This document shows, in pieces, positions 1-64,000 of a stretch of DNA of 64,000 bases. The stretch lies in contig NZ_JAIQDE010000013.1 of the NCBI RefSeq assembly GCF_020037015.1, forward strand, positions 124,001 to 188,000, given 5' to 3'. The translations under genes were made by a program, and so were the position numbers. Every line of letters starts with the position of its first letter. The first letter of the stretch is position 1. Source of the stretch: Corallococcus sp. AS-1-6 (GTDB lineage: Bacteria; Myxococcota; Myxococcia; Myxococcales; Myxococcaceae). Below the pieces are notes generated by a model. That model had not been told where the DNA came from and did no database searches. It saw only the letters and a program-made list of their open reading frames with translations.

Positions 1-28
1 ATGACTTGCCAGGAGGGAAGGCGGAGGA

Positions 29-1531
29 CTACCGCTTGAGGAGCATCTGCTCCGTGAGGCAGGAGTCCGTCTTCTCCGGGACGACGAAGAAGGGCTGCTG
101 GCGGCTCAGGCCCTGCGTGGTGCCCAGCCAGCCGTCGCCAATCTGCCCGGCGCCGTCGTACACCAGGGCCAGCCAGTCATTCTGCGACGCGGGGAAGAGG
201 TCCACGCTGTCGGAGTCGCGGTTGAAGTTGTAGGCGAAGGACGCGGTCTGGATGGCGCCGCTGCCGTTGATGTCCAGGTTCGCGCTCGCGGTGCCCGCGC
301 GCTGCACGCCGTTGATGCGCACGCCGATGCGGGCCAGGTCCGCCTCCGTGGTGGGGGCGATGGGCGCGAAGGCGGACACCTCGTTGACGGACGTCTCGCT
401 CACGGAGGCGACGCGGACGCGCGAGTAGTCCAGCACGTTGTCCACGCCGTCGATGCGCAGGCCGAACGTCTGGTACTCGTAGTTCATCACGCTCAGGTAG
501 TTGGGCTTGTAGTTGGCGTCGTCGGTGCCGCCATGGCGCAGGCCGATGTTGTGCCCCAGCTCGTGCATCAGGGTGCCGGCCTGCTGCAGCTCCGTGCCGC
601 CCGGCGTGGACCAGCCGCCCAGCGTCACGATGAGGTCATGCGCGGGGATGCCGCGCGACAGGCCGCTGGAGGTCGTCGTGCCGTAGGTGTTCGCGAACAG
701 GGCGTAGTGGAAGAAGGGCGCCCGGCGCGACTTGAAGTACTTGCTCTTGATGGTGTCCACGCCCACCCAACCGGTGTCCAGGTTGGAGATGGCGTCCGCG
801 GCGGCGATCTGCGAGTCCAGCACCAGGTGCAGCGCGATGCCCGTGGTCCCGTTGGGGTTGGACACCGGCGCGTTGGCGAACGCCGCCGTCACCTTGTCCA
901 GCGCGCCCTGCGTGGGCTTGCGGTCCGCGTAGTAGTCCACCTCCACGAAGACGTCCTTCTTGCGCGGATCCGCGCCCCAGTAGCGGAGGTCCACGCCGCC
1001 GTAGCCGTACAGCTCCGCGAAGTCGCTGATGCGGTCGCCGTCCGTGTCGGAGCTGTTGGGGTTGGTGCCGTACTGGTTCTCCGCCGCGTCACAGACGCCG
1101 TCGCCGTCGGTGTCCACGGCGCTGAGCGCGCACAGGTACACGGGCTGCACGGCGGAGACCTGATAGTCGGTCCCGTTCTGCGTCATCGTCGTGTAGTTGG
1201 GCCGGTGGTGGACGGTGACGGAGCGGTAGCCGGCGCGGCTGTAGACGAGCCGCACCGCCTCCTCGCCGGACGCCGGCATGATGAGCTGGACGTTGTCCTC
1301 GCCGTGTTGGTTGCCGTAGGCGTCGAAGATGAAGAGGCCGGACGAGTCCGTCGTCTGGGTCGCGAGGCCGGTGCCGCAGCCCGTGCCGGAGCAGGTGCCG
1401 GAGGCGACGTAGACCGTCACGCCCTCCACGGCGCTGCCCGTCGCGGAGTCGTAGATGAAGCCGTAGACACAGCCATTCAAGCCGACGAGACCCATGGAGG
1501 CCGTCAGCAGGCTCTTGTAGAACGTGGACAT
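29..1531 (-). CDS. Metzincin-type zinc metalloprotease lipoprotein
   Basis: Predicted exported zinc protease of 500 aa. The ATG at 1531 follows a GAGGGGGA-like ribosome site and gives a signal peptide ending in a lipobox-like LNGC. A longer in-frame start at 1582 lacks these. After the Cys comes a carboxypeptidase-regulatory-like beta domain (about 20-110), then two Asp-rich calcium repeats of thrombospondin type 3 kind (DTDGDG, DTDGD; about 130-170). The catalytic part carries HELGHNIGLRH (HExxHxxGxxH, about residue 325) and a Met-turn (SVMNY). In metzincins the three His bind zinc and the Glu is the general base. It probably acts at the cell surface or on prey protein. The gene stands alone and is divergent from the EF-G gene. 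The substrate is unknown. Confidence 0.85.
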   Translation of the reverse strand: MSTFYKSLLTASMGLVGLNGCVYGFIYDSATGSAVEGVTVYVASGTCSGTGCGTGLATQTTDSSGLFIFDAYGNQHGEDNVQLIMPASGEEAVRLVYSRAGYRSVTVHHRPNYTTMTQNGTDYQVSAVQPVYLCALSAVDTDGDGVCDAAENQYGTNPNSSDTDGDRISDFAELYGYGGVDLRYWGADPRKKDVFVEVDYYADRKPTQGALDKVTAAFANAPVSNPNGTTGIALHLVLDSQIAAADAISNLDTGWVGVDTIKSKYFKSRRAPFFHYALFANTYGTTTSSGLSRGIPAHDLIVTLGGWSTPGGTELQQAGTLMHELGHNIGLRHGGTDDANYKPNYLSVMNYEYQTFGLRIDGVDNVLDYSRVRVASVSETSVNEVSAFAPIAPTTEADLARIGVRINGVQRAGTASANLDINGSGAIQTASFAYNFNRDSDSVDLFPASQNDWLALVYDGAGQIGDGWLGTTQGLSRQQPFFVVPEKTDSCLTEQMLLKR

Positions 1532-2048
1532 ACTTCCCCCTCGGAGGAACCAGGGGTTGGCTTCTGTCGCCAACCGCCACATCTACGGCGCGCCCGGCGG
1601 ATATTCTTTCGGGGATTTATTTCCGGAGCCGGGACACGGCGGAGGCCGCCGGGTTGACAGCGGGGGCTGTCTGTCTTACTCCTGTCTCATCATGAGGCCC
1701 GTCTTCTTCCATGCCCTGCCTGTCCTGAGCGCCTTCGCGCCGGCGGCGGACGTGCGCCTCGCCCCCCGTCACGAGGTCCTGCTCGATATTTGAGCAGGCG
1801 GACCGGAGTCCTCCGGTGCGCGCGTGGCTGGTTGCCCGCGCACCGTGAACTCCGTCTCCGCCCGTCCCCTCCCTGGGGGCCTTCGTGTGTCCTCGCGCGT
1901 TCCCGTGGCGGCCTGACGTGCCGCCGTAGGCCCCGCGTGCGCGTGCGCGCCTGAAGGCAGCCTCCGGTCCATCCCTCTCATCCAACCGGCGTCTCAATCC
2001 AATACACACCCGCGGGCCTCGCTGCCCGGACGGGAACGGGAGTCTTCC
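1532..2048. other. Intergenic region between divergent genes
   Basis: This 517-base gap separates the metalloprotease (minus) from the EF-G paralogue (plus), so it should hold both promoters. I see no convincing ORF. A TTGACA near 1654 has only a poor -10 (TACTCC) 17 bases downstream. The clearest element is an inverted repeat at 1778-1798, listed separately. The bases just before 2049 contain GGGAG as the ribosome site for EF-G. Confidence 0.5.
1778..1798. promoter_or_regulatory. 7-7-7 inverted repeat, possible operator
   Basis: CCTGCTC at 1778-1784 and GAGCAGG at 1792-1798 are perfect inverted arms around an AT-rich 7-base centre (GATATTT). The size and AT-rich centre resemble a site for a dimeric repressor. 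It lies 251 bases before the EF-G start and 247 before the protease start. No cognate regulator is adjacent. This could be chance. Confidence 0.3.
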
Positions 2049-4154
2049 ATGTCTCGCACCACGCGCATCGAGCGGTATCGCAACATCGGCATCATGGCCC
2101 ACATCGACGCGGGCAAGACGACGCTCACCGAGCGCGTCCTCTTCTTCACCGGCCGCATCCACTCCACGGGAGAGGTGCACACGGGCTCCACGGAGATGGA
2201 CTGGATGGAGCAGGAGAAGAAGCGCGGCATCACCATCACCTCCGCGGCGACGACGGCCTTCTGGCAGCCCCGGCACGGGCGGGAGGCGGGCGTGCCCCAC
2301 CGCATCAACATCCTGGACACGCCGGGCCACGTGGACTTCACCATCGAGGTGGAGCGCTCGCTGCGCGTGCTGGACGGCGCGGTGGCGGTGTTCGACGCCA
2401 GCCAGGGCGTGGAGCCGCAGTCGGAGACGGTGTGGCGTCAGGCGGACCGCTACGGCGTGCCGCGCATCGCGTTCATCAACAAGATGGACAAGGTGGGCGC
2501 GGACTTCGCCCTGAGCGTGCAGTCCATGGTGGACCGGCTGGGCGTGCGCCCGGTGGCCGTGCAGTGGCCCGTGGGCGACGGCGCGGACTTCCAGGGGCTC
2601 GTGGACCTGGTGCGCATGCGGCTCGTGCGCTTCCAGGGCGACGACGGCGGCTTTGACGACAGCGCGCCCGTTCCTCCGGAGCTGGCGGAGGCGGTGCTGC
2701 CGTACCGCATGCGCCTCATTGAAGTCTGCGCGGACCTGGACGCGGGCGTGATGGAGAAGTTCGTGGACGGGCGGGTGGAGGACATCACCGCGGAGGAGCT
2801 GGAGCGCGCGCTGCGCTCGGGCACGCTCGCGCGGACGCTGGTGCCGGTGCTGTGCGGGTCGGCCTTCAAGAAGAAGGGAGTGCAGATGCTCTTGGATGCG
2901 GTCGTCAGCTACCTGCCGTCCCCCGCGGACATGGCCGCCGTGGAGGGCTTTACGCCCGTCACCGGCGAGCGCGTCAGCCGTCCCGTGTCGGACTCGGGGC
3001 CGCCCACCGCGCTGGCGTTCAAGCTGATGAGCGACAAGGCCGTGGGAGGCATCGTGTTCCTGCGGGTGTACTCGGGCACGCTGCGCGCGGGCACCGTCCT
3101 GCTCAACCCCGTCACCGGGCGCAAGGAGCGGGTGGGGCGCCTGATGTTCATGCACGCCAACCGCCGCGAGGAGGTGGCGGAGGTGCACGCGGGCGACCTG
3201 TGCGCGGCGCTGGGGCTCAAGGGCGTGCGCACCGGCGACACGCTGTGTGACCCGGAGGCGCCGGTGGTGCTGGAGGCGTTGAACGTGATGGAGCCCGTGG
3301 TGCAGCTCGCGGTGGAGGCGCGCTCCCCCGCGGAGCTGCCGAAGCTGGAGGAGGGCCTGCAACGGCTGGCGGCGGAGGACCCGTCGCTGCGCCTGGGCGT
3401 GGACCCGGAGAGCGGCCAGGTGCTGCTGTCCGGCATGGGTGAGCTGCACCTGGAGGTGGTCGTGGACCGGTTGAGGACGGAGTTCGGCGTGGAGGCGCGC
3501 GTGGGACAGCCGAAGGTGGCGTACCGCGACACGCTCCGGGGCGCGGTGCGCCAGGAGTACCGCCACGTCCGTCAGTCCGGCGGGCCCGGACAGTACGCGC
3601 GCGTGGTGCTGGACGTGGGGCCGGCGCCGCGAGGAGCGGGGCTCGTCTTCGTGGACGCCACGAAGGGGGGCTCCATCCCCCGCGAGCTGGTGCCCGCCAT
3701 CGAGAAGGGCGTGGCCGGGGCCATGGCGCGGGGCGTGCGGGAGGGCGTGCCGCTGGTGGACGTGGAGGTGCGGCTGGTGGATGGCGACACGCACGTGAAG
3801 GACAGCACGCCGCAGGCCTTCGCGGTTGCGGGCTCGCTGGCGCTCCAGGAGGCCGCGCGGCGCGTGGGCGTGCAGGGGCTGGAGCCGGTGATGGAGGTGG
3901 AGGTGGTGACGCCGGAGGAGTTCCTGGGCGACGTGCTGGGTGACCTGGCGTCGCGGCGGGGACGGGTGCTGGGGATGGAGGCGAAGGGCACGGCGCGGTG
4001 CGTGTCCGCGCGGGTGCCCATGGCGCGCCTGTTCGGCTACGTGACGGCGCTGCGCGGCCGCACGCAGGGACGCGCCCAGGCGAGCATGCGCCTGGGGACG
4101 TACGAGCCGGTGCCGGAGTCGGCCGCAGCCCTGGCCTCCGAGGCGCGGGCGTGA
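2049..4154 (+). CDS. Elongation factor G paralogue (translational GTPase)
   Basis: 701 aa, the usual length of EF-G. The GTPase domain shows G1 AHIDAGKTT (17-25), G3 DTPGH (90-94), G4 NKMD (144-147) and a G5-like GSAFKKKG near 275. Domains II to V follow, including [14 protein letters not shown] in domain III and a domain IV with [15 protein letters not shown] drives ribosome translocation and, with RRF, recycling. The N-terminus lacks the usual MAREYPLE-type start. The gene stands alone, not beside rpsL, rpsG or tuf, so it looks like an accessory copy (EF-G2 type) and not the str-operon fusA. It starts at the ATG after GGGAG and is followed by a strong hairpin at 4161. Confidence 0.88.
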
Positions 4155-4160
4155 GGTGAC

Positions 4161-4196
4161 GGCCCCGGGCTTCCCCACGAGGGGAGGCCCGGGGCC
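4161..4196 (+). terminator. Hairpin terminator after the EF-G gene
   Basis: A 16-base arm (4161-4176) pairs with 4181-4196 around the loop ACGA, with a single G-T wobble. It lies 6 bases after the EF-G stop. There is no strong T-run after it, so it is a very stable GC hairpin and not a textbook intrinsic terminator. Confidence 0.65.
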
Positions 4197-4275
4197 GTGC
4201 TGTTCGCGCGGGAAATTGAACCCCGTGTCGATTTCCGGGGCGCTCATTCGACGTGCATTTGATTGAGTTCGCGCC

Positions 4276-5538
4276 GTGACGATGTCCAAGGCGCAGGCCG
4301 CGGTGCACGCGGTGTGGAGAATCGAGTCCGCCCGGCTCATCGCCGGGCTCGCGCGCATGGTGCGCGACGTGGGGCAGGCGGAGGAGCTGGCGCAGGACGC
4401 GCTGGTCGTGGCGTTGGAGAAGTGGCCGGTGTCGGGCGTGCCGGAGAACCCGGGCGCGTGGCTGATGGCCACCGCGAAGCGCCGCGCCATCGACGAGATG
4501 CGCCGTCACAAGCTGCTCGCGCGCAAGCACGAGGAGCTGGGGCACGGGCTGGAGGAGGCGGAGGTGCCAGACCTGGACGCGGCCCTGGACGACGACGTCG
4601 GCGACGACCTGTTGCGCCTCATCTTCACCTCCTGCCACCCGGTGCTGTCCCCGGAGGCGCGGGTGGCGCTCACGCTGCGGCTGTTGGGCGGCCTGACGAC
4701 GGATGAGATTGCCCGCGCGTTCCTGGTGCCGGAGCCCACGGTGGCCCAGCGCATCGTGCGGGCCAAGCGGACGCTGGCGGAGAAGGGCGTCCCCTTCGAA
4801 GTCCCCCGGGGCGAGGAGCTGGCGGCGCGGCTCGCGTCGGTGCTGGAGGTCGTCTACCTCATCTTCAACGAGGGCTACTCCGCGACCGCGGGGGGCGACT
4901 GGATGCGGCCGGAGCTCTGCCAGGACGCGCTGCGCCTGGGCCGCATCCTCGCGGAGCTCGCGCCGGGCGAGCCGGAGGTGCACGGGCTGGTGGCGCTGAT
5001 GGAGATTCAAGCGTCGCGGTCCCGGGCGCGGGTGGGGCCCTCGGGAGAGCCCGTGCTGCTGCTGGAGCAGAACCGCGCGCAGTGGGATCAGCTCCTCATC
5101 CGCCGCGGGCTCGCGGCGCTGGAGCGCTCGGGGAAGGCCGGGCCGGCGGGGCCGTACACGGTGCAGGCCTCCATCGCGGCCTGCCACGCGCGGGCGCGCA
5201 CGCCGGAGGAGACGGACTGGCCGCGCATCGCGGCGCTCTACGCGGTGCTCGCGAGGATGACGCCGTCACCGGTGGTGGAGCTGAACCGCGCCGTCGCGCT
5301 GTCGATGGCGTTCGGCCCCGCGGTGGGGCTGGAACTGGTGGACCAGCTCGTGGCCGAGCCGTCGCTCAAGCACTACCACCTGCTGCCGAGCGTGCGCGGC
5401 GACCTGCTCCAGAAGCTGGGGCGCCTCAAGGAGGCCCAGGCGGAGTTCGAGCGGGCCGCGTCGCTCACGCGCAACGCGAAGGAGCAGGCGCTGCTGCGCG
5501 CGCGCGCCGCCGCCTGCACGGGCGGCAAGCCGTCGTAG
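4276..5538 (+). CDS. ECF42-type RNA polymerase sigma factor with TPR-like tail
   Basis: 420 aa from GTG 4276; an ATG two codons on (4282) is equally possible. The N-terminus is sigma region 2 (AEELAQDALVVALEKW, then ENPGAWLMATAKRRAID). Region 4 (about 115-165) has LTLRLLGGLTTDEIARAF as its helix-turn-helix. The long C-terminal half (about 185-415) has FNEGYSA and helical tetratricopeptide-like repeats such as LLQKLGRLKEAQAEFERA. This is the ECF42 layout, where the extension is needed for activity. ECF42 genes usually sit next to DGPF (YCII-related) genes; none is visible here. No anti-sigma factor is adjacent. Confidence 0.88.
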   Translation: MTMSKAQAAVHAVWRIESARLIAGLARMVRDVGQAEELAQDALVVALEKWPVSGVPENPGAWLMATAKRRAIDEMRRHKLLARKHEELGHGLEEAEVPDLDAALDDDVGDDLLRLIFTSCHPVLSPEARVALTLRLLGGLTTDEIARAFLVPEPTVAQRIVRAKRTLAEKGVPFEVPRGEELAARLASVLEVVYLIFNEGYSATAGGDWMRPELCQDALRLGRILAELAPGEPEVHGLVALMEIQASRSRARVGPSGEPVLLLEQNRAQWDQLLIRRGLAALERSGKAGPAGPYTVQASIAACHARARTPEETDWPRIAALYAVLARMTPSPVVELNRAVALSMAFGPAVGLELVDQLVAEPSLKHYHLLPSVRGDLLQKLGRLKEAQAEFERAASLTRNAKEQALLRARAAACTGGKPS

Positions 5539-5680
5539 TCCTGTCCTCCAGGGGCTGGCTCCGCGCGGAACCGTGTCTTCACGCTCCGAGAAGGAACTTC
5601 GACTGTCAGACATCTTCCGGGGCGCGGGCCGCCCCCGGGGGGTTGTGGGCTCGGGGGGCGTGCCTAGCTTGGCCGCGTCC

Positions 5681-6820
5681 ATGAAGAACGAAATGCACTC
5701 GACGGCGCGCCCGACGCGCGTGGCTCACGTGATGTACGGCCTGGAGATGGGCGGGCTCGAACAACTGGTGGTCCGATTGTCCCAGCACGGCCGCGAGCGG
5801 GGGATTGAATCCGTGGTGCTGGCCCTGGGCCCGGACGGTCCGGTGCGGGAGCTGCTCCAGCGCGCCAACGTCCTCACGGTCTGGCTGGGAGGCCTCGCCG
5901 GGATGACGCCCGCGGCCATCCGCCGGCTGGCCCAGGAGGTGGACGCCTTTGGCGCCGACGTGGTCCACGGTCACGACGTGGGCCCCTGGCTCAACGCCGT
6001 CGCCACCCGGACGCTGCGTCCGCGCACGCCCGTGATGGGCACCTTCCATCAGACGGTGGAGCCGCAGGGCAAGCTGCGCCCCGCGGCCATGGCCGCCGCC
6101 ATGTTCACCCAGTCCCTGGTCGCGTGCGGCAGCGAGGTGCGCGCCAGCCTGGAGCGCTGGAGCCCGAAGCTGCTCTCCAACGTGGTCACCATCGAGAACG
6201 GCGTGCCGCTGGAGGTGGCCACGGGCGAGGAGGCTCGCCGGGCCGCGCGCGAGCGCCTGGGCCTTCCCCAGGGCGCCACGGTGGTGGGCTACCTGGGCCG
6301 TCTCTCCGAGGAGAAGGGCCCGGACCTGCTGGTGGACGCGTTCCTGCGCCACTTCGCGGACGCGAAGGACACGCACCTGGTGATGATTGGCCCTGGCCCC
6401 ATGGAGGCCTCGCTGCGCGCTCGCGCCGCCGCGTCTCCGCTGGCCGGCCGGGTGCATTTCACGGGCGCGCTGCTGGAGGCGAGCAAGCTGCTGCCCGCGT
6501 TCGACGTCTACGTGCAGCCGTCCCGCCGGGAGGGCCGCTCGCTGTCGCTGCTGGAGGCGATGGCGGTGGGGCTGCCCACGGTGTCGCATGCCATCCCGGC
6601 CATCCGCGAGGTGCACCGCGATGGGCAGACGGCGCTCCTGGTGAAGTCCGAGGACGTGGATGCGCTCGGCGGCGCGGTGAAGCGCCTGACCCACGACGCG
6701 GAGCTGCGCTCCCGCCTGGGGGAGGCCGCGAAGCGCGAGGCGCAGCGCTACTCGCTGTCCACGATGGTGGACACGTACGCGAAGCTCTACCGGGGGGCCG
6801 CCGCTCGCGCCCAGGCGTGA
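5681..6820 (+). CDS. GT4 family glycosyltransferase
   Basis: 379 aa, GT-B fold. The Rossmann-like N-terminus (VAHVMYGLEMGGLEQLV) is typical of GT4 enzymes, and the C-terminal nucleotide-sugar domain has YLGRLSEEKGPDLL and the EX7E element REGRSLSLLEAMA. A longer in-frame start at 5573 would add 36 residues that match no GT4 N-terminus, so ATG 5681 is preferred. ATG 5693 is also possible. No strong ribosome site is visible. A second GT4 starts 21 bases after its stop, so the two are probably co-transcribed and act on the same cell-surface polysaccharide or glycolipid. Sugar donor and acceptor cannot be told. Confidence 0.85.
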   Translation: MKNEMHSTARPTRVAHVMYGLEMGGLEQLVVRLSQHGRERGIESVVLALGPDGPVRELLQRANVLTVWLGGLAGMTPAAIRRLAQEVDAFGADVVHGHDVGPWLNAVATRTLRPRTPVMGTFHQTVEPQGKLRPAAMAAAMFTQSLVACGSEVRASLERWSPKLLSNVVTIENGVPLEVATGEEARRAARERLGLPQGATVVGYLGRLSEEKGPDLLVDAFLRHFADAKDTHLVMIGPGPMEASLRARAAASPLAGRVHFTGALLEASKLLPAFDVYVQPSRREGRSLSLLEAMAVGLPTVSHAIPAIREVHRDGQTALLVKSEDVDALGGAVKRLTHDAELRSRLGEAAKREAQRYSLSTMVDTYAKLYRGAAARAQA

Positions 6821-6841
6821 GCGGGCACGGGAAGGCCACGC

Positions 6842-7978
6842 GTGTCGCCCACCACCATCCTCCATGTGCGCAGCACCTGCGGCCTGTATGGCGCGGAGCG
6901 GGCGCTGCTGTCGCTGGCGTCGTCCACGCCGTCTCCGTGGCGCGCGCAGGTGTGCAGCCTCGTTCCGCCCGGACGGGTGGACGTGCTGTCGGGCGCGGCG
7001 CGCGAGCAGGGGCTGGACGCGCTGACGCTGGAGGTGCCCGGCCGCTTCAGCGCGATGGCCGTGGCAACGCTCGCCTCGGAGGTGCGCAGGCGCGGCGTGG
7101 GGCTGCTGCACGCGCATGACTACAAGTCGCTCACCCTGGGCGCCGCCGCGAGCGCGCTCGCCGGAGTGCCCCTGGTTGCGACGTACCATGGGGACACCGG
7201 CGCCACGCCCGCGTTGATCGCCTACGAGGGGCTCGCGCGCGTGCTGGGCAACTGCACACGCGCGGTGGCGGCGGTGTCGCGCGAGCTGACCGCGCGCCTG
7301 CGCCGGTACGTCCACCGCTCGCCGGTGGTCTACATCCCCAACGCGCTGCCGCTCGCGGACGCGTGCACGGACGCGGAGCGGATCCATGCTCGCGAGGCAT
7401 TGGGGCTCGCGCCGGAGGGTTCTGTCATCGCGATGGTCGGGCGCCTGTCGGTGGAGAAGGGGCCCCAGGTGCTGCTGGACGCGATGCAGCGGCTGGCCCG
7501 GACGCCTGGCGCCACGCTGCCCACGCTGCTTCTGGTGGGCGATGGCCCGCTGCGCGAGTCGCTGGAAGCGCAGGCGCAAGGGCTGCCGGTGCGCTTCCTG
7601 GGGTTCCGCTCGGAGGTGCGCAGCGTGTACGCGGCGGCGGACGCCGTGGTGATGCCCTCCCTGCGAGAAGGCATGCCGCTGGTCGCGCTGGAGGCGATGG
7701 CGCTGGGACGGCCGCTGGTGGCGTCCGGAGTCGGAGAACTGCCCCACGTGCTGGGCACGGGGCGCGGGCTCGTAGTGCCACCGGGAGACGCGGGCACGCT
7801 GGCCTCGGCGCTCGCGGGATTGCTCACGGCGCCCGGCTGGCGCACGCGGATGGCGCAGGCGGCACGTGAGTACGTCGTGGCCCACCACGCGCCGGAGCGG
7901 ATGGCGAATCGCTACATCGAATCGCTGTATCTGCCCGCCCTGATGGGCCCGCGCGAAGAACAGGTCGTGGCCGGGTAG
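6842..7978 (+). CDS. GT4 family glycosyltransferase
   Basis: 378 aa from GTG 6842. The N-terminus ILHVRSTCGLYGAERALLSL and the C-terminal MVGRLSVEKGPQVLLDAM and LREGMPLVALEAMALG (EX7E) place it in GT4 of the GT-B fold. Such enzymes add a sugar from a nucleotide-sugar donor with retention of configuration. It follows the first GT4 by 21 bases and resembles it in layout, suggesting two successive sugar additions on one acceptor. No other polysaccharide genes (flippase, polymerase) are adjacent. A lower-GC region begins directly after the stop. Confidence 0.85.
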   Translation: MSPTTILHVRSTCGLYGAERALLSLASSTPSPWRAQVCSLVPPGRVDVLSGAAREQGLDALTLEVPGRFSAMAVATLASEVRRRGVGLLHAHDYKSLTLGAAASALAGVPLVATYHGDTGATPALIAYEGLARVLGNCTRAVAAVSRELTARLRRYVHRSPVVYIPNALPLADACTDAERIHAREALGLAPEGSVIAMVGRLSVEKGPQVLLDAMQRLARTPGATLPTLLLVGDGPLRESLEAQAQGLPVRFLGFRSEVRSVYAAADAVVMPSLREGMPLVALEAMALGRPLVASGVGELPHVLGTGRGLVVPPGDAGTLASALAGLLTAPGWRTRMAQAAREYVVAHHAPERMANRYIESLYLPALMGPREEQVVAG

Positions 7979-8313
7979 TGCGCGTAGGCACGTTGTCGTG
8001 TCTCCAGCGCCCGAGGATGAGCACGGCAGCCGCTGACGGCTCGGAGCTTCCGGGGACGCTCTTGACGGCGTCCAATCCTAGCAGTCGCAATGCCTTCCCA
8101 TCCTTGGCGGATTCCTGACCCAGAGGGTCCAGAACAACGCACGCCCAGGTGCGTTGCCTGTGGAAAAATCCGCGAGCATCCATTTCAAGCTCAACCGCCG
8201 CTGGCATGTTGGCCTCAGTGCATGGCGTGGCGGTCCTTGCATTGATTTGGTAGAACGAGATAGACCAAAAAAGCCGTATTTGTCTGCTCTGTTAATCCAT
8301 GGGAGGGCCAAGC
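7979..8313. other. Lower-GC intergenic region before the fulvocin-like gene
   Basis: 335 bases, visibly richer in A and T than its surroundings, especially 8240-8300. Short ORFs on both strands match nothing I recognise and have poor codon bias. A hairpin at 8135-8156 may end the glycosyltransferase unit. The AT-rich end probably holds the promoter of the gene at 8314, but I cannot assign clear -35 and -10 boxes. A decayed mobile element is possible but unsupported. Confidence 0.45.
8135..8156. terminator. Hairpin, possible terminator of the glycosyltransferase pair
   Basis: CAACGCAC (8135-8142) and GTGCGTTG (8149-8156) form a perfect 8-base stem with a 6-base loop. It lies about 160 bases after the glycosyltransferase stop, with no T-run. 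Confidence 0.3.
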
Positions 8314-8952
8314 ATGAAGATGAGCAAAGTTCTAGTGGCCGTCGCGGGTCTCGTGTCGATTGTTGTGACCGCGGGGTGCAGCTCCCAGCCATCCGCAGCG
8401 TCAGCCAGCGAATGCGAAAAGGTCCAGAAGTGGGTGCAGGCAAATGCGAAAAGGCTGCCGCACAGCTACTCGGAGCTGACGGAATATCCTACGGCTTATC
8501 GGCGGGCCATCTATGCCACCTATTCTCCTGATGAGAGGAGCGCGGTGTGGCAGGGGCATTTCGATGCGTACTTGATGCAGCATCCCGAGCTTGGCCAGGA
8601 GCAGGTAGACTACTTGCGCCGCGCGAAGGAGCTGGCGACCCCTGCGTTCTTTGCCAACGCCAAGTTGAAGGAGTCTCGCGCGCAGCTTGAGTCTTTGCGC
8701 ACCGGCCTGGAGACGCTGTTTGGCTCCGACGAGGCGTTCAACATCCTCGCGCAACTTGGCCCTTCGGATGATAGCCTGATCAGCACCCTGTACGGTGGTG
8801 GTGGCGGAGGCGGAAACTGCTCGTGCTCTCTCTCAAGCGACTGGTGTGGCGGCAGCAGTCACTGCGCAAGCGGAGGCTGCACGAACGTTGAAGACGAGTG
8901 CGGCACTCTCTGGACGTACCTCTGCAACGGCAATTGCCATCCCAACACGTAA
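8314..8952 (+). CDS. Lipoprotein precursor with C-terminal fulvocin C-like bacteriocin module
   Basis: 212 aa from ATG 8314, which has GGGAGGG 6 bases upstream. ATG 8299 lies inside that site and is less likely. A signal peptide ends in a lipobox (VVTAGC). A helical, charged region of about 140 residues follows, then seven glycines (8794-8814), then a Cys-rich C-terminus from 8812 to the stop. That end has eight Cys in the pattern NCSCS..SDWC..HC..GC..ECGT.W.Y.C.NGNC. From memory, the 45-residue fulvocin C of Myxococcus fulvus starts ANCSCS and also has SDYC, CGTGWVYC and CNGN with eight Cys. The match is close over the whole module. Proteins of this kind are annotated as fulvocin C-related. 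Cleavage at the glycine stretch to free the toxin is inference. Confidence 0.78.
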   Translation: MKMSKVLVAVAGLVSIVVTAGCSSQPSAASASECEKVQKWVQANAKRLPHSYSELTEYPTAYRRAIYATYSPDERSAVWQGHFDAYLMQHPELGQEQVDYLRRAKELATPAFFANAKLKESRAQLESLRTGLETLFGSDEAFNILAQLGPSDDSLISTLYGGGGGGGNCSCSLSSDWCGGSSHCASGGCTNVEDECGTLWTYLCNGNCHPNT

Positions 8953-8993
8953 GGGCTTTTGACGAGCCTCCTTCGGACCGGTGCAAAGGCCGC

Positions 8994-9015
8994 GCGGAGG
9001 GGGCAACCCCTCCGC
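8994..9015 (+). terminator. Hairpin terminator after the fulvocin-like gene
   Basis: GCGGAGGGG (8994-9002) and CCCCTCCGC (9007-9015) form a perfect 9-base stem with the tetraloop GCAA. It follows the stop by 41 bases and suggests that the fulvocin-like gene is mostly a single-gene transcript. Confidence 0.6.
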
Positions 9016-9061
9016 TCACCTGGGCCGGATGCCGAAGCGTCAAACGGTGTTGGAGTAGCCG

Positions 9062-10597
9062 ATGCTCGTGCGCCTGGGTGATGGCAAGTATTCAGTAACC
9101 CGAAGTGGGATGCTGGACCTGGTATCGGCGCTTGCCGTCTCCGGTCTCTTCATCTGGTCGGGATTCGCGCGCGCGAGCTTCTTGCTCCAATCCCCTCACC
9201 CGATGGGGGTGGACGGCTACTATTACGCCATACAGCTTCGATCGCTTGCCGAGGACTGGCGGCTCTTCTATCCCAGCCTGCCACTGTGCTTCGTTTGGCT
9301 GTTGCCCTTCAGCCTGTTGAGCGACCCCATCATCGGTACAAAGCTTGGTGCAGCGATAGCGACTGCCGCGGCAGTGTTCCCGGTCAATGCCCTCGCGCGG
9401 CGATTCACGGGTGACCGGGGTGCAGGTCTTGTCGCGGCGACCCTCGTTGCCATCAGTGCTCAGTCTCGATTCCTCTCGACAGAGTTTGTCAAACAGGGGG
9501 TCGGTCTTACATTGGCAGCAGGGACATGGGCTTTGCTGGGTGCGTCACTGGACCGTCCCAGCAAAGGTCGATTTGCGTTGGCGCTAGGGCTGCTTTCTCT
9601 TACGGCATTGACGCATCGGTTCGCATTCTGCGTAGCGCTCTTTGTCACGCTGCCCGTGTTCGTCACATGGGTCTGTCAGACTGTAGATTGGAAGGCAGAT
9701 CGCCGAAGCCTTTTGTTGCTGGGAGGAACTGTCGCTGTCTCGGTGGGCGTTGGTGTGATATGGCGATTGAGCTTCGGAAATGACTTCGTGGTCATGTCCA
9801 AGCTGTTCCAGATGAAGCCAGACTGGTCCTTCGCCACGCTTGCCCTGCCGGGAGCGCCCCCGCTTGTTTTCCACCACGAGGTGCGGTGGGCCGCCGTAGC
9901 CTCCCTGCTGACCCTGGGACTTTCCAGTTCTCCGGGAGCAGCGCGTGCGTCCCCCTTGAGGGGGCACGTTGTCGCGTTCAGAGCGGGCTTCGTGTCCCTG
10001 GCGCTGTTCGTGGCTGTCCCCTGGCTGGATATTTCGAACGCGGAGGGGCCTGCGATGAGGCTGCGCCTTGTCGCATTCCTGCCTTTGGCGATCTGCGCAG
10101 CGCTGGTTTTTCGTCAGTGCCTTGGCCGACTGACGCCTTCCGTGCGTCTGATTGTCGGCGCGATCATGGCTGTCGGTCTCCCCTGGATCCCAACTGCTCG
10201 GCATGAGGGCACCGTGACCACCGCTCCTTCGCGTGTCATGGCCATGAAAGAATTGGCGGCGAAGTTGCCTGCGGATTCGCTCGTGGTGACCACCGAGCGC
10301 CAACTGGCGTTCATGGTGACCTGGTATGCACGTGCTCCTGCTCAGCGCGCGATTCCTGCCTTACTCAACCCGGACCGGACCTTCCGGCTCATTCCTTCAA
10401 ACGCATTGGAGCCTGATATGGCACTTGCGCTTGCGGCGCGGCGTAAAAGGGCCACGGGAGTCGATGCGTGCCCGCAGGATCTGCTTCCCTCTCGGCCGGG
10501 TTCACTCACCCTGTTGCAGGAGCAGATCTACCAATCCCTGACCCACTCGCTTCCATTGGAGTCTCAGATGTACTGGCAGGCCTGGCCAGCGCATTGA
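9062..10597 (+). CDS. Polytopic membrane protein, GT-C glycosyltransferase-like
   Basis: 511 aa with about ten hydrophobic segments. ATG 9062 has GGAG about 7 bases upstream; an in-frame ATG at 9110 just before the first membrane helix is the alternative. The first large loop has MGVDGYYYAIQL, the kind of acidic loop seen in lipid-linked sugar transferases of the GT-C fold. The C-terminal soluble part contains AKLPADSLVVTTERQ, as in PMT/ArnT-like proteins. A role in protein or lipid glycosylation is inferred. Base composition is lower in GC than most of the window, like the fulvocin-like gene 109 bases upstream. Immunity to the bacteriocin is conceivable but has no direct support. Confidence 0.6.
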   Translation: MLVRLGDGKYSVTRSGMLDLVSALAVSGLFIWSGFARASFLLQSPHPMGVDGYYYAIQLRSLAEDWRLFYPSLPLCFVWLLPFSLLSDPIIGTKLGAAIATAAAVFPVNALARRFTGDRGAGLVAATLVAISAQSRFLSTEFVKQGVGLTLAAGTWALLGASLDRPSKGRFALALGLLSLTALTHRFAFCVALFVTLPVFVTWVCQTVDWKADRRSLLLLGGTVAVSVGVGVIWRLSFGNDFVVMSKLFQMKPDWSFATLALPGAPPLVFHHEVRWAAVASLLTLGLSSSPGAARASPLRGHVVAFRAGFVSLALFVAVPWLDISNAEGPAMRLRLVAFLPLAICAALVFRQCLGRLTPSVRLIVGAIMAVGLPWIPTARHEGTVTTAPSRVMAMKELAAKLPADSLVVTTERQLAFMVTWYARAPAQRAIPALLNPDRTFRLIPSNALEPDMALALAARRKRATGVDACPQDLLPSRPGSLTLLQEQIYQSLTHSLPLESQMYWQAWPAH

Positions 10598-10639
10598 GCC
10601 TCGGCGGGCATCATGCGCTGGCTTGCGGCCTGAGGCTCA
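10595..10639. terminator. Inverted repeat between convergent genes
   Basis: TGAGCCTC (10595-10602) and GAGGCTCA (10632-10639) are perfect 8-base arms containing the stop codons of the two convergent genes. The loop is long (29 bases). Possible bidirectional terminator. Confidence 0.35.
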
Positions 10640-11881
10640 GTGGGCTTCCGCCCCGGACGGCTCCTTCCCTTCGCCACTGGCGGACACCGCGTTCAGGTAG
10701 AGCTCGCCCAGGCCGGCCCCGATGCCGTCCCACGCGAAGGACTCCGCCATGCGGCGGGCGTTCCGCGCCAGCCTGCTGCAGAGGTCCGGATCATTGCGCA
10801 GCCGGCGCAGCGCGGCGGCGAACTCCTCGGGGGATTCCGCCAGCAGGACGTGCTGCCCCTCCACCACGGGCAGCCCCTCCACCGCCAGGCGCGTGGCCAC
10901 CACGGGCACGCCCGCCGCCGCGGCCTCCAGCACCTTCAGGCGCGTCCCGCTGCCCGCGCGCAGCGGAATGGCCGTCGCCAACGCGCGCGCCAGATACGGC
11001 GCCACCGACGGCACCGAGCCCGTCACCACCAGCCGCTCGTTCTCCAGGGCCCGTACGGACGCGGGCGGACTGCGGCCCACCACCATCAGCTTGCTGGTCG
11101 ACAGCTCCGACGACACCAGCGGCCACACCTCGCGCGCCAGCAGCAGCACCGCGTCCTCGTTGGGCCACCAGTCCATGGACCCCACGAAGACCAGGTCGTC
11201 GCCCGTGCTCTCCCGGGGAGCGAAGTCCGGCAGCTTCACGCCGTTGGGCACCACCTCCACCCGCTTCGCCCCCATGGCGCGCAACTGCTCGGCGTCCACG
11301 GACGAGCACGCCAGCACGGTGTCCGCCTGGCTCACGCACTCGCGCTCCAGCCGCTCCACCCGGTTGAACTGCCAGCGCAGGAACGGCCGCATCGGCGGCG
11401 GGCTCAGCGGCGCCATCCGCGCGAGCAACTGGCTCTCCACGTTGTGCTCGTCGATGACCAGGTGCGCGGACGGGTTGAGCTGGCGCGCCAGCGGCAACAG
11501 TTGCGCCATGTGCAGGTGGTCGAAGTGGATGATGTCGAAGGGGCCGCGCTCCGCCAGCACCCGGCGCAGGGCATCCCGCACCGCCCGGCGCGCGAAGCGC
11601 ACGTAGGTGAGCGGCGTGCCCCGCAGGAAGGCCCGCGTGCTGTTCAGCGTCTCCTGGGGCGCCACGCGCGGCAGGTCCACCAGATGCAGCCGCGAGCCCG
11701 GCACGCCCAGCGCTCCCAGCCAGCGCCTGAAGCCCTCGGCGTCGTTGCCCACCCGGTTCACCGCCAGCACGTCCAACGAGAAGCGGGAGGCAAGGGCGCG
11801 CACCAGCTCGAGCGTGCGCAGGGTGCCGCCCGTATCCGAAGGCAGCGGAACATAGGGAAGGATGGCGAGAACGCGTCGCAC
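10637..11881 (-). CDS. GT4 family glycosyltransferase
   Basis: About 414 aa if it starts at GTG 11881 ([19 protein letters not shown]). The reading frame stays open to 12301, but that extension overlaps the aminopeptidase start and is not protein-like. The start has no clear ribosome site, and GTGs near 11940 are alternatives. Seen: an N-terminal GT-B domain with [14 protein letters not shown] and IDEHNVES, then [15 protein letters not shown] and a C-terminal donor site with [20 protein letters not shown]. This is the GT4 subtype found with sugar transferases of exopolysaccharide or O-antigen pathways. It is divergent from the aminopeptidase gene. Confidence 0.8.
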
Positions 11882-12179
11882 GGTGGGAAACCAGGCCTGC
11901 TTCAGGAGACGGGTGGAGCCCGGCCGCGTGCTCCTCACCACGGCCACCGGCTTGGTAAGCACCCACCTGCGAAGGGCCCAGGCCCCCGCGGCGCTTTCCC
12001 GTCGATGGACAACACATCGTCCGCGCGCGAGGCAGCGGGATGCCGCATCGCGTCTTCCGAGCGACAGCCGCATTCCCGGCGGTCTTGACCCGCGCGGGAG
12101 GCCTCCCTGTCCGGGAGGGGCCTCGAAAAGGCGCGCGGTTTGCGGCATGAGGACGCACGGCGCAACGACGGAGGATGCC

Positions 12180-14000
12180 ATGGGCCTTGAGCAGACGCAG
12201 GGGGCCGCGGCGCGCGAGCGGATCGCGCGGGTGCGGCAGGTGATGCGGGAGCGCGGTGTGGCGGCGGTCTGGGTCCCGACGAGCGACCCGCACCTGTCCA
12301 CCTACGTGCCGGCCCGCTGGAAGGGCCGGGAGTGGGCGTCTGGCTTCACCGGCTCGCTGGCCACGCTGGTGGTGACGGCGGACTTCGCCGGCCTCTGGGT
12401 GGACAGCCGCTACTGGGATCAGGCGGACGCCCAGTTGAAGGGCAGCGGCATCGCGACGGTGCGCACGACGAACGCGCCCGGGCAGTCACACCTGGACTGG
12501 CTGGCCGCGAACGTGCCGCAAGGACAGACGGTGGCCGTGGACGGCGCGGTGCTGGGCCTGGGCGTGGCGCGCGCGGCGGCCGCGCAGTTGTCCGCGGCGG
12601 GGCTGGTGCTGCGCACGGACCTGGACGTGGTGGCGGAGGCGTGGGCGGACCGGCCGCCCCTGCCCGCCGCGCCCGTGTTCGCCCACGCGCTGTCGCCCGT
12701 GTCGCGGACCGACAAGCTGCGGGCCGTGCGCGCGGAGATGGGCGTGCTGGGCGCGACGCATCACTTCATCTCCACGCTGGATGACGTCGCGTGGCTGATG
12801 AACCTGCGCGGCGCGGACGTGGACCACCTCCCGCTGTTCCTCGCGCACCTGCTGGTGGAGCCCGGTGGGGCCCGGCTGTTCATCGGGCAGGGCAAGGTGC
12901 CGGACGCGCTGCGCGCCGCGCTGGAGGCGGACGGCGTCACCCTCCACCCGTACGACGAAGCGGCCCGCGCGCTGGGGGCCCTGCCGGACGGGACGCGGCT
13001 CCTGGTGGATCCCCGGCGCATCACCCACGGGCTGCGGCAGGCGGTGCCCAGGGGGGTGAGCGTGGTGGAGGGGCTCAACCCATCCACCGTGGCCAAGTCG
13101 CGCAAGACGGACGCGGAGCTCGCGCACTTCCGCGACGCGATGGAGCAGGACGGCGCGGCGCTGTGCGCGTTCTTCGCCTGGTTCGAGTCGGCCCTGGGCC
13201 GCGAGCCCATCACCGAGCTCACCGTGGACGAGCGCCTCTCCGCGGAGCGCGCGCGGCGCCCGGGCTTCGTGTCGCTCAGCTTCTCCACCATCGCCGCGTA
13301 CAACGCGAACGCCGCCATGCCGCACTACCGGGCCACGCAGGCCTCGCACGCGACGGTGTGCCTGCCGGGGCAGAAGCCGCAGGGGCTGCTGCTCATCGAC
13401 TCCGGCGGCCAGTACACGTCCGGCACCACGGACATCACCCGGGTGGTCCCCGTGGGCGAGCCCACGCCCGAGCAGCGGCGCGACTTCACCCTGGTGCTGC
13501 GCGGGAACATCAACCTGTCCCGCGCCCGCTTCCCCCGGGGGACCCGCTCCCCGAACCTGGACGCGCTGGCGCGGGCGCCGCTCTGGGCGGAGGGGCTGGA
13601 CTACGGCCACGGCACCGGCCACGGCGTGGGCTTCTTCCTCAACGTCCACGAGGGGCCGCACGGCTTCTCCCCGACCCTGCCCAATGACATCACCACGGCG
13701 ATGGAGCCGGGGATGATCACCTCCAACGAGCCCGGCCTCTACCGTCCGGGCCGCTGGGGCATCCGCATCGAGAACCTCCTCGCCGCCGTGCCCGACCGCA
13801 AGACGGAGTTCGGCGACTTCCTGCGCTTCGAGACGCTGAGCCTGTGCCCCATCGACACGCGTCTGGTGGACCCATCCCTGCTGTCCCGGGAGGAGGTGGA
13901 CTGGCTCAATGCCTATCACGCCACCGTGCGCGAACGGCTCCAGCCCCACGTCCAGGGCGCTGCGCGCGACTGGCTGCTCCAGCGCACCCAGCCGCTCTGA
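12180..14000 (+). CDS. pepP: Xaa-Pro aminopeptidase, M24B family, long form
   Basis: 606 aa, close to the long XPNPEP1-type enzymes (about 600) and longer than the E. coli PepP type (about 440). ATG 12180 follows GAGG by 5 bases; the frame is open upstream to 11862 but without a start that fits. Two creatinase-like N-terminal domains cover about 13-310. The pita-bread catalytic domain shows the metal ligands: Asp in LLLIDSGGQ and TTDITR, His in HGTGHGVG, Glu in TSNEPGL and in IRIENL. It removes an N-terminal residue linked to proline and needs two divalent metals, usually Mn. No signal peptide, so cytosolic peptide turnover is likely. Confidence 0.92.
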   Translation: MGLEQTQGAAARERIARVRQVMRERGVAAVWVPTSDPHLSTYVPARWKGREWASGFTGSLATLVVTADFAGLWVDSRYWDQADAQLKGSGIATVRTTNAPGQSHLDWLAANVPQGQTVAVDGAVLGLGVARAAAAQLSAAGLVLRTDLDVVAEAWADRPPLPAAPVFAHALSPVSRTDKLRAVRAEMGVLGATHHFISTLDDVAWLMNLRGADVDHLPLFLAHLLVEPGGARLFIGQGKVPDALRAALEADGVTLHPYDEAARALGALPDGTRLLVDPRRITHGLRQAVPRGVSVVEGLNPSTVAKSRKTDAELAHFRDAMEQDGAALCAFFAWFESALGREPITELTVDERLSAERARRPGFVSLSFSTIAAYNANAAMPHYRATQASHATVCLPGQKPQGLLLIDSGGQYTSGTTDITRVVPVGEPTPEQRRDFTLVLRGNINLSRARFPRGTRSPNLDALARAPLWAEGLDYGHGTGHGVGFFLNVHEGPHGFSPTLPNDITTAMEPGMITSNEPGLYRPGRWGIRIENLLAAVPDRKTEFGDFLRFETLSLCPIDTRLVDPSLLSREEVDWLNAYHATVRERLQPHVQGAARDWLLQRTQPL

Positions 14001-14100
14001 AGCGCGCTGCTCCGGACCCGCCGCGGAGGCCGGTCCGGGTGGACAGTGTCCGCTGGAGGGGAATGGCCAGGGGCCCCGGACCTGGGCTGGACTGGAGCCC

Positions 14101-14463
14101 ATGCCCAAGTCCCCGCCGTCGCGCCGCTGGATGCTGACCGCCTTCCTCGTCTGGCTTCCAGGCCTCGTGCACGTCTTCCCGCTGCTGGGCGTCTACATGC
14201 TGATGTTCAACAAGGCCTACGGGCTGGCCTTGTTCGTGGGCTTCGCCCTCACCGGGCTCGCCCTGGGCCTCATCCAGGCGCTCACGCGGGGCCTCCGGGC
14301 GCTGTGGGTCACCCCGGCGTCCTTCGTCGCGGGGTGGTCGCTGTTGCCGCTGCTCATGACCCTGGACGCCCCCTTCGGCGTCGCGTGGACGCTGACCCTG
14401 TTCACCTCCGCCGGCTTCGTGGCCCTGGGCCAGTGGATGCTCCGCTCCGATGCCCCGGCCTGA
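14101..14463 (+). CDS. Small membrane protein, four predicted helices
   Basis: 120 aa from ATG 14101, with GGAG close upstream. An upstream in-frame start at 13909 would overlap the aminopeptidase gene. Four hydrophobic stretches alternate with short polar loops: FLVWLPGLVHVFPLLGVYML, LALFVGFALTGLALGLI, FVAGWSLLPLLM and LTLFTSAGFVALGQ. I recognise no family. It begins 100 bases after the aminopeptidase and may be read through from it. Confidence 0.55.
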   Translation: MPKSPPSRRWMLTAFLVWLPGLVHVFPLLGVYMLMFNKAYGLALFVGFALTGLALGLIQALTRGLRALWVTPASFVAGWSLLPLLMTLDAPFGVAWTLTLFTSAGFVALGQWMLRSDAPA

Positions 14464-14709
14464 ATCGCCCTGGAGGGCATGACGCGGCCGGACAGGAGCG
14501 GGGCGCCGCCTGGAGTTTCCATAGCGTCCGCTATGCCTTCTTGCGTCATGCGGGGCCCGCGCGATCCCTGTAACCCGCCGAGCGACACTGACGTATCGCC
14601 TGCATCGCCCAGGGATTCACGCGATTGCGGAGAGTCAGGCAACATTCGCCGCGAAATGTAGAGAATCCCGGGGACTTTCTCGATTCTCGAAAAGGTAGGA
14701 GTCCTGCCC

Positions 14710-17700
14710 ATGACCACCCCCATTGATGGTTCCGCCGCCGCCGCTGCCCGCGCCGCCGCCGAAGCCGCCGCGCGCGCAGCCGCCGAGGCCGCCGCCCGTG
14801 CCGCCGCCGCCGCCGCCGCGAAGGCCGCCGCTGAAGCCGCCGCGAAGGCCGCCGCGGAGCAGGCCGCGAAGCAGCAGGCGCAGCAGCAGACGAAGCAGCC
14901 CACGGTGAAGCTCTTCAATGACGGGTTCTCCGCGGGCGGCGCGCAGAACAACCGCAACGGGGTGAACCGGCTGACGGGAGAGACCACAAACCCGTTCGCC
15001 ACGCCGCTCGGCATCAGCGGAGGCCACGCGCGTCCCCTCAATGGCCCGGTGACGGGGAACGCCAACGGCGCGGTCCCGGTGCGGGCCGACGTCAACGGCG
15101 CCGCTCCGGCGGCGGATCCGAAGCCGCCGCACGCGGAGGCGCTGCCGGACAAGCCGGAGGACCTGCCCAAGCTCTTCCCGGAGCTGAAGGACAAGAACAA
15201 GGAGGACCTGAAGAAGGCCTACGACTCGCTCAACAAGCTGGGCACCGGCACCTTCTCCGAGAAGGCCACCGCCCTGGGCGAGCTGGCCTCGCAGTTCCCG
15301 GAGACCGTCCCCAACGCGCTGGAGCGCCTGGGCCTCAAGGACGACAAGCTGGCGAAGCTGGCCACCAACCCGGACGCGCTCACCTCGCTGGGCAAGCTGA
15401 CGGACCCCAAGGCGAGCAAGCTGGACAAGGCGCAGGCCGCGCTCACCCTGGCCAAGGCCACCGGCGACACGTTCGCGCCGGAGGACCTGAAGGGCGTGCT
15501 GGACACCGCGCTCAAGGGGCTGCCCGCGGCGGAGAAGCTGGTGGGCGCCATCGGCAAGTGGACGGACCCCGACGCCTCCGCCACGGACAAGGCCACCGCC
15601 ACGCTGGAGCTGGGCAAGGCGCTCAAGGACTTCGCCGGGGACAAGTTCCCCGCGCTCGCCAATGACCTGCGCAAGCTGGACGGGTCGCTGCGCGCCGCGG
15701 GCGCCGCCATCACCCTGGCGGACCCCAACGCGTCCACGCAGGACAAGGCCCTGGCCGCCGCGCAGCTTTTGGCGGAGGTCCCCGACCTCAAGAAGGACCT
15801 CAAGGCCTTCGCGGACGTCCTCAAGAACGCGGGCGTGAAGAACGCGACGGACGTGGCCCAGCAGGGCGCGCGGATGGCCGACGTGAAGGTGAAGGGCCTG
15901 GACCCGCAGCTCGCGTCCAAGCTCACGCCGGATCAGCTCAAGAAGCTGGAGGCCGCCGCCACCAGGCTGGGCGGTCCGGAGTCGATGGAGGCCGCGCTCA
16001 AGGGCATCACCGACCCCAAGGCCCTGGACAACCTGGTGGGCCAGCTCAACAAGGCGGACGCCGCGGCCGGCAAGCGGCTGGTGAGCGCCCTGGGCGGCAT
16101 GGAGCACAAGGTCCTCAACGAGGTCCTGTCGGATCCGAAGACCACGGAGCAGTTCGCGAAGCTCGCGGGCCGGCTGGACGACGACGCGGCGAAGATCGTC
16201 TCCAAGCTGGTGTCGGACATGGACTCCGGCGCCGTGAAGTCGCTGCTCAATCTCACCGACAAGCTCGGCGCGGACGCGCTCAACACCACCGTGAAGACCC
16301 TGGGCCCGCTGCTGGACAAGGCGGGCAGCAAGCTGGTGGGCCAGGGCCTCAAGGTGATGGACAAGGTGCTGGGCAAGATCGGCGTGGAGATCACCGCCGA
16401 CGTGGCCGGCAAGGTCTTCAAGAACCTGGCGAAGGTCGTCCCGGTGGCGGGCGCGCTGCCCAACGCCATCGACGCGGCGAAGTTCGAGAAGGAATCCCTG
16501 GAGCTGCACGGCAAGAACAACGACCTGGGCTACTTCGCGCACACCGCCGCGGCGCTGAACGTCGCGGACGCGGGCATCGGCATCGCGCTGGACCTCACCG
16601 GCGTGGGCGTGGCCGCGGACGTGGGCGCCAGCGTGCTGCTGGGCGCCGCCGAGCTGGCGATGGACATCGGCTTCACCCAGGAGAAGGCGAAGTACGAGGC
16701 CGACCCCGAGGGCTACGAGGCCCCGGACTGGATGAAGGCCGTGAACCTGGCGGGCGCCGCGGCGCAGGGCCCCGCGGGCCTGGCGCACATGGCCGCGTAC
16801 TACGGGCCGGAGGGCACCGCGCAGCTCATCCAGTGGGGCGTGGAGAAGGCCGCCAAGGGCGCGGTGAAGGCCGCCGAGTTCGTGGGCGTGTCCCAGGCGG
16901 AGCTGGCCGGCGAGGGCCTCAAGGGGGCCGCGAAGGTCATCCACAAGCTGGCGGACGTGGTGCGCAACCCGTCCAAGTACGGCGAGGCCGCGGTGAAGGC
17001 GGCGACGGAGGCCTTCAACACCGCCATCGAGAAGGGCGGCGAGCTGGCGAAGGAGGCCAAGGAGGTCCTCGACAACGTCATCGACGGCGCGAAGAAGCTG
17101 GGTGAGAAGGGCCTTGAGACGCTCAAGTACATCGCCCAGAACCCGGGCGAGGCCGCGAAGAAGGCGCTCGACGGCATCAAGAGCGTCGTGGACTCCGGCC
17201 TGGACCTGGCCACGGACGCCGGCAAGGCGCTCTACAAGCAGGCCGTCTCCACGCTGAACGACCTGAAGGCCGGCTACGACAAGCTCACCGGCGCCGCGAA
17301 GGAGAAGGCCAAGGAGCTCATCGACGGCGCGACCACGCTCGTGTCCAACACGGTGAACAAGGCGAAGGAGCTGGGCGAGAAGGGCCTGGAGCTGCTGGCC
17401 TGGACCGCCCAGAACCCCGGCGAGGCCGCGGCCAAGGCCAAGGAGGCCATTGGCGACGCGCTGGCCAAGGGCGGCGAGCTGGCGAAGAAGGCCTGGGAGT
17501 CCGTGAAGGACCTGGGCGCGAAGGGCGCCGAGCTGGCGGAGGGCCTGGTGAAGGGCCTGGCCAACGCGGGCGAGAAGGCCGTGGAGACGCTCAAGTACAT
17601 CGCCAACAACCCGGGCGAGGCGCTCACCCAGGCCGGCGAGTGGGTGGGCAGCACGCTGTCGGACATGGCGCGCAAGGGCGGCGAGCTGGCCTCCAAGGCG

Positions 17701-18108
17701 GCGGGGGCCATCAAGGACTTCGTCGACAACCGCGTGTCGTGGGCCAAGGACTTCGCCAAGGACCTGCTCAAGGACGGCGTGGAGTCCTTCATGAACGTCG
17801 CCAAGGCCTGGAAGGACAACCTCTCCGAGGGCGGCAAGGAGCTGCTCATCGCCGTGGCCGACCTGGGCGACGCGGGCGTGGACGCGCTCAAGGACCTGGC
17901 CGGCGCGGGCGGTCAGTTGGCGGAAGCCGCCGTCAACCACCTGGGCGACATGGCGAAGAAGGGCGTGGACGCGGCCAAGGACGCGCTCGGGACCCTGGTG
18001 GACCTGGGCGGCGAGGTGGGCGAGCTCGCCGGGGACGTGGCCGGCAAGGTGAAGGACTTCTTCGACGACCTCATCCCGGACGACATCCCGGGCATCCCGG
18101 GCATCTAG
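14710..18108 (+). CDS. Large Ala-rich helical repeat protein, putative effector or surface protein
   Basis: 1132 aa. ATG 14710 has AGGTAGGAG 8 bases upstream. There is no signal peptide. Residues 8-55 are nearly all Ala, Arg, Lys and Glu. A KLFNDGFSAGGAQ element follows at about 68-79. The rest is low-complexity amphipathic helix rich in Ala, Lys, Glu and Leu, like apolipoprotein or LEA proteins. A motif LGEKGLETLKYIAQNPGEA recurs as close variants near residues 795, 885 and 950. Residues about 613-655 form a hydrophobic Ala/Gly stretch (GIGIALDLTGVGVAADVGAS), the only segment likely to enter a membrane. I recognise no family. Position before a lysozyme gene and shared N-terminal style suggest export without a Sec signal; this is inference. 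Confidence 0.6.
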   Translation: MTTPIDGSAAAAARAAAEAAARAAAEAAARAAAAAAAKAAAEAAAKAAAEQAAKQQAQQQTKQPTVKLFNDGFSAGGAQNNRNGVNRLTGETTNPFATPLGISGGHARPLNGPVTGNANGAVPVRADVNGAAPAADPKPPHAEALPDKPEDLPKLFPELKDKNKEDLKKAYDSLNKLGTGTFSEKATALGELASQFPETVPNALERLGLKDDKLAKLATNPDALTSLGKLTDPKASKLDKAQAALTLAKATGDTFAPEDLKGVLDTALKGLPAAEKLVGAIGKWTDPDASATDKATATLELGKALKDFAGDKFPALANDLRKLDGSLRAAGAAITLADPNASTQDKALAAAQLLAEVPDLKKDLKAFADVLKNAGVKNATDVAQQGARMADVKVKGLDPQLASKLTPDQLKKLEAAATRLGGPESMEAALKGITDPKALDNLVGQLNKADAAAGKRLVSALGGMEHKVLNEVLSDPKTTEQFAKLAGRLDDDAAKIVSKLVSDMDSGAVKSLLNLTDKLGADALNTTVKTLGPLLDKAGSKLVGQGLKVMDKVLGKIGVEITADVAGKVFKNLAKVVPVAGALPNAIDAAKFEKESLELHGKNNDLGYFAHTAAALNVADAGIGIALDLTGVGVAADVGASVLLGAAELAMDIGFTQEKAKYEADPEGYEAPDWMKAVNLAGAAAQGPAGLAHMAAYYGPEGTAQLIQWGVEKAAKGAVKAAEFVGVSQAELAGEGLKGAAKVIHKLADVVRNPSKYGEAAVKAATEAFNTAIEKGGELAKEAKEVLDNVIDGAKKLGEKGLETLKYIAQNPGEAAKKALDGIKSVVDSGLDLATDAGKALYKQAVSTLNDLKAGYDKLTGAAKEKAKELIDGATTLVSNTVNKAKELGEKGLELLAWTAQNPGEAAAKAKEAIGDALAKGGELAKKAWESVKDLGAKGAELAEGLVKGLANAGEKAVETLKYIANNPGEALTQAGEWVGSTLSDMARKGGELASKAAGAIKDFVDNRVSWAKDFAKDLLKDGVESFMNVAKAWKDNLSEGGKELLIAVADLGDAGVDALKDLAGAGGQLAEAAVNHLGDMAKKGVDAAKDALGTLVDLGGEVGELAGDVAGKVKDFFDDLIPDDIPGIPGI

Positions 18109-18140
18109 CCCGCCGCGTCACAGGCCTGTCGCCACCACGC

Positions 18141-18174
18141 ACGGGGTCTGCTCCTTCACGGGGACAGACCCCGT
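18141..18174 (+). terminator. Hairpin terminator after the helical repeat gene
   Basis: ACGGGGTCTG (18141-18150) and CAGACCCCGT (18165-18174) form a perfect 10-base stem with a 14-base loop, 32 bases after the stop. Confidence 0.55.
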
Positions 18175-18248
18175 TCGCTTGACCCATTCGTGACGCGGCC
18201 CCCAGGTAAGACAAGTTTGAGCGGAAAATTACGCGCTGACTAAACTAG

Positions 18249-18270
18249 GAGATCTTTATTTACTGATCTC
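18249..18270. promoter_or_regulatory. AT-rich promoter region with short inverted repeat
   Basis: Between about 18210 and 18270 the sequence turns unusually A/T-rich before the lysozyme gene. GAGATC (18249-18254) and GATCTC (18265-18270) are inverted around TTTATTTACT. It may be the promoter or operator of the lysozyme gene. Confidence 0.35.
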
Positions 18271-18338
18271 GCGCAACTCGCGGGGAGGGGTCTGGATAAT
18301 CGGGGCAGGAATCACAGCCGCCACCGAGGAATCCCCGA

Positions 18339-19925
18339 ATGAGCCTCTCCGCGACCACGTCCCAGCGCACGAACTCCGTCTTCTCGAATCGTTCCCAGGC
18401 GCTGTCGACGAGCGCGGTTCGCACCAGCGCGAACCCCAACGCCATCCTGTCCCAGTACCAGCCCACGGGCGCCTCCGCGCGCACGGCGCGGCAGGACGGG
18501 CTGCAGCCGGGGGTGGCCGCGTCCACGAAGATGGCGCAGACGGACCTGGCTCGCCTGCAGCAGTACAAGGGCAACATCGAGGCGGCGGCGGCGAAGCACG
18601 GCCTGCCCCCCGCGCTGCTGGCCGCCATCGCCAGCCGTGAGTCGCGCGCGGGCGCGGCGTTGGACCGGACGGGCCACGGCGACGGCGGCAACGGCTTTGG
18701 CGTGATGCAGGTGGATCACCGCTACCACACGACCCGGGGTGGCCCCACCAGCGCGGAGCACATCGACCAGGCGGCGGGCATCCTCAAGGGCTACGTCAAC
18801 GACATGAAGAAGGCGCACCCGGACTGGTCCGAGGCGCAGCAGCTTCGTGGCGCGGTGGCCGCGTACAACTCCGGCCCGGGCAACGTCCGCACCATCCAGA
18901 ACATGGACGTGGGCACCACGGGCAATGACTACTCCAACGACGTGTGGGCGCGCGCGCAGGCGCTGGCGCCGCACTTCGGCGGTGCCGCGACGCCCGGCAC
19001 CACCACCACGAACACCCCCACGCGCCCGTCGCAGACCGCCGACACCTTCGAGCCCGCGAGCACCCCGCAGCGGCCGGGGACGAGGCAGTGGACCCCCGCG
19101 CCCTCGATGGACCAGGTGAAGGTGCGTGGCAACAACCTGCGAGAGGGTATGCAGGGCCCGGCCGTGAAGCAGCTCCAGGAGATGCTGGGCATCCCGGCGG
19201 ACGGCAAGTTCGGCCCCGTGACGAAGAAGGCCGTGGAGGACTTCCAGCGGGCGAACGGCGTGCGCGCGGGCAACAACGCGGGCCAGGTCGGCCCCGACAC
19301 GCTCAAGGCGCTGCAGGGCAACCGCCCCGGCACCACGAACAACACCCAGGGCACGAACAACACCCAGGGGACGAACAACACCCAGGGCACGAACAACAAC
19401 GGCGCGGTGCTGGGCAACGGCGTCCGCATCGACACCAACAACGCCACGCTGAAGAAGCTGGCCACGTCGCGCCTGAACAACGGCCAGACGGGCTACTGCG
19501 TGCGCACCACGCTGGACAACATGACCCGGCTGGGCATCCCGAACACGCCGGCGGCGACGGGCAACGACCCGAACAACCCCCGCGGCGGCATGGCGCAGAT
19601 GCTGCGCAACGGCTGGGAGTCCATCCCGTTCCCGGGCGCGCAGCAGAAGGCCATCAAGAGCCCGTACGGCAACGCCACCGCGAACGTCGTGACCGCGGAC
19701 CAGTACCGCAAGCTCGTCGCGGACGGGAAGGTGCCGGACGGCGCCATCATCTTCCAGACGCGCCACGGCTGGGACTACAGCGGCGGCTCCAAGGGCAACG
19801 ACATGGGCATCGTGCGCAACGGCGGCAAGACGACCCACAACTACCAGGACATGAACTCCATCATCTATTCGGACTGCAAGGAGGTCGTCATCCTGGTCCC
19901 GAAGGGCGCCATCCAGCGCGACTGA
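18339..19925 (+). CDS. Goose-type lysozyme with peptidoglycan-binding and C-terminal cysteine-peptidase-like domain
   Basis: 528 aa from ATG 18339 with GAGGA 8 bases upstream. No signal peptide; the first 60 residues are Ser/Thr/Ala-rich. Residues about 70-215 are a lytic transglycosylase/lysozyme G domain: LAAIASRESRAG with catalytic Glu101, GFGVMQVD and AVAAYNSGPGNV. Residues about 262-330 are a PG_binding_1 domain (LREGMQGPAVKQLQEMLG). A TNNTQG linker repeat follows. The last 150 residues have GYCVRTTLDNM (Cys387), TRHGWD (His about 475) and an Asp/Asn-rich region, as in papain-like NlpC/CHAP peptidases; that call is weaker. It would cut glycan and perhaps peptide bonds in peptidoglycan, probably of prey. 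Confidence 0.82.
   Translation: MSLSATTSQRTNSVFSNRSQALSTSAVRTSANPNAILSQYQPTGASARTARQDGLQPGVAASTKMAQTDLARLQQYKGNIEAAAAKHGLPPALLAAIASRESRAGAALDRTGHGDGGNGFGVMQVDHRYHTTRGGPTSAEHIDQAAGILKGYVNDMKKAHPDWSEAQQLRGAVAAYNSGPGNVRTIQNMDVGTTGNDYSNDVWARAQALAPHFGGAATPGTTTTNTPTRPSQTADTFEPASTPQRPGTRQWTPAPSMDQVKVRGNNLREGMQGPAVKQLQEMLGIPADGKFGPVTKKAVEDFQRANGVRAGNNAGQVGPDTLKALQGNRPGTTNNTQGTNNTQGTNNTQGTNNNGAVLGNGVRIDTNNATLKKLATSRLNNGQTGYCVRTTLDNMTRLGIPNTPAATGNDPNNPRGGMAQMLRNGWESIPFPGAQQKAIKSPYGNATANVVTADQYRKLVADGKVPDGAIIFQTRHGWDYSGGSKGNDMGIVRNGGKTTHNYQDMNSIIYSDCKEVVILVPKGAIQRD
19335..19397 (+). repeat. 18-base in-frame tandem repeat (TNNTQG linker)
   Basis: Three full copies and one partial copy of an 18-base unit encode T-N-N-T-Q-G. 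They form a flexible linker between the peptidoglycan-binding domain and the C-terminal domain of the lysozyme. Copies are almost identical at the DNA level, so length may vary between strains. Confidence 0.85.
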
Positions 19926-19948
19926 TGCGGTCCTGATGGGACGGGGAG

Positions 19949-19968
19949 GGGGCCGGGCTTCAGGCCCC
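19949..19968. terminator. Short hairpin between convergent genes
   Basis: GGGGCC (19949-19954) and GGCCCC (19963-19968) pair between the lysozyme stop and the tetR stop. Weak candidate for a shared terminator. Confidence 0.3.
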
Positions 19969-20544
19969 TTCCTTCGTCAGCAGCTCCGCGCCCAGCTTCT
20001 TCGCGGCGTCCAGGAGCTCGTCCCCCAGCTTCGTGCCGCGCACGGCGCGCGACAGTGACAGCGCGCCGTACATGAGCGCGATGGCGGCCATCGCCTTCTC
20101 CCGGCGCCGCGCTCCGGGCGGCAGCAGCTCCGCGTACGAGCGGACGAACTCCTGGAGCTCCGCCTCCAGCGCGCCCCGGTAGGGCTCCCCCGCGCGCGAC
20201 ACCTCCGCGGTGATGCTGGGCAGCGGGCAGGTGGGGGTGACGGCGTCGCGGTGCTTGCGCGACAGGTAGCGCTCCAGCACCTTCAGCGCGGGCGCGTCCG
20301 GCGCGTCCTCCTTCGCCTTGCGCAGGAGCGCGTTCCACACCGTGCGGGCGGTGCCCCGGAGGGTCTCCGTGAACAGGTGCTCCTTCGAGTCGAAGTGACC
20401 GTAGAAGCCGCCCACGGTGAGCCCGGCCCCCTTCATCACGTCCATGATGGAGCTGGCCTGGATGCCCCGCTCCAGGAGCAGCGTGGCGGCGGACGCGAGG
20501 ATGGCGTCATGCGACTTCTGCTTCTGCTCCGTCTTCTGGGTCAT
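19960..20544 (-). CDS. TetR/AcrR family transcriptional regulator
   Basis: 194 aa from ATG 20544; the 10 extra upstream codons of the open frame would lie inside an operator-like palindrome, so the shorter start is chosen. The N-terminus is a classic TetR helix-turn-helix: AILASAATLLLERGIQASSIMDVMKGAGLTVGGFYGHFDSK split over about 15-55. The C-terminal ligand domain has TCPLPSITAEVSR, as in TetR_C proteins of the YxaF/LmrA kind. These are repressors released by small molecules. The palindrome ends 3 bases upstream of the start codon and strongly suggests self-repression. No other target is adjacent. Confidence 0.88.
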   Translation of the reverse strand: MTQKTEQKQKSHDAILASAATLLLERGIQASSIMDVMKGAGLTVGGFYGHFDSKEHLFTETLRGTARTVWNALLRKAKEDAPDAPALKVLERYLSRKHRDAVTPTCPLPSITAEVSRAGEPYRGALEAELQEFVRSYAELLPPGARRREKAMAAIALMYGALSLSRAVRGTKLGDELLDAAKKLGAELLTKEGA

Positions 20545-20547
20545 GAT

Positions 20548-20576
20548 GGATGACGGCAGTAATCTTGCCGTCATCC
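20548..20576. promoter_or_regulatory. Perfect 11-base palindrome, probable TetR operator
   Basis: GGATGACGGCA (20548-20558) and TGCCGTCATCC (20566-20576) are perfect inverted arms with a 7-base AT-rich centre, ending 3 bases before the tetR start at 20544. Size, symmetry and position fit a TetR dimer site that blocks its own transcription or translation. Confidence 0.75.
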
Positions 20577-20607
20577 TCCGTCAAGGCGGCGCCCGCTCGC
20601 GCGCCTG

Positions 20608-21798
20608 CTACTTCTTCTTGCGCGAGCCGTCCTCGTGGAAGGCCTCGTCCTCCACGAGCCCGCCGTCCGGGTTCCAGCGCTTGCGCGCGGTGACGCGGCC
20701 GCCCGTCCACTGCGAGTCCTCGATGAGGGTGCCGTTCTCCGCCCACACCTGGCGCCGGCCCTCCGCCTTGCCCTTCACGTAGTGCTCGCGGCGCTCCGTG
20801 CCGCCGTCCGGGAGGAAGGTCTCCGACACGCCGTCGGGGTCGAAGCCGTTGTGGAAGTCGCCCTTGATGAGGTTCCGCCGCTCGCGCAGCGAGCCGTCGT
20901 CCTCGAAGAAGGACTCCACCGCGCGGTCTCCGCTCACGACGAGCTCATGCTTGCGCTCGCCGTTCTGGAAGTAGTCCACGCGCTTCACCTGCTGGCGGTT
21001 CTTCCAGGTGACGACCTCCTTCTTGCCGCCGTCCTTGAAGAACTCCGTCTCGTCGCCCTCGCGCTCGCCCTGGACCCAGGTGGTGGAGTGGAGCGCCTTC
21101 CCGTCGGCGTACCGCGTGCTCACGCCGTCGAGCACGCCCGCGGCGTACGCGTTGGTCGCGGTGCGCTGCCCGTCCTTGTCGAAGAGCTCCGTCACCCCTT
21201 CGCGCCGCCCGTTCTTCAGCGGGATGACGGCGCGCTTCTGCCCGTTGGGGTGGAAGAACACGAGCGGGGAGGGCCCCTTCCAGACGCAGTCCTTCAGGCC
21301 CGCCTCCCAGGAGGACTGGAGGCCACAGCCCGCCTTGGTGAGCCGCCCGGTCTCTTCGTAGTCCTCGAAGGTGCTCTTCGCGTCCTCCGGCTGCCGGTCC
21401 ACGCGCCGGGACACCTTGCCGTTGGGGTGGTAGCGCAGCGACTCGCCCTGCTCGTGGTCGTCCACGTAGTGGGAGGTCTCCACCAGCCGGCCGTCCTCGT
21501 AGCGCTTGAAGCCGCCGTGGCGCTTGTCGGCCTTGTACTCCTGCTCCACGGCGCGCCCGTCGGACCAGCGGCGCACCTCCCAGCCGTCCTTCTTGCCGTT
21601 CTTGAACGAGACGGTGTGCGTCTCCTTCTTCGTGTCCTCGTCCACGCACCGCACGGTGCCGGTGAGGTTCGCGGTGGAGTGGCCGTTGTCCAGGTTGATG
21701 GGCTTGCCCTGGAACGAGCAGCGCTCGATGGCCCACGCGGGCGCGGAGAAGAGGGGCACGGACAGCAGGACAAGACGCATCACGGACGGCGCGCGCAT
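20608..21798 (-). CDS. Exported YwqK/MORN-like repeat protein
   Basis: 396 aa from ATG 21798; ATG 21780 is an alternative and neither has a good ribosome site. A Sec signal peptide (MRLVLLSVPLFSAPAWA) precedes IERCSFQG. The mature protein is a chain of about fifteen beta-hairpin repeats of 20-25 residues. Examples are LRYHPNGKVSRRV, VFFHPNGQKRAVIPLKNGRREG and ETEFFKDGGKKEVVTWKN. This is the YwqK or MORN-variant repeat, with Y/F-x-x-x-G-x-x. Databases call such proteins toxin-antitoxin YwqK family antitoxin, but no toxin partner is visible and the signal peptide argues for a periplasmic or surface scaffold. It is upstream of tetR on the same strand. Confidence 0.72.
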   Translation of the reverse strand: MRAPSVMRLVLLSVPLFSAPAWAIERCSFQGKPINLDNGHSTANLTGTVRCVDEDTKKETHTVSFKNGKKDGWEVRRWSDGRAVEQEYKADKRHGGFKRYEDGRLVETSHYVDDHEQGESLRYHPNGKVSRRVDRQPEDAKSTFEDYEETGRLTKAGCGLQSSWEAGLKDCVWKGPSPLVFFHPNGQKRAVIPLKNGRREGVTELFDKDGQRTATNAYAAGVLDGVSTRYADGKALHSTTWVQGEREGDETEFFKDGGKKEVVTWKNRQQVKRVDYFQNGERKHELVVSGDRAVESFFEDDGSLRERRNLIKGDFHNGFDPDGVSETFLPDGGTERREHYVKGKAEGRRQVWAENGTLIEDSQWTGGRVTARKRWNPDGGLVEDEAFHEDGSRKKK

Positions 21799-21931
21799 GG
21801 GTGGCTCACGAGAAGGAGGCTGGGTGCACCGTAGCCGCGAGCCCCCGGGTCCTGGAACGGCTTCCGGGCCCACACCCGCCATGGACATGGCGAGGGGGCC
21901 CGGAGGGAAGACCGCGAAGGGGGGGGCTTCT

Positions 21932-23161
21932 TCAGCGCGAGGCGACGGGCTGCGTCTCCGGCTTCGGCTCCAGGGTGGCCCTGGCGGCGTCGATGGCGGC
22001 CTGGATGTCCAGCTTGCCGCCGGTGATGACCTTGCCCTTGAGGTCCGGGTCCTGCTCCACCGTCTTGAGGATGAGGTCGCGCACCTGCACGGCCGTCAGG
22101 TCCGGGTTCTCCGCGAACATGCGCGCGGCGGTGGCGGCCACGGTGGGGGTGGCCATGGAGGTGCCGCTCATCTCCTCCCAGTCGTTGCCGGGCACGGTGC
22201 TGAGCACGTCCTCGCCCACCGCGGCCAGGTCCACCACCTTGTCGCCGTGCGACGAGAAGCGGGCCAGCTTGTCGTTGTTGCGGTCCATGGACGCCACGGT
22301 GAGGACGTTGGGCAGGTCCACGTTGGCGGGCATGTCCGGCACGTTGTTCATGTTGCTGCCGTTGCCGTTGGCCGTGGCCGCGAGCAGCAGGATGTCCGCG
22401 TCCGCCAGCTTCTGGATGGCGGCCTCCCAGCGCTTCTGGGACGCGGCGTCGCGGTAGGAGTCACCGAAGCTCGCGTTGGCGGCGCGGATGTTCACGCCGT
22501 GCTCGGTCTTCATCTTCACCAGGTAGTCCACCGAGCGCTCGAAGTTGGTGAGCAGGTCCGCGCCGTCGTACAGGCCGCCCACGCTCAGAATCTTCGCCTT
22601 GCCCGCGGCGATGCCGGTGTTGCCCTCGCCGTTGTCCTCGGCGGCGATGATGCCCGCCACGTGCGTGCCGTGGTCCGTGCCGTCGCCCTTGAACGGGTCG
22701 CCCTTGCCGGTGCCCACGTTGAAGCCGTGGATGTCATCCGCGATGCCGTTGCCGTCGTTGTCGATGCCGTCCCCCGCCACTTCACCGGGGTTCGTCCACA
22801 TCGCGTCGTCCAGGTCCGTGTGCTTGTAGTCCACGCCACCGTCGATGACCGCGATGACCGGCTCGCCCGTGAGCTTCGGCCTGGGCTGGGACGGGTCCAC
22901 CGCCTTCGTGTCGGCGACCTTGTTCGCGCCCGGCTTCACCGCGACGTTGGCGCCGCCAAAGGCGAAGGCCGACGCCGGAACGCTGGCGCCCGGAGGCGTG
23001 GGGCGGCCCGTCGGGCGGTCCACGAAGTTGGAGGGGCGCGCACCCTGGGAGTCGAAGCCGTCATGCACCGTCAGCGGCTTCGCCTTGGGCGCCTGGGCGC
23101 GCGAGGTGGCCGCGTTGGCGGTCGGGGCGATGGAGGCGGGCGACTTGCGGTTGATTTCCAT
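21932..23161 (-). CDS. Subtilisin-like serine protease (S8) without signal peptide
   Basis: 409 aa from ATG 23161 with GGAGG 7 bases upstream. Catalytic triad: Asp107 in VIDGGVDYKH, His164 in DHGTHVAG, Ser335 in SGTSMATP. The oxyanion Asn lies in ATANGNGSNM. An Asp/Asn-rich stretch DGIDNDGNGIADD (about 131-143) probably binds calcium. There is no signal peptide. Residues 1-100 are Ala/Pro/Thr-rich and include TVHDGFDSQGAR, close in form to the NDGFSAGGAQ element of the 14710 protein. The N-terminal part may be a propeptide or export signal. Neighbours are secreted or surface enzymes, so a lytic role outside the cell is likely although the route is unknown. Confidence 0.88.
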   Translation of the reverse strand: MEINRKSPASIAPTANAATSRAQAPKAKPLTVHDGFDSQGARPSNFVDRPTGRPTPPGASVPASAFAFGGANVAVKPGANKVADTKAVDPSQPRPKLTGEPVIAVIDGGVDYKHTDLDDAMWTNPGEVAGDGIDNDGNGIADDIHGFNVGTGKGDPFKGDGTDHGTHVAGIIAAEDNGEGNTGIAAGKAKILSVGGLYDGADLLTNFERSVDYLVKMKTEHGVNIRAANASFGDSYRDAASQKRWEAAIQKLADADILLLAATANGNGSNMNNVPDMPANVDLPNVLTVASMDRNNDKLARFSSHGDKVVDLAAVGEDVLSTVPGNDWEEMSGTSMATPTVAATAARMFAENPDLTAVQVRDLILKTVEQDPDLKGKVITGGKLDIQAAIDAARATLEPKPETQPVASR

Positions 23162-23265
23162 GGGGTTCCTCCGGGGGGGATGAGGAGCGGCCTACTGACT
23201 CCTACATTGTCGCATCGCGGCGATTCAAGTTTCGTCCGCAATGGTTTTTCAGGAGGACCCCGGGT

Positions 23266-23298
23266 GCACCGGACGCACGGCCTGCGTGCGCCCGGTGC
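23266..23298 (-). terminator. Hairpin terminator of the M13 peptidase gene
   Basis: A 14-base stem with one mismatch (23266-23279 with 23285-23298) and a 5-base loop lies 13 bases past the stop of the M13 peptidase gene on the minus strand. It separates that gene from the subtilase. Confidence 0.6.
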
Positions 23299-23311
23299 GG
23301 GTGGGGCGGTG

Positions 23312-25471
23312 CTACCAGACCTTCACGCGCTGCTCGGGGGCCAGGTAGAGGCCCTGGCCGGGCTTCACGTCGAACGCCGGGTACCACGCGTCCAGGTTGC
23401 GCACGGTGGCCGCGCGGAACATGCCGGGCGAGTGGCCGTCCGTCACGAGCAGCCGGCGCAGCAGCGGCTCGCGGAACTTGTTGCGCCACACCTGCGCGAA
23501 GCCCATGAAGAAGCGCTGCTCGCCCGTGAAGCCGTCCAGCGTGGGCGCGGGCTTGCCCTCCAGGGACATCACGTAGGCGTCATGCGCGATGGAGACGCCG
23601 GCCACGTCGGCGATGTTCTCGCCCAGCGTCAGCTCGCCGTTCACGTTCATGTCCGGCAGGGGCTTGTACGCGTTGTACTGCGCGGCCAGCGCCTTGCCCG
23701 CGGCCTTGAACTGCTCCAGGTCCTTGGGCGTCCACCAGTTGTCCAGCTTGCCCTTCGCGTCGAACTGCGCGCCCACGTCGTCGAAGCTGTGGACGATTTC
23801 GTGCCCGATGACGGAGCCGATGCCGCCGTAGTTCACGGCGGGGTCCGCGTTCGGGTCGAAGAACGGGGGCTGGAGGATGGCGGCCGGGAAGATGATGGAG
23901 TTCTGCTGCGGCGAGTTGAGCGCGTTGACCTCCTGGGGCGTCATGAACCACTCCATGCGGTTCACGGGCTTGCCCAGCTTGGCCAGGTTGCGCTGGTGCT
24001 CGAAGCGCTCCGCGCGCTCCGCGTTGCCGAAGGCGTCTCCCTTGATGATTTCCAGGCCGGAGTAGTCGCGCCAGGTGTCCGGGTGGCCAATGCCCACCTG
24101 CACCGTGCCCAGCTTCTCCTTGGCGCGGGCCTTGGTCTCCGGCGACATCCACGCGAGCGCGTCGATGTGGCGGCCCAGCGCGGCCAGGATGTTGCGCACC
24201 ATCTGGTCCGCCTCGGCCTTGGCGGCCGGCGGGAAGTGCTTCTCCACGTAGCGCTTGCCCACCGCTTCGCCCATGGCGGAGTTGGTGAAGTTCACGCCGC
24301 GCTTCCAGCGGTCGCTCAACTGCTGCGCGCCGGAGAGCGTCTTCCCGCTGAAGTCGAAGCCCGCGTCCACGAAGGCCTTCGACAGGTAGGGGGTGCCCTC
24401 CATGATGGCGTGGAAGGCCAGGTAGTCCTTCCACGTCTGGAGCGGCTCGCTGCCCACCAGCTTCGCGATGCCGGTGATGGCGGACGGCTGCCAGACGATG
24501 AAGTCCTTCTGGGACCCGAGGCCGGCGCTCGCGAAGTACGCGGCCCAGTCCATGCCGGGCGCCTTCTTCGCGAAGTCCGTCTGCTTCCAGGGGTTGTTCA
24601 CCTTCTCCACGTCCTGCGTGTCCTGCGCGGACCAGTGGGCCTGGGCGATCTTCATCTCCAGGCCGAAGATGGCGCGGGCCTTCGCGTCCGCGTCGGGGAT
24701 GCCGGCGTTCTTCAACTGGGTGGCGATGTGCTGCTGGTACTTCTCACGCACCTCTTTGAAGCGCGGCGTGTCCTTCAGATAGAAGTCGCGGTCCGGCAGG
24801 CCCAGGCCGCCCTGGAGGATGTAGGCGGCGTAGCGGCTGGGGTCGTTCAGGTCCTCCGCCACCCACAGGCCCAGGAGGCGGCCCGTGGTGGCCTGACCGG
24901 TGTTGAGCGGATCCACGTCGCTGCGCAGCGTGGTGCCCAGCAGCGCGGCCAGGGACTTGCGGTTGGCGACCGCGGCGATGCGCTCCAGCTCCGGCTTGAG
25001 CGGCGTGGCGCCCCGGGCCTCGATGGCGGCCTCGTCCATGAAGCTGGCGTAGAAGTCACCCAGCTTGCGCTCCTCGCTGCCGGCGGGGGCGTCCGACTTC
25101 GCGGCGGCCTCCAGGATGTCGCGCGTCTGCTTCGTGGCGTCCTCGGCCAGGCGCGTGAACATGCCGAAGGAGGAGCGGTCCGGGGGAATCTCCGAGCTGT
25201 CCGCCCACTTGCCGTTGACGTAGCGGTAGAAGTCGTCGCCGGGGGCGACGGAGGTGTCCATGCCCGGCGTGTCGACGCCGAAGCTCCCGAAGTGCGGCTT
25301 GGGAGCGGCGGGGGCGGCGGGAGCCGGGGCCGGGGCCGGGGTGGCGGTGGCCTGGGCCGGCGGGGACTTCTCCGCGGGCGTGGTGGAGGCGCACGCGGTG
25401 ATGAGCGCGGAGGCGCAGACGCCGAGCGTCATGCGCGCGGCGCCAAACGGCGGTCTGGAACGGAACGACAT
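23312..25471 (-). CDS. M13 family metallopeptidase (neprilysin/PepO-like) lipoprotein
   Basis: 719 aa, the usual M13 length. ATG 25471 has GGAG 6 bases upstream. The signal peptide ends in a lipobox (ALITACAS), then a Pro/Ala linker. The N-terminal M13 domain begins near GMDTSVAPGDDFYRYVNGKW. The catalytic part has the zinc site GHEIVHSFDD (HExxH, about residue 560), the third ligand in LGENIADVAG, and ends VKVW, the M13 C-terminal signature minus its Cys. M13 enzymes cut short peptides on the hydrophobic side. As a lipoprotein it should act in the periplasm or on the cell surface. It is divergent from the GNAT gene across a palindrome-bearing gap. Confidence 0.93.
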   Translation of the reverse strand: MSFRSRPPFGAARMTLGVCASALITACASTTPAEKSPPAQATATPAPAPAPAAPAAPKPHFGSFGVDTPGMDTSVAPGDDFYRYVNGKWADSSEIPPDRSSFGMFTRLAEDATKQTRDILEAAAKSDAPAGSEERKLGDFYASFMDEAAIEARGATPLKPELERIAAVANRKSLAALLGTTLRSDVDPLNTGQATTGRLLGLWVAEDLNDPSRYAAYILQGGLGLPDRDFYLKDTPRFKEVREKYQQHIATQLKNAGIPDADAKARAIFGLEMKIAQAHWSAQDTQDVEKVNNPWKQTDFAKKAPGMDWAAYFASAGLGSQKDFIVWQPSAITGIAKLVGSEPLQTWKDYLAFHAIMEGTPYLSKAFVDAGFDFSGKTLSGAQQLSDRWKRGVNFTNSAMGEAVGKRYVEKHFPPAAKAEADQMVRNILAALGRHIDALAWMSPETKARAKEKLGTVQVGIGHPDTWRDYSGLEIIKGDAFGNAERAERFEHQRNLAKLGKPVNRMEWFMTPQEVNALNSPQQNSIIFPAAILQPPFFDPNADPAVNYGGIGSVIGHEIVHSFDDVGAQFDAKGKLDNWWTPKDLEQFKAAGKALAAQYNAYKPLPDMNVNGELTLGENIADVAGVSIAHDAYVMSLEGKPAPTLDGFTGEQRFFMGFAQVWRNKFREPLLRRLLVTDGHSPGMFRAATVRNLDAWYPAFDVKPGQGLYLAPEQRVKVW

Positions 25472-25536
25472 GGAGGCTCCTGGATGTGGCCCGTACGGGG
25501 TGGCGCACTCTGGCGCACGCGGGCGCGTCCCCAACA

Positions 25537-25581
25537 GCGCAAACGGCGGTTTCATCCCATGAAAACCGCGGACGCTTGCGC
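25537..25581. promoter_or_regulatory. Long imperfect palindrome between divergent genes
   Basis: An inner dyad, GCGGTTTCAT (25546-25555) against ATGAAAACCGC (25559-25569), has one bulged base and a CCC centre. Outer arms GCGCAA (25537-25542) and TTGCGC (25576-25581) extend it. It lies between the M13 peptidase (minus) and the GNAT (plus). It may be a shared operator or a cruciform. Confidence 0.45.
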
Positions 25582-25686
25582 GGGCCCGGAGCTCAAGGGC
25601 GGGAGAAGCGGACAGCAGCGGCCAGACGATGCATGCGATGCTCCAGGGCCTGGCTCCGGTAGGGGTTCGAGCCATTCGAGGGGCGT

Positions 25687-26343
25687 ATGACTCCCACCGC
25701 GTTTCGTCCTGCGTACACGGTCCAGACCGCGCACACCGTGCTCCGGTGCTGGTCGCCGGCTGACGCCGCGCTGGCGCTGCATGCCATCGAATCCAACCTC
25801 GAACACCTGCGTCCATGGATGGAGTGGGCCAAGCGCTATCCAATGAACGTCGCGCAGCAGGCCGGGCAGCTTCGCCGGATGCGCGGGCTGTTCGACCTGG
25901 GACAGGACTTCGCCTACGGCGTGTTCAGCCACGACGGCAGCGAAGTCCTCGGGGGAACGGGCCTGCATCCCCGGGTGGGCGAGGGCGCCCTGGAGATCGG
26001 CTACTGGATTTCAGCCCGCCACACGGGCCGGGGGCTGGCGACGGAGATCGCCGGGGCGCTCACCCGCGTCGCCTTCGAGGTCGAGGGCGTGCGCCGCGTG
26101 GAGATCCACTGCGACCCCCGCAACGTCCGCAGCGCGGCGGTCGCCCGGAGGCTGGGTTTCGTTCACGAAGGCACGTTGAGACAGCGGCTCGTCGCACCCG
26201 ACGGTGCGCTGCGCGACACGATGATCTGGACCCTGCTCGCGGAGGAGTATCCGGCCAGCCCCGCCGCCGCGATTTCCGTCGAGGCCTTCGACGTGCTGGG
26301 ACAGAGGCTGCTCCGAGATGACAAACCCGAGGTGTCTCGATGA
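25687..26343 (+). CDS. GNAT acetyltransferase, RimJ/RimL-like
   Basis: 218 aa from ATG 25687 with GAGGGG 4 bases upstream. It starts with TVLRCWSPADAALAL, then has EIGYWISARHTGRGLATEIAGAL (the acetyl-CoA pyrophosphate loop R-x-x-G-x-G/A) and DPRNVRSAAVARRLGFVHEG, typical of RimJ/RimL-type N-acetyltransferases. These move acetyl from acetyl-CoA to an amino group of a protein N-terminus or small molecule. Substrate unknown. Its stop overlaps the ATG of the next gene (ATGA), so the two are translationally coupled. Confidence 0.87.
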   Translation: MTPTAFRPAYTVQTAHTVLRCWSPADAALALHAIESNLEHLRPWMEWAKRYPMNVAQQAGQLRRMRGLFDLGQDFAYGVFSHDGSEVLGGTGLHPRVGEGALEIGYWISARHTGRGLATEIAGALTRVAFEVEGVRRVEIHCDPRNVRSAAVARRLGFVHEGTLRQRLVAPDGALRDTMIWTLLAEEYPASPAAAISVEAFDVLGQRLLRDDKPEVSR

Positions 26344-27884
26344 CGTTGAAATTGCCCGTGGTCCTGTTGTTCCTGCTGTTGCCGCTCACAGGCCTGGCGC
26401 TGCCGACCACCGGCTTCCGGTTCGTCGACATCCCCGGGAGCGACGGCACCATCCTCAAGGCCAACTACATCGCGCCCACGACGCCGGGGCCGCATCCGGC
26501 GGTGGTCTTCATCTCGAGCTGGGGCCTCAACGACCTGGAGTACCTGGCCCAGGCCAACGCGCTGGCGCAGAAGGGCTACGTGGCGCTGTCCTATACGCCG
26601 CGTGGCTTCTGGGCGTCCGGCGGTGGCATTGACACCGCCGGTCCGGCGGACATCGCGGACACGTCGCGCGTCATTGATTGGATGCTCGCCAACACGACCG
26701 CGAACCCCTCGCGCATCGGGCTCGCGGGGGTTTCGTATGGCGCGGGCATCTCGCTCATCGCCTCCGGCTTCGACTCGCGCGTGAAGGCGGTGGCGGCGCT
26801 CTCCGGCTGGTCGGACCTGGTGGCGTCGCTGTTCGGCGGAGAGACGCGGCGTCCGCAGGCGGTGGCGCTCCTGAACCTCGCGGCGACCCTGCTGGGCCGC
26901 CCCAGCCCGGAGCTGAGCACCACCATCGACGACTACTTCGCCAACCGGAACATCGAGTCCATCAAGGCCTGGGGCCGGGTGCGCTCGGCGGCGACGTACC
27001 TCCAGCGCATCAACGCCAACAAGCCCGCCATCCTGATGGCCAACGCGTACGGCGACAGCCTCTTCCCTCCCAACCAGCTCGTGTCGTTCTACGGCCAGCT
27101 CGCGGGCCCCAAGCGGCTGGAGTTCGCGCCGGGGGACCACGCCGTCGTGGAGGCCACGGGGCTGCTGGGCCTGCCCAACGGCGTCTGGACCAGCGTGACG
27201 CGCTGGATGGACCAGTACGTCGCGGGCGTGGACACGGGCATCTCCCGCGAGGCGCCCGTGGTGCTGCGCACCTACGACGGCGACACGGAGGGCTATGCAT
27301 CGTGGGCCCAGGTGGCCACGGGCACGCAGCGCTACGGGCTGGGCGCCATCCGCCTCCTGGATGGCACCGGCACCCTGGGCGGCACGCCTTCGACGAGCGG
27401 CTCGCGCACCGTCTGGTCCGGCTTCGACACGAACGCGGACGCGGGCGTGGCGCTGCTGACCAACGGGCTCCAGGCGCTGACGGGCATTCCGCCCGTGGTC
27501 TGGCTGCCGGGCGTCAACCGCCTCAACGCGGGCGTCTGGACGTCGTCCACCACGCTGAGCGGCATCTCCATCCGGGGCTCGGCCACGCTGCGCCTGCGCG
27601 TCACGCCCTCCACCGCGTCGGGCACCGTGGTCGCGTACCTGTACGACCTGCTGGGCGACTACGGCGGGCTCATCACGCACGTGCCCCTCTCCTGGAAGAA
27701 CGCGACGCCGGGCGTGCCGCTGGACCTGGACCTGGCGTTCCCCGCCACGGCGTATGACGTCCCCGTGCTGCACCGGCTGGCGCTCGTCGTGGACACGGAG
27801 GACCCGCTCTACCTGGACGCCAACACCACCGGCGCGACGCTGTCGCTCGGCGGGCCGTCCTGGTTGGACCTGCCGACGCGCTGA
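26340..27884 (+). CDS. Secreted S15/CocE-like alpha/beta hydrolase
   Basis: 514 aa. A signal peptide (VVLLFLLLPLTGLALP) opens the protein. The hydrolase domain has GLAGVSYGAGISL, the G-x-S-Y nucleophile form of X-Pro dipeptidyl-peptidase/CocE proteins with Ser132. A likely Asp sits in NAYGDSLFPPNQ and His in APGDHAVVE. The C-terminal 200 residues are beta-rich (LRLRVTPSTASGTVVAYLYD), matching the jelly-roll that closes S15 enzymes. It probably cleaves an acyl or peptide bond outside the cytoplasm. It is coupled to the GNAT gene by ATGA overlap, with GAGGTG as ribosome site, and is followed by a terminator hairpin. Confidence 0.82.
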   Translation: MTLKLPVVLLFLLLPLTGLALPTTGFRFVDIPGSDGTILKANYIAPTTPGPHPAVVFISSWGLNDLEYLAQANALAQKGYVALSYTPRGFWASGGGIDTAGPADIADTSRVIDWMLANTTANPSRIGLAGVSYGAGISLIASGFDSRVKAVAALSGWSDLVASLFGGETRRPQAVALLNLAATLLGRPSPELSTTIDDYFANRNIESIKAWGRVRSAATYLQRINANKPAILMANAYGDSLFPPNQLVSFYGQLAGPKRLEFAPGDHAVVEATGLLGLPNGVWTSVTRWMDQYVAGVDTGISREAPVVLRTYDGDTEGYASWAQVATGTQRYGLGAIRLLDGTGTLGGTPSTSGSRTVWSGFDTNADAGVALLTNGLQALTGIPPVVWLPGVNRLNAGVWTSSTTLSGISIRGSATLRLRVTPSTASGTVVAYLYDLLGDYGGLITHVPLSWKNATPGVPLDLDLAFPATAYDVPVLHRLALVVDTEDPLYLDANTTGATLSLGGPSWLDLPTR

Positions 27885-27894
27885 AGCGCCGCGT

Positions 27895-27926
27895 GACGGA
27901 GGGGCGCTCGCAAGGCGCCCTCCGTC
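27895..27926 (+). terminator. Hairpin terminator after the S15-like hydrolase
   Basis: GACGGAGGGGCGC (27895-27907) pairs with GCGCCCTCCGTC (27915-27926) with one bulged G and a 7-base loop, 10 bases past the stop. Confidence 0.6.
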
Positions 27927-27968
27927 GTTCCAGGGGGCGTGCCCGGTGTGTTAACGCTCCCGGCGTCC

Positions 27969-29576
27969 ATGGGAACCGCCGTCTCGGAACGCACCCGCGC
28001 CGCCCTGCTCGTCCTCGCTGGCGGCGTGCTGGCCCTGCTGCTGTCGCACCACCCCGCCATCCTGTCCGGGCTGCGCCTGGTGCAGGGGGACGAGGGCGAC
28101 GTGCGCTTCAACCACTACGTCCTGGAGCACGGCTGGCGCTTCGTCACGGGCGACCCGGCGCACGCGCGCTTCTGGGATCCGCCGATGTTCCACCCCGAGC
28201 CCAACGTCGCCGCGTACTCCGACGTGCTCCTGGGCGTGGCCCCGTTCTACTGGGTGTGGCGCGCGCTGGGCCTGGGCGCGGACCTGTCGTGGCAGGCGTG
28301 GTCGCTCACCATGGCGGCGCTCAACTACGCCGCCGCGGTGTGGCTGCTGCGGCGCGGGTTCGGCCTGCGCGTCCTCCCCGCGGTGGTGGGCGCGGTGCTC
28401 TTCACGGCCGGCGCGCCGCGCATCAACCAGCTCAACCACCCGCAGTTGGAGGGGCAGTTCTTCGCGCTCCTCGCCGTGGGCGCGGTCATCGCGCTGACGC
28501 GGCCGGAGACGGACCGGCGGCGCGGCGTGTCCTGGGCCGCGCTGCTGGTGGGCGCGTTCGTGGCGCAGCTCTACGCGGGCTTCTACTGGGGCTGGTTCCT
28601 CTTCTTCTTCCTGCTCCTGGCGTTCATCGCCGGGCTCGCCTTCCGGGACACGCGCGGTCCGCTGCTGACGGCGCTCGGCCGCCACCTGCCGGCGCTCGCG
28701 GGCTTCGGCGTCGTGGGGCTGGCGCTGCTCGCGCCGCTCGTCCTGCACTCGCGCCAGGCCATTGGCACGGTGGGGCTGCGCACCTTCGCGGAGGTGTCCC
28801 CCATGGTGCCGCGCTTCTGGAGCTGGTTCTTCGTGGGCCAGGACAGTTGGCTGTACGGGTGGACCCACGGCTTCTCCAAGTTCCAGCGCATGCCCGTGGC
28901 GTGGGAGCACCGCCTGGGCTTCGGCTTCGTCACCCCGGTGCTCGCGGGCATCGGACTGTGGCAGGCGCGCTCACGGCCCGCGGTGCGGCTGCTGCTCGTG
29001 GTGGCGGTGGCCACGGTGCTGCTCGCGTCGCGCTACACCGGCGGCTTCACGCCCTGGTGGCTCGTCTTCCACGGCGTGCCCGGCGCGGCGGCCATCCGGG
29101 CCCTGGCCCGCATCGGCATGTGGCTGCTGGTGCCCGCGGCCGTGGGGCTGGCCCTGTACCTCCAGCGGCAGTGGGAGTCCGGGCGCGCGGCGCTGGCGGT
29201 GGGCCTGGGCGCGCTGTGCCTCCTGGAGCAGGGGCTCGCCAGCCCCGCGTATGACCGGCACGAAGCCCGCGCGGACGTGGAGGCGGTGGCCGCGCGCATC
29301 GCCCCCGGCTGCGAGTCCTTCTTCTACGCGCCCACGTCCGGCGAGGCCCAGGAGTGGAAGTACCAGTTGGATGCCGTGTGGGCGTCCGGCGAGCACGGCG
29401 TGCCCACGGTGAACGGCTACTCGGGCAACTACCCGCAGGGCTGGAAGCTCCAGGACAACCGCCGCTTCAACGCGGAGGCCGCGGCGCGCATCGACCGGGA
29501 CCTGGAGGCCTGGATGCGCTCGCGGAGCCTTGCGCCCGGGAGCGTCTGCCGCATCGAGGTGCCCGCGCGGCGGTAG
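27969..29576 (+). CDS. Polytopic membrane protein, YfhO/GT-C-like
   Basis: 535 aa from ATG 27969; a GTG at 27939 in the same frame is less likely. About ten to twelve hydrophobic helices. The first outer loop is acidic (LVQGDEGDVRFNHYVLEHGW) and is followed by FWDPPMFHPEPN, a pattern seen in YfhO-like and other GT-C membrane proteins that use lipid-linked sugars. The C-terminal 120 residues form a soluble domain with VNGYSGNYPQGW. Role in glycan or lipid modification is inferred from topology only. It is a single gene, convergent with the aryl polyene operon. Confidence 0.6.
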   Translation: MGTAVSERTRAALLVLAGGVLALLLSHHPAILSGLRLVQGDEGDVRFNHYVLEHGWRFVTGDPAHARFWDPPMFHPEPNVAAYSDVLLGVAPFYWVWRALGLGADLSWQAWSLTMAALNYAAAVWLLRRGFGLRVLPAVVGAVLFTAGAPRINQLNHPQLEGQFFALLAVGAVIALTRPETDRRRGVSWAALLVGAFVAQLYAGFYWGWFLFFFLLLAFIAGLAFRDTRGPLLTALGRHLPALAGFGVVGLALLAPLVLHSRQAIGTVGLRTFAEVSPMVPRFWSWFFVGQDSWLYGWTHGFSKFQRMPVAWEHRLGFGFVTPVLAGIGLWQARSRPAVRLLLVVAVATVLLASRYTGGFTPWWLVFHGVPGAAAIRALARIGMWLLVPAAVGLALYLQRQWESGRAALAVGLGALCLLEQGLASPAYDRHEARADVEAVAARIAPGCESFFYAPTSGEAQEWKYQLDAVWASGEHGVPTVNGYSGNYPQGWKLQDNRRFNAEAAARIDRDLEAWMRSRSLAPGSVCRIEVPARR

Positions 29577-29590
29577 GGCCCGCCGCGCGG
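29563..29590. terminator. Bidirectional hairpin at the end of the APE operon
   Basis: An 11-base perfect stem (29563-29573 with 29580-29590) and 6-base loop spans the stop of the membrane protein gene. It also lies 15 bases past the last APE operon stop, so it can end both convergent transcripts. Confidence 0.65.
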
Positions 29591-29605
29591 AAAGTGCCTC
29601 CAGGG

Positions 29606-30037
29606 CTACTTGGCGATGGTGGCGTAGTCGCCCTTGAGCGCGACGCCGGTGACGAAGCTGCCGGCGTGGCACTCGATCTCGGTGGCGCTCTTGAACTCCA
29701 CCTTCTTGTAATAGCTGACGATGTTGACCACCGCGTTGGCGCCGTTCTTCTTCGCGCCATCCTGCAGGGCGATGAGGGCGGAGAGTGCGGCCCACTTGCA
29801 GGCGTAGTCGTCCGACTTGCCCACGCCGTTGGTCTTCTTGTTCGTGGTGTCGGTGCCCAGCGTCTTGAGCACCTTGGGCGTCTTCGCGCCGTCCATGAAG
29901 AACTTCACCGAGCCGTCCAGCTTGTCCTTGGCCTCGGGCAGGGCCATCACGTCCGCCAGCTTCACCTTCGTCACGGTGTCGCGCGCCAGGGCGGGGCTCG
30001 CGGCGGTCAGGGCCAGCAACAGGAGGGCTTTCTTCAT
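29606..30037 (-). CDS. Small periplasmic protein at the end of the APE operon
   Basis: 143 aa from ATG 30037 with GGAG 8 bases upstream. It has a signal peptide (MKKALLLLALTAASPALA) and a compact mature domain with DGSVKFFMDG, TNKKTNG, ALQDGAKKNGANAVVNIVSYYKK and EIECHAGSF. The GANAVVNI element resembles heavy-metal-binding YbjQ-like folds. Close relatives in proteobacterial APE clusters carry the name excinuclease ATPase subunit, which nothing in this sequence supports. It starts 17 bases after the ketosynthase stop and is the last gene of the operon. Function unknown; perhaps periplasmic handling of the pigment or of its carrier. Confidence 0.75.
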   Translation of the reverse strand: MKKALLLLALTAASPALARDTVTKVKLADVMALPEAKDKLDGSVKFFMDGAKTPKVLKTLGTDTTNKKTNGVGKSDDYACKWAALSALIALQDGAKKNGANAVVNIVSYYKKVEFKSATEIECHAGSFVTGVALKGDYATIAK

Positions 30038-30054
30038 GGCGGGGTCTCCAAACA

Positions 30055-31293
30055 TCAAGGCCAGCGGCGGAAGATCAACGACGTGTTGATGCCGCCGAAG
30101 GCGAAGTTGTTGCTCATCACCAGGTCCGTCTGCAAAGCACGTCCCTCGCCCATGACATAGTCCAGGGGCGCGCACTTCGGATCCACGGAGTCCGCCGTCA
30201 GGTGCAGCGTGGGCGCGAACCAGCCCGAGCGCATCATCTGGACGGTCATCCACGCCTCCAGCGCGCCGCAGGCCCCCAGCGTGTGGCCCATGTAGCTCTT
30301 GAGGCTGGAGATGGCGACCTTCTCCCCGAAGACGGACCGCGTCGCCGCGCTCTCCGCCACGTCGCCCGTGTCCGTCGCCGTGCCGTGCGCGTTGACATAG
30401 GGGATGGCGGACGCCGGCACGCCCGCGTCCTCCAGCGCCAGCCGCATGGCCTCCGCCATGGTGTCCGCGTTGGGCTGCGTCACGTGGCGGCCGTCGCTGT
30501 TGGTGCCGTACCCCACCAGCTCCGCGTGGATGGTGGCGCCGCGCGCCTTCGCGTGCTCCAGCTCCTCCAGCACCAGCGTGCACGCGCCCTCGCCCAGCAC
30601 CAGCCCGTCGCGCTGGGCGTGGAAGGGGCGGGGGGACTGGTGCGGCGCTTCGTTGTGCTTCGTGCTGGTGGCGAAGAGGGTGTCGAACACCGCCGCGCCC
30701 GTGGCGTCCAGCTCCTCCGCGCCGCCCGCGAGCATCGCCACCTGGCGGCCCAGCTTGATGGCCTCGTACGCGTAGCCGATGCCCTGGCTGCCGGAGGTGC
30801 ACGCGCTGGACGTGGTGATGATGCGCCCGGTGACGCCGAAGAAGACGCCGATGTTCACCGCCGCCGTATGGGACATCATCCGCAGGTACGTCGTCGCGGT
30901 GATGCCCTCCGTCGTCTTGTGGGTGATCATCTTCCCGAAGTCGCCCATGTTCTCCGGCGTGCCCGCGGAGGAGCCATAGGCGATGCCCATCTTCCCGCTC
31001 TTCACCAGCGGGCTGCCCAGCAGGCCCGCGTCCAGGAGCGCCAGCTCGCTGGCCCGCGTGGCCATCAGCGCCACGCGGCCCATGGTGCGCGTCGTCTTGC
31101 GCGAGTACGTGGATGGGGGCAATTCGAAGGGCAGGGCGGGCGCGCCCAGCCGCGTGTTCAGGCCTTCGTACTGCTTCCAGGGCTCCATCACCTGGACGGC
31201 GTTCTGGCGCGCGCGCAGCGCCGCCTCGACCGTCTTCCAGTCATGGCCCAGGGGGCTCAGCGCACCGACTCCGGTGACGACTACGCGCTTCAT
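30055..31293 (-). CDS. apeR: Aryl polyene beta-ketoacyl-ACP synthase (ApeR-like)
   Basis: 412 aa, FabF-type thiolase fold. Catalytic Cys165 in SSACTSGSQG, His in NAHGTATDTGD (about 304) and His in GHTLGACGALEA (about 336), so it should be an active condensing enzyme. APE pathways use ketosynthases to extend an ACP-bound aryl chain with malonyl units. Its place after ketosynthase, dehydratase and ketoreductase matches the O-P-Q-R order I recall from the E. coli ape cluster, where ApeR is the extra synthase that may start chains. ATG 31293 overlaps the ketoreductase stop by 4 bases. Confidence 0.88.
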   Translation of the reverse strand: MKRVVVTGVGALSPLGHDWKTVEAALRARQNAVQVMEPWKQYEGLNTRLGAPALPFELPPSTYSRKTTRTMGRVALMATRASELALLDAGLLGSPLVKSGKMGIAYGSSAGTPENMGDFGKMITHKTTEGITATTYLRMMSHTAAVNIGVFFGVTGRIITTSSACTSGSQGIGYAYEAIKLGRQVAMLAGGAEELDATGAAVFDTLFATSTKHNEAPHQSPRPFHAQRDGLVLGEGACTLVLEELEHAKARGATIHAELVGYGTNSDGRHVTQPNADTMAEAMRLALEDAGVPASAIPYVNAHGTATDTGDVAESAATRSVFGEKVAISSLKSYMGHTLGACGALEAWMTVQMMRSGWFAPTLHLTADSVDPKCAPLDYVMGEGRALQTDLVMSNNFAFGGINTSLIFRRWP

Positions 31294-32021
31294 CCGATCA
31301 TCCCCCCGTTCACCGAAATCACCTGCCGCGTGATGTAGCCCGCTTCTTCCGACATGAGGAAGGCCACCGCGGCGGCGACCTCCTCGGGTCTGCCCATCCG
31401 GCGGGCGGGAATGAGCTTCAGCGCCTCCTCCAGCACCTCCGGAGGCACCATCTCCGTGTCGATGAGGCCCGGCGCCACGCAGTTGACGGTGATGTCGCGC
31501 TTGGCCAGCTCCACCGCCAGCGCCTTCGTCGCGCCGATGATGCCCGCCTTGGCGGCGCTGTAGTTCACCTGGCCCCGGTTGCCCATGAGGCCGGACACGG
31601 AGGACAGCGTGACGATGCGGCCCGGCTTCCTGCGGCGCACCAGGGGCATCGTGAGCGGGTTGAGCACGTTGTAGAAGGCGTCCAGGTTGGTGTGGATGAC
31701 GCCGTCCCACTCCTCCGCCGTCATCGCGGGGAAGGCGTTGTCGCGGGCGATGCCCGCGTTGCACACTACGCCGTAGTAGCAGCCGTGGGCCTCCACGTCC
31801 GCGAGCAGCGCGGCCTGCGTGCCCGCGCGGTCCGCCACGTCGAACTGGAGCACGCGCGACTCGCGGCCGGCTTCGCGGACCTGGGCGGCCACCGCGTCCG
31901 CCTCCTCGCGCTTGTTGCGGCAGTGCACCACGACGTCGTAGCCGTCGCGGGCCAGGCGCAGCGCGATGGCGCGGCCGATGCCCCGGCTGGAGCCCGTCAC
32001 CAGCACCGTCTTGTCACCCAT
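31290..32021 (-). CDS. apeQ: 3-ketoacyl-ACP reductase (ApeQ-like, FabG family)
   Basis: 243 aa short-chain dehydrogenase. Cofactor site TGSSRGIG (10-16), CNAGI, Ser in TLSSVSG and the catalytic YSAAK. It reduces the 3-keto group of the growing polyene to hydroxyl with NADPH. It ends VSVNGGMIG, typical of FabG-like proteins. It starts at ATG 32021 inside the end of the dehydratase gene (8-base overlap) and overlaps the next synthase by ATGA. A housekeeping fabG role is unlikely given this operon position. Confidence 0.92.
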   Translation of the reverse strand: MGDKTVLVTGSSRGIGRAIALRLARDGYDVVVHCRNKREEADAVAAQVREAGRESRVLQFDVADRAGTQAALLADVEAHGCYYGVVCNAGIARDNAFPAMTAEEWDGVIHTNLDAFYNVLNPLTMPLVRRRKPGRIVTLSSVSGLMGNRGQVNYSAAKAGIIGATKALAVELAKRDITVNCVAPGLIDTEMVPPEVLEEALKLIPARRMGRPEEVAAAVAFLMSEEAGYITRQVISVNGGMIG

Positions 32022-32481
32022 CTGTGTTGCCCCTTCCCAGGTCCTGCCCCGGTTGCGGCTCGTAGACCGTCAGCGCCGCCGTGGCCACCTGCTCCGTCCC
32101 GATGCGCAAGGTGCAGTCGAACTGGCCCAGCCCGTTGTCCGCGGAGAACTGGCGGTGGACCTCGACGCGCAGGGTCTCGCCAAGCTTGAAGACGGGGCGG
32201 CTGCACTCGTAGCGGCGCGTGCCCAGCAGGAAGCCCACCCGGGGCGTGCCGCCGCGCTTGCGCGCATGCCACCCGGCCCACGCGGCCACGGCCTGCGCCA
32301 TGTACTCGATGCCCACCCAGCCGCCCACGGCGCCGTCCGCGCAGAAGAGGCTGTCCTCGCGCACGGTGACCTCCGCGAGCAGCGAGTCCGCGTCGCCCTC
32401 CAGGACGCGGTCGAGCAGCCGCATGCGCCCCTGATGGGGCACCAGCTCCTCGACGGGTTGATCAATCACGATGCGCATCAT
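32014..32481 (-). CDS. apeP: APE hotdog dehydratase, ApeP-like subunit
   Basis: 155 aa. The start is like FabZ (VEELVPHQGRMRLLDRVLE), then a hotdog fold with WVGIEYMAQAVAAWAG. At the place where FabZ has the catalytic His in HFPG this protein has FCADGAVGGW (46-54), so the His is missing while Glu59 in IEYMAQ remains. In the E. coli system I recall ApeP working as a heterocomplex with the dehydratase ApeI. The ApeI-like partner with an intact HFPG is the C-terminal domain of the 43665-41956 gene. ATG 32481 overlaps the end of the preceding synthase gene. Confidence 0.85.
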   Translation of the reverse strand: MMRIVIDQPVEELVPHQGRMRLLDRVLEGDADSLLAEVTVREDSLFCADGAVGGWVGIEYMAQAVAAWAGWHARKRGGTPRVGFLLGTRRYECSRPVFKLGETLRVEVHRQFSADNGLGQFDCTLRIGTEQVATAALTVYEPQPGQDLGRGNTDG

Positions 32482-33659
32482 GCGCGCTCCAGCACGAGGG
32501 CGGTGTTGCTGCCCCCGAAGGCGAACGAGTTGCTCAGCACGCTCTTCACCGGGCGCCCCAGCGCCTCGCCCGGCTTCACCAGCGACAGCGCCGGCAGTGC
32601 CGCGTCCACGGCCCCGTCCCAGAAGTGCCCGGGCAGGTGGCCCTCCGGGTTGTCCACCAGCGTGAGGTACGCGAAGGCCGCCTCCAGCGCGCCCGCGGCC
32701 CCCAGCGTGTGGCCGGTGAGCGGCTTGGTGGAGCTGGCCTTCACGCCGGGCCCCAGCAGCGCGTGCACGGCGCGGGACTCCATGGCGTCGTTCTGCGGCG
32801 TGGCGGTGCCGTGCAGGTTCACGTAGTCCACCTGCTCCGGCGACAGGCCCGCGCGCTCCAGGGCCTCCTGGATGGCGGCCATGGCGCCCTTGCCGCCGGG
32901 CTCCGGCGCGGAGATGTGGTGCGCGTCGGAGGACTCGCCCCAGCCGGACAGGCGCACCGGCCCCGGCTCGCGCGTCATCAGGAACAGCGCCGCCGCCTCG
33001 CCGATGTTGATGCCGTGGCGGTGGGCGCTCATCGGGTTGCAGCGCTCCTCGCTCACGGAGTCCAGCGCGCGGAAGCCCGCCACGGTGAAGCGGCACAGCG
33101 AATCCACGCCGCCCGTCAGCACCGCGTCCACGCTGCCCGCGCGCAGCATCCGCGCCGCGCTGGCCAGGGCCTTGGCGCTGGAGGAGCACGCGGTGGAGAT
33201 GACGTAGGCGGGGCCCCGGGTGCCCAGCACATGCGCGAGCGCCAGCGCCGGGGAGCCCAGCTCCTGCTGGTGCAGATGGAAGCGCGAGGGCAGCGCCCCC
33301 GTGGCCAGGAGGCCCGCCATGGCCGCCTCCCCCTCACCGATGCCGGACGTGCTGGTGCCCAGCACCACCGCCACGCGCGAGGCGCCGAAGCGGGCGATGG
33401 CGGCGTCCACCTGGGGGCGCACCTGCGCGAGCGCGGTGAGCAGGAGCGCGTTGTTGCGGCTGTGCTGCGAAGGGGGCAGGGCGTCCTGCCCCGCGAGCTC
33501 CGAGGTGACGACGCCCAGGTGCAGCGGCCGGTCCGCGTAGCCCTCGTGCGAGGCGACGCCGGACACCGTGTCCGCGAACAGCGCCCGGGCCACCTCCTGC
33601 TTCCCGGAGCCCAACGCGCAGACGACACCCAGGTGGTTGAGGAAGACAGGAGGAGGCAT
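32478..33659 (-). CDS. apeO: Aryl polyene beta-ketoacyl-ACP synthase (ApeO-like)
   Basis: 393 aa. Catalytic Cys158 in ISTACSSSAKAL, His in NLHGTATPQND and His in TGHTLGAAGALEA. It is the likely elongating synthase that pairs with the chain-length-factor-like protein encoded at 45524-46255, as ApeO pairs with ApeC in E. coli. The heterodimer would condense malonyl-ACP with the aryl polyene chain. ATG 33659 lies 6 bases after the stop of the DUF3261 lipoprotein gene. Its stop overlaps the dehydratase start by 4 bases. Confidence 0.88.
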   Translation of the reverse strand: MPPPVFLNHLGVVCALGSGKQEVARALFADTVSGVASHEGYADRPLHLGVVTSELAGQDALPPSQHSRNNALLLTALAQVRPQVDAAIARFGASRVAVVLGTSTSGIGEGEAAMAGLLATGALPSRFHLHQQELGSPALALAHVLGTRGPAYVISTACSSSAKALASAARMLRAGSVDAVLTGGVDSLCRFTVAGFRALDSVSEERCNPMSAHRHGINIGEAAALFLMTREPGPVRLSGWGESSDAHHISAPEPGGKGAMAAIQEALERAGLSPEQVDYVNLHGTATPQNDAMESRAVHALLGPGVKASSTKPLTGHTLGAAGALEAAFAYLTLVDNPEGHLPGHFWDGAVDAALPALSLVKPGEALGRPVKSVLSNSFAFGGSNTALVLERA

Positions 33660-33665
33660 CGGGTG

Positions 33666-34232
33666 TCACTCGGATGCGTGCGATTCGATGGTGAGCTGGT
33701 AGTGCTCGGAGTGGTTGGTGAGCTGCGTGCGCCCTTCCCAGCGCGGCGTCCCATCGTAGCGCACCGTCACCCATTCCCTCCCGTCCTTCGACAGGGTCCG
33801 CCGCGTGGGGCCGTCCTCCAGCGTCCAGCCGGCGGGCAGGGCGGCGCGCACGGCGTCGGCCGGCCAGTAGACGAGCTGCACGTCCCGCAGCACCAGGGCG
33901 GAGTTGAACTGGGCGGGCAGGCGGGGGTCGCGCTCCTCGTCCAGGCGGCTGCCATCCCAGCGCAGGGTGAGGATGCGCTGACCCATGGCCAGCCCCGCCA
34001 ACTGGAGCTGCTCCGGCTCCACCTCCAGCAGGGCCTCCAGGGAGCGGGGGCCTCCGGGGTCCTGCTCGTGCGCGAACACCAACTGCTGCGCCAGGCTCAC
34101 GGACGCCCCGAGGGCGGCGGGGGCCAGGCGCAGCTCCGGCAACGGCTCGCCGGGGGCGGCGGGCCGGGGCCGGGGCGGGGTGGCGCATGCGGACAGCCCC
34201 GCGACGAGCAGGGCGGTGACTACGCCGCGCAC
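33666..34232 (-). CDS. DUF3261 lipoprotein of the APE operon
   Basis: 188 aa from GTG 34232 with GAGG 4 to 5 bases upstream. The N-terminus MRGVVTALLVAGLSAC is a short lipoprotein signal with lipobox LSAC. The mature part is beta-rich (LVFAHEQD, QILTLRWDGSRLDEERD-type strands), matching the outer-membrane lipoproteins kept in APE clusters next to the MMPL exporter and LolA-like carrier. A role in placing the aryl polyene lipid in the outer membrane is inferred from this neighbourhood. Its start lies 13 bases inside the FAD oxidoreductase gene. Confidence 0.75.
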   Translation of the reverse strand: MRGVVTALLVAGLSACATPPRPRPAAPGEPLPELRLAPAALGASVSLAQQLVFAHEQDPGGPRSLEALLEVEPEQLQLAGLAMGQRILTLRWDGSRLDEERDPRLPAQFNSALVLRDVQLVYWPADAVRAALPAGWTLEDGPTRRTLSKDGREWVTVRYDGTPRWEGRTQLTNHSEHYQLTIESHASE

Positions 34233-35449
34233 AGGGCCTCGAGGACGCCCAGCCGCCGCTTGCTGTCCGCGACGTAGGGGTTGTTCTTGTCCCACGCGTA
34301 GCCCGCCAGGATGGCGGAGATCATCTTGCGCACGTCGTCCGACGGGTTCGGGTGGAAGATGATGTTCTGGAATCCGCCCTCGTACCAGGACTCCACGAAG
34401 GTGCGGAAGGTGTCCACGCCCGCCTTGAGTGGCTTCGCGTAGTCCTTCTCCCAGTCCACCTGCTCCCCGGCGAACTCCCGGGCGATGCAGGCCGACGCGA
34501 GGCTCGCGGACTTGAAGGCGATGGTGACGCCCGAGGAGAACACGGGGTCCAGGAACTCGCCCGCGTTGCCCAGCAGCGCGAAGCCCGGGCCCCACAGCGA
34601 CTTCACGTTGGCCGCGTAGCCGGTGAGCTTGCGCGCGGGCGTGTCCCAGACGGCGTCCTTCAGGAGGCCCTGAAGCGCCGGCGCCTCCTTCACGATGGCC
34701 TGGAGCCGCTCCGTGTCCGTGCCGGTGTACTGGTCCAGGAACTCCTTCTTCGCGACCACGCCCAGCGAGCAGCGGCCGTCAGAGAAGGGGATGGTCCAGT
34801 ACCAGACGTGCACGTGCTCCGGGTGCGTCGTGACGCGGATCTTGTTCCGGTCGAAGGTGCCGAGCGGGATGTTGTCCACCACGTGCGTGAAGATGGCGCC
34901 GCGCACGGGGAAGTTGGACGGTGTCTCCAGGTTCAACATGCGCGGCAGCACGCGGCCGAAGCCGCTCGCGTCCAGGAGGAAGCGCGCCTTCACCTGGTAC
35001 GTCTCGCCTTCGGGGGAGCGCGCCGTCACCACCGGCTGCCCGCTGGAGAAGTCCACGGACAGCACCTCGTGGCGGAAGCGCACGGTGGCGCCCTTCTTCT
35101 CCGCGGCCCGGGCCAGGATCTGGTCGAAGCGGGCGCGCTGCACCTGGTAGGTGGTGCCCCAGCCGGGGCTGAACTTGTCGCGGAAGTCGAAGTCCGTGTA
35201 CCGCCCGCCCCGCTCGAAGGCGGCGCCGTTCTTGAACTGGAAGCCCGCCTCCACCACGTCCTGGAGGAAGCCGGCCTCCTGGATGTACTCCATGCTCTGC
35301 GGCAGCAGGCTCTCGCCAATGGAGAAGCGCGGGAACTGCTCGCGCTCCAGCACGAGGACGTCTCGGCCCTGCTTGCGAAGGAGGCCCGCCGCGACGGAGC
35401 CCGCGGGGCCCGCGCCGATGATGAGGATGTCCGCTGATTCAGTTTTCAA
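34220..35449 (-). CDS. FAD-dependent oxidoreductase (tryptophan halogenase/geranylgeranyl reductase-like)
   Basis: 409 aa. The dinucleotide site is ILIIGAGPAGSVAAGLLRKQG at the very N-terminus, so the start is the TTG at 35449, which overlaps the exporter stop (TTGA). Further marks: LEREQFPRFSIGESLLP, PGWGTTYQVQRARFD and GDAGEFLDPVFSSG-like LLGNAGEFLDPVFSSGV. It resembles flavin halogenase-like and geranylgeranyl-reductase-like proteins, but I do not see the halogenase WxWxIP motif (WYWTIPFSDG is the nearest). Likely action is a flavin-dependent oxidation or reduction of the aryl head or polyene. It sits between the exporter and lipoprotein genes, where the minimal E. coli set has no such gene. 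Confidence 0.85.
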   Translation of the reverse strand: MKTESADILIIGAGPAGSVAAGLLRKQGRDVLVLEREQFPRFSIGESLLPQSMEYIQEAGFLQDVVEAGFQFKNGAAFERGGRYTDFDFRDKFSPGWGTTYQVQRARFDQILARAAEKKGATVRFRHEVLSVDFSSGQPVVTARSPEGETYQVKARFLLDASGFGRVLPRMLNLETPSNFPVRGAIFTHVVDNIPLGTFDRNKIRVTTHPEHVHVWYWTIPFSDGRCSLGVVAKKEFLDQYTGTDTERLQAIVKEAPALQGLLKDAVWDTPARKLTGYAANVKSLWGPGFALLGNAGEFLDPVFSSGVTIAFKSASLASACIAREFAGEQVDWEKDYAKPLKAGVDTFRTFVESWYEGGFQNIIFHPNPSDDVRKMISAILAGYAWDKNNPYVADSKRRLGVLEALCAA

Positions 35450-37743
35450 TGTGTGGCTTTCCCGGGTGGAAGTCGGAAACAAGGGGTGAGGATCCAGATG
35501 GTGACCTCGCCCACCAGCATGGCGAGGCCGAAGGAGCGCAGCGCGGGCGTGGCGGAGAGGCCCAGGAGCCCGAAGGAGAGCAGCGTGCTCACGCCGGCCA
35601 GCGCCACCGCGAGCCACGCGGAGCCGTCACCGGGGTGCTCCAGAAGGAAGATGCCGTAGTCCACGCCCATGCCCAGCAGCAGCACCAGCCCCAGCACGGT
35701 GAAGAGCTGCAGCGGCGCGCCCACCCAGCCGAAGAGGGCGAGCGTCAGGAGCGTGCCCAGCACGGAGGGAATCCACGCGCGCCACGCCTGGCGGCCGAAG
35801 CGCGCCACCAGCGTGAGCAGCACCGCGATGTAGCCCGCGACGATGAGCCCGCCCATGATGCGGCGGTAGCGGCTGAGCAGGCCTGAGATCTCCGCGGTCT
35901 TGTCCACCCAGCGGACGCCCTCCAGGCCCCGGGCCACCTCCTCCAGGCGGGGCAGCACCCGCGGGTCGTTGAGGCCGCGCAGCATGAGGACGCTGTATTG
36001 CGCCTGGCCCAGCGTCCCCAGCCACTGCTGCCGGATGGCGGCCGCGGCGGGGCCGGTGAGGAAGCGCTGGAGCGTGAGCGGCTCCGGGGAGAACGCGGCG
36101 CGCGTGGGGGCCTCCCCCGTGGACTCGCTGACGGCGGCGACCGCCAGGGCCTCCGCGCGGGCGCTCAGGGCCGCGTCCTCGCGCTGCTGCGACTCGGAGG
36201 GGAGCCAGTCGGACACGGCGCGGTAGCCCGCGAACACCTTCTGCGCCACCAGCGCGTCCAGCTTCGTCTTCAGCGCGGCCTCGCGCGCGAGCACCTGATC
36301 GTCGCTGTCACCCTGCACCAGGAAGAACTGCGCCGGGCTGGGCAGCCCCAGCAGGCGCCCCAGCTCGCGCTGATCCGCGATGAGGTTCGCGGGCGCGCCC
36401 TGCAACTGGCGCAGGTCGTCCCGGGGCTCCAGCTTCCAGAGGCCCACGGCCACCAGCACCGTGAGGACCGCGCCGGTCCCCCACCACGCCGGGGTGGACG
36501 CGATGCGCGGCCAGCGGGTGATGGACGCGGAGAAGCGCTCGGAGAACGAGGTGACGGGCAGGGCGCCCGTGTCCAGCGAGGGGAACCAGCACACCACGGT
36601 GAGGAACGCGGCGGTGAGGCCGGCGGCGGAGAACACCGCCATCTGCCGCAGGCCCGGGAAGGGCGCGACGCCCAGCGCCAGGTACGCCACCACGCTGGTG
36701 ACGAGCGCGAGCACCATGCCGGGCAACAGCGCGCGCATCACGGGGCCGCGCTCCGACGGGGCCTTGCCCTGGCGCGCGGCGAAGTAGTGGAAGCCGTAGT
36801 CCTCCGCCACGCCCACCAGGCTGGAGCCGAAGACGAGCGTGAGCAGGTGCACCCGGTCGAAGACGAGCGCGGTGACCGTCAGCGCCACCGCGCAGCCCAG
36901 CGTGAGCGACACGCCCACGAGCAGGATGGGCCGCAGCGAGCGGAAGGTGAGCCAGACCAGCAGGAGCACCGCCGCCAGCGACCCGAAGCCGATGGTGGAC
37001 ATCTCCCAGCTCGCCTGCGCGGCGGCGGCCTCCGCGTACAGCGGCACGCCCGCGGCCACCAGCCGTCCGCCGGGCACCGCCGCCTCCACCTGGGAGCGCG
37101 CCCGCTCCACCGTGGCGGTGACGCGCGAGCCGTCCCCCAGCGCGAAGGCGGACACCTTGCTCTTCCACATGAGGAGCACCCACTCGCGCCCCTCGCCGGA
37201 CAGCCACATCCGTCCGTCGCGGGGCCGGGCGGACGTCTCCGCCGCGCGGGCCTGCCACCAGTCCTGCCACAGGCCCAGCGGATCCGCGTTCCAGTCCGTC
37301 AGCCGCGCGCCCGCGGGCTGGTACAGCTTCATCAACGCCGTGCCGCCCAGCTCCTCCGGCGTCGCGCGTGACAGCCACTGGCGCTGCGCGGGCGTCAGCA
37401 GCCGGTCGCGGTAGGGACGGTAGAAGTCCACCGCCTGCTCCAGCGCGGAGGTGTCCACCACCGCCGGCTCCAGCAGGTCCGAGGCCTCCGTCAGCACGCG
37501 CGTGGCCTCGTCCGCGGCCTTCTGCGCGGAGGGCCAGTCGTTGGCGCCCACCAGCAGCACCACCTGCCGGCCGGCGTCGTCGGCGAGCTTGCGCGTGGCG
37601 GCGTCCACCTCCGGCGCCTGCTCGTCCTCCGGCAGCAGCGCGAGCACGTCCGTGTCCAGGCTCGCGGAGCGCCAGAACCGGACCTGGTGCACGCCCACGG
37701 CGAGCACCACCAGCGCCCACAGGATGGCCAGCTTATTTGCCAA
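35446..37743 (-). CDS. MMPL/RND-family exporter of the APE operon
   Basis: 765 aa starting at TTG 37743, overlapping the LolA-like stop. Layout: one N-terminal helix (LAILWALVVLAVGVHQVRF), a large periplasmic loop, a cluster of five helices (from GFGSLAAVLLLVWLTF), a second loop, and a final helix bundle with LVLLLGMGVDYGIFLLEHPG. That is the MMPL/RND half-repeat plan. The polar helix residues GVAEDYGFHYF and GMGVDYGIF carry the Asp-Tyr pair used for proton coupling. It probably moves the aryl polyene lipid out of the inner membrane, working with the LolA-like carrier and DUF3261 lipoprotein. Confidence 0.88.
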   Translation of the reverse strand: MANKLAILWALVVLAVGVHQVRFWRSASLDTDVLALLPEDEQAPEVDAATRKLADDAGRQVVLLVGANDWPSAQKAADEATRVLTEASDLLEPAVVDTSALEQAVDFYRPYRDRLLTPAQRQWLSRATPEELGGTALMKLYQPAGARLTDWNADPLGLWQDWWQARAAETSARPRDGRMWLSGEGREWVLLMWKSKVSAFALGDGSRVTATVERARSQVEAAVPGGRLVAAGVPLYAEAAAAQASWEMSTIGFGSLAAVLLLVWLTFRSLRPILLVGVSLTLGCAVALTVTALVFDRVHLLTLVFGSSLVGVAEDYGFHYFAARQGKAPSERGPVMRALLPGMVLALVTSVVAYLALGVAPFPGLRQMAVFSAAGLTAAFLTVVCWFPSLDTGALPVTSFSERFSASITRWPRIASTPAWWGTGAVLTVLVAVGLWKLEPRDDLRQLQGAPANLIADQRELGRLLGLPSPAQFFLVQGDSDDQVLAREAALKTKLDALVAQKVFAGYRAVSDWLPSESQQREDAALSARAEALAVAAVSESTGEAPTRAAFSPEPLTLQRFLTGPAAAAIRQQWLGTLGQAQYSVLMLRGLNDPRVLPRLEEVARGLEGVRWVDKTAEISGLLSRYRRIMGGLIVAGYIAVLLTLVARFGRQAWRAWIPSVLGTLLTLALFGWVGAPLQLFTVLGLVLLLGMGVDYGIFLLEHPGDGSAWLAVALAGVSTLLSFGLLGLSATPALRSFGLAMLVGEVTIWILTPCFRLPPGKATH

Positions 37744-38341
37744 GGCGTTCCGCTTCCGTGGCGTCGGGGGGAGGCGTCCGCGCGAGCTGCTCGAACGTGA
37801 TGACGCTGCTGTCGCCGCGCGTCTCGTCCAACTGGACCTGGCGCACGTACCCGTCACCCTCCAGGTGGATGTGCTTGAAGACGCGCGCGAGCCCCGCGTC
37901 CGTGGGCGTCAGCTCCAGCTTCCAGCCCTGGTCGCCCACCAGCTCGCCCTCCACCTTGAAGCGCTTCTGGAGCGCCGCGACGTCGCCCGACAGGAGCGCG
38001 AAGAGCAGCTCGTTCACCGCCGCCAGCGCGGGCTCCTTCGTGGAGTCCAGGTGGTACGCCGCGCCGCCCGTGGCCTGCTGCGCGCTCAGCGACTTGCGCG
38101 TGAGCGTCAGCGTGGAGGCGAACGGCGTGCGCGTGTTCCACAGCACGCCCTGGTCTCGCGCGAGGAGGAAGTCCCCCCTGGACACCAGCGGCTTCTTGAA
38201 GCCCGCCACGGACTTCTTCTGCTCGAACTGGCCGCGCACCAGCGGCGCGTCCACCAGGCGCGCGCGCACGTCCCTCACCAGGTCCGCGGCGTGGGCGCTC
38301 AACGACACGAGCGCGAAGGTCAACACGAGGAAGGGCTTCAT
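37733..38341 (-). CDS. LolA-like outer-membrane lipoprotein carrier of the APE operon
   Basis: 202 aa from ATG 38341, overlapping the thioesterase stop by ATGA; a GTG three codons upstream is possible. A signal peptide ends in LSAHA. The mature protein has the LolA pattern: VRGQFEQKKSVAGFKKPLVSRG-type strands, LLARDQGVLWNTRTPF and QLDETRGDSSVITF. LolA-like folds hold acyl chains in a hydrophobic half-barrel. In APE clusters such a protein is thought to ferry the polyene lipid across the periplasm. It is too divergent and wrongly placed to be the housekeeping lolA. Confidence 0.85.
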   Translation of the reverse strand: MKPFLVLTFALVSLSAHAADLVRDVRARLVDAPLVRGQFEQKKSVAGFKKPLVSRGDFLLARDQGVLWNTRTPFASTLTLTRKSLSAQQATGGAAYHLDSTKEPALAAVNELLFALLSGDVAALQKRFKVEGELVGDQGWKLELTPTDAGLARVFKHIHLEGDGYVRQVQLDETRGDSSVITFEQLARTPPPDATEAERLGK

Positions 38342-38757
38342 CCCGGCCACACTCCCAGCTTCTTCCAGAGGACTTCCGGGCAGACGTATTCCATCTCACC
38401 CGTCTTCAAGGACACCGCGACCTGGATGGTGTGGGCCTGGTTCACCTTGCGGCCGGTGTCCGCGTCGCGCAGCAGGTAGTCGAAGCGCAGCCGGTTCTCC
38501 CACTCGGTGATTTCAGCGCGCACGATGATGCGCTGCTTGTAGTGGATGGGGGAGACGTACTTGAGCTTCATCTCCACCACGGGCCAGCCGTAGCCGGACT
38601 CGCGCATCTGCGGCCAGTCGTAGTCGTGCTTGCGCAGGATGACGGCGCGCGCCAGCTCCAGGTACTTCACGTAGTGGCCGTGCCAGACGATCTCCATCAT
38701 GTCGAGGTCGTGGAACGCCGGGTCGATCTCCAGCTCGCAGCTCAGGTCAGGCTTCAT
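38338..38757 (-). CDS. Hotdog acyl-thioesterase of the APE operon (ApeK-like)
   Basis: 139 aa, 4-hydroxybenzoyl-CoA thioesterase type. The N-terminus has HDLDMMEIVWHGHYVKYLE, with Asp19 as the likely catalytic acid and the helix start HGHY. This is the 4HBT signature. It could release finished or stalled acyl chains from the ACP. It begins at ATG 38757 inside the end of the ammonia-lyase gene and is coupled to the LolA-like gene by ATGA. Confidence 0.85.
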   Translation of the reverse strand: MKPDLSCELEIDPAFHDLDMMEIVWHGHYVKYLELARAVILRKHDYDWPQMRESGYGWPVVEMKLKYVSPIHYKQRIIVRAEITEWENRLRFDYLLRDADTGRKVNQAHTIQVAVSLKTGEMEYVCPEVLWKKLGVWPG

Positions 38758-40306
38758 GCAGCCTCCACTCCCGGCGGCGGATGGCGGTGATGAGGCCCTG
38801 CAGCTCGCCGTCCAGCGCCCGGTCCTCCACCAGCAGGGGGATGCGCGCCTCCAGGTCCGCGTGCATGGCGGCCAGCGCGGGGCCGGGCTTCGCGTCCGCG
38901 TCCAGCCGCTGGCGCAGGGTGACGCCCTGGCGCGCGGCGATGAGCATGGCCGCGGCCACCTGCTCCGTCAGCTCCAGCACGCGCAGGCAGTCGCGCGCGG
39001 CGATGGTGCCCATGCTCACCTTGTCCTGGTTGTGGCACTCGGTGGAGCGGGAGAAGACGGACGCGGGCATGGTCTGCTTCAGCGCCTCCGCGGTCCACGC
39101 GGAGACGCTGATCTGCGCCGCCTTGAGGCCGTGGTTGATGGCCGCGCGGGCGCCGGTGGACGCGGAGAGGTTCGCGGGCAGCCCGTGGTTGAAGCGCGGG
39201 TCCACCAGCAGCGCGAGCTGCCGGTCCAGCAGGTCCGCCACGTTGGCCACCGCGTTCTTCAGCCCGTCCATGGCGAAGGCGATGTGGCCGCCGTAGAAGT
39301 GGCCGCCGTGCAGCACCCGCTCGCCGTCCGGGTCGATGAGCGGGTTGTCGTTGGCGCTGTTCAGCTCGTTCTCGATGAGCGTGCGGAAGTACGGCAGCGC
39401 GTCCTCCAGCACGCCGATGACGTGCGGCGCGCACCGGAGCGAGTACCGGTCCTGGAGCCGCTGCTCGTTGCGCGGCGGCCGGTCCGTCACCAGGTCCGAG
39501 CGCAGCCGGGCCGCCACGCGCTGCTGGCCCGCGTGGGGCTTCGCCGCGAAGAGCGTCTCGTCGTAGTGGTGCGCGTTGCCGGCGCTCGCCAGCACGTTGA
39601 ACGCCGTGAGCCGCGTGGCGAGCCGCGACAGGTACTCCGCGCGCTCCCACGCCAGGCACGCCAGGGCCGTCATCACGGCGGTGCCGTTCATGATGGCCAG
39701 GCCTTCCTTCGGCCGCAGCTTGAGGGGAGAGATGCCCAGCTCCTTGAGCACCTGCGCCGCGGGCTTGCGCTCGCCCCGGTGCCACACGTCGCGCTCGCCG
39801 CACAGCACCGCCGCCACGTAGGACAGGGGCGTCAGGTCGCCGGACGCGCCCACGGAGCCCTCCGCCGGAATCAGCGGCAGCACGTCGTGCCGGAGCAGCA
39901 GCTCCAACTGGGTGAGCAGCGGCACGCCCACGCCGGAGAAGCCCTGCGACAGCGAGGCCAGCCGCGTGGCCAGCACCGCGCGCGTCTCCTCCGGGGTGAG
40001 GAACCGGCCCGCGCCGATGCCGTGGTACGTGTACAGGTGGTGCGGCAGCTCCGCGACGAGCGCGGGCGGGATGGACACCGTGACGGAGTCGCCGTAGCCG
40101 GTGGTGACGCCGTAGATGACGCCGTCCTCCGCCAGCAGCCGGTCCAGGAACGCGGCGCCCCTGGCGATGCGCTGGCGGAAGGCGGGGGCCGTGCCCAGCT
40201 CCGCGGGGCGCTCGCGGCGCGACAGGGCGCCCACGTCCTCGAGCGTCAGCCGCCCGCCGTCGAAGCGGACCGGGGTGTCAGAAGGTTGGGGGCTTCGCGG
40301 AGACAT
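38747..40306 (-). CDS. Aromatic amino acid ammonia-lyase (HAL/PAL/TAL family)
   Basis: 519 aa. The self-made MIO cofactor comes from Ala154-Ser155-Gly156 in GSVGASGDLTPLS. The N-terminal YGVTTGYG holds the catalytic Tyr. The selectivity region reads ELPHHLYTYHG (87-96), with a His-Leu pair (90-91) where Rhodobacter TAL has His89-Leu90, which favours tyrosine; the product would then be 4-coumarate. That alignment is by eye. In aryl polyene and flexirubin pathways such a lyase can supply the aryl starter. It overlaps the LpxL-like acyltransferase gene by 29 bases, so it is part of the operon. A histidine lyase for catabolism is unlikely because no hut genes are near. Confidence 0.87.
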   Translation of the reverse strand: MSPRSPQPSDTPVRFDGGRLTLEDVGALSRRERPAELGTAPAFRQRIARGAAFLDRLLAEDGVIYGVTTGYGDSVTVSIPPALVAELPHHLYTYHGIGAGRFLTPEETRAVLATRLASLSQGFSGVGVPLLTQLELLLRHDVLPLIPAEGSVGASGDLTPLSYVAAVLCGERDVWHRGERKPAAQVLKELGISPLKLRPKEGLAIMNGTAVMTALACLAWERAEYLSRLATRLTAFNVLASAGNAHHYDETLFAAKPHAGQQRVAARLRSDLVTDRPPRNEQRLQDRYSLRCAPHVIGVLEDALPYFRTLIENELNSANDNPLIDPDGERVLHGGHFYGGHIAFAMDGLKNAVANVADLLDRQLALLVDPRFNHGLPANLSASTGARAAINHGLKAAQISVSAWTAEALKQTMPASVFSRSTECHNQDKVSMGTIAARDCLRVLELTEQVAAAMLIAARQGVTLRQRLDADAKPGPALAAMHADLEARIPLLVEDRALDGELQGLITAIRRREWRLHEA

Positions 40307-41225
40307 GCACCTGATCCCAGAAGGGAAAGAAGTTGAACCAGTCGTAGGGGGCGCGCTTCAGCAGCGCCGTCACCCGGCCTGCGTAGTGCTGGGCGCAGTC
40401 GGTGAGCGCGGCCTCGCGCTTGCCCCGGGGCAGCACGACGCGCTCGAAGAGGCGCTCGAAGTGGATGGTGTAGCCGTCGCCTTCATGGATGCAGCCCAGC
40501 AGGTAGAGCGGGCACTTGAGCAGCGCCGCCAGCACGTAGGGGCCCACCGGAAATGGCGCCGGGTGGCCGAGGAAGTCGACGCGCACGGTCTGCGCGGAAT
40601 TCACCGGGATGCGGTCGCCGGCGATGACCACGAACTCGCCGGCCTCCACGCGCTCGTTCAGCGCGACGGCGGTGGCCGGGCCCATGTCCGTCACCTCCAT
40701 CAGCCGGAAGTCGTTCTCCGGGTTGAGCCGCTTGAGCAGGCGGTTGAACTGCTCCGCGTGCAGCGTGTGCACCAGGATGTTGAGCTTCACCTCGCCCCGG
40801 CGCTCCGCCATGGAGCGGCACAGCTCCAGGCAGCCCATGTGCGCGGTGACGATGACGCCGCCCCGGCCGGACTTCGCCGCCTGGTAGAACTCCTCGCGCC
40901 CCTCCGTGCGGACGCGGTCGAAGCGGTAGCGCCCGCTCACCGCGAGCAGCTTGTCCAGCAGGGTCTCCGCGAACATCAGCACGTGCCGCACGCTGTCGCG
41001 CCAGCGGGGCGCGTGCCCCAGGGCCCCCGTGGCGGCCTGCATCCGCTCCAGGTACTGGCCTGACGCCTGACGCAGCGCCGGGCGCCTGAGCCAGTTCACC
41101 AGCACCACCGGGTAGAGGCAGAGGCGGAAGGGCCAGCGGCCCAGCAGGCGGTGGATCCAATAGAGGATCCAGATGCCGGCGACGAAGGTGGTCTCTCCCA
41201 TCTCCGCCCAATGGCGGGACTTCAT
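40278..41225 (-). CDS. LpxL-like lysophospholipid acyltransferase of the APE operon
   Basis: 315 aa from ATG 41225, coupled to the glycosyltransferase stop by ATGA. One N-terminal membrane helix (FVAGIWILYWIHRLLG). The acyltransferase motif is TAHMGCLELCR, with His129 and Glu134 as the HxxxxE dyad. VIAGDRIPV and PFPVGPYVLAALLKCPLYLLGC follow the LpxL/HtrB plan. In the E. coli cluster I recall one gene (apeJ) with glycosyltransferase and acyltransferase parts; here they are two adjacent genes. It may link the polyene acyl chain to a sugar or lipid anchor. Confidence 0.85.
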   Translation of the reverse strand: MKSRHWAEMGETTFVAGIWILYWIHRLLGRWPFRLCLYPVVLVNWLRRPALRQASGQYLERMQAATGALGHAPRWRDSVRHVLMFAETLLDKLLAVSGRYRFDRVRTEGREEFYQAAKSGRGGVIVTAHMGCLELCRSMAERRGEVKLNILVHTLHAEQFNRLLKRLNPENDFRLMEVTDMGPATAVALNERVEAGEFVVIAGDRIPVNSAQTVRVDFLGHPAPFPVGPYVLAALLKCPLYLLGCIHEGDGYTIHFERLFERVVLPRGKREAALTDCAQHYAGRVTALLKRAPYDWFNFFPFWDQVHVSAKPPTF

Positions 41226-41959
41226 CTGGCCACCTTCCGCCAGAGGAGCACGGGCAGCCGCCCCAGCATCCCGAAGAAGAGCCGGGCGTGCATGCCGGAG
41301 ATGCGCACGTTGTCCCAGAGCACGTCGAAGTGGGAGATGCCGTCGGTGGGGTAGCGCACCTGGGTGGGCTGGTTGAGGATGCGCATGCCGCGCCAGAACA
41401 GGCGCACCAGCACCTCCACGTCGAAGTCCATCCGCTTGCCAATCCTCACCGAGTCGATGAGCGCCACGGTGGGCTGGAGCGGATACACGCGGAAGCCGCA
41501 CATGGAGTCGCGGATGGCGAACGACAGCGTGTTGATCCACACCCAGATGTGCGTGGCGTAGCGGCCGTACAGCCGGCCCTTGGGCACGGACTCGTCATAG
41601 ACGGGCGTGCCGCACACGAGCATGTCCGGCTGCGCCTTCGCCAGCGCCAGGAAGCGCGGGATGTCGTTGGCGTTGTGCTGGCCGTCCGCGTCGATCTGCA
41701 GCGCGTGGCTGTAGCCCCGGGAGAGGGCCGCGCGCAGGCCCGCCATCATCGCGCCGCCCTTGCCCTCGTTCTGGGGCAGGCGGACCACCTCCACGTGCTC
41801 GCTGTCCTCGCGCGCCAGGCCGTCCAGCACCGCCGCGCAGCCGGGCTCGCTGCCGTCGTCCACCAGCACGCAGGGCAGCCCGTGGCTTCGCACGGCCTTC
41901 ACCACCGCGCCCACGGCCTCGCCGTGGTTGTAGACCGGAATCACCGCGCAGACCTTCAT
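41222..41959 (-). CDS. GT2 family glycosyltransferase of the APE operon
   Basis: 245 aa, GT-A fold. CAVIPVYNHGEAV, then VLVDDGSEPG, NEGKGGAMMAGL and the metal-binding DADGQHN, as in dolichol-phosphate-mannose-synthase-like GT2 enzymes. It probably adds a sugar to the lipid anchor or intermediate of the aryl polyene. ATG 41959 overlaps the ligase-dehydratase stop by ATGA, and its own stop overlaps the acyltransferase start in the same way. Confidence 0.88.
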   Translation of the reverse strand: MKVCAVIPVYNHGEAVGAVVKAVRSHGLPCVLVDDGSEPGCAAVLDGLAREDSEHVEVVRLPQNEGKGGAMMAGLRAALSRGYSHALQIDADGQHNANDIPRFLALAKAQPDMLVCGTPVYDESVPKGRLYGRYATHIWVWINTLSFAIRDSMCGFRVYPLQPTVALIDSVRIGKRMDFDVEVLVRLFWRGMRILNQPTQVRYPTDGISHFDVLWDNVRISGMHARLFFGMLGRLPVLLWRKVAR

Positions 41960-43665
41960 CCTGCCCCTCCCCCCAACACGATGCGGCCGCTGGCGTGCGA
42001 GCCCGCGGCCGACGTCAACTTGAACCCCAGCCGCCCGGACTGCTTCGCCCAGGTGAGCTCCAGCGACAGCAGCGTGCCGGGCGCGATGACCTGCTGGAAC
42101 TTCAGCGTCTCAATCCGGAGGAAGTCCGGCGGCAGCGCGAAGTGCTCGCGGCCCAGCAGCAGCGACCACTCCACCTGCACCACGCCGGGCAGGATGGGCG
42201 AGCCCGGGAAGTGCCCGTCGAAGTAGGGCGAGTTCGCGGGGACCTCCACCGCCAGCAGCACGCGCTCGTCGGAGCGCTCCAGCACGCGGGAGGGAGGGCG
42301 CTTCGGGTCGAAGAGGGCGGCGAGCGCCGCCTCGGTGGATTTGCCCTGGGAGTTGACCGGCATGGCCTCCAGATACCGGAACCGGCGCGGCAAGGCACTG
42401 GACTCGAAATGCGGGGCCAGCTTCTCGCGCAGCGCCTGGCTCAGGGACCGCCTGCCCCCCGACTCCTGGAGCCGCCAGCCTTCCGCGTCCGGCACCCCCA
42501 CCACCGCGAGGATGACCCGGTGGCCCTCCGTGAGGGGCAGCACCCGGGCCTCGCGCAGCAGGCCGCCGGCCACCAGCGCGCGCTCCATGGCGGAGAGCGA
42601 CACGCGCTTCTCCTCCAGCTTGAGCAGCCGGTCGCGGCGCCCCAGCAATTCGAAGCCGCCGGGCACGGGCCGCGCGCGGTCCTCCGTGGTGAACCACTCG
42701 CCCGGGGGCAGGTCCAGGTGGGGGGATTGGACGCGGAGGGCGTCGTCCTCCGCGCGCACCGCCACGCCCGGCATCGTGCGCCAGGACGCGCTGTCGTCCG
42801 TGTCGCGCCGGCGCCACGCGACGCCGCCCGTCTCCGAGCTGCCGTAGACCTCCACCGGCGCGCGGCCCAACAGGTCGCGGCAGGCCTGGAGCGCCTCCGG
42901 GGTGAGCGGCCCGCCGGAGGAGAACAGCCCGCGCAGGTTCCCGCGCACGGCCGCCCAGTCCAGCGTCGCCGGCAGCCGCTTGAGGTGCGCGGGGCTCGCC
43001 ACCAGGAGGCCGGGGCCGCTCTGGAGCGCGGCCAGGATGTCCTCCGGATAGGGCAGGACGTGCGCGTCGAACGGACGGCCGGACGTCAGCGGCCACAGCA
43101 CCCGGAACAGCAGGCCGTAGATGTGCTGGTGCGACACGGTGGCCAGCACCGGCGCGTCTCCCACGGCCGCGTCGAACAGCCGGCCCAGCGTGGCCACCTC
43201 GCTGGAGAGCTGCGACAGGCGCTTGGGGATGGCGGTGGGCTCCCCGCTGGAGCCCGACGTGTAGACGACCAGCGCGGCGAGCCGGGGCGACAGCGGCTGG
43301 AACGCGGCGGTGCTCCCGTCCTCGTTCCCCGCGGGCGCGAGCGGCCCCTGTCCCTGGGGGGCCCGGCCCGCGAAGCCGTGCACGTGGGCCTTCAGCGCGT
43401 CCAGCGTGGCGGGGCGCGCGTCCGCGGGCAGGTAGACGCAGACGCCCGCGTGCCAGGCGCCCAGCAGCGCGGCGGCGAACTCGAAGGTGTCCTCAATGAA
43501 GAGGGCGTAGCGCTGGCCGCCGTGCGCCGCGAAGGCCGTGCGCCAGCCGGCGACCCGGGCGCGGAGCGCACCGAAGTCCCGCACGCCGTCCTCGCTCCGG
43601 GCCACGGGGTGCCCGGCGGGACGGCCGTGGACGAGGAGGGTTTCGAGCGCGAGCGGCTCAGCCAT
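41956..43665 (-). CDS. Acyl-CoA/ACP ligase fused to ApeI-like dehydratase
   Basis: 569 aa. Residues 1-460 are an adenylate-forming enzyme: LVVYTSGSSGEPTAIPKRL (P-loop, about 135), VEVYGSSETGGVAWRR and GGFELLGRRDRLLKLEEKRV. In APE pathways this ligase (ApeH) activates the aryl acid for loading on ACP. Residues about 465-569 are a separate hotdog domain with FDGHFPGSPILPGVVQVEW, where His485 and Glu499 match the FabZ catalytic pair, as expected for ApeI. So ApeH and ApeI functions are one protein here. It overlaps the COG4648 gene at its start and the GT2 gene at its end. Confidence 0.9.
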   Translation of the reverse strand: MAEPLALETLLVHGRPAGHPVARSEDGVRDFGALRARVAGWRTAFAAHGGQRYALFIEDTFEFAAALLGAWHAGVCVYLPADARPATLDALKAHVHGFAGRAPQGQGPLAPAGNEDGSTAAFQPLSPRLAALVVYTSGSSGEPTAIPKRLSQLSSEVATLGRLFDAAVGDAPVLATVSHQHIYGLLFRVLWPLTSGRPFDAHVLPYPEDILAALQSGPGLLVASPAHLKRLPATLDWAAVRGNLRGLFSSGGPLTPEALQACRDLLGRAPVEVYGSSETGGVAWRRRDTDDSASWRTMPGVAVRAEDDALRVQSPHLDLPPGEWFTTEDRARPVPGGFELLGRRDRLLKLEEKRVSLSAMERALVAGGLLREARVLPLTEGHRVILAVVGVPDAEGWRLQESGGRRSLSQALREKLAPHFESSALPRRFRYLEAMPVNSQGKSTEAALAALFDPKRPPSRVLERSDERVLLAVEVPANSPYFDGHFPGSPILPGVVQVEWSLLLGREHFALPPDFLRIETLKFQQVIAPGTLLSLELTWAKQSGRLGFKLTSAAGSHASGRIVLGGGAG

Positions 43666-44209
43666 GGGCGTGCCGTGCGCGCACCCGCTGCCGCACCACC
43701 CATTCGCCCGCGAACAAGAGGCCCATGAGGCCGTAGGCGATGAGTCCGTTGTAGAGCGCCCACGTCGCGTCGCTCGCGAAGAGGGCCGTGGTGAGCGCGA
43801 GCGCGCCGTTGAAGACGAAGAAGCCGCACCACACCTGCGTCACCCGGCGCGTGTAGGCCACGCCCGAGGGCGGCAGGTCCTTCTCCCGGAGCCGCGCCAG
43901 GCGCTCGATGACGCTGGGCGGCCAGGCCAGGCTGGTGGCGAAGACCGCGAGGAGCACCCCGTTCACCAGCACCGGGTAGAGCTTCAGGGGCAGGGCGTTG
44001 TTGCCCAGCATGCTGGCGCCCGCGAGCACCAGCGCGCCCAGGGCGGCCGCGAGCCACATCTTCTCCCGCGTCGCCACCGCGCGCACCACCGCCATGGCCG
44101 CCAGGGGCAACGCCATCCAGCGGGGCTCGAAGTGCCCCAGGCCCAGATAGACGAGCGGCGGGTAGGCGAGGCTCAAGAGCCCCAACAGCACCGGGCGCAG
44201 ACGCTTCAC
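43658..44209 (-). CDS. COG4648-type integral membrane protein of the APE operon
   Basis: 183 aa from GTG 44209, which overlaps the ACP stop (GTGA). Five to six hydrophobic segments, for example LLGLLSLAYPPLVYLGLG, LAAALGALVLAGASML, LVNGVLLAVFATSLAW and LIAYGLMGLLFAGEWVV. The TQVWCGFFVFNGALA element near 130 is kept in COG4648 proteins of APE clusters. Function unknown; perhaps a membrane anchor for the biosynthetic complex or part of transport. Confidence 0.8.
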   Translation of the reverse strand: MKRLRPVLLGLLSLAYPPLVYLGLGHFEPRWMALPLAAMAVVRAVATREKMWLAAALGALVLAGASMLGNNALPLKLYPVLVNGVLLAVFATSLAWPPSVIERLARLREKDLPPSGVAYTRRVTQVWCGFFVFNGALALTTALFASDATWALYNGLIAYGLMGLLFAGEWVVRQRVRARHAHG

Positions 44210-44466
44210 GCCGCGGCGGAGTCGCTGCCGAGCAGACCGTACAGCGCGTCCACCACGTCCTGGATGGTGCGCACGGAGCGGAAGACCTCCGGCGGGACGC
44301 GCTGGCCCGTCACCGGCTTCAAGCGCACCAGCAGGTCGATGGCGTCAATGCTGTCGATGTCGAGGTCGTCGTGCAGCCGCGCCTCCGGGATGATGCGGGA
44401 CGGCTCGATGTCGAAGGTTTCCTGGAGGATGGCGCTCAGGCGCTCGAACAGCTCGTGCTTGGTCAT
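44206..44466 (-). CDS. apeF: Acyl carrier protein 2 of the APE operon
   Basis: 86 aa with GAGGAG 8 bases before ATG 44466. The phosphopantetheine Ser39 lies in LDIDSIDAIDLL, four helices as usual for ACPs. One of the two carriers that hold the aryl starter and growing polyene. Assignment as ApeF instead of ApeE rests on gene order only. Activation needs a phosphopantetheinyl transferase, which is not in the operon. Confidence 0.88.
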   Translation of the reverse strand: MTKHELFERLSAILQETFDIEPSRIIPEARLHDDLDIDSIDAIDLLVRLKPVTGQRVPPEVFRSVRTIQDVVDALYGLLGSDSAAA

Positions 44467-44501
44467 GGGGTGACTCCTCGCTTTGTTCTTGAAGGGGCTG
44501 C

Positions 44502-44765
44502 TTAGGAACGGGTGCGGTGGGTGCTGACGAAATCCGCGAGCGCCCGGACGCTGGCGAAGTGACGGCGGTTCTCCTTGGAGTCGCTCGCCAGCACGACGCC
44601 ATAGGACTTCTGCAACGCGAGGCCGAGCTCCAGGGCGTCAATGGAGTCCAGCCCCAGCCCTTCGACGAACAGCGGCGCCGCCGGATCGATGTCCTCCGGC
44701 TTGACGTCCTCGAGGTTCAGCGTCTCGATGACCAGACGCTTTATTTCCTGCTCAAGCTCCAACAT
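44502..44765 (-). CDS. apeE: Acyl carrier protein 1 of the APE operon
   Basis: 87 aa. Phosphopantetheine Ser41 in GLGLDSIDALELGLAL. The N-terminal half (VIETLNLEDVKPEDID) is typical ACP helix I and loop. ATG 44765 overlaps the end of the PlsC-like gene by 14 bases. Together with the second carrier 35 bases downstream it forms the ACP pair seen in APE clusters. The ApeE label rests on order. Confidence 0.88.
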   Translation of the reverse strand: MLELEQEIKRLVIETLNLEDVKPEDIDPAAPLFVEGLGLDSIDALELGLALQKSYGVVLASDSKENRRHFASVRALADFVSTHRTRS

Positions 44766-45531
44766 GTCCCTGGCTCCCCCTGGAGAAATGGTCGTGCAAA
44801 CGGGTGGTGAGCTGGCGCGCGGCCTTCGCCGCCTCGCCCGCTTCCGCGTCCTGGGCGGACACGGGGATGTCGTCCTCCACGCGGATGACGTAGTGCATGG
44901 GCTTTGACGGCACCTTCCACCAGGGCATGCCCTTGGTGAGGCCTCGCGGCTCGCAGCGGATGATGACCGGCGTGATGTCGCAGGGGCCGCGCACCGCGAT
45001 GTTGGCGGCGCCGCGCTGCAACTGCATGTTCCCGTCGAGCGGCGTGCGCGAGCCCTCCGGGAAGATGATGAGGTTGTTGCCGGCCTTCACGGACGCGATG
45101 CAGTCCTGGATGAGCCCGGGCCCGGAGTCGTTGCACAGGTAGCGCGTCGCCCGGATGGGGCCGCGCGTGAACGGGTTGTTGGCCAGGCTCGCCTTGACCA
45201 CGCAGTCCGCGTTGGGCACCAGGGAGATGAGGAACACCACGTCGATGAGCGACGGGTGGTTGGCCAGGATGAGCAGCCCGGAGCGCGCCAGCTTCTCCAC
45301 GCCCTGCAGTTCGTAGCGCAGCACGCCCAGGGCGCGCATGTAGCCGATGAAGAAGCGGAACGTGTAGTGCACCGCGAGCCGCGCCAGCCGCTGCTGCCGC
45401 GCCGGATCGCGCACGAAGAGCGCCAGCAGCGGGAAGTAGAGGAGCCGCAGCGCCAGCCCCCCCAGGCCGAACGTGGCGAAGGACAGCCCGGTGGCGAAGA
45501 TGCGCCACGGCCGGTCGAGCTTCTCAAGCAT
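44752..45531 (-). CDS. PlsC-like 1-acylglycerol-3-phosphate acyltransferase of the APE operon
   Basis: 259 aa. A hydrophobic N-terminus (LSFATFGLGGLALRLLYFPLLALFV) anchors it in the inner membrane. The acyltransferase motif is LANHPSLIDVV (His92, Asp97), followed by IIFPEGSRT and VIIRCEP. It should attach an acyl chain, perhaps the finished aryl polyene, to a glycerol- or lipid-based anchor. It overlaps the chain-length-factor gene by 8 bases and the first ACP gene by 14. Confidence 0.87.
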   Translation of the reverse strand: MLEKLDRPWRIFATGLSFATFGLGGLALRLLYFPLLALFVRDPARQQRLARLAVHYTFRFFIGYMRALGVLRYELQGVEKLARSGLLILANHPSLIDVVFLISLVPNADCVVKASLANNPFTRGPIRATRYLCNDSGPGLIQDCIASVKAGNNLIIFPEGSRTPLDGNMQLQRGAANIAVRGPCDITPVIIRCEPRGLTKGMPWWKVPSKPMHYVIRVEDDIPVSAQDAEAGEAAKAARQLTTRLHDHFSRGSQGHVGA

Positions 45532-46255
45532 GGCGCGCCCACCGCCAGCACCGGCCGCCCGTCGCGTGCTCCCACCGCGAGGCGCCGGAGACCAGGAAGC
45601 GCAGGGCGCGCAGGTCCGCCGGGAGGTCCGCCGCGTCCACTGGCGCGGCGGGGGCGCTGGCCGCGCAGTCCAGGTGGATGGCGTCCGCGCCCGTGCTGGC
45701 TGAAAGGAGACAGGCCCATGCGTGAGGAAACGCCACGTCCCGGCAGAAGTGTTCCCACGGCGTGGGCACGGGCTCCTCGTAGATGACGACCATCACCCGG
45801 GGGACGCCGTCCGACAGCAGGCCACACGCCTCCGTGAAGGCGGCCTCCACCGTCTCCTCCCCCGCGGCGATGGCGGCGTAGGCGGACGTGTCCCCCCGCG
45901 CGATGGAGTAGAGCGCGCCGATGGCGTTGTGCACCGACAGGCTGAAGGACGTGGGCGACAGCGGCTCCGAGCGCGCCAACTGCGTGAGCAGCTCCACCGA
46001 GCGGCCCAGGTCCCCATAACGCGATGCGAAGACGACGGGCGCGTCCGGCGCGTCCACGTGCGCGTCATACGCCGCCTGCAACGCGATGCGGCCCAGCCGA
46101 TCCACCCGGCGGCGCATCATCGCGGGCATCGCCGCGAGCGCTGGCGTGCCTTCCGCGGGGAGCGGATGCGGGGTCGCGAGCCACGTTTCCCAGGAAGCAG
46201 GATTGACGAGTCCGGGGGCCCAGGCGGCCCAGCGCTGTACGGAGAATCCCACCAT
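45524..46255 (-). CDS. apeC: Beta-ketoacyl synthase-like chain length factor (ApeC-like)
   Basis: 243 aa from ATG 46255; the frame is open upstream but without protein-like sequence. It resembles only the N-terminal part of ketosynthases (PF13723-type). VVFASRYGDLGRSVELL and SPTSFSLSVHNAIGALYSIA are visible, and the catalytic Cys is absent, the corresponding region being VHNAIG. In the E. coli system ApeC is the inactive partner of ketosynthase ApeO. It is the first gene of the 19-gene APE operon, and a candidate promoter lies about 35-65 bases upstream. Confidence 0.8.
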   Translation of the reverse strand: MVGFSVQRWAAWAPGLVNPASWETWLATPHPLPAEGTPALAAMPAMMRRRVDRLGRIALQAAYDAHVDAPDAPVVFASRYGDLGRSVELLTQLARSEPLSPTSFSLSVHNAIGALYSIARGDTSAYAAIAAGEETVEAAFTEACGLLSDGVPRVMVVIYEEPVPTPWEHFCRDVAFPHAWACLLSASTGADAIHLDCAASAPAAPVDAADLPADLRALRFLVSGASRWEHATGGRCWRWARHA

Positions 46256-46602
46256 CGTGACGGAGAGGCCCCAATCGCCCCCAAAGACAACCTTTACCAA
46301 ACCATTCACAGGGTGACAATTGGGCGGCCGACCCGAGCAGGCCGGACGCCGGGAGCCCGCCCTGCCGCCTGCCCTGTGTCTGTCGCAACCCCACGTTCTT
46401 GTTGATGAAAGACGCAACGCTGCCTCGGCCTTCAGGTTCTTCCGGGTTTGTCCAGGGAGAAGACGCACCGGTGTGTCGCGCGGCGCGTGACGCGCTCCGC
46501 GAGTCATTCGGATCGAGCGGTGCAAACGGGTTGTGACGGTGGCTTGCGTGACGTGGCGGAGGGCGCGCGTATTCACGCCGCGCGCGCCGCTGCCTGTATG
46601 TT
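46256..46602. other. Intergenic region upstream of the APE operon
   Basis: 347 bases between the mdcG-like stop and the first APE gene. It should hold the operon promoter; a candidate is listed at 46291-46319. A GC-rich inverted repeat (GGCGCGCG 46562-46569 with CGCGCGCC 46581-46588) may end the mdcG-like transcript. No ORF here looks coding. Confidence 0.5.
46291..46319 (-). promoter_or_regulatory. Candidate sigma-70-like promoter of the APE operon
   Basis: On the minus strand TTGTCA (46319-46314) and TAAAGG (46296-46291) are spaced by 17 bases. The -35 box is good and the -10 box is poor. A start near 46284 would give a leader of about 30 bases. The surrounding 40 bases are less GC-rich than the flanks. 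Confidence 0.35.
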
Positions 46603-47262
46603 TCAGGACTCGGAGGGGAAGAGGGCGCGCAGCTCGCGGAGCGTGCGGGGCCGGGCGCCGCGGGGGCCGGTGACCCAGATGCGCTCGGGCTCCAGCGCGA
46701 GCTCGCGCCAGGACACGGCGCCCCCGTCCGGCAGCAGCACCTCGCCGTCCAGGCGCACCACCGAGTGGCGCCGGGACACGGCCTCCAGTCCGAACAGCAG
46801 CCGCTCCACGTCCGACCAGCGCGCGGGGGCGAACAGCAGATCCACGTCCGACAGCGACCGGACGAAGGACACGCCCGAGCGGTGCTGCCAGGCCAGCGAA
46901 CCGAACACGCCCACCGTCAAATCCAGCGCGGTGCCCAGGGCGATGACGTCATCCAGGGCGGGGCCCCAGGCGGCGGGGGCCGTGGCGCGCACCTCCTGCG
47001 CGGTGGGCGGCGGCAGGTGGCGCTCCACGGCGGACAGGGCCACGTGCAGCGACAGGTGGCGGCGGTCGGGCAGGGTGAGCCCCAGCCGCAGGTCGTCCTC
47101 CTGGTCCGGCAGGTCCTGGCGGGCGACGGCGAAGGGCCGGCCCTGATCCCGCCACGCCGTCACCTGCGCGTGGACGTCCGGGAGCAGGGGAGAGCGCAGG
47201 GCCTCCGCCCAGCCGGCGTCCAGGTACACCCAGTCATGCCGCACCGGACGTTCACCGCCCAT
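46603..47262 (-). CDS. mdcG: MdcG-like malonate decarboxylase holo-ACP synthase (orphan)
   Basis: 219 aa, the usual size of MdcG. It begins RHDWVYLDAGW, has LPLRRH-like repeats in the middle, and shows the nucleotidyltransferase motif VFGSLAWQHRSG (Gly121-Ser122) with LSDVDLLF (Asp139, Asp141). MdcG moves 2'-(5''-phosphoribosyl)-3'-dephospho-CoA onto the ACP of malonate decarboxylase. None of the other mdc genes (A-E, B, H) is in the window. ATG 47262 has GGAG 10 bases upstream. It is 347 bases upstream of the APE operon, same strand; whether it serves the APE carriers is unknown. Confidence 0.78.
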   Translation of the reverse strand: MGGERPVRHDWVYLDAGWAEALRSPLLPDVHAQVTAWRDQGRPFAVARQDLPDQEDDLRLGLTLPDRRHLSLHVALSAVERHLPPPTAQEVRATAPAAWGPALDDVIALGTALDLTVGVFGSLAWQHRSGVSFVRSLSDVDLLFAPARWSDVERLLFGLEAVSRRHSVVRLDGEVLLPDGGAVSWRELALEPERIWVTGPRGARPRTLRELRALFPSES

Positions 47263-47510
47263 CAGCGACCGTCTCCTGTCGCCAGGGGGGAGCCGGGCCC
47301 GCTTCCGCGACGCGGGACGGGGCTGCCCCCGGGACATGCGGAAGCGGAAGCGGTGGAACTCACTGCTCGATTCATTACCCGGATTCAAGCCGCCGGTGGG
47401 AGCGATCCTGCACCGGTCGGCGACGGTTGCTCCCGGTCGCGCGAATCTCCCCGGAAATCCGGGTGGGAGCCGAGCGCACGCATCAGGGATTCCCCTGAGT
47501 CGCGGGAGGG

Positions 47511-49064
47511 CTAGCGGGGCTTCTGGAGGAGGGGGCTCACGGCGCTCACGTGCTGGTGGCGCATGTCGATGAGGATGTCGTAGTTGCGCGGCTCCGGGGC
47601 GACGGGGCCGGCGGCGAAGCGGTAGAGGCCGCTCACGTCGTGCTCGCCAGGGAAGCGCTCCTTCACCAGGGCCTTGAGCATCTCCTTGGCCACCCACTCC
47701 GCGTCCACGGAGACGGAGCCGAACTCGTCCAGGTAGTGGAAGGGCGCGGTGGAGTCCGCCTGCTTCGCGGTGAGGACGAAGACGCGCGGCTTCCGGTCCG
47801 GGACGACGAGGCTCGCGCCCTGCTCCATCACCGCCAGCTCCCGGCCCTGGGGCAGGGCGAACAGCTCCAGGGACTGCTGGTGCGCGAGCAGGGCGCTGAA
47901 GGCCACGAACGCGGTGAGCAGGGCCGTGGCCACGCGCGGGCCGTGCCGGGGCCAGAGGGTGCCCAGGTTCGCCAGCGACGCGGCGAAGAACACGGCCCAC
48001 ACGCCCGTGAGCGCGTTGAGCGTGCGGTAGGTGGGCCACCGCTCCCCGGCGAGGAAGCCCACCGAGTACGCCGCGCCCGACAGCGTCACCAGCGCCAGCA
48101 GCCAGCGCCCCACGCCCGTAAGCCCCGAGCGGCGCCCCTCCACCGCGATGCCCACGCCCAAGAGCGTCAGCGTCAGCACCACCATGGCCCGGTAGCCGTC
48201 CATGTCGCCCACCGGCGCCTCGTTGAGCGCGGACAGCGCGAGCGCGTTGGGGAACACGTGCGTGAGCGCCCAGACGGTCTTGTCCACCCAGTGCTTCTCG
48301 AAGCTGAGCCGGGGTGAGGGCGGGAAGATGCCCGCCTTGAACAGCACCTGCGTGACGGCGTACGCGAGCGCCAGGCCCGCGCCCATCACCAGCAGGTGCT
48401 TGAGCATCCAGCGCGCGGTGGCCTTCAGCGACACGTCGTGGTGCGCCACCAGCGACGCCGCCAGCAGCACCGCGGAGAACAGGCCGCTCACCTGATAGAT
48501 GAGCGTCGCGGTGGCCATGGTGCCCACCGCGGCCAGCGCGTACGGCCACCGGAGGGGGGCCTCCGCGCCCGGCGGACCGATGGCGCGGCGGGCGAAGGCG
48601 AACGCGCCCAGGCCCAGCATCAGCGCCAGGGCCTGCGGCCAGCAGATGCTCCAGTTGGCGATGACCTGCGCGGACGGCGTCACCGTGAGGAACCCCGCCA
48701 GCAGCGCCGCGGAGCCCGGCCGCCAGCCCTCCTTGCGCAGAAGCAGGAACACCGCCGCCGCCAGCACGCCCAGCCCGGCCACGCCCATCAGGCGCAGCCC
48801 CATCAGCCCGTCGATGCCGCCGGCCGCCTTCGCGGACGCCTCCAGCATCCAGCCGTAGAGCGGGCGGCCCTGCGACGCGCAGACGCGCAGAATCTTGCCC
48901 GGCTCCTCGCGCGCCTCGCGCAGGATGGCGTAGTCGTCACGCAGGCCGTACCGGTGGATGACCGCGCTCCAGTAGATCAGCCAGGGAAGCAGGAGCAGCA
49001 GGGCCACGGTGCCGGGAGTCCCCAGCGCGCGCGGCGAAAGACGCTTCATCAACGGGAAGGCCAT
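47511..49064 (-). CDS. Polytopic membrane protein, GT-C glycosyltransferase-like
   Basis: 517 aa from ATG 49064 (ATG 49049 is an alternative; neither has a clear ribosome site). About eleven hydrophobic helices and a soluble C-terminal domain of roughly 110 residues. The first loop has HRYGLRDDYAILREAREEPG, an acidic pair as in GT-C enzymes. No family is certain. It lies between the mdcG-like gene and the DNA polymerase gene. Confidence 0.6.
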   Translation of the reverse strand: MAFPLMKRLSPRALGTPGTVALLLLLPWLIYWSAVIHRYGLRDDYAILREAREEPGKILRVCASQGRPLYGWMLEASAKAAGGIDGLMGLRLMGVAGLGVLAAAVFLLLRKEGWRPGSAALLAGFLTVTPSAQVIANWSICWPQALALMLGLGAFAFARRAIGPPGAEAPLRWPYALAAVGTMATATLIYQVSGLFSAVLLAASLVAHHDVSLKATARWMLKHLLVMGAGLALAYAVTQVLFKAGIFPPSPRLSFEKHWVDKTVWALTHVFPNALALSALNEAPVGDMDGYRAMVVLTLTLLGVGIAVEGRRSGLTGVGRWLLALVTLSGAAYSVGFLAGERWPTYRTLNALTGVWAVFFAASLANLGTLWPRHGPRVATALLTAFVAFSALLAHQQSLELFALPQGRELAVMEQGASLVVPDRKPRVFVLTAKQADSTAPFHYLDEFGSVSVDAEWVAKEMLKALVKERFPGEHDVSGLYRFAAGPVAPEPRNYDILIDMRHQHVSAVSPLLQKPR

Positions 49065-49134
49065 CGAAGTTGACGCAACGTAGCAGAAGCCTCCCACGGG
49101 CTCCCGGAGGAAGCGGGACACGGCAGGGTTCCAG

Positions 49135-51684
49135 TCACGGTGAGAAGGGCGGGGCTCCAACCACCTGCGCGTCCTCACCGAACTCGGGGCCTTGGGGGGC
49201 TCTCACGACGGTGAGCACGGGCCGCGCTTGCGCAAGGGACGGGGTGAAGAGGGAGGGCTGGTCGGGGTCCGCGAACACGGTGGCGAAGTCCTCCGGGGCC
49301 AGGCCCCGCGCGAGCCGGGCCGCGAACGAGTCCTTGAGCAGGCGCACGTAGTACTCGACGTCGTAGTCGCGCGCGTCGTCGCCCGCGGGCTCGCCGGGCC
49401 CCGGGCGCGGGGCGGGCTCGCCGTCCTCGGTGAGCGCTTCGGGGAGCAGGCCCGCGCGGCCGCCGGTGGCGCGGTAGATGCGCACGCGCTCTCCCAGGGA
49501 CCAGTGCTCGCGGCCGTTCGTGAGCAGCGCTTCGTACGGCAGCTCCCTGCGCTGCTTGCGCGTGGCCAGGTACTGCGACGGGGACTTGGTCAGCCGCACC
49601 TGCGCGGAGACCTCGAAGGTGGGCACCTGGCGCCGCCGCAGCGCCATCACCGCGTCCACGTAGGTGTCGCGCACGGCGCGCACGTCGCCGGCCAGCAGGT
49701 GCTGGAGGGCGCGGCGCAGGAAGTCCTCGCCGTAGGGCTCCGCGCGGCTGGAGCGGAAGGCCACGCCGCGCAGCAGCAGCGGGCCCGCGTAGGGCTGGAG
49801 CGCGTAGTTCTTCGGTTCGTGGGACAGCATGGCGGCGTAGCGCCCGTCGAACTCCAGCTTCACGCGCGGCGGCAGCAGGCCCGCGACCTCCGCCACCACG
49901 CGGCGCTCGTCCGCCTCCGTCCAGGACTCCGGCACCGCGAAGTAGACGCCGTCCGTGTCGGCCTCCAGCAGCGTCACGCCCCGGTGCGCCAGCTCGCGGC
50001 ACATCAGGCCCAGCAGCTCGCGCCCGCGCCGCGTCACCTCGTTGGCGGCGTGCACGTCCGAGAAGCGGGTGAGGCCCACCGCGCCCAGGTAGCCGTAGGC
50101 GGAGTTGATCAGGATCTTCATCGCCGCCGAAATCGCTTCGTGCGTGTGGCGCTCCCGCGAGCCGGGCGGGGCCTTCTTCGCCTGGGCCTTCGCGTCCAGG
50201 CGCTGCTCCACCAGCCGGTCCACCAGCGCGAGCAGCGCGTTCAGCCGGTCGCGCTTCGGCCCGATGCGGTACTGGCGCATCAGCGACGGGTAGAGGCTGG
50301 CCACGTCCGCCTTCACGATGTGGCGCGCGACGCCGGTGGCGAACAGGTGCAGCGCCGCGCCGCTGTGGGAGGTGCCGTCGCCGGACTCGTGCGCCGGCAG
50401 CGCCGCGCCCGAGCGCACGTAGGCGCGCACCAGCAGCGGATCCAACACGCCCGTCGCGGGGCCCGCGTCCGCCAGCCGCTCGTAGCGCCGGGGGGCCATG
50501 CGCGCGAGCGCGAACGCCGCGCCGCCCAGCAGGTGCGCCAGCCCCGCCGCCTCCGTCACGTCCTCGCGCGCGTAGCGGCGCACGCGCTCCGGGTCCTTGA
50601 GGAAGACCTCGTGGATGCGCGCGCCGGGGATGAGCTCGCGGTCGGGCCCGGACAGGCCCAGGTGCCGCGCCACCGCCTTGAGGCCGTGGCCGGGCAGGTC
50701 GCGGGCGGCGAAGTCGTGGCGGCGCACGGCGTCCAGCGTGTCGATGAACTCGCGGCCGGGGACGGTGTAGCGCGCGCGGCGCATGGCGTCCGCGTCACGG
50801 CCCCCGGGGCCCCGGTTCAGCGCGGCGCCTCTCGCGGAGGGGCGGTGGCGCAGGCCCGGCAGCCCCGCGCGGCCCAGCGCCAGCGGCACGTTGAGCCGCT
50901 TCGCGCGCTGGTCCAGGAAGGGCAGGTCGAAGCCGTGCAGGTTGTGGTTCTCCACCACGTCGGGGTCCGCCTCGCGCAGGCGCGCGACCAGCCGGCGCAG
51001 GAGGTCCGCCTCGCCCGCGTCGCCGTCCTCCGTCACCTCCAGCGTCTCCGCGCGGCCGTCCGGGTCCCTCAGCGCCACGAGGAAGATGCGGTCCCGGGTG
51101 GGGTCCAGGCCGGTGGTCTCCAGGTCGAACTGGAGCCTCCGCAGGTCGTCGAACACCAGGTCGCGGAAGTACGTGCGGCCGGTGGCGACCAGGTACTGCT
51201 CCTCCGGCGGCAGCACCAGCGCCGCGGCCGGGCCCAGGTCGCGCAGGTGGCCCACGCGCCGGTCCAGCCGCTTCGACGCGCCCTTGAGCACCGCGGACGC
51301 CAGCGCGCGGCCGTCCTCCGCGCTGACGAGGAAGCGCAACGCGCCGGGCCCCTCCAGCTCCCGGTACGTCACGGCTCCTGGCACGGGCGGCGCCGGCGGC
51401 GGGCCCTCCGGACGGAGCGCGTCCCCCAGGTGCTCCAGGTCCTGGAGCGACGCGAGCAGCACCCAGGGGCGGTACCTCGCGTCCTCGCGCAGCCGCGCGT
51501 GCGTGCCCGGCTGCCGCTTCCAGACGAAGGCGCGCCCGTCCGGTTCCGCCCAGACGGACACGATGCCCGGCGTGGGGTCCCATCCCCACAACCACTCGTC
51601 CTCCAGCGGATGGGGCGGCGGGACCATGGGCGGGGACTCAGGGGGCGGAAGGCGCGGCGTGCGGGCGCTGCTCCGGGCGCTCAT
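49135..51684 (-). CDS. polB: Family B DNA polymerase (Pol II-like)
   Basis: 849 aa from ATG 51684 (ATG 51627 is also plausible). The 3'-5' exonuclease has ExoI FDLETTG, ExoII ENHNLHGFDLPFL and ExoIII YAREDVTEA. The polymerase has motif A KADVASLYPSLMRQ, motif B KILINSAYGYLG and motif C EADTDGVYF. So proofreading and synthesis sites are both complete. An Arg/Gly-rich insert (HRPSARGAALNRGPGGRDADAM) sits between ExoII and ExoIII. Bacterial family B enzymes such as E. coli Pol II act in damage bypass and restart. No SOS-type operator stands out at the start. It is divergent from the WYL regulator. Confidence 0.92.
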   Translation of the reverse strand: MSARSSARTPRLPPPESPPMVPPPHPLEDEWLWGWDPTPGIVSVWAEPDGRAFVWKRQPGTHARLREDARYRPWVLLASLQDLEHLGDALRPEGPPPAPPVPGAVTYRELEGPGALRFLVSAEDGRALASAVLKGASKRLDRRVGHLRDLGPAAALVLPPEEQYLVATGRTYFRDLVFDDLRRLQFDLETTGLDPTRDRIFLVALRDPDGRAETLEVTEDGDAGEADLLRRLVARLREADPDVVENHNLHGFDLPFLDQRAKRLNVPLALGRAGLPGLRHRPSARGAALNRGPGGRDADAMRRARYTVPGREFIDTLDAVRRHDFAARDLPGHGLKAVARHLGLSGPDRELIPGARIHEVFLKDPERVRRYAREDVTEAAGLAHLLGGAAFALARMAPRRYERLADAGPATGVLDPLLVRAYVRSGAALPAHESGDGTSHSGAALHLFATGVARHIVKADVASLYPSLMRQYRIGPKRDRLNALLALVDRLVEQRLDAKAQAKKAPPGSRERHTHEAISAAMKILINSAYGYLGAVGLTRFSDVHAANEVTRRGRELLGLMCRELAHRGVTLLEADTDGVYFAVPESWTEADERRVVAEVAGLLPPRVKLEFDGRYAAMLSHEPKNYALQPYAGPLLLRGVAFRSSRAEPYGEDFLRRALQHLLAGDVRAVRDTYVDAVMALRRRQVPTFEVSAQVRLTKSPSQYLATRKQRRELPYEALLTNGREHWSLGERVRIYRATGGRAGLLPEALTEDGEPAPRPGPGEPAGDDARDYDVEYYVRLLKDSFAARLARGLAPEDFATVFADPDQPSLFTPSLAQARPVLTVVRAPQGPEFGEDAQVVGAPPFSP

Positions 51685-51819
51685 AGGCGCGCGGGGGCCC
51701 GCTTCGCAAGGGTGGGCGGACAGGAGCGGCGTGGCGCTGTCGGGAGGGCTTCGCATCGCGGGTGCCTTGGCAGCAGCTTGAGGCCCCCGGCTGACAGCGG
51801 TATGTCAGGATTCACCGCC

Positions 51820-52455
51820 ATGCAGCGCACCGAGCGACTCTTCGCCCTCGCCGAGTACCTGAGGGGCCGCCGCACCGGCGTCACCGCGGAGGTGCTGGCG
51901 GAGCGCTTCAGCGTGACGGTGCGGACCATCTACCGGGACCTGGACGCGCTGCGCGCCGCGGCGCTGCCGGTGGGCGCGGAGCGGGGCCGGGGCGGTGGCT
52001 ACGCGCTGGACCGGGGCTACAGCCTGCCGCCGGTGAACTTCACCGCGCGCGAGGCGGCGCTGGTGGTGGCGCTGGGGCGGTTCGCCATCGACATGCGGCT
52101 GCTGCCCTTCACGGGGACGCTGGAGTCGGCGCTGGACAAGGTGCGCTCGGCGCTGTCCACGTCCGCGCAGCGGGAGCTGCTGGCCCGGCTGCGCGAGTTG
52201 ACGTTCCTGGGCGTGCCGTCGCTGCCCACGCGCAAGCCCGTGCGCGAGGCCCTGGAGCGCGCGTGGTTCGAGCGGCAGCCGCTGCGCATCACCTACGTGG
52301 ACGGCAACTTCCTGGAGACGGTGCGCGAGGTGCGCATCGAGTCCGTGGTGATGGACCGCCATGAGACACGGCTGGACGCGGTGGACCTCGCGTCCGGGGA
52401 GCGGCGCCACTTCCGGTTGGACCGCATCACCCGGGCGGAGGTGGTGGGCGCTTGA
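51820..52455 (+). CDS. HTH/WYL-family transcriptional regulator
   Basis: 211 aa from ATG 51820 with AGGA upstream; ATG 51802 in the same frame is the alternative. The N-terminus is an HTH_11 (DeoR-like) domain: RLFALAEYLRGRRTGVTAEVLAERFSVTVRTIYRDLDALR over about 5-45. A wing with GAERGRGGGYALD follows. The C-terminus has LRITYVDG and ESVVMDR, a short WYL domain that may bind a nucleic acid or small ligand. WYL regulators often respond to DNA damage or phage. Its gene is divergent from the polymerase gene, 135 bases apart, so it could control it; that is inference. Confidence 0.85.
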   Translation: MQRTERLFALAEYLRGRRTGVTAEVLAERFSVTVRTIYRDLDALRAAALPVGAERGRGGGYALDRGYSLPPVNFTAREAALVVALGRFAIDMRLLPFTGTLESALDKVRSALSTSAQRELLARLRELTFLGVPSLPTRKPVREALERAWFERQPLRITYVDGNFLETVREVRIESVVMDRHETRLDAVDLASGERRHFRLDRITRAEVVGA

Positions 52456-52467
52456 AGCGCCCCGGAC

Positions 52468-52492
52468 GGCGCCGCGCTCCTGGCGCGGCGCC
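52468..52492. terminator. Bidirectional hairpin terminator
   Basis: GGCGCCGCGC (52468-52477) and GCGCGGCGCC (52483-52492) form a perfect 10-base stem with a 5-base loop, between the convergent WYL regulator and tail-collar genes. Confidence 0.65.
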
Positions 52493-52507
52493 CTTCCTCC
52501 GGGGACC

Positions 52508-53032
52508 TCAGCCGCGCGAGGGGTAGACGCCTTCCGTCGCGATGATGAAGTTCACGCAGGTGTACGGGTTCTGGACGGGCACGGGCTGGCTGCCGCCGGC
52601 GATGCCCACGGCCTGGGCGCCCATCACCGTGCTGGGCGTCGTCGAGTAGGGCGTGGGGGTGCTGCCCGGGGGATAGGCCGCGAGGTACGCGCCCTCCGGG
52701 CTCTCCGAGTTGCCCTCCTGCATGCTGGCCATCAGCGGGTGGGTGTGCGCGGGCATCTGCGTCGAGATGAGCGTCACCGACGGCTGGCCGGACGCCTCAC
52801 CCAGCGTGTGCGGCGCGAGCCCGGGGCCCTGGCCGGGCGCCATGGGGAAGCGGCCGCGCAGGTCCGGCAGCGCGAACGTCGTCCTGCCATCGCCACCGTA
52901 GGTGGTGCCCAGGATGCTGAAGAGCGCCTGGTTCTGCGCGATGGAGAGCAAGGCGCCGTTGCAGAAGAGCCAGCCCTTCGGCGCGAAGTCGCCTCCAAAC
53001 ATGATGATCTGCCCAATGTACGGCTCGGACAT
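52508..53032 (-). CDS. Phage tail collar domain protein, MdpB-like
   Basis: 174 aa from ATG 53032. The whole protein is the tail-collar/microcystin-dependent (MdpB) family form: YIGQIIMFGGDFAPKGWLFCNGALL, FSILGTTYGGDGRTTFALPDLRGR and HTLGEASGQPSVTL, then HTHP and a C-terminal CVNFIIATEGVYP. These domains trimerise at phage fibre tips and appear in many bacteria as single genes of unclear role. No other phage genes are present, so it is not a prophage remnant. It is divergent from the collagen-like lipoprotein, another trimeric-fibre type protein. Confidence 0.88.
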   Translation of the reverse strand: MSEPYIGQIIMFGGDFAPKGWLFCNGALLSIAQNQALFSILGTTYGGDGRTTFALPDLRGRFPMAPGQGPGLAPHTLGEASGQPSVTLISTQMPAHTHPLMASMQEGNSESPEGAYLAAYPPGSTPTPYSTTPSTVMGAQAVGIAGGSQPVPVQNPYTCVNFIIATEGVYPSRG

Positions 53033-53216
53033 GGTGCCCCCGGGTGTGACGGATTGTGTGAGCCGGCGAACAGACCATGGGCGGCCACGCGATGAAAGAG
53101 CGCGGCGCGTCATCAGGGAAACCAACCCAGCGTGTGCGTAGGTTCACAGTTCGTGAGAGCATGGATTCCTACGCCGCACGTCACCGCGGCGGCTGTCCTT
53201 GGGGAGGACCTGTTCC

Positions 53217-55076
53217 ATGTCACTTCGAGCTTTCGTGCCCCTGCATGGGGTGTTCTCGCGGTTCCGCGTGCTGTCGCTCTGCGCGACGTTGATGGTGACC
53301 GCCTGCACGGAGGGGACGGCGGGTGATGGCCCGGCGGGACCGGAGGGGCCTCCGGGGCCCGCGGGCGCGACGGGTCCCCAGGGGCCTGCCGGCCCACGAG
53401 GTGAGAAGGGCGCCACGGGTGAACCCGGCCTGATGGGTCCCGAGGGGCCGCCGGGCCTGTCAGGTGCCCAGGGCGAGCCCGGTCCCCAGGGGCCGCAGGG
53501 CATGCAGGGGCCGGCGGGCGCGATGGGGCCGCAGGGGCCCATGGGCCTGACGGGGCCCATGGGGCCTCAGGGCGCGGTGGGGCCCACGGGGCCAACGGGC
53601 GCGAAGGGTGACACGGGCGCGAAGGGCGACACGGGCCCGGCAGGCCCGAAGGGTGACACGGGCGACATCGGTCCCGCGGGCCCGAAGGGTGACACGGGCG
53701 CGACGGGCGCGACGGGCGCGGTCGGCCCCGCTGGAGCGACCGGCCCCGCGGGTCCCCAGGGGCCGCAGGGTGACACGGGCGCGACAGGGCCCACGGGCGC
53801 GACCGGCGCGATTGGCCCCGCTGGAGCGACCGGCCCCGCGGGTCCGCAGGGGCCGAAGGGTGACACGGGCGCGACGGGCGCGACGGGCGCGATTGGGCCC
53901 GCTGGAGCGACCGGCCCCGCGGGTCCGCAGGGCCCGAAGGGTGACACGGGCGCGACAGGCGCGGCCGGGCCTGCTGGAGCGACCGGCCCCGCGGGTCCGC
54001 AGGGGCCCGCGGGCGTCGCGGGTCCCCAGGGGCCTCAGGGCCCCACTGGCGCGATCGGCCCCGCCGGGGCGACCGGCCCCGCGGGTCCCCAGGGGCTCAC
54101 GGGTTCCACGGGAGCGCAGGGGCCGCAGGGGCCCGCGGGCACGCAGGGGCTCTACGGTGACGGCTCGGCGGGGGCGTTCAACGTGGGCTCGGGCCAGACG
54201 GTGGACCTCTCCACCGCGGCGGGCGTGTCCTCGCTGCCCTCGGGCTACAACCTCCAGTTCAGCACCATCACCATCGCGGGGACGCTCAAGGTCCCCAGCG
54301 GTACGGTGCTGCGCGCCACGGGGGACATCACCGTGTCCGGGACAATCACGGTGCTGCCCGAGGCGGAGGACCTGGGCGGCGGAGAGGCCCCCCCGGGGAT
54401 CGCCCGGACGGCCGCGGGCACCTACCACGGTGGCGCGGGCCTGACGGCCTTCCAGGCTGCCCAGGTCCGCCGGGTCCAATCCGCGTCGGGTGGCGCGGGA
54501 GCCCGGCTCTACGCGGGCCCGAGCGCCGACGGCGGAGCGGGTGGCGGCTCGCTGCTGCTGGTCTCGCGCACCAACATCCGGATCACCTCGGGTGCGGTCA
54601 TCAACGCGAAGGGCGAGGGCGGCACGAACCCGCAGACGGCCGGCGCGTCCATCGTGGGCACGGGCGGCGGCGGCGGCGGCGTCGTGCTGGTCGCGGCGAA
54701 GGGGAGCATCATCCTGGCCGGCTCCATCCTCGTGTCGGGCGGCAAGGGCGCGGACGGCTTCAACGGCAACGGCGGTACGGGTGAAGGCGGTGGCGGTGGC
54801 GGTGGCGGTGGCATCGTCCACCTCATCTCCCCGGTGTCCGCCACCGTGACGGGAAGCGTGGATGTGACGGGGGGCGCGGGGGGCGCCAACGCGGCGGCCG
54901 TTTCGCCCTCGACCACCATCCTCTCGGCCGGTGGCGGCGGTGGCAGCGGCGGCAACGGCGGCAACGCGGGCGGTATCATCCCGAGCACGACGACGAACGC
55001 GACCGCCGCCTCGGGGACGCCGGGCCACTTCCTCCAGACCATCGCCCCGGAGCCCGAGACGCTGCTGGGGCTGTAG
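53217..55076 (+). CDS. Collagen-like repeat lipoprotein
   Basis: 619 aa from ATG 53217 with GGGGAGG 8 bases upstream; the open frame begins earlier at a TTG. The signal peptide ends in lipobox VTAC (Cys30). Residues 38-310 are 91 uninterrupted Gly-X-Y triplets rich in [12 protein letters not shown] and GDT, which should form a collagen triple helix. The C-terminal 300 residues are beta-rich with Gly-rich stretches ([15 protein letters not shown]) and repeated IRITSG and ILVSGG strands, perhaps a beta-helix. Expected place: outer membrane surface, as a trimeric stalk with a beta head. No sortase or anchor domain. Function may be adhesion or matrix. Confidence 0.88.
53328..54146 (+). repeat. 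Collagen Gly-X-Y repeat tract with 72-90-base DNA units
   Basis: 91 consecutive Gly-X-Y codons. At the DNA level a block containing CTGGAGCGAC returns at 53731, 53821, 53902 and 53974, and in changed form near 54062. The spacings are 90, 81, 72 and about 88-90 bases. The near-identical blocks suggest recent expansion by recombination or slippage. Confidence 0.9.
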
Positions 55077-55090
55077 GCGCAAGGCCTCAC

Positions 55091-55120
55091 GGAGCCGGCG
55101 GGCTCACCCGCCGCCGGTTC
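55091..55120. terminator. Hairpin between convergent genes
   Basis: CCGGCGGG (55095-55102) pairs with CCCGCCG plus CGG (55107-55117) around CTCA with one bulge, 18 bases past the collagen-like gene stop and across the GNAT stop. Likely shared terminator. Confidence 0.5.
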
Positions 55121-55625
55121 CCGCATCGCCCTCCGGAGCCCGCCACTGGAGCTCCCGGTACGGCGACGCCGGGTCGCTTCCCGGCACGGGCGTGAAGCCG
55201 TGCCGGGTGTAGAGCCGCAGCGCCGGATTGTCGCGCGTGACGTGCAGCCGCACGGGCACGCGCGCCCGCGCCGCCTCCGCTTGAAGCGCTTCCAGCAGGT
55301 GCGTGCCCAGGCCCTGTCCCCGCCGCGCGGGCAGCAGGGTCACGTCCACCAGCAGCAGCTCCGTGGCGGTGCGCACGAGCCACTGGCGGCCCACGGGCAC
55401 TCCCTCCACTTCGACGATGGCGTGGCCCCCCGGGGCGTAGGTCGCCGCGTAGTGGCGGGCCTGGGCCTGGTGCTGCATGCGCAGGAACAGCTCCGCTTGC
55501 GCGGGCGGCCAGCCCCAGGCGGCCAGCTCCTGTTCGCGCGTGCTCGCGTAGAGCGTGAAGAGGAACGGTTCGTCCGCGGGCGTGACCGTGCGCAGGCGGG
55601 GCGCGAAGGGTGGGGGTGTCGTCAC
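55104..55625 (-). CDS. GNAT family N-acetyltransferase
   Basis: 173 aa from GTG 55625, GGAGG about 11 bases upstream. Motif A is LLPARRGQGLGTHLLEALQAEA (R/Q-x-x-G-x-G), then RLHVTRDNPALRLYTRHGF, the usual end of GNAT domains. It moves acetyl from acetyl-CoA to an unknown amine. The gene stands alone. The open frame upstream of 55625 is not protein-like. Confidence 0.85.
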   Translation of the reverse strand: MTTPPPFAPRLRTVTPADEPFLFTLYASTREQELAAWGWPPAQAELFLRMQHQAQARHYAATYAPGGHAIVEVEGVPVGRQWLVRTATELLLVDVTLLPARRGQGLGTHLLEALQAEAARARVPVRLHVTRDNPALRLYTRHGFTPVPGSDPASPYRELQWRAPEGDAGTGGG

Positions 55626-55785
55626 GGCGGGGAATCCTCCCACGCCGCGCGAGCCCGGGGCGAATGGGGGCGCCGGGACTGGTCCGCCTGTCCGCGGCGA
55701 CCCGCGCGAACCTGTCCGACAGTCGGACACCCGCCGTCCCCGGCAACCGGCCCCCGCACGCTCCAGCCGTGAGGCGCGGGCGGCG

Positions 55786-56256
55786 TCAGGACTTCTTCGC
55801 GCGCTTCCGGGTCGCGGGCTTCCGCGCCGTCGCGCGGCGGGCGGCCACGGCGGTCCGCGTCTTCTTGGCGCCGGAGCGTTTGGCGGCGGGCTTCGCGCGC
55901 TCCTGCGTCGCGTGGTAGCGCTCCAGGAGCTTCGTGCCCTTGGTGGCGAGCCGCTTCGCCCCAGCATTGTCCTTCGGCACGGGCTCACCCCAGGCGCGGG
56001 CGGACAGGGCGAGGCGCGTGGGCTTGCCCTGGTCATCCACCATGGGCCCGCGCGGGTGCGCGAAGTGGCGGCGCAGGAAGCTGCCCTTCCTGCGCAGCTT
56101 CTCCGGCGTGTCCGCCTTGCCCTTCACGCCGGGCTTGAGGTTCGCGCCTTCCTTCTCGTGGAACCACTCGCGGCCCGCCGCGGTGAGGCCGCCCTTCGGA
56201 TCCTTCAGGCGCCGCGTCCGCGTGACGCTCTTGCGAGTGGGGGAACGGGTCGGCAT
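55786..56256 (-). CDS. Basic protein with DUF6321-like core and Lys/Arg/Ala tail
   Basis: 156 aa from ATG 56256 with AGGAG upstream. The core, about 14-90, has DPKGGLTAAGREWF, NLKPGVKGKADTPEKLRRKGSFLRRHF and GKPTRLALSARAWGEPVP, a conserved block I recall as DUF6321. Residues about 117-156 are a Lys/Arg/Ala tail like histone H1 (KPAAKRSGAKKTRT, ARKPATRKRAKKS). Strong net positive charge suggests binding to DNA or RNA. No enzyme motif is visible. Stands alone. Confidence 0.72.
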   Translation of the reverse strand: MPTRSPTRKSVTRTRRLKDPKGGLTAAGREWFHEKEGANLKPGVKGKADTPEKLRRKGSFLRRHFAHPRGPMVDDQGKPTRLALSARAWGEPVPKDNAGAKRLATKGTKLLERYHATQERAKPAAKRSGAKKTRTAVAARRATARKPATRKRAKKS

Positions 56257-56350
56257 CGGGCGTGCTCCTCTTTGAACGGCGGTGGAGGCTTCCGCAGGAG
56301 AGGTAGGTCGTCCCGGCCGGGTTGGCACGACGTGACAGGCCGCCTGCTCC

Positions 56351-57778
56351 CTACGGCGTGGCGCTCGCCTCCGGAGGCACCAGCGAGTCCGCCAGCGCAC
56401 GCAGGGCCCGCGCATGCGAGTGCCACGGGTCCTCGCTCTTGAAGACCTCCAGCGGGCGCTGGGGCGGCAGGCCTCGGGCCTCGTAGTCCTGGCCCCGCGC
56501 GTCGGCGTAGTGCTCGTTCGACAGGTGCACCGTCCATCCGTTGGGCAGCGGCTTGACGAGCATGTCGGAGAACGCGCCCCGCGTGGCCGTGCCCACGTGG
56601 ACGACGTTCGGGAGTGCCCGCAGGGCGAGCGTGAGGACCTCGCCCGCGCTCACCGTGATGTCGCTGGTCACCACGTACACCGGCCCGTGGAAGGACGGAC
56701 GCGGCGAGGGCTGGAGGGTGAACTCCTGCGGCGGCACGTCCTTCGCGCCCGTGGCCCACTTGGAATACGCGCGCCGGGGCTCGGCCGTGAAGCGCTCCGC
56801 GATGGCGCGGACCACGGCGTCGTGGCCACCCCGGTTGTTGCTCACGTCCAGGATGAGCGCGTCCGCCCCCGCGAAGGCCGTCAGCGCCTCGTCCAGCACC
56901 GGCTCCAGCGCGGCCAGTTCCTGCGCCAGCGTGGGCGCCTGTTCTTCCGTCCCGGCGACGAAGCCGCCCATCGTCAGCAGGTTGAGGTAGGCGACGCGGG
57001 GCGCGGCGAAGCCCCACAGGACGCGCTGGTTTCCGACGTGATGTCCCTCGCCGCGCAGCACCGTCTGGAGGATGCCGTCGCGGTAGGCGCGCATCCACTC
57101 GCGCTGCACGTCGCGCGGGGGGCGCGCCATCGACTCGGCCGCCATCGCCAGCGTCGCGAGCGTGCCCGTGGGGCGGGGCTCGTACTTCAGCGTGTCCGGG
57201 TCCGCGTCGCCCGCGAGCAGCTCCACGTGCGCGTCGTTCAGCGAACGGAGCGCGTCCGCGAAGAGGGTGAACAGCGCGCGGCGGTCCATGTCCGGCGTCA
57301 CCCGCGAGCGCTGCGCGTCCAGGCGGGCCAGCCAGTCCGGGTCCCGCTGGGGGAAGGCGGCGTAGTGCTCCGCGAAGGTCGCCCGGAACACGTCGAACAG
57401 CTCCAGCGCGCTCCACGTGCGCGGCGTGTCGCAGCCGGCGGGCAGGGCGGCCAGGCGGTCGAAGCGGTAGCGCGTCTCCCCTGGTGCGCCGAGGAAGTCC
57501 CGGACGTCCGCCGACGGCCCCGGCTCCTGGATCCCGAACAGCTCCTTCAGCTCCGCGGGCGAGGACGGATCCGGATGGCACCCCGCCGCCGTCTCGTGGT
57601 GCAGGCGCATGCCCTCCGGCGTCACCGTGAGCAGCCATCCATAGCCGCGCGAGCGCCACACGCCGGACCCCTCCGGGGCGCGGGTCCCCGACGCGGCGTG
57701 CGGCGTGGCACACGCGGCGAGCAGCCCCGCGAGCACGAGGAGGACGGCCCCGCGCCAGCGCCCCCCACCCCCCGACAC
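56351..57778 (-). CDS. S41 family (C-terminal processing peptidase-like) lipoprotein
   Basis: 475 aa from GTG 57778, the start that gives a lipoprotein signal (GAVLLVLAGLLAAC). No ATG fits; the frame is open to 58003 but overlaps cstA. The C-terminal half is an S41 fold: ALILDVSNNRGGHDAVV (DxRxNxGG form), VVTSDITVSAGEVLTLAL with the likely catalytic Ser, and TATRGAFSDML with the region of the Lys/Arg partner. A PDZ domain is not obvious. It may be a tricorn/CPP-type periplasmic protease. It is divergent from cstA across about 90 bases. Confidence 0.82.
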   Translation of the reverse strand: MSGGGGRWRGAVLLVLAGLLAACATPHAASGTRAPEGSGVWRSRGYGWLLTVTPEGMRLHHETAAGCHPDPSSPAELKELFGIQEPGPSADVRDFLGAPGETRYRFDRLAALPAGCDTPRTWSALELFDVFRATFAEHYAAFPQRDPDWLARLDAQRSRVTPDMDRRALFTLFADALRSLNDAHVELLAGDADPDTLKYEPRPTGTLATLAMAAESMARPPRDVQREWMRAYRDGILQTVLRGEGHHVGNQRVLWGFAAPRVAYLNLLTMGGFVAGTEEQAPTLAQELAALEPVLDEALTAFAGADALILDVSNNRGGHDAVVRAIAERFTAEPRRAYSKWATGAKDVPPQEFTLQPSPRPSFHGPVYVVTSDITVSAGEVLTLALRALPNVVHVGTATRGAFSDMLVKPLPNGWTVHLSNEHYADARGQDYEARGLPPQRPLEVFKSEDPWHSHARALRALADSLVPPEASATP

Positions 57779-57866
57779 CCCACCGCGAGCGGGCCGGGGG
57801 GACGCGGGGCGTGCGCTATAAACCTCGCGCGGGGTGGGGGTGGCCTGCCCGCGGATGGGAGACAGC

Positions 57867-59933
57867 ATGGGTGGAGTCGCTCGGAAGTTGGGATGGGTGG
57901 CCCTGGCGTTGGCGGGGGCCTTCTGCCTGGGCGTGGTGGCGCTGCACCGGGGTGAGTCCATCAGTGCCATCTGGCTGGTGGTCGCCTCGGTCGCGGTCTT
58001 CATGCTGGGATATCGTTTCTACGGCCGTTTCATTGCCGAAAAAGCGCTCCAGGTGGACCCCTCTCGTGCCACCCCCGCCGAGCGCCGCAACGACGGACTG
58101 GACTACGTGCCCACGGACCGGTGGGTCGTGTTCGGCCACCACTTCGCGGCCATCGCGGGCGCGGGGCCGCTGGTGGGCCCGGTGCTGGCGGCGCAGATGG
58201 GCTACCTGCCCGGCACGCTGTGGATATTGGCGGGCGTGGTGGTGGCCGGCGCGGTGCAGGACTTCATGACGCTGTTCCTGTCCGTGCGCCGCGACGGCAA
58301 GTCACTGGGCGACATGGTGCGCATGGAGCTGGGGCCCGCGGCCGGCGTGACGGCCATGGTGGGCGTGCTGATGATCATGATGATCATCCTCGCGGTGCTG
58401 GCGCTGGTGGTGGTGAAGGCGCTGACGCACAGCCCGTGGGGCACCTTCACCGTGGCCATGACCATCCCCATCGCGGTGGCCATGGGCCTGTACCTGCGCT
58501 ACGTGCGGCCCGGCAAGGTGCTGGAGGTGTCCATCGTCGGCTTCGTGCTCCTGATGCTCAGCATCTGGCTGGGCGGTCAGGTCTCCGAGTCCGCCACCTG
58601 GGGCCCCTGGTTCACCTTCGACAGCCGCACGCTGGCGTGGCTGCTCATCGGCTACGGGTTCTGCGCGGCGGTGCTGCCGGTGTGGCTGCTGCTCGCGCCG
58701 CGCGACTACCTGTCCACCTTCCTGAAGATTGGCACCGTGCTGCTGCTGGCGGTGGGCATCGTGCTGGCGGCGCCGCACATGAAGATGCCGGCGGTGACGC
58801 GGTTCGTGGATGGCTCCGGGCCGGTGTTCTCCGGCAGCCTCTTCCCGTTCCTCTTCATCACCATCGCGTGCGGCGCGGTGTCCGGGTGGCACTCGCTCAT
58901 CGCGTCCGGCACCACGCCGAAGATGCTGGCCACGGAGGGGGACGCGAGGCTCGTGGGGTACGGCGCCATGTTGATGGAGGCCTTCGTGGCCATCATGGCG
59001 CTCATCGCCGCGTCGGTGCTGGAGCCGGGCGTGTACTTCGCCATGAACTCGCCCGCGGCGCTCATCGGCACGGAGGCGGCGCAGGCGGCGGCGACGCTCA
59101 GCCAGTGGGGCTTCGTCGTCACGCCGGAGGTGCTGGAGCAGACGGCGCGCGACATCGGGGAGACGACCATCCTGTCCCGCGCGGGCGGCGCGCCCACCCT
59201 GGCGGTGGGCATGGCGCAGATCCTCCACGGGCTGGTGTCCGGGCAGGGGATGATGGCCTTCTGGTACCACTACGCCATCCTCTTCGAGGCCCTCTTCATC
59301 CTCACCACCGTGGACGCCGGCACGCGCGTGGGGCGCTTCATGATTCAAGAGCTGGCGGGCCTGGTGTACGCGCCGCTCAAGCGCACGGAGGCCTGGGGCG
59401 CGAACCTGCTGGCCACCGCGCTGTGCGTGGCCGCCTGGGGCTACTTCCTCTATCAGGGCGTGGTGGATCCGCTGGGCGGCATCAACACGCTGTGGCCGCT
59501 GTTCGGCATCGCCAACCAGATGCTCGCGGCGGTGGCGCTCACGCTGGGCTGCGTGGCGCTGGTGAAGATGAAGCGCGAGCGCTACGTCTGGGTGCCCGGC
59601 ATCCCCGCCGCGTGGCTGGTGCTGTGCACGCTCACCGCGGGCTTCCAGAAGGTGCTCGGCGGTGACGTGCGCGTGAGCTTCGTGGCCCACGCCCAGGCCT
59701 TCTCCCAGGCGGTGGCCGAGGGGCGCGTCATCGCCCCCGCGAAGTCCGTGGAGGAGATGGAGGCCATCATCCGCAATGACTACCTGGATGCCGGCCTCAC
59801 CGTGTTCTTCATGGTCGTGGTGGTGGCGACGATTCTCTTCGGCGTGCGCGCCGCGCTGCGTGCCCGTGGCTCGCCGGTGCCCACGTCCCACGAGACGCCC
59901 TACGTGGCCGCCGCCGTCCCGGTGAAGCCATGA
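57867..59933 (+). CDS. cstA: CstA family peptide/pyruvate transporter
   Basis: 688 aa (E. coli CstA is 701). ATG 57867 has GGGAG 6 bases upstream; the open frame begins at GTG 57834. Many membrane helices. Typical marks are VFGHHFAAIAGAGPLVGPVLA near 100, GAVQDFMTLFLSVRRDGKSLG, ACGAVSGWHSLIASGTTPKM and TVDAGTRVGRFMIQEL. CstA takes up peptides or pyruvate during carbon starvation. A TATAAA at about 57818 upstream could be its -10 box. Its stop overlaps the ybdD-like start by ATGA. Confidence 0.93.
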   Translation: MGGVARKLGWVALALAGAFCLGVVALHRGESISAIWLVVASVAVFMLGYRFYGRFIAEKALQVDPSRATPAERRNDGLDYVPTDRWVVFGHHFAAIAGAGPLVGPVLAAQMGYLPGTLWILAGVVVAGAVQDFMTLFLSVRRDGKSLGDMVRMELGPAAGVTAMVGVLMIMMIILAVLALVVVKALTHSPWGTFTVAMTIPIAVAMGLYLRYVRPGKVLEVSIVGFVLLMLSIWLGGQVSESATWGPWFTFDSRTLAWLLIGYGFCAAVLPVWLLLAPRDYLSTFLKIGTVLLLAVGIVLAAPHMKMPAVTRFVDGSGPVFSGSLFPFLFITIACGAVSGWHSLIASGTTPKMLATEGDARLVGYGAMLMEAFVAIMALIAASVLEPGVYFAMNSPAALIGTEAAQAAATLSQWGFVVTPEVLEQTARDIGETTILSRAGGAPTLAVGMAQILHGLVSGQGMMAFWYHYAILFEALFILTTVDAGTRVGRFMIQELAGLVYAPLKRTEAWGANLLATALCVAAWGYFLYQGVVDPLGGINTLWPLFGIANQMLAAVALTLGCVALVKMKRERYVWVPGIPAAWLVLCTLTAGFQKVLGGDVRVSFVAHAQAFSQAVAEGRVIAPAKSVEEMEAIIRNDYLDAGLTVFFMVVVVATILFGVRAALRARGSPVPTSHETPYVAAAVPVKP

Positions 59934-60136
59934 GGCGCACGCTCGCGCAGACGCTCCAGCACGCCTGGCGGCAGGCCGTGCGCACCGCGCGGCTGATGAT
60001 TGGCGTGCCGGATTACGACACCTACGTCGCCCACATGCGCCGTCACCATCCAGACAAAGCGGTGATGACCTATGCGGAGTTTTTCAACGACCGCCTCCAG
60101 GCCCGCTACCGCGCCGGGGGCGGCCGGTGCTGCTGA
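59930..60136 (+). CDS. ybdD: YbdD/YjiX family small protein
   Basis: 68 aa. ARLMIGVPDYDTYVAHMRRHHPD and MTYAEFFNDRLQARY, ending RCC, are the YbdD/YjiX signature. In E. coli and others this gene follows cstA or btsT and its product assists the transporter. Coupled to cstA by ATGA overlap, which supports the same role here. Confidence 0.92.
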   Translation: MRRTLAQTLQHAWRQAVRTARLMIGVPDYDTYVAHMRRHHPDKAVMTYAEFFNDRLQARYRAGGGRCC

Positions 60137-60222
60137 GCGGATGAGCCGTTGAGTCTTCCGGACAAAACTGCTTAGTGGGTTTTACGGGTCAGGCCCGTTC
60201 AACCCCTTCGCAGGAGTCAGCC

Positions 60223-61641
60223 GTGTCTCGTACCTCGACGCCGTTCCGGACGTGGGCGCTGGGCGCCGTGTTTCTCGCATCGTTGGGCGGTTGCTCGGGA
60301 CCGGAGGACGCTCCTGTCGCCGGGGAGGCGGTGGGGAAGGTGGAGTCCGCCGCGCTGTCGACGCGGGTGGTGGGCTACCTGCCGACGTGGGCGGGGGATG
60401 TGAATGCGCTTCAGTATTCGAAGCTGTCTCACATCAACTACGCGTTCGCGCTGCCCACGGCTTCCGGCGGGCTCACGGGGGTGAGCAGCTCTGACGCGCG
60501 GCTGCGCTCGCTGGTGACGCAGGCGCATGCGCAGGGCGTGAAGGTGCTCATCGCCGTGGGTGGCTGGAACGACGGCAACGACAGCGGCTTCGAGCAGATG
60601 GCGGCCAACGCGAGCACGCGCACGGCGTTCGTGAACACGGTGGTGAACTTCGTCAACGCGGCCGGGCTGGACGGCGTGGACATCGACTGGGAGTACCCGG
60701 ACCCCGGCACGTCGGGGAACAACTACGCGGCGCTGATGCGCGAGCTGGGCACGGCCATGCACAGCCGGGGCAAGCTGCTCACGGCGGCGGTGGTGGCCAA
60801 CGGCTACACGGGCGGCGGGGTGCAGGCGTCCGTGTTCAGCGACGTCGATTTCCTCAACATCATGGCGTACGACGGCGGGCAGCCGCATTCGACGTATGAG
60901 CTGGCGGTCCAGTCGCTGGACTACTGGAAGGGGCGCGGGCTGCCGGCGTCGAAGGCGGTGCTGGGCGTGCCGTTCTACGGGCGCTCGCCGTCGAGCTACG
61001 TGGCCTATTCGGAGCTCGTCGCGCGCGACCCGCAGGCGCCCTACAAGGACAACGTGGGGGACGTCTATTACAACGGCATCGCGACCATCCAGGCGAAGAC
61101 GCAGTTGGGGAAGCAGAACGGCGGCGTGATGATCTGGGAGCTGTCGCAGGACACGTCCGGGAGCACGTCGCTGCTCAGCGCCATCTACTCCGTGGCGCAG
61201 GGCACGGGCGGCACGGGGGCGTACCGGCTGGTGAACAAGGCCTCCGGCCGGTGCGTGGACATCAACGGCCCCAGCACGGCGGACGGCGCCATCATCCACC
61301 AGTGGGCCTGCCACACGGGCACCAGCCAGCAGTGGTCGATGGAGGCGACGGACAGCGGCTACTACCGCTTCGTGTCGCGCTACAGCGGCAAGGCGCTGGA
61401 CGTGCGGGACGTGAGCACGGCGGACGGCGCGGGGCTCCAGCAGTGGTCCTACGGCGGCGGGAGCAACCAGCAGTTCAAGCCGGTGGCGCTGGGCAACGGC
61501 TACTACCGGCTGGAGGCGCGCCACAGCGGCAAGGTGCTGGACGTGACGGGCTGCCAGCAGGGCAGCGGTGACGGCACGCCGCTCCAGCAGTGGACCTGGT
61601 TCAACAACGACTGCCAGCAGTTCCGGCTGGAAGCGCTGTAG
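60223..61641 (+). CDS. GH18 glycosidase (chitinase-like) with ricin-type lectin, lipoprotein
   Basis: 472 aa from GTG 60223 with AGGAG 6 bases upstream. A lipoprotein signal ends LASLGGC (Cys24). Residues about 48-330 are a GH18 barrel: VVGYLPTWAG, KVLIAVGGWND and the catalytic DGVDIDWEYPDP (DxxDxDxE, Glu about 158), then FLNIMAYDG and GGVMIWELSQD. Residues about 335-472 are a ricin B lectin with QQW repeats. It probably cuts chitin or bacterial/fungal glycan, for predation. The catalytic dyad is complete. Confidence 0.9.
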   Translation: MSRTSTPFRTWALGAVFLASLGGCSGPEDAPVAGEAVGKVESAALSTRVVGYLPTWAGDVNALQYSKLSHINYAFALPTASGGLTGVSSSDARLRSLVTQAHAQGVKVLIAVGGWNDGNDSGFEQMAANASTRTAFVNTVVNFVNAAGLDGVDIDWEYPDPGTSGNNYAALMRELGTAMHSRGKLLTAAVVANGYTGGGVQASVFSDVDFLNIMAYDGGQPHSTYELAVQSLDYWKGRGLPASKAVLGVPFYGRSPSSYVAYSELVARDPQAPYKDNVGDVYYNGIATIQAKTQLGKQNGGVMIWELSQDTSGSTSLLSAIYSVAQGTGGTGAYRLVNKASGRCVDINGPSTADGAIIHQWACHTGTSQQWSMEATDSGYYRFVSRYSGKALDVRDVSTADGAGLQQWSYGGGSNQQFKPVALGNGYYRLEARHSGKVLDVTGCQQGSGDGTPLQQWTWFNNDCQQFRLEAL

Positions 61642-61702
61642 CCCCTTCGCGGGAGGCGGAGCCGGCGCCGTGGGCGAGGCGGATGCTATAGGGACGTCTG
61701 CG

Positions 61703-63040
61703 ATGACCGACCCACGCTCCCCATGGGCACGCCTGCTCCGCCGTCCCATCGGCCGGGGTTGGGAGTGCATGCGCGCCCCGTATGTGACGGCGCTGGGAGT
61801 GTGCTTCGCGGTGCTGGCGCTGCGCTCGCACGAGCGGCTCCTCCAGGCGCACCTGTGGGCGGAAGATGGCATGGTGTTCCTGGGGGACGCGCTCGCGTAT
61901 GGCTTTGGCGCCACGTTCATTCCCTATGCGGGCTATCTGCACATCGTCCCGCGGCTGCTGGCCTGGGGCCTCTCGCTCCTGCCCATCGAAGCGTTCGCGC
62001 TCGGGCTGGCGTTCGTCACCCTGGCCATCAACGCGGCGGTGTTCGCGCTCTTCGCGCGGGCCCGCTTCCGCTGGCTGGTGCCCCATGACGGCGTCCGCGT
62101 GTTCACCGCCGTGGCGTTCTGCTTCCTGCCGGGGACCTGGGAGGTGACGGGCAACCTCGCCAACCTCCACTCCGTGCTCTTCTACGGGGGGATGCTGGTG
62201 GCGCTCCAGGACCTGGATCGTCCGCTGGGAGTCGTGGATGGCGTGGCGCTGCTCGCGGTGGCATCGAGCGCGGGCGAAGGTGTGTTGCTGGCACCCGTCT
62301 TCCTGCTGCGCGGCCTGATGCGGTGGCGCGAGGTCCAGCCCCGGCGCGCGGTGGCGTGGGAGGTGGTGGTGGCGGTGCTGCTGACCGTGCCGGCGGCGGT
62401 GAACGCGGTGCTCTTCCGGAAGTCCGGCATGCCCGCCGCGGACTTCGCCACGTGGTCGTTCGCGCGCATGGCCGAGCACGTCTGGAACACCTTCTGCGTC
62501 CGTTACGTGCTGTTCCCGGTGCTGGGTGAACCCGGGACGTTCGCCTATTTCGACTGGCCGCTCGGTGCGCGGATCCTGGTCGCGGGCGGGTTCATCGCCG
62601 TGCTCGTCCTGGGCCTGCGCCGGTTGCCCGCGCGACCGCGCGCGTTGCTGCTGTTCGTCTGCGCGTGTGTCTTCCTGTTGATTCCGCTCACCTGGTATGT
62701 GCGCTCCGGCTCCGCCGAACATCCTTCGTTCGGAGAGCTGCGCAATCCCATCGTGATGCCGGGCCGCTACATGCTGTTCGCGCTCCCGGCGGGAGTCATC
62801 CTCTGGGTCGCGGCGCTGGGGCGGTTCCGCGCCGTCCTCGCCGCGGGCCTCTGTGTCTGCGTGGTGGGGCTGGCCTATCGACGTTGGACCTTCGAGCCGT
62901 GGGGGCCCGAGCGCGACTGGCCCCGGACCTCCCAGTTCATCCGCGAGACCCGCGAGACGCCAGGGGCGGAGGTGGCCGTGCCCATCAACCCCGGAGGATG
63001 GCGGATGCAGGTCCACGGCGCCTCAAGCTCGGCGCCGTGA
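61703..63040 (+). CDS. Polytopic membrane protein, GT-C-like
   Basis: 445 aa from ATG 61703. Ten or so hydrophobic helices and short loops; the first outer loop has AHLWAEDGMVFLGDALAYG, again an acidic loop. A TATAGG about 16 bases before the start could be a -10 element. I recognise no certain family; membrane glycosyltransferase or a membrane-embedded relative are possible. It ends 6 bases before the convergent NRPS gene stop. Confidence 0.58.
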   Translation: MTDPRSPWARLLRRPIGRGWECMRAPYVTALGVCFAVLALRSHERLLQAHLWAEDGMVFLGDALAYGFGATFIPYAGYLHIVPRLLAWGLSLLPIEAFALGLAFVTLAINAAVFALFARARFRWLVPHDGVRVFTAVAFCFLPGTWEVTGNLANLHSVLFYGGMLVALQDLDRPLGVVDGVALLAVASSAGEGVLLAPVFLLRGLMRWREVQPRRAVAWEVVVAVLLTVPAAVNAVLFRKSGMPAADFATWSFARMAEHVWNTFCVRYVLFPVLGEPGTFAYFDWPLGARILVAGGFIAVLVLGLRRLPARPRALLLFVCACVFLLIPLTWYVRSGSAEHPSFGELRNPIVMPGRYMLFALPAGVILWVAALGRFRAVLAAGLCVCVVGLAYRRWTFEPWGPERDWPRTSQFIRETRETPGAEVAVPINPGGWRMQVHGASSSAP

Positions 63041-63046
63041 ACGCTG

Positions 63047-64000
63047 TCAGGGCGCCTGGGCCTTCGTGAGCGCGTCGCGCAGCCTGTCGGCCAGCACCTG
63101 GACGTGGGGTGGCTTGAGGAAGGAGTAGTGGTCTCCGGGGACGGTGTGCGCGTCCAGCCCGCCGGGCGCGTAGGCGGCCCAGCCGTGGTCCCAGCGCGAG
63201 CCCTCCGCTTCGAACAGGGTGAAGGGCCCGCTGGCCAGTGGCGGTGCGTAGACCCAGGCCGCGTGCAGGTGGACCTCGAACGCCTGGCGCATGTCGCGCA
63301 GCGGCTGCTCCGCCGCGAACAGGGGCTGGCTGGCCTGCTCCAGCGCCGCCATCCACTGGTCGGGGGAGCGTCCTTCGTTCGCCGGCAGCGGCTGGCCCGA
63401 GGCGCGCAGCAGATCCTCCAGGAACAGCGCGCTCAGCCGTGCCTTCGCGTCCTCCGGGTTGCCGGAGTGCAGGCTCGCGGACGTGTCCAGCAGCGCGAGC
63501 AGCGCCACCGTCTCGCCCTCGCGCCTGAGCTGGTGGGCCATCTCCCACGCGATGCTGCCGCCCATGGACCAGCCGCCCAGCAGATAGGGGCCGTGGGGTT
63601 GGACCTCCCGGAGGGCGCGCACGTAGAGGGCCGCCATCTCCGGAATGGACTCGCAGGGAGGCTCCGCGCCGTCCAGTCCGCGGGCCTGGAGCCCGTAGAA
63701 GGGCTGCTTCGGCCCCAGCGCCCGGGCCAGCTCCGCGTAGGGCGCGACGTTGCCGCCCACCGCGTGGACGCAGAAGAAGGGACGCACGCCTTCCTGGCCC
63801 TCTTGAATCGCGACGAGCGGCGACCACGGCGCGGCGTCATCCCGGAGCAGACCCGCCAGGTGCTCCACGGTCGCGTTCTGGAAGAGCGCGGACACGGGCA
63901 GCGGACGGCCCAGCCTGGCGCGGATGGCGGACTGCAACCGCAAGGTCAGCAGCGAGTGCCCGCCCAGCTCGAAGAAGTTGTCGCGCACGCCAATGGGATG
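63047..64000 (-). CDS. 3' end of a nonribosomal peptide synthetase: carrier and thioesterase domains (partial)
   Basis: 317 codons, 5' end beyond the window. It begins in frame with HPIGVRDNFFELGGHSLLTLRL, a peptidyl carrier domain with phosphopantetheine Ser in GGHSL. A type I thioesterase follows: PFFCVHAVGGNVAPYAELARAL, nucleophile LLGGWSMGGSIAWEM and C-terminal His in VPGDHYSFLK. That layout ends an assembly line and releases the peptide by hydrolysis or cyclisation. PKS modules could precede it. The stop is 6 bases from the convergent membrane protein gene. Confidence 0.9.
   Translation of the reverse strand, partial: HPIGVRDNFFELGGHSLLTLRLQSAIRARLGRPLPVSALFQNATVEHLAGLLRDDAAPWSPLVAIQEGQEGVRPFFCVHAVGGNVAPYAELARALGPKQPFYGLQARGLDGAEPPCESIPEMAALYVRALREVQPHGPYLLGGWSMGGSIAWEMAHQLRREGETVALLALLDTSASLHSGNPEDAKARLSALFLEDLLRASGQPLPANEGRSPDQWMAALEQASQPLFAAEQPLRDMRQAFEVHLHAAWVYAPPLASGPFTLFEAEGSRWDHGWAAYAPGGLDAHTVPGDHYSFLKPPHVQVLADRLRDALTKAQAP

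Follow-up and report, generated by a model that had tools for sequence, protein, structure and literature searches.

Corallococcus carries an mdcG gene that belongs to malonate decarboxylase by its sequence and stands, throughout the genus, without the rest of that system; the reading towards which we cautiously lean is that this orphan MdcG derives from the mdcG of an mdc operon and has been retained as a functional nucleotidyltransferase with a changed substrate. MdcG is the phosphoribosyl-dephospho-CoA transferase of malonate decarboxylase (TIGR03135; PF20866 and PF10620), and its normal job is cofactor loading. A single mdcG, with no stop or frameshift, was found in 16/16 Corallococcus genomes (genus g1, one of the 16 being a bin labelled Myxococcaceae only), and both the start of the gene and its length of 219 codons are identical in all of them.

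We analysed a 64-kb stretch of Corallococcus DNA (the window). A preliminary description had placed an MdcG with GSLAWQ and SDVDLLF motifs at 46603-47262; such a gene is indeed encoded there, on the minus strand, and its product matches both the Pfam and the TIGR03135 models. The features within it are as follows.

46603..47262, minus strand: mdcG, 219 aa, with an MdcG_N domain (residues 8-85) and an MdcG nucleotidyltransferase domain (residues 91-204)
46885..46902, minus strand: GSLAWQ motif, MdcG residues 121-126, kept in 16/16 Corallococcus
46831..46851, minus strand: SDVDLLF motif, MdcG residues 138-144, with D139 and D141 kept in 16/16
46738..46755, minus strand: RLDGEV, MdcG residues 170-175, with D172 and E174 kept in 16/16 Corallococcus and in 36/36 operonic MdcGs
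47056..47058, minus strand: residue 69, His in 16/16 Corallococcus and Arg in 36/36 operonic MdcGs
46669..46671, minus strand: residue 198, Thr in 16/16 Corallococcus; of 36 operonic MdcGs, 35 have Lys and one has Arg

The open reading frame of the window begins with an ATG at 47262 and its stop ends at 46603. Its product matched the Pfam profiles MdcG_N (6e-14) and MdcG (3.9e-25) and, over its full length, the TIGR03135 equivalog model (1.1e-43; 149.6 bits, which exceeds the curated cut-off of 99.7); the narrower model NF002332 gave 33.9 bits, below its cut-off of 126. The D139/D141 pair of SDVDLLF presumably binds metal, the role expected of it in the nucleotidyltransferase family, and D172 or E174 is likely to be the third carboxylate of the active site. 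Annotation pipelines score the gene as 'malonate decarboxylase holo-ACP synthase', although searches of the 16 genomes revealed neither a donor maker nor a carrier nor a decarboxylase.

The absence of malonate decarboxylase genes from the window, which had been pointed out beforehand, was confirmed by tblastn (E 1e-4) with nine other mdc queries, representing eight proteins with MdcB used as two pieces. It had also been suggested that the mdc operon lies elsewhere, and a complete operon lacking its own mdcG had been named as the finding that would speak against an orphan gene. No such operon was found in the window's genome, a 100% complete assembly of 9.5 Mb in 82 contigs, where mdcG is present once and searches for mdcA, mdcC and CitG/MdcB gave no match. 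In profile searches within 145 genomes of the order, CitG/MdcB and mdcC were each detected in 0/16 Corallococcus genomes, and the mdcA model returned only 64-residue fragments in 9/16 (19.6-23.5 bits; cut-off 789); similarly weak fragments occur in genus g19, itself without mdcG. As a control, the mdcC model detected E. coli below cut-off, presumably through the citrate lyase carrier; it found no citrate-lyase-type carrier in the window's genome. Relics of mdc genes were not apparent in either intergenic stretch flanking mdcG, where tblastn with the mdc set gave a best E of 0.010, i.e., chance level. The Corallococcus protein is MdcG by sequence, not by system: its defining partners were searched for and none was found. 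Among the papers listed by our literature searches on MdcG, malonate decarboxylase, citX and related enzymology, none described an MdcG standing alone, and no paper dealt with Corallococcus and malonate decarboxylase together.

Across the phylum, MdcG was present in 27/195 genomes, comprising the 16 Corallococcus genomes, three genomes of genus g34 (a second orphan group) and eight with mdc operons. For comparison of gene neighbourhoods, 69 MdcG loci with flanking DNA were assembled: 23 from Corallococcus (several representing the same genome twice), 3 from g34 and 43 others. These 43 stem from the genomes of the order and from a pattern-limited scan in which the Corallococcus protein was the query, and they are not a census. 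Other mdc genes were found in the flanks of 0/26 Corallococcus and g34 loci. Outside the two orphan groups, mdcB adjoins MdcG in 43/43 loci and mdcA is also seen in 39/43; in the remaining four, the available flanking DNA stops too soon. The MdcGs of L090 and L092, two of the 43, diverge too far to be picked up by the tblastn query and were detected by profile.

A maximum-likelihood tree of 55 MdcGs was computed, leaving out of both the tree and the residue counts two divergent operonic MdcGs (L026 and L029, from G022 and G017) and four partial ones (L057, L066, L070 and L071). The Corallococcus MdcGs form one clade (support 100/100) nested among operonic MdcGs; its sister is the operonic MdcG of G074, a genome of genus g6 in the same family, with support (88/75) that is not strong, and the next branch is Azospirillum TSO35-2 (99/96). 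Between the loci of G074 (L087) and Azospirillum TSO35-2 (L038), MdcA is 87% and MdcD 82% identical, and MdcG only 53%, so that MdcG appears to be a fast-evolving member of the mdc operon in this comparison. Given the 87% identity of MdcA, this type of operon has probably been transferred between phyla. In G074, the mdcB of the otherwise complete operon is in two frames, with two CitG matches (L087 8637-9511), reflecting either a frameshift or a sequencing error. The mdc operon does decay within this family, as is evident in G073, also of genus g6 (L111, G073:C70:258000-270000), where an internally deleted mdcB, an mdcH and a frame-split mdcM remain, the rest being absent from the 12 kb taken, and where the genome has no mdcA and no mdcG. 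Loss of the operon in the Corallococcus ancestor and transfer of a lone mdcG would both fit these data.

The surroundings of mdcG are conserved within the genus and include two conserved non-coding blocks, as listed here from upstream to downstream.

47511..49178, minus strand: upstream neighbour, 555-aa protein, no Pfam match, a membrane protein by look
47447..47469, minus strand: box A, conserved palindromic block, candidate operator or transcript end of the upstream gene
47372..47402, minus strand: box B, a conserved stretch of non-coding DNA at 110-140 bases before the mdcG start, candidate promoter/operator
45524..46255, minus strand: first gene of the APE operon and next gene downstream of mdcG, of the ketoacyl synthase N-terminal domain type, with its start taken to be at 46255
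44502..44765, minus strand: first APE carrier, Pfam PP-binding, its role as a target unsupported
44206..44466, minus strand: second APE carrier, Pfam PP-binding, its role as a target unsupported

The 555-aa gene lies on the same strand as mdcG, about 247 bases away, and its start is overlapped by a gene for a family-B DNA-polymerase-like protein (49135-51756, minus strand; 873 aa) with an RNase H-like exonuclease domain; this upstream pair adjoins mdcG in 15/15 other Corallococcus genomes. Orphaning by a genus-specific insertion was considered and rejected, as the 555-aa neighbour is also present in 31 other genomes of the family; neither mdcG nor an APE operon lies beside it in the 12 regions taken, one of which (L101) holds a weak AMP-ligase-like match (E 1e-5). 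Within limits that were picked by eye after the alignment had been seen, mean pairwise identity across the 16 genomes is 97% for box A and 90% for box B, the latter versus 64% and 71% in the intergenic stretches flanking it; the comparison values are 58-71% for other intergenic stretches and about 81% for four-fold degenerate sites of mdcG. Box A may belong to the upstream 555-aa gene. The 16-base core of box B has one exact site in the genome, the gene's own, and one site with two mismatches elsewhere; the idea of the core as a regulon motif was rejected. No Rfam RNA family was detected at E 1 in 46200-47800, and searches for sigma-70 promoter and terminator patterns around mdcG found none.

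Selection on mdcG differs between its two parts. The whole-gene pairwise dN/dS of 0.40 (16 genomes) is the highest among the nine genes compared in this region (others 0.06-0.36); within the gene, the N-terminal part (residues 1-116) has a dN/dS of 0.58 (0.41-0.78) versus 0.18 (0.11-0.28) for the catalytic part (residues 117-219), with a permutation p of 0.0008, all from pairs among the 16 genomes that are not independent. Synonymous divergence is ordinary in the catalytic part and about the same in both, indicating that the constraint acts on the protein. The ratio of N-terminal to catalytic dN/dS is 3.18 (1.80-6.12) in Corallococcus, compared with 1.28 (0.84-2.06) in 15 operonic Bradyrhizobium loci, 0.89 (0.51-1.51) in 5 operonic Nitrospirillum loci and 0.79 (0.34-1.81) in a single pair of operonic loci from the order. 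Since the Corallococcus and Bradyrhizobium intervals overlap slightly and the N-terminal part is also less conserved than the catalytic part in some distant operonic pairs (57% and 72% for L060 vs L053; 36% and 48% for G017 vs G035), this shift is a matter of degree.

These data bear on the main rival explanation, in which mdcG is all that survives of a lost mdc operon, a relic in slow decay that is still intact by chance or by weak residual constraint and has no present function. In favour of it, the gene has the highest whole-gene dN/dS of the nine compared, and operon decay has occurred nearby in G073. Against it stand the absence of stops and frameshifts in 16/16 genomes, the dN/dS of 0.18 in the catalytic domain, the retention of all active-site residues and the conserved boxes upstream; we regard this explanation as the less likely one. 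With a constrained catalytic domain and a looser N-terminal domain, Corallococcus mdcG does not look like a simple fossil.

Residue conservation was assessed against 36 operonic MdcGs, the rows that remained after 6 partial or divergent ones had been dropped. Among 45 columns conserved in at least 85% of these, 32 are identical in all 16 Corallococcus proteins, including G121, S122, D139, D141, D172, E174, W185, R186 and E187. Most of the other thirteen are variable or share their state with the G074 and Azospirillum proteins; R69 and K198 stand out, both being retained in G074 and Azospirillum. Donor phosphates are often held by basic residues in enzymes of this kind, and the replacement of R69 by His and of K198 by Thr therefore suggests that the donor or the acceptor has changed. 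The same replacements weigh against the alternative that the protein performs classical MdcG chemistry and that its donor synthase and carrier are encoded at other places in the genome, in forms that went unrecognised. The TIGR03135 score lies above the cut-off, and very distant analogues of the partners could escape profile searches; however, neither CitG nor mdcC was matched in any of the 16 genomes, even though the mdcC model did pick up its E. coli control below cut-off, and we consider this alternative improbable.

The preliminary description had further proposed a reused carrier-modifying enzyme and had drawn attention to two acyl carriers about 2 kb downstream. These carriers do exist: the two PP-binding genes begin about 1.8 kb downstream of mdcG on the same strand, as part of an APE operon that starts about 350 bases downstream and encodes a ketoacyl synthase type protein, an acyltransferase, the two carriers and an AMP-ligase with an ApeI-like domain. 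This operon adjoins mdcG in 12/15 other Corallococcus genomes; in the other three, the contig stops before that point. Three of the 12 have an insert of about 2 kb between mdcG and the APE operon; where this insert was read (L081 5818-7812, one subgroup of the genus), it holds a gene on the opposite strand for a DUF4185 protein of 664 aa with a weak carbohydrate-binding match. Judged by a single proxy gene, the APE ligase-dehydratase relative, APE is present in 27/80 other family genomes, in 17 of them at 64-69% identity, and none of the 27 carries mdcG; conversely, G074, the only other family genome with mdcG, has no APE ligase relative at E 1e-60. In the published description, MdcC folds as a five-stranded beta-sheet, and MdcB and MdcG modify it at a loop serine, Ser25 (PMC5534430); this fold differs from the PP-binding fold of ApeE and ApeF. 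Because none of these other family genomes carries both mdcG and the APE proxy gene and the carriers are unlike MdcC, the adjacency most probably reflects synteny at the level of the genus. Same-strand adjacency in the window and in 12/15 other genomes notwithstanding, modification of ApeE or ApeF by MdcG is thus very improbable and is rejected as a leading idea, given this lack of co-occurrence, the insert of about 2 kb in three genomes, the different carrier fold and, in most genomes, a 350-base gap and conserved boxes that suggest separate transcription. Hence, the reuse part of the earlier proposal gained ground, through the kept active-site residues, the constrained catalytic domain and the replaced basic residues, and its targets did not. 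The case warns against inferring aryl polyene carrier modification from gene adjacency.

An AlphaFold2 model of the window MdcG (pLDDT 93.4, pTM 0.87) is compatible with a nucleotidyltransferase to which a small binding domain is joined. Residues 1-84 align to SH3-like or KOW-like small barrels, e.g., of ribosomal proteins (Z about 6). Alignments of the C-terminal domain are weak (Z < 8), with Z 6.5 over 90 residues (3.7 A) for ANT(2'')-Ia, Z 6.1 for AadA and Z 6.3 over 82 residues (3.0 A) for the MNT antitoxin. Foldseek with the model returned nothing at E 1e-3, and a search for solved structures by sequence returned none at E 10.

For the retained nucleotidyltransferase with a changed substrate, we propose a mechanism in which the Corallococcus ancestor would have kept mdcG alone from an mdc operon. 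The small N-terminal beta domain would bind the acceptor, and the C-terminal domain, in which D139/D141 and a third acidic residue would bind metal, would move a nucleotide-like group from a triphosphate-bearing donor to a hydroxyl. The protein would then be expressed and active. Since no maker of triphosphoribosyl-dephospho-CoA was found and two universally basic residues are replaced, we infer that this compound is probably no longer the donor and that an ordinary NTP such as ATP is more likely; the acceptor would be neither MdcC, which was not found, nor an APE carrier. A mutational study of the MdcG active site is said to have been made by Hoenke in 2000, and MdcG is reportedly able to transfer AMP from ATP. 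More specifically, and only tentatively, Corallococcus MdcG could be a new stand-alone nucleotidyltransferase that has kept its machinery, switched its donor (probably to an NTP), turned its N-terminal domain to a new protein or small-molecule acceptor and come under its own genus-specific promoter. If this is true, it would be, to our knowledge, the first MdcG acting outside malonate decarboxylase. An active protein would be an example from nature of an enzyme released from a single substrate pair, in which the ancestor's operon is preserved for comparison in a relative, G074, and two residue changes can be named.

Compared with known systems, Corallococcus MdcG is closest to the operonic MdcGs, with which it shares both domains at full length, the GSLAWQ and SDxDL motifs, D172/E174 and a position nested in their tree; it differs from them in that Corallococcus lacks matches to mdcA, mdcB and mdcC, in that R69 and K198 are replaced and in that its N-terminal domain evolves faster than its catalytic domain. 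CitX, the holo-citrate lyase synthase, attaches the same prosthetic group as MdcG. With the minimal nucleotidyltransferases (ANT(2'')-Ia, AadA and the MNT antitoxin), the likeness is confined to the weak alignment of the C-terminal domain (Z < 8), which may reflect a common fold. Finally, the second orphan MdcG-like gene, found in genus g34 of the same order (L093, L094 and L095 from G026, G028 and G029), resembles Corallococcus mdcG in that no mdcA, mdcB or mdcC was found in its three genomes. Unlike Corallococcus mdcG, it lies, in the two loci read (L094 and L095), near biotin-synthesis-like genes, with a threonine ammonia-lyase-like gene on one side and BioF-like/BioB-like genes on the other (named from the open reading frames), and its product has lost S122, D139 and D172 in 3/3 genomes, with Arg for K198 and a catalytic-domain dN/dS of 0.44. 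Because these three residues are lost in all three genomes, the g34 gene may encode a pseudoenzyme tied to biotin synthesis, and the group provides a useful contrast to Corallococcus, as an example of what lost catalysis looks like.
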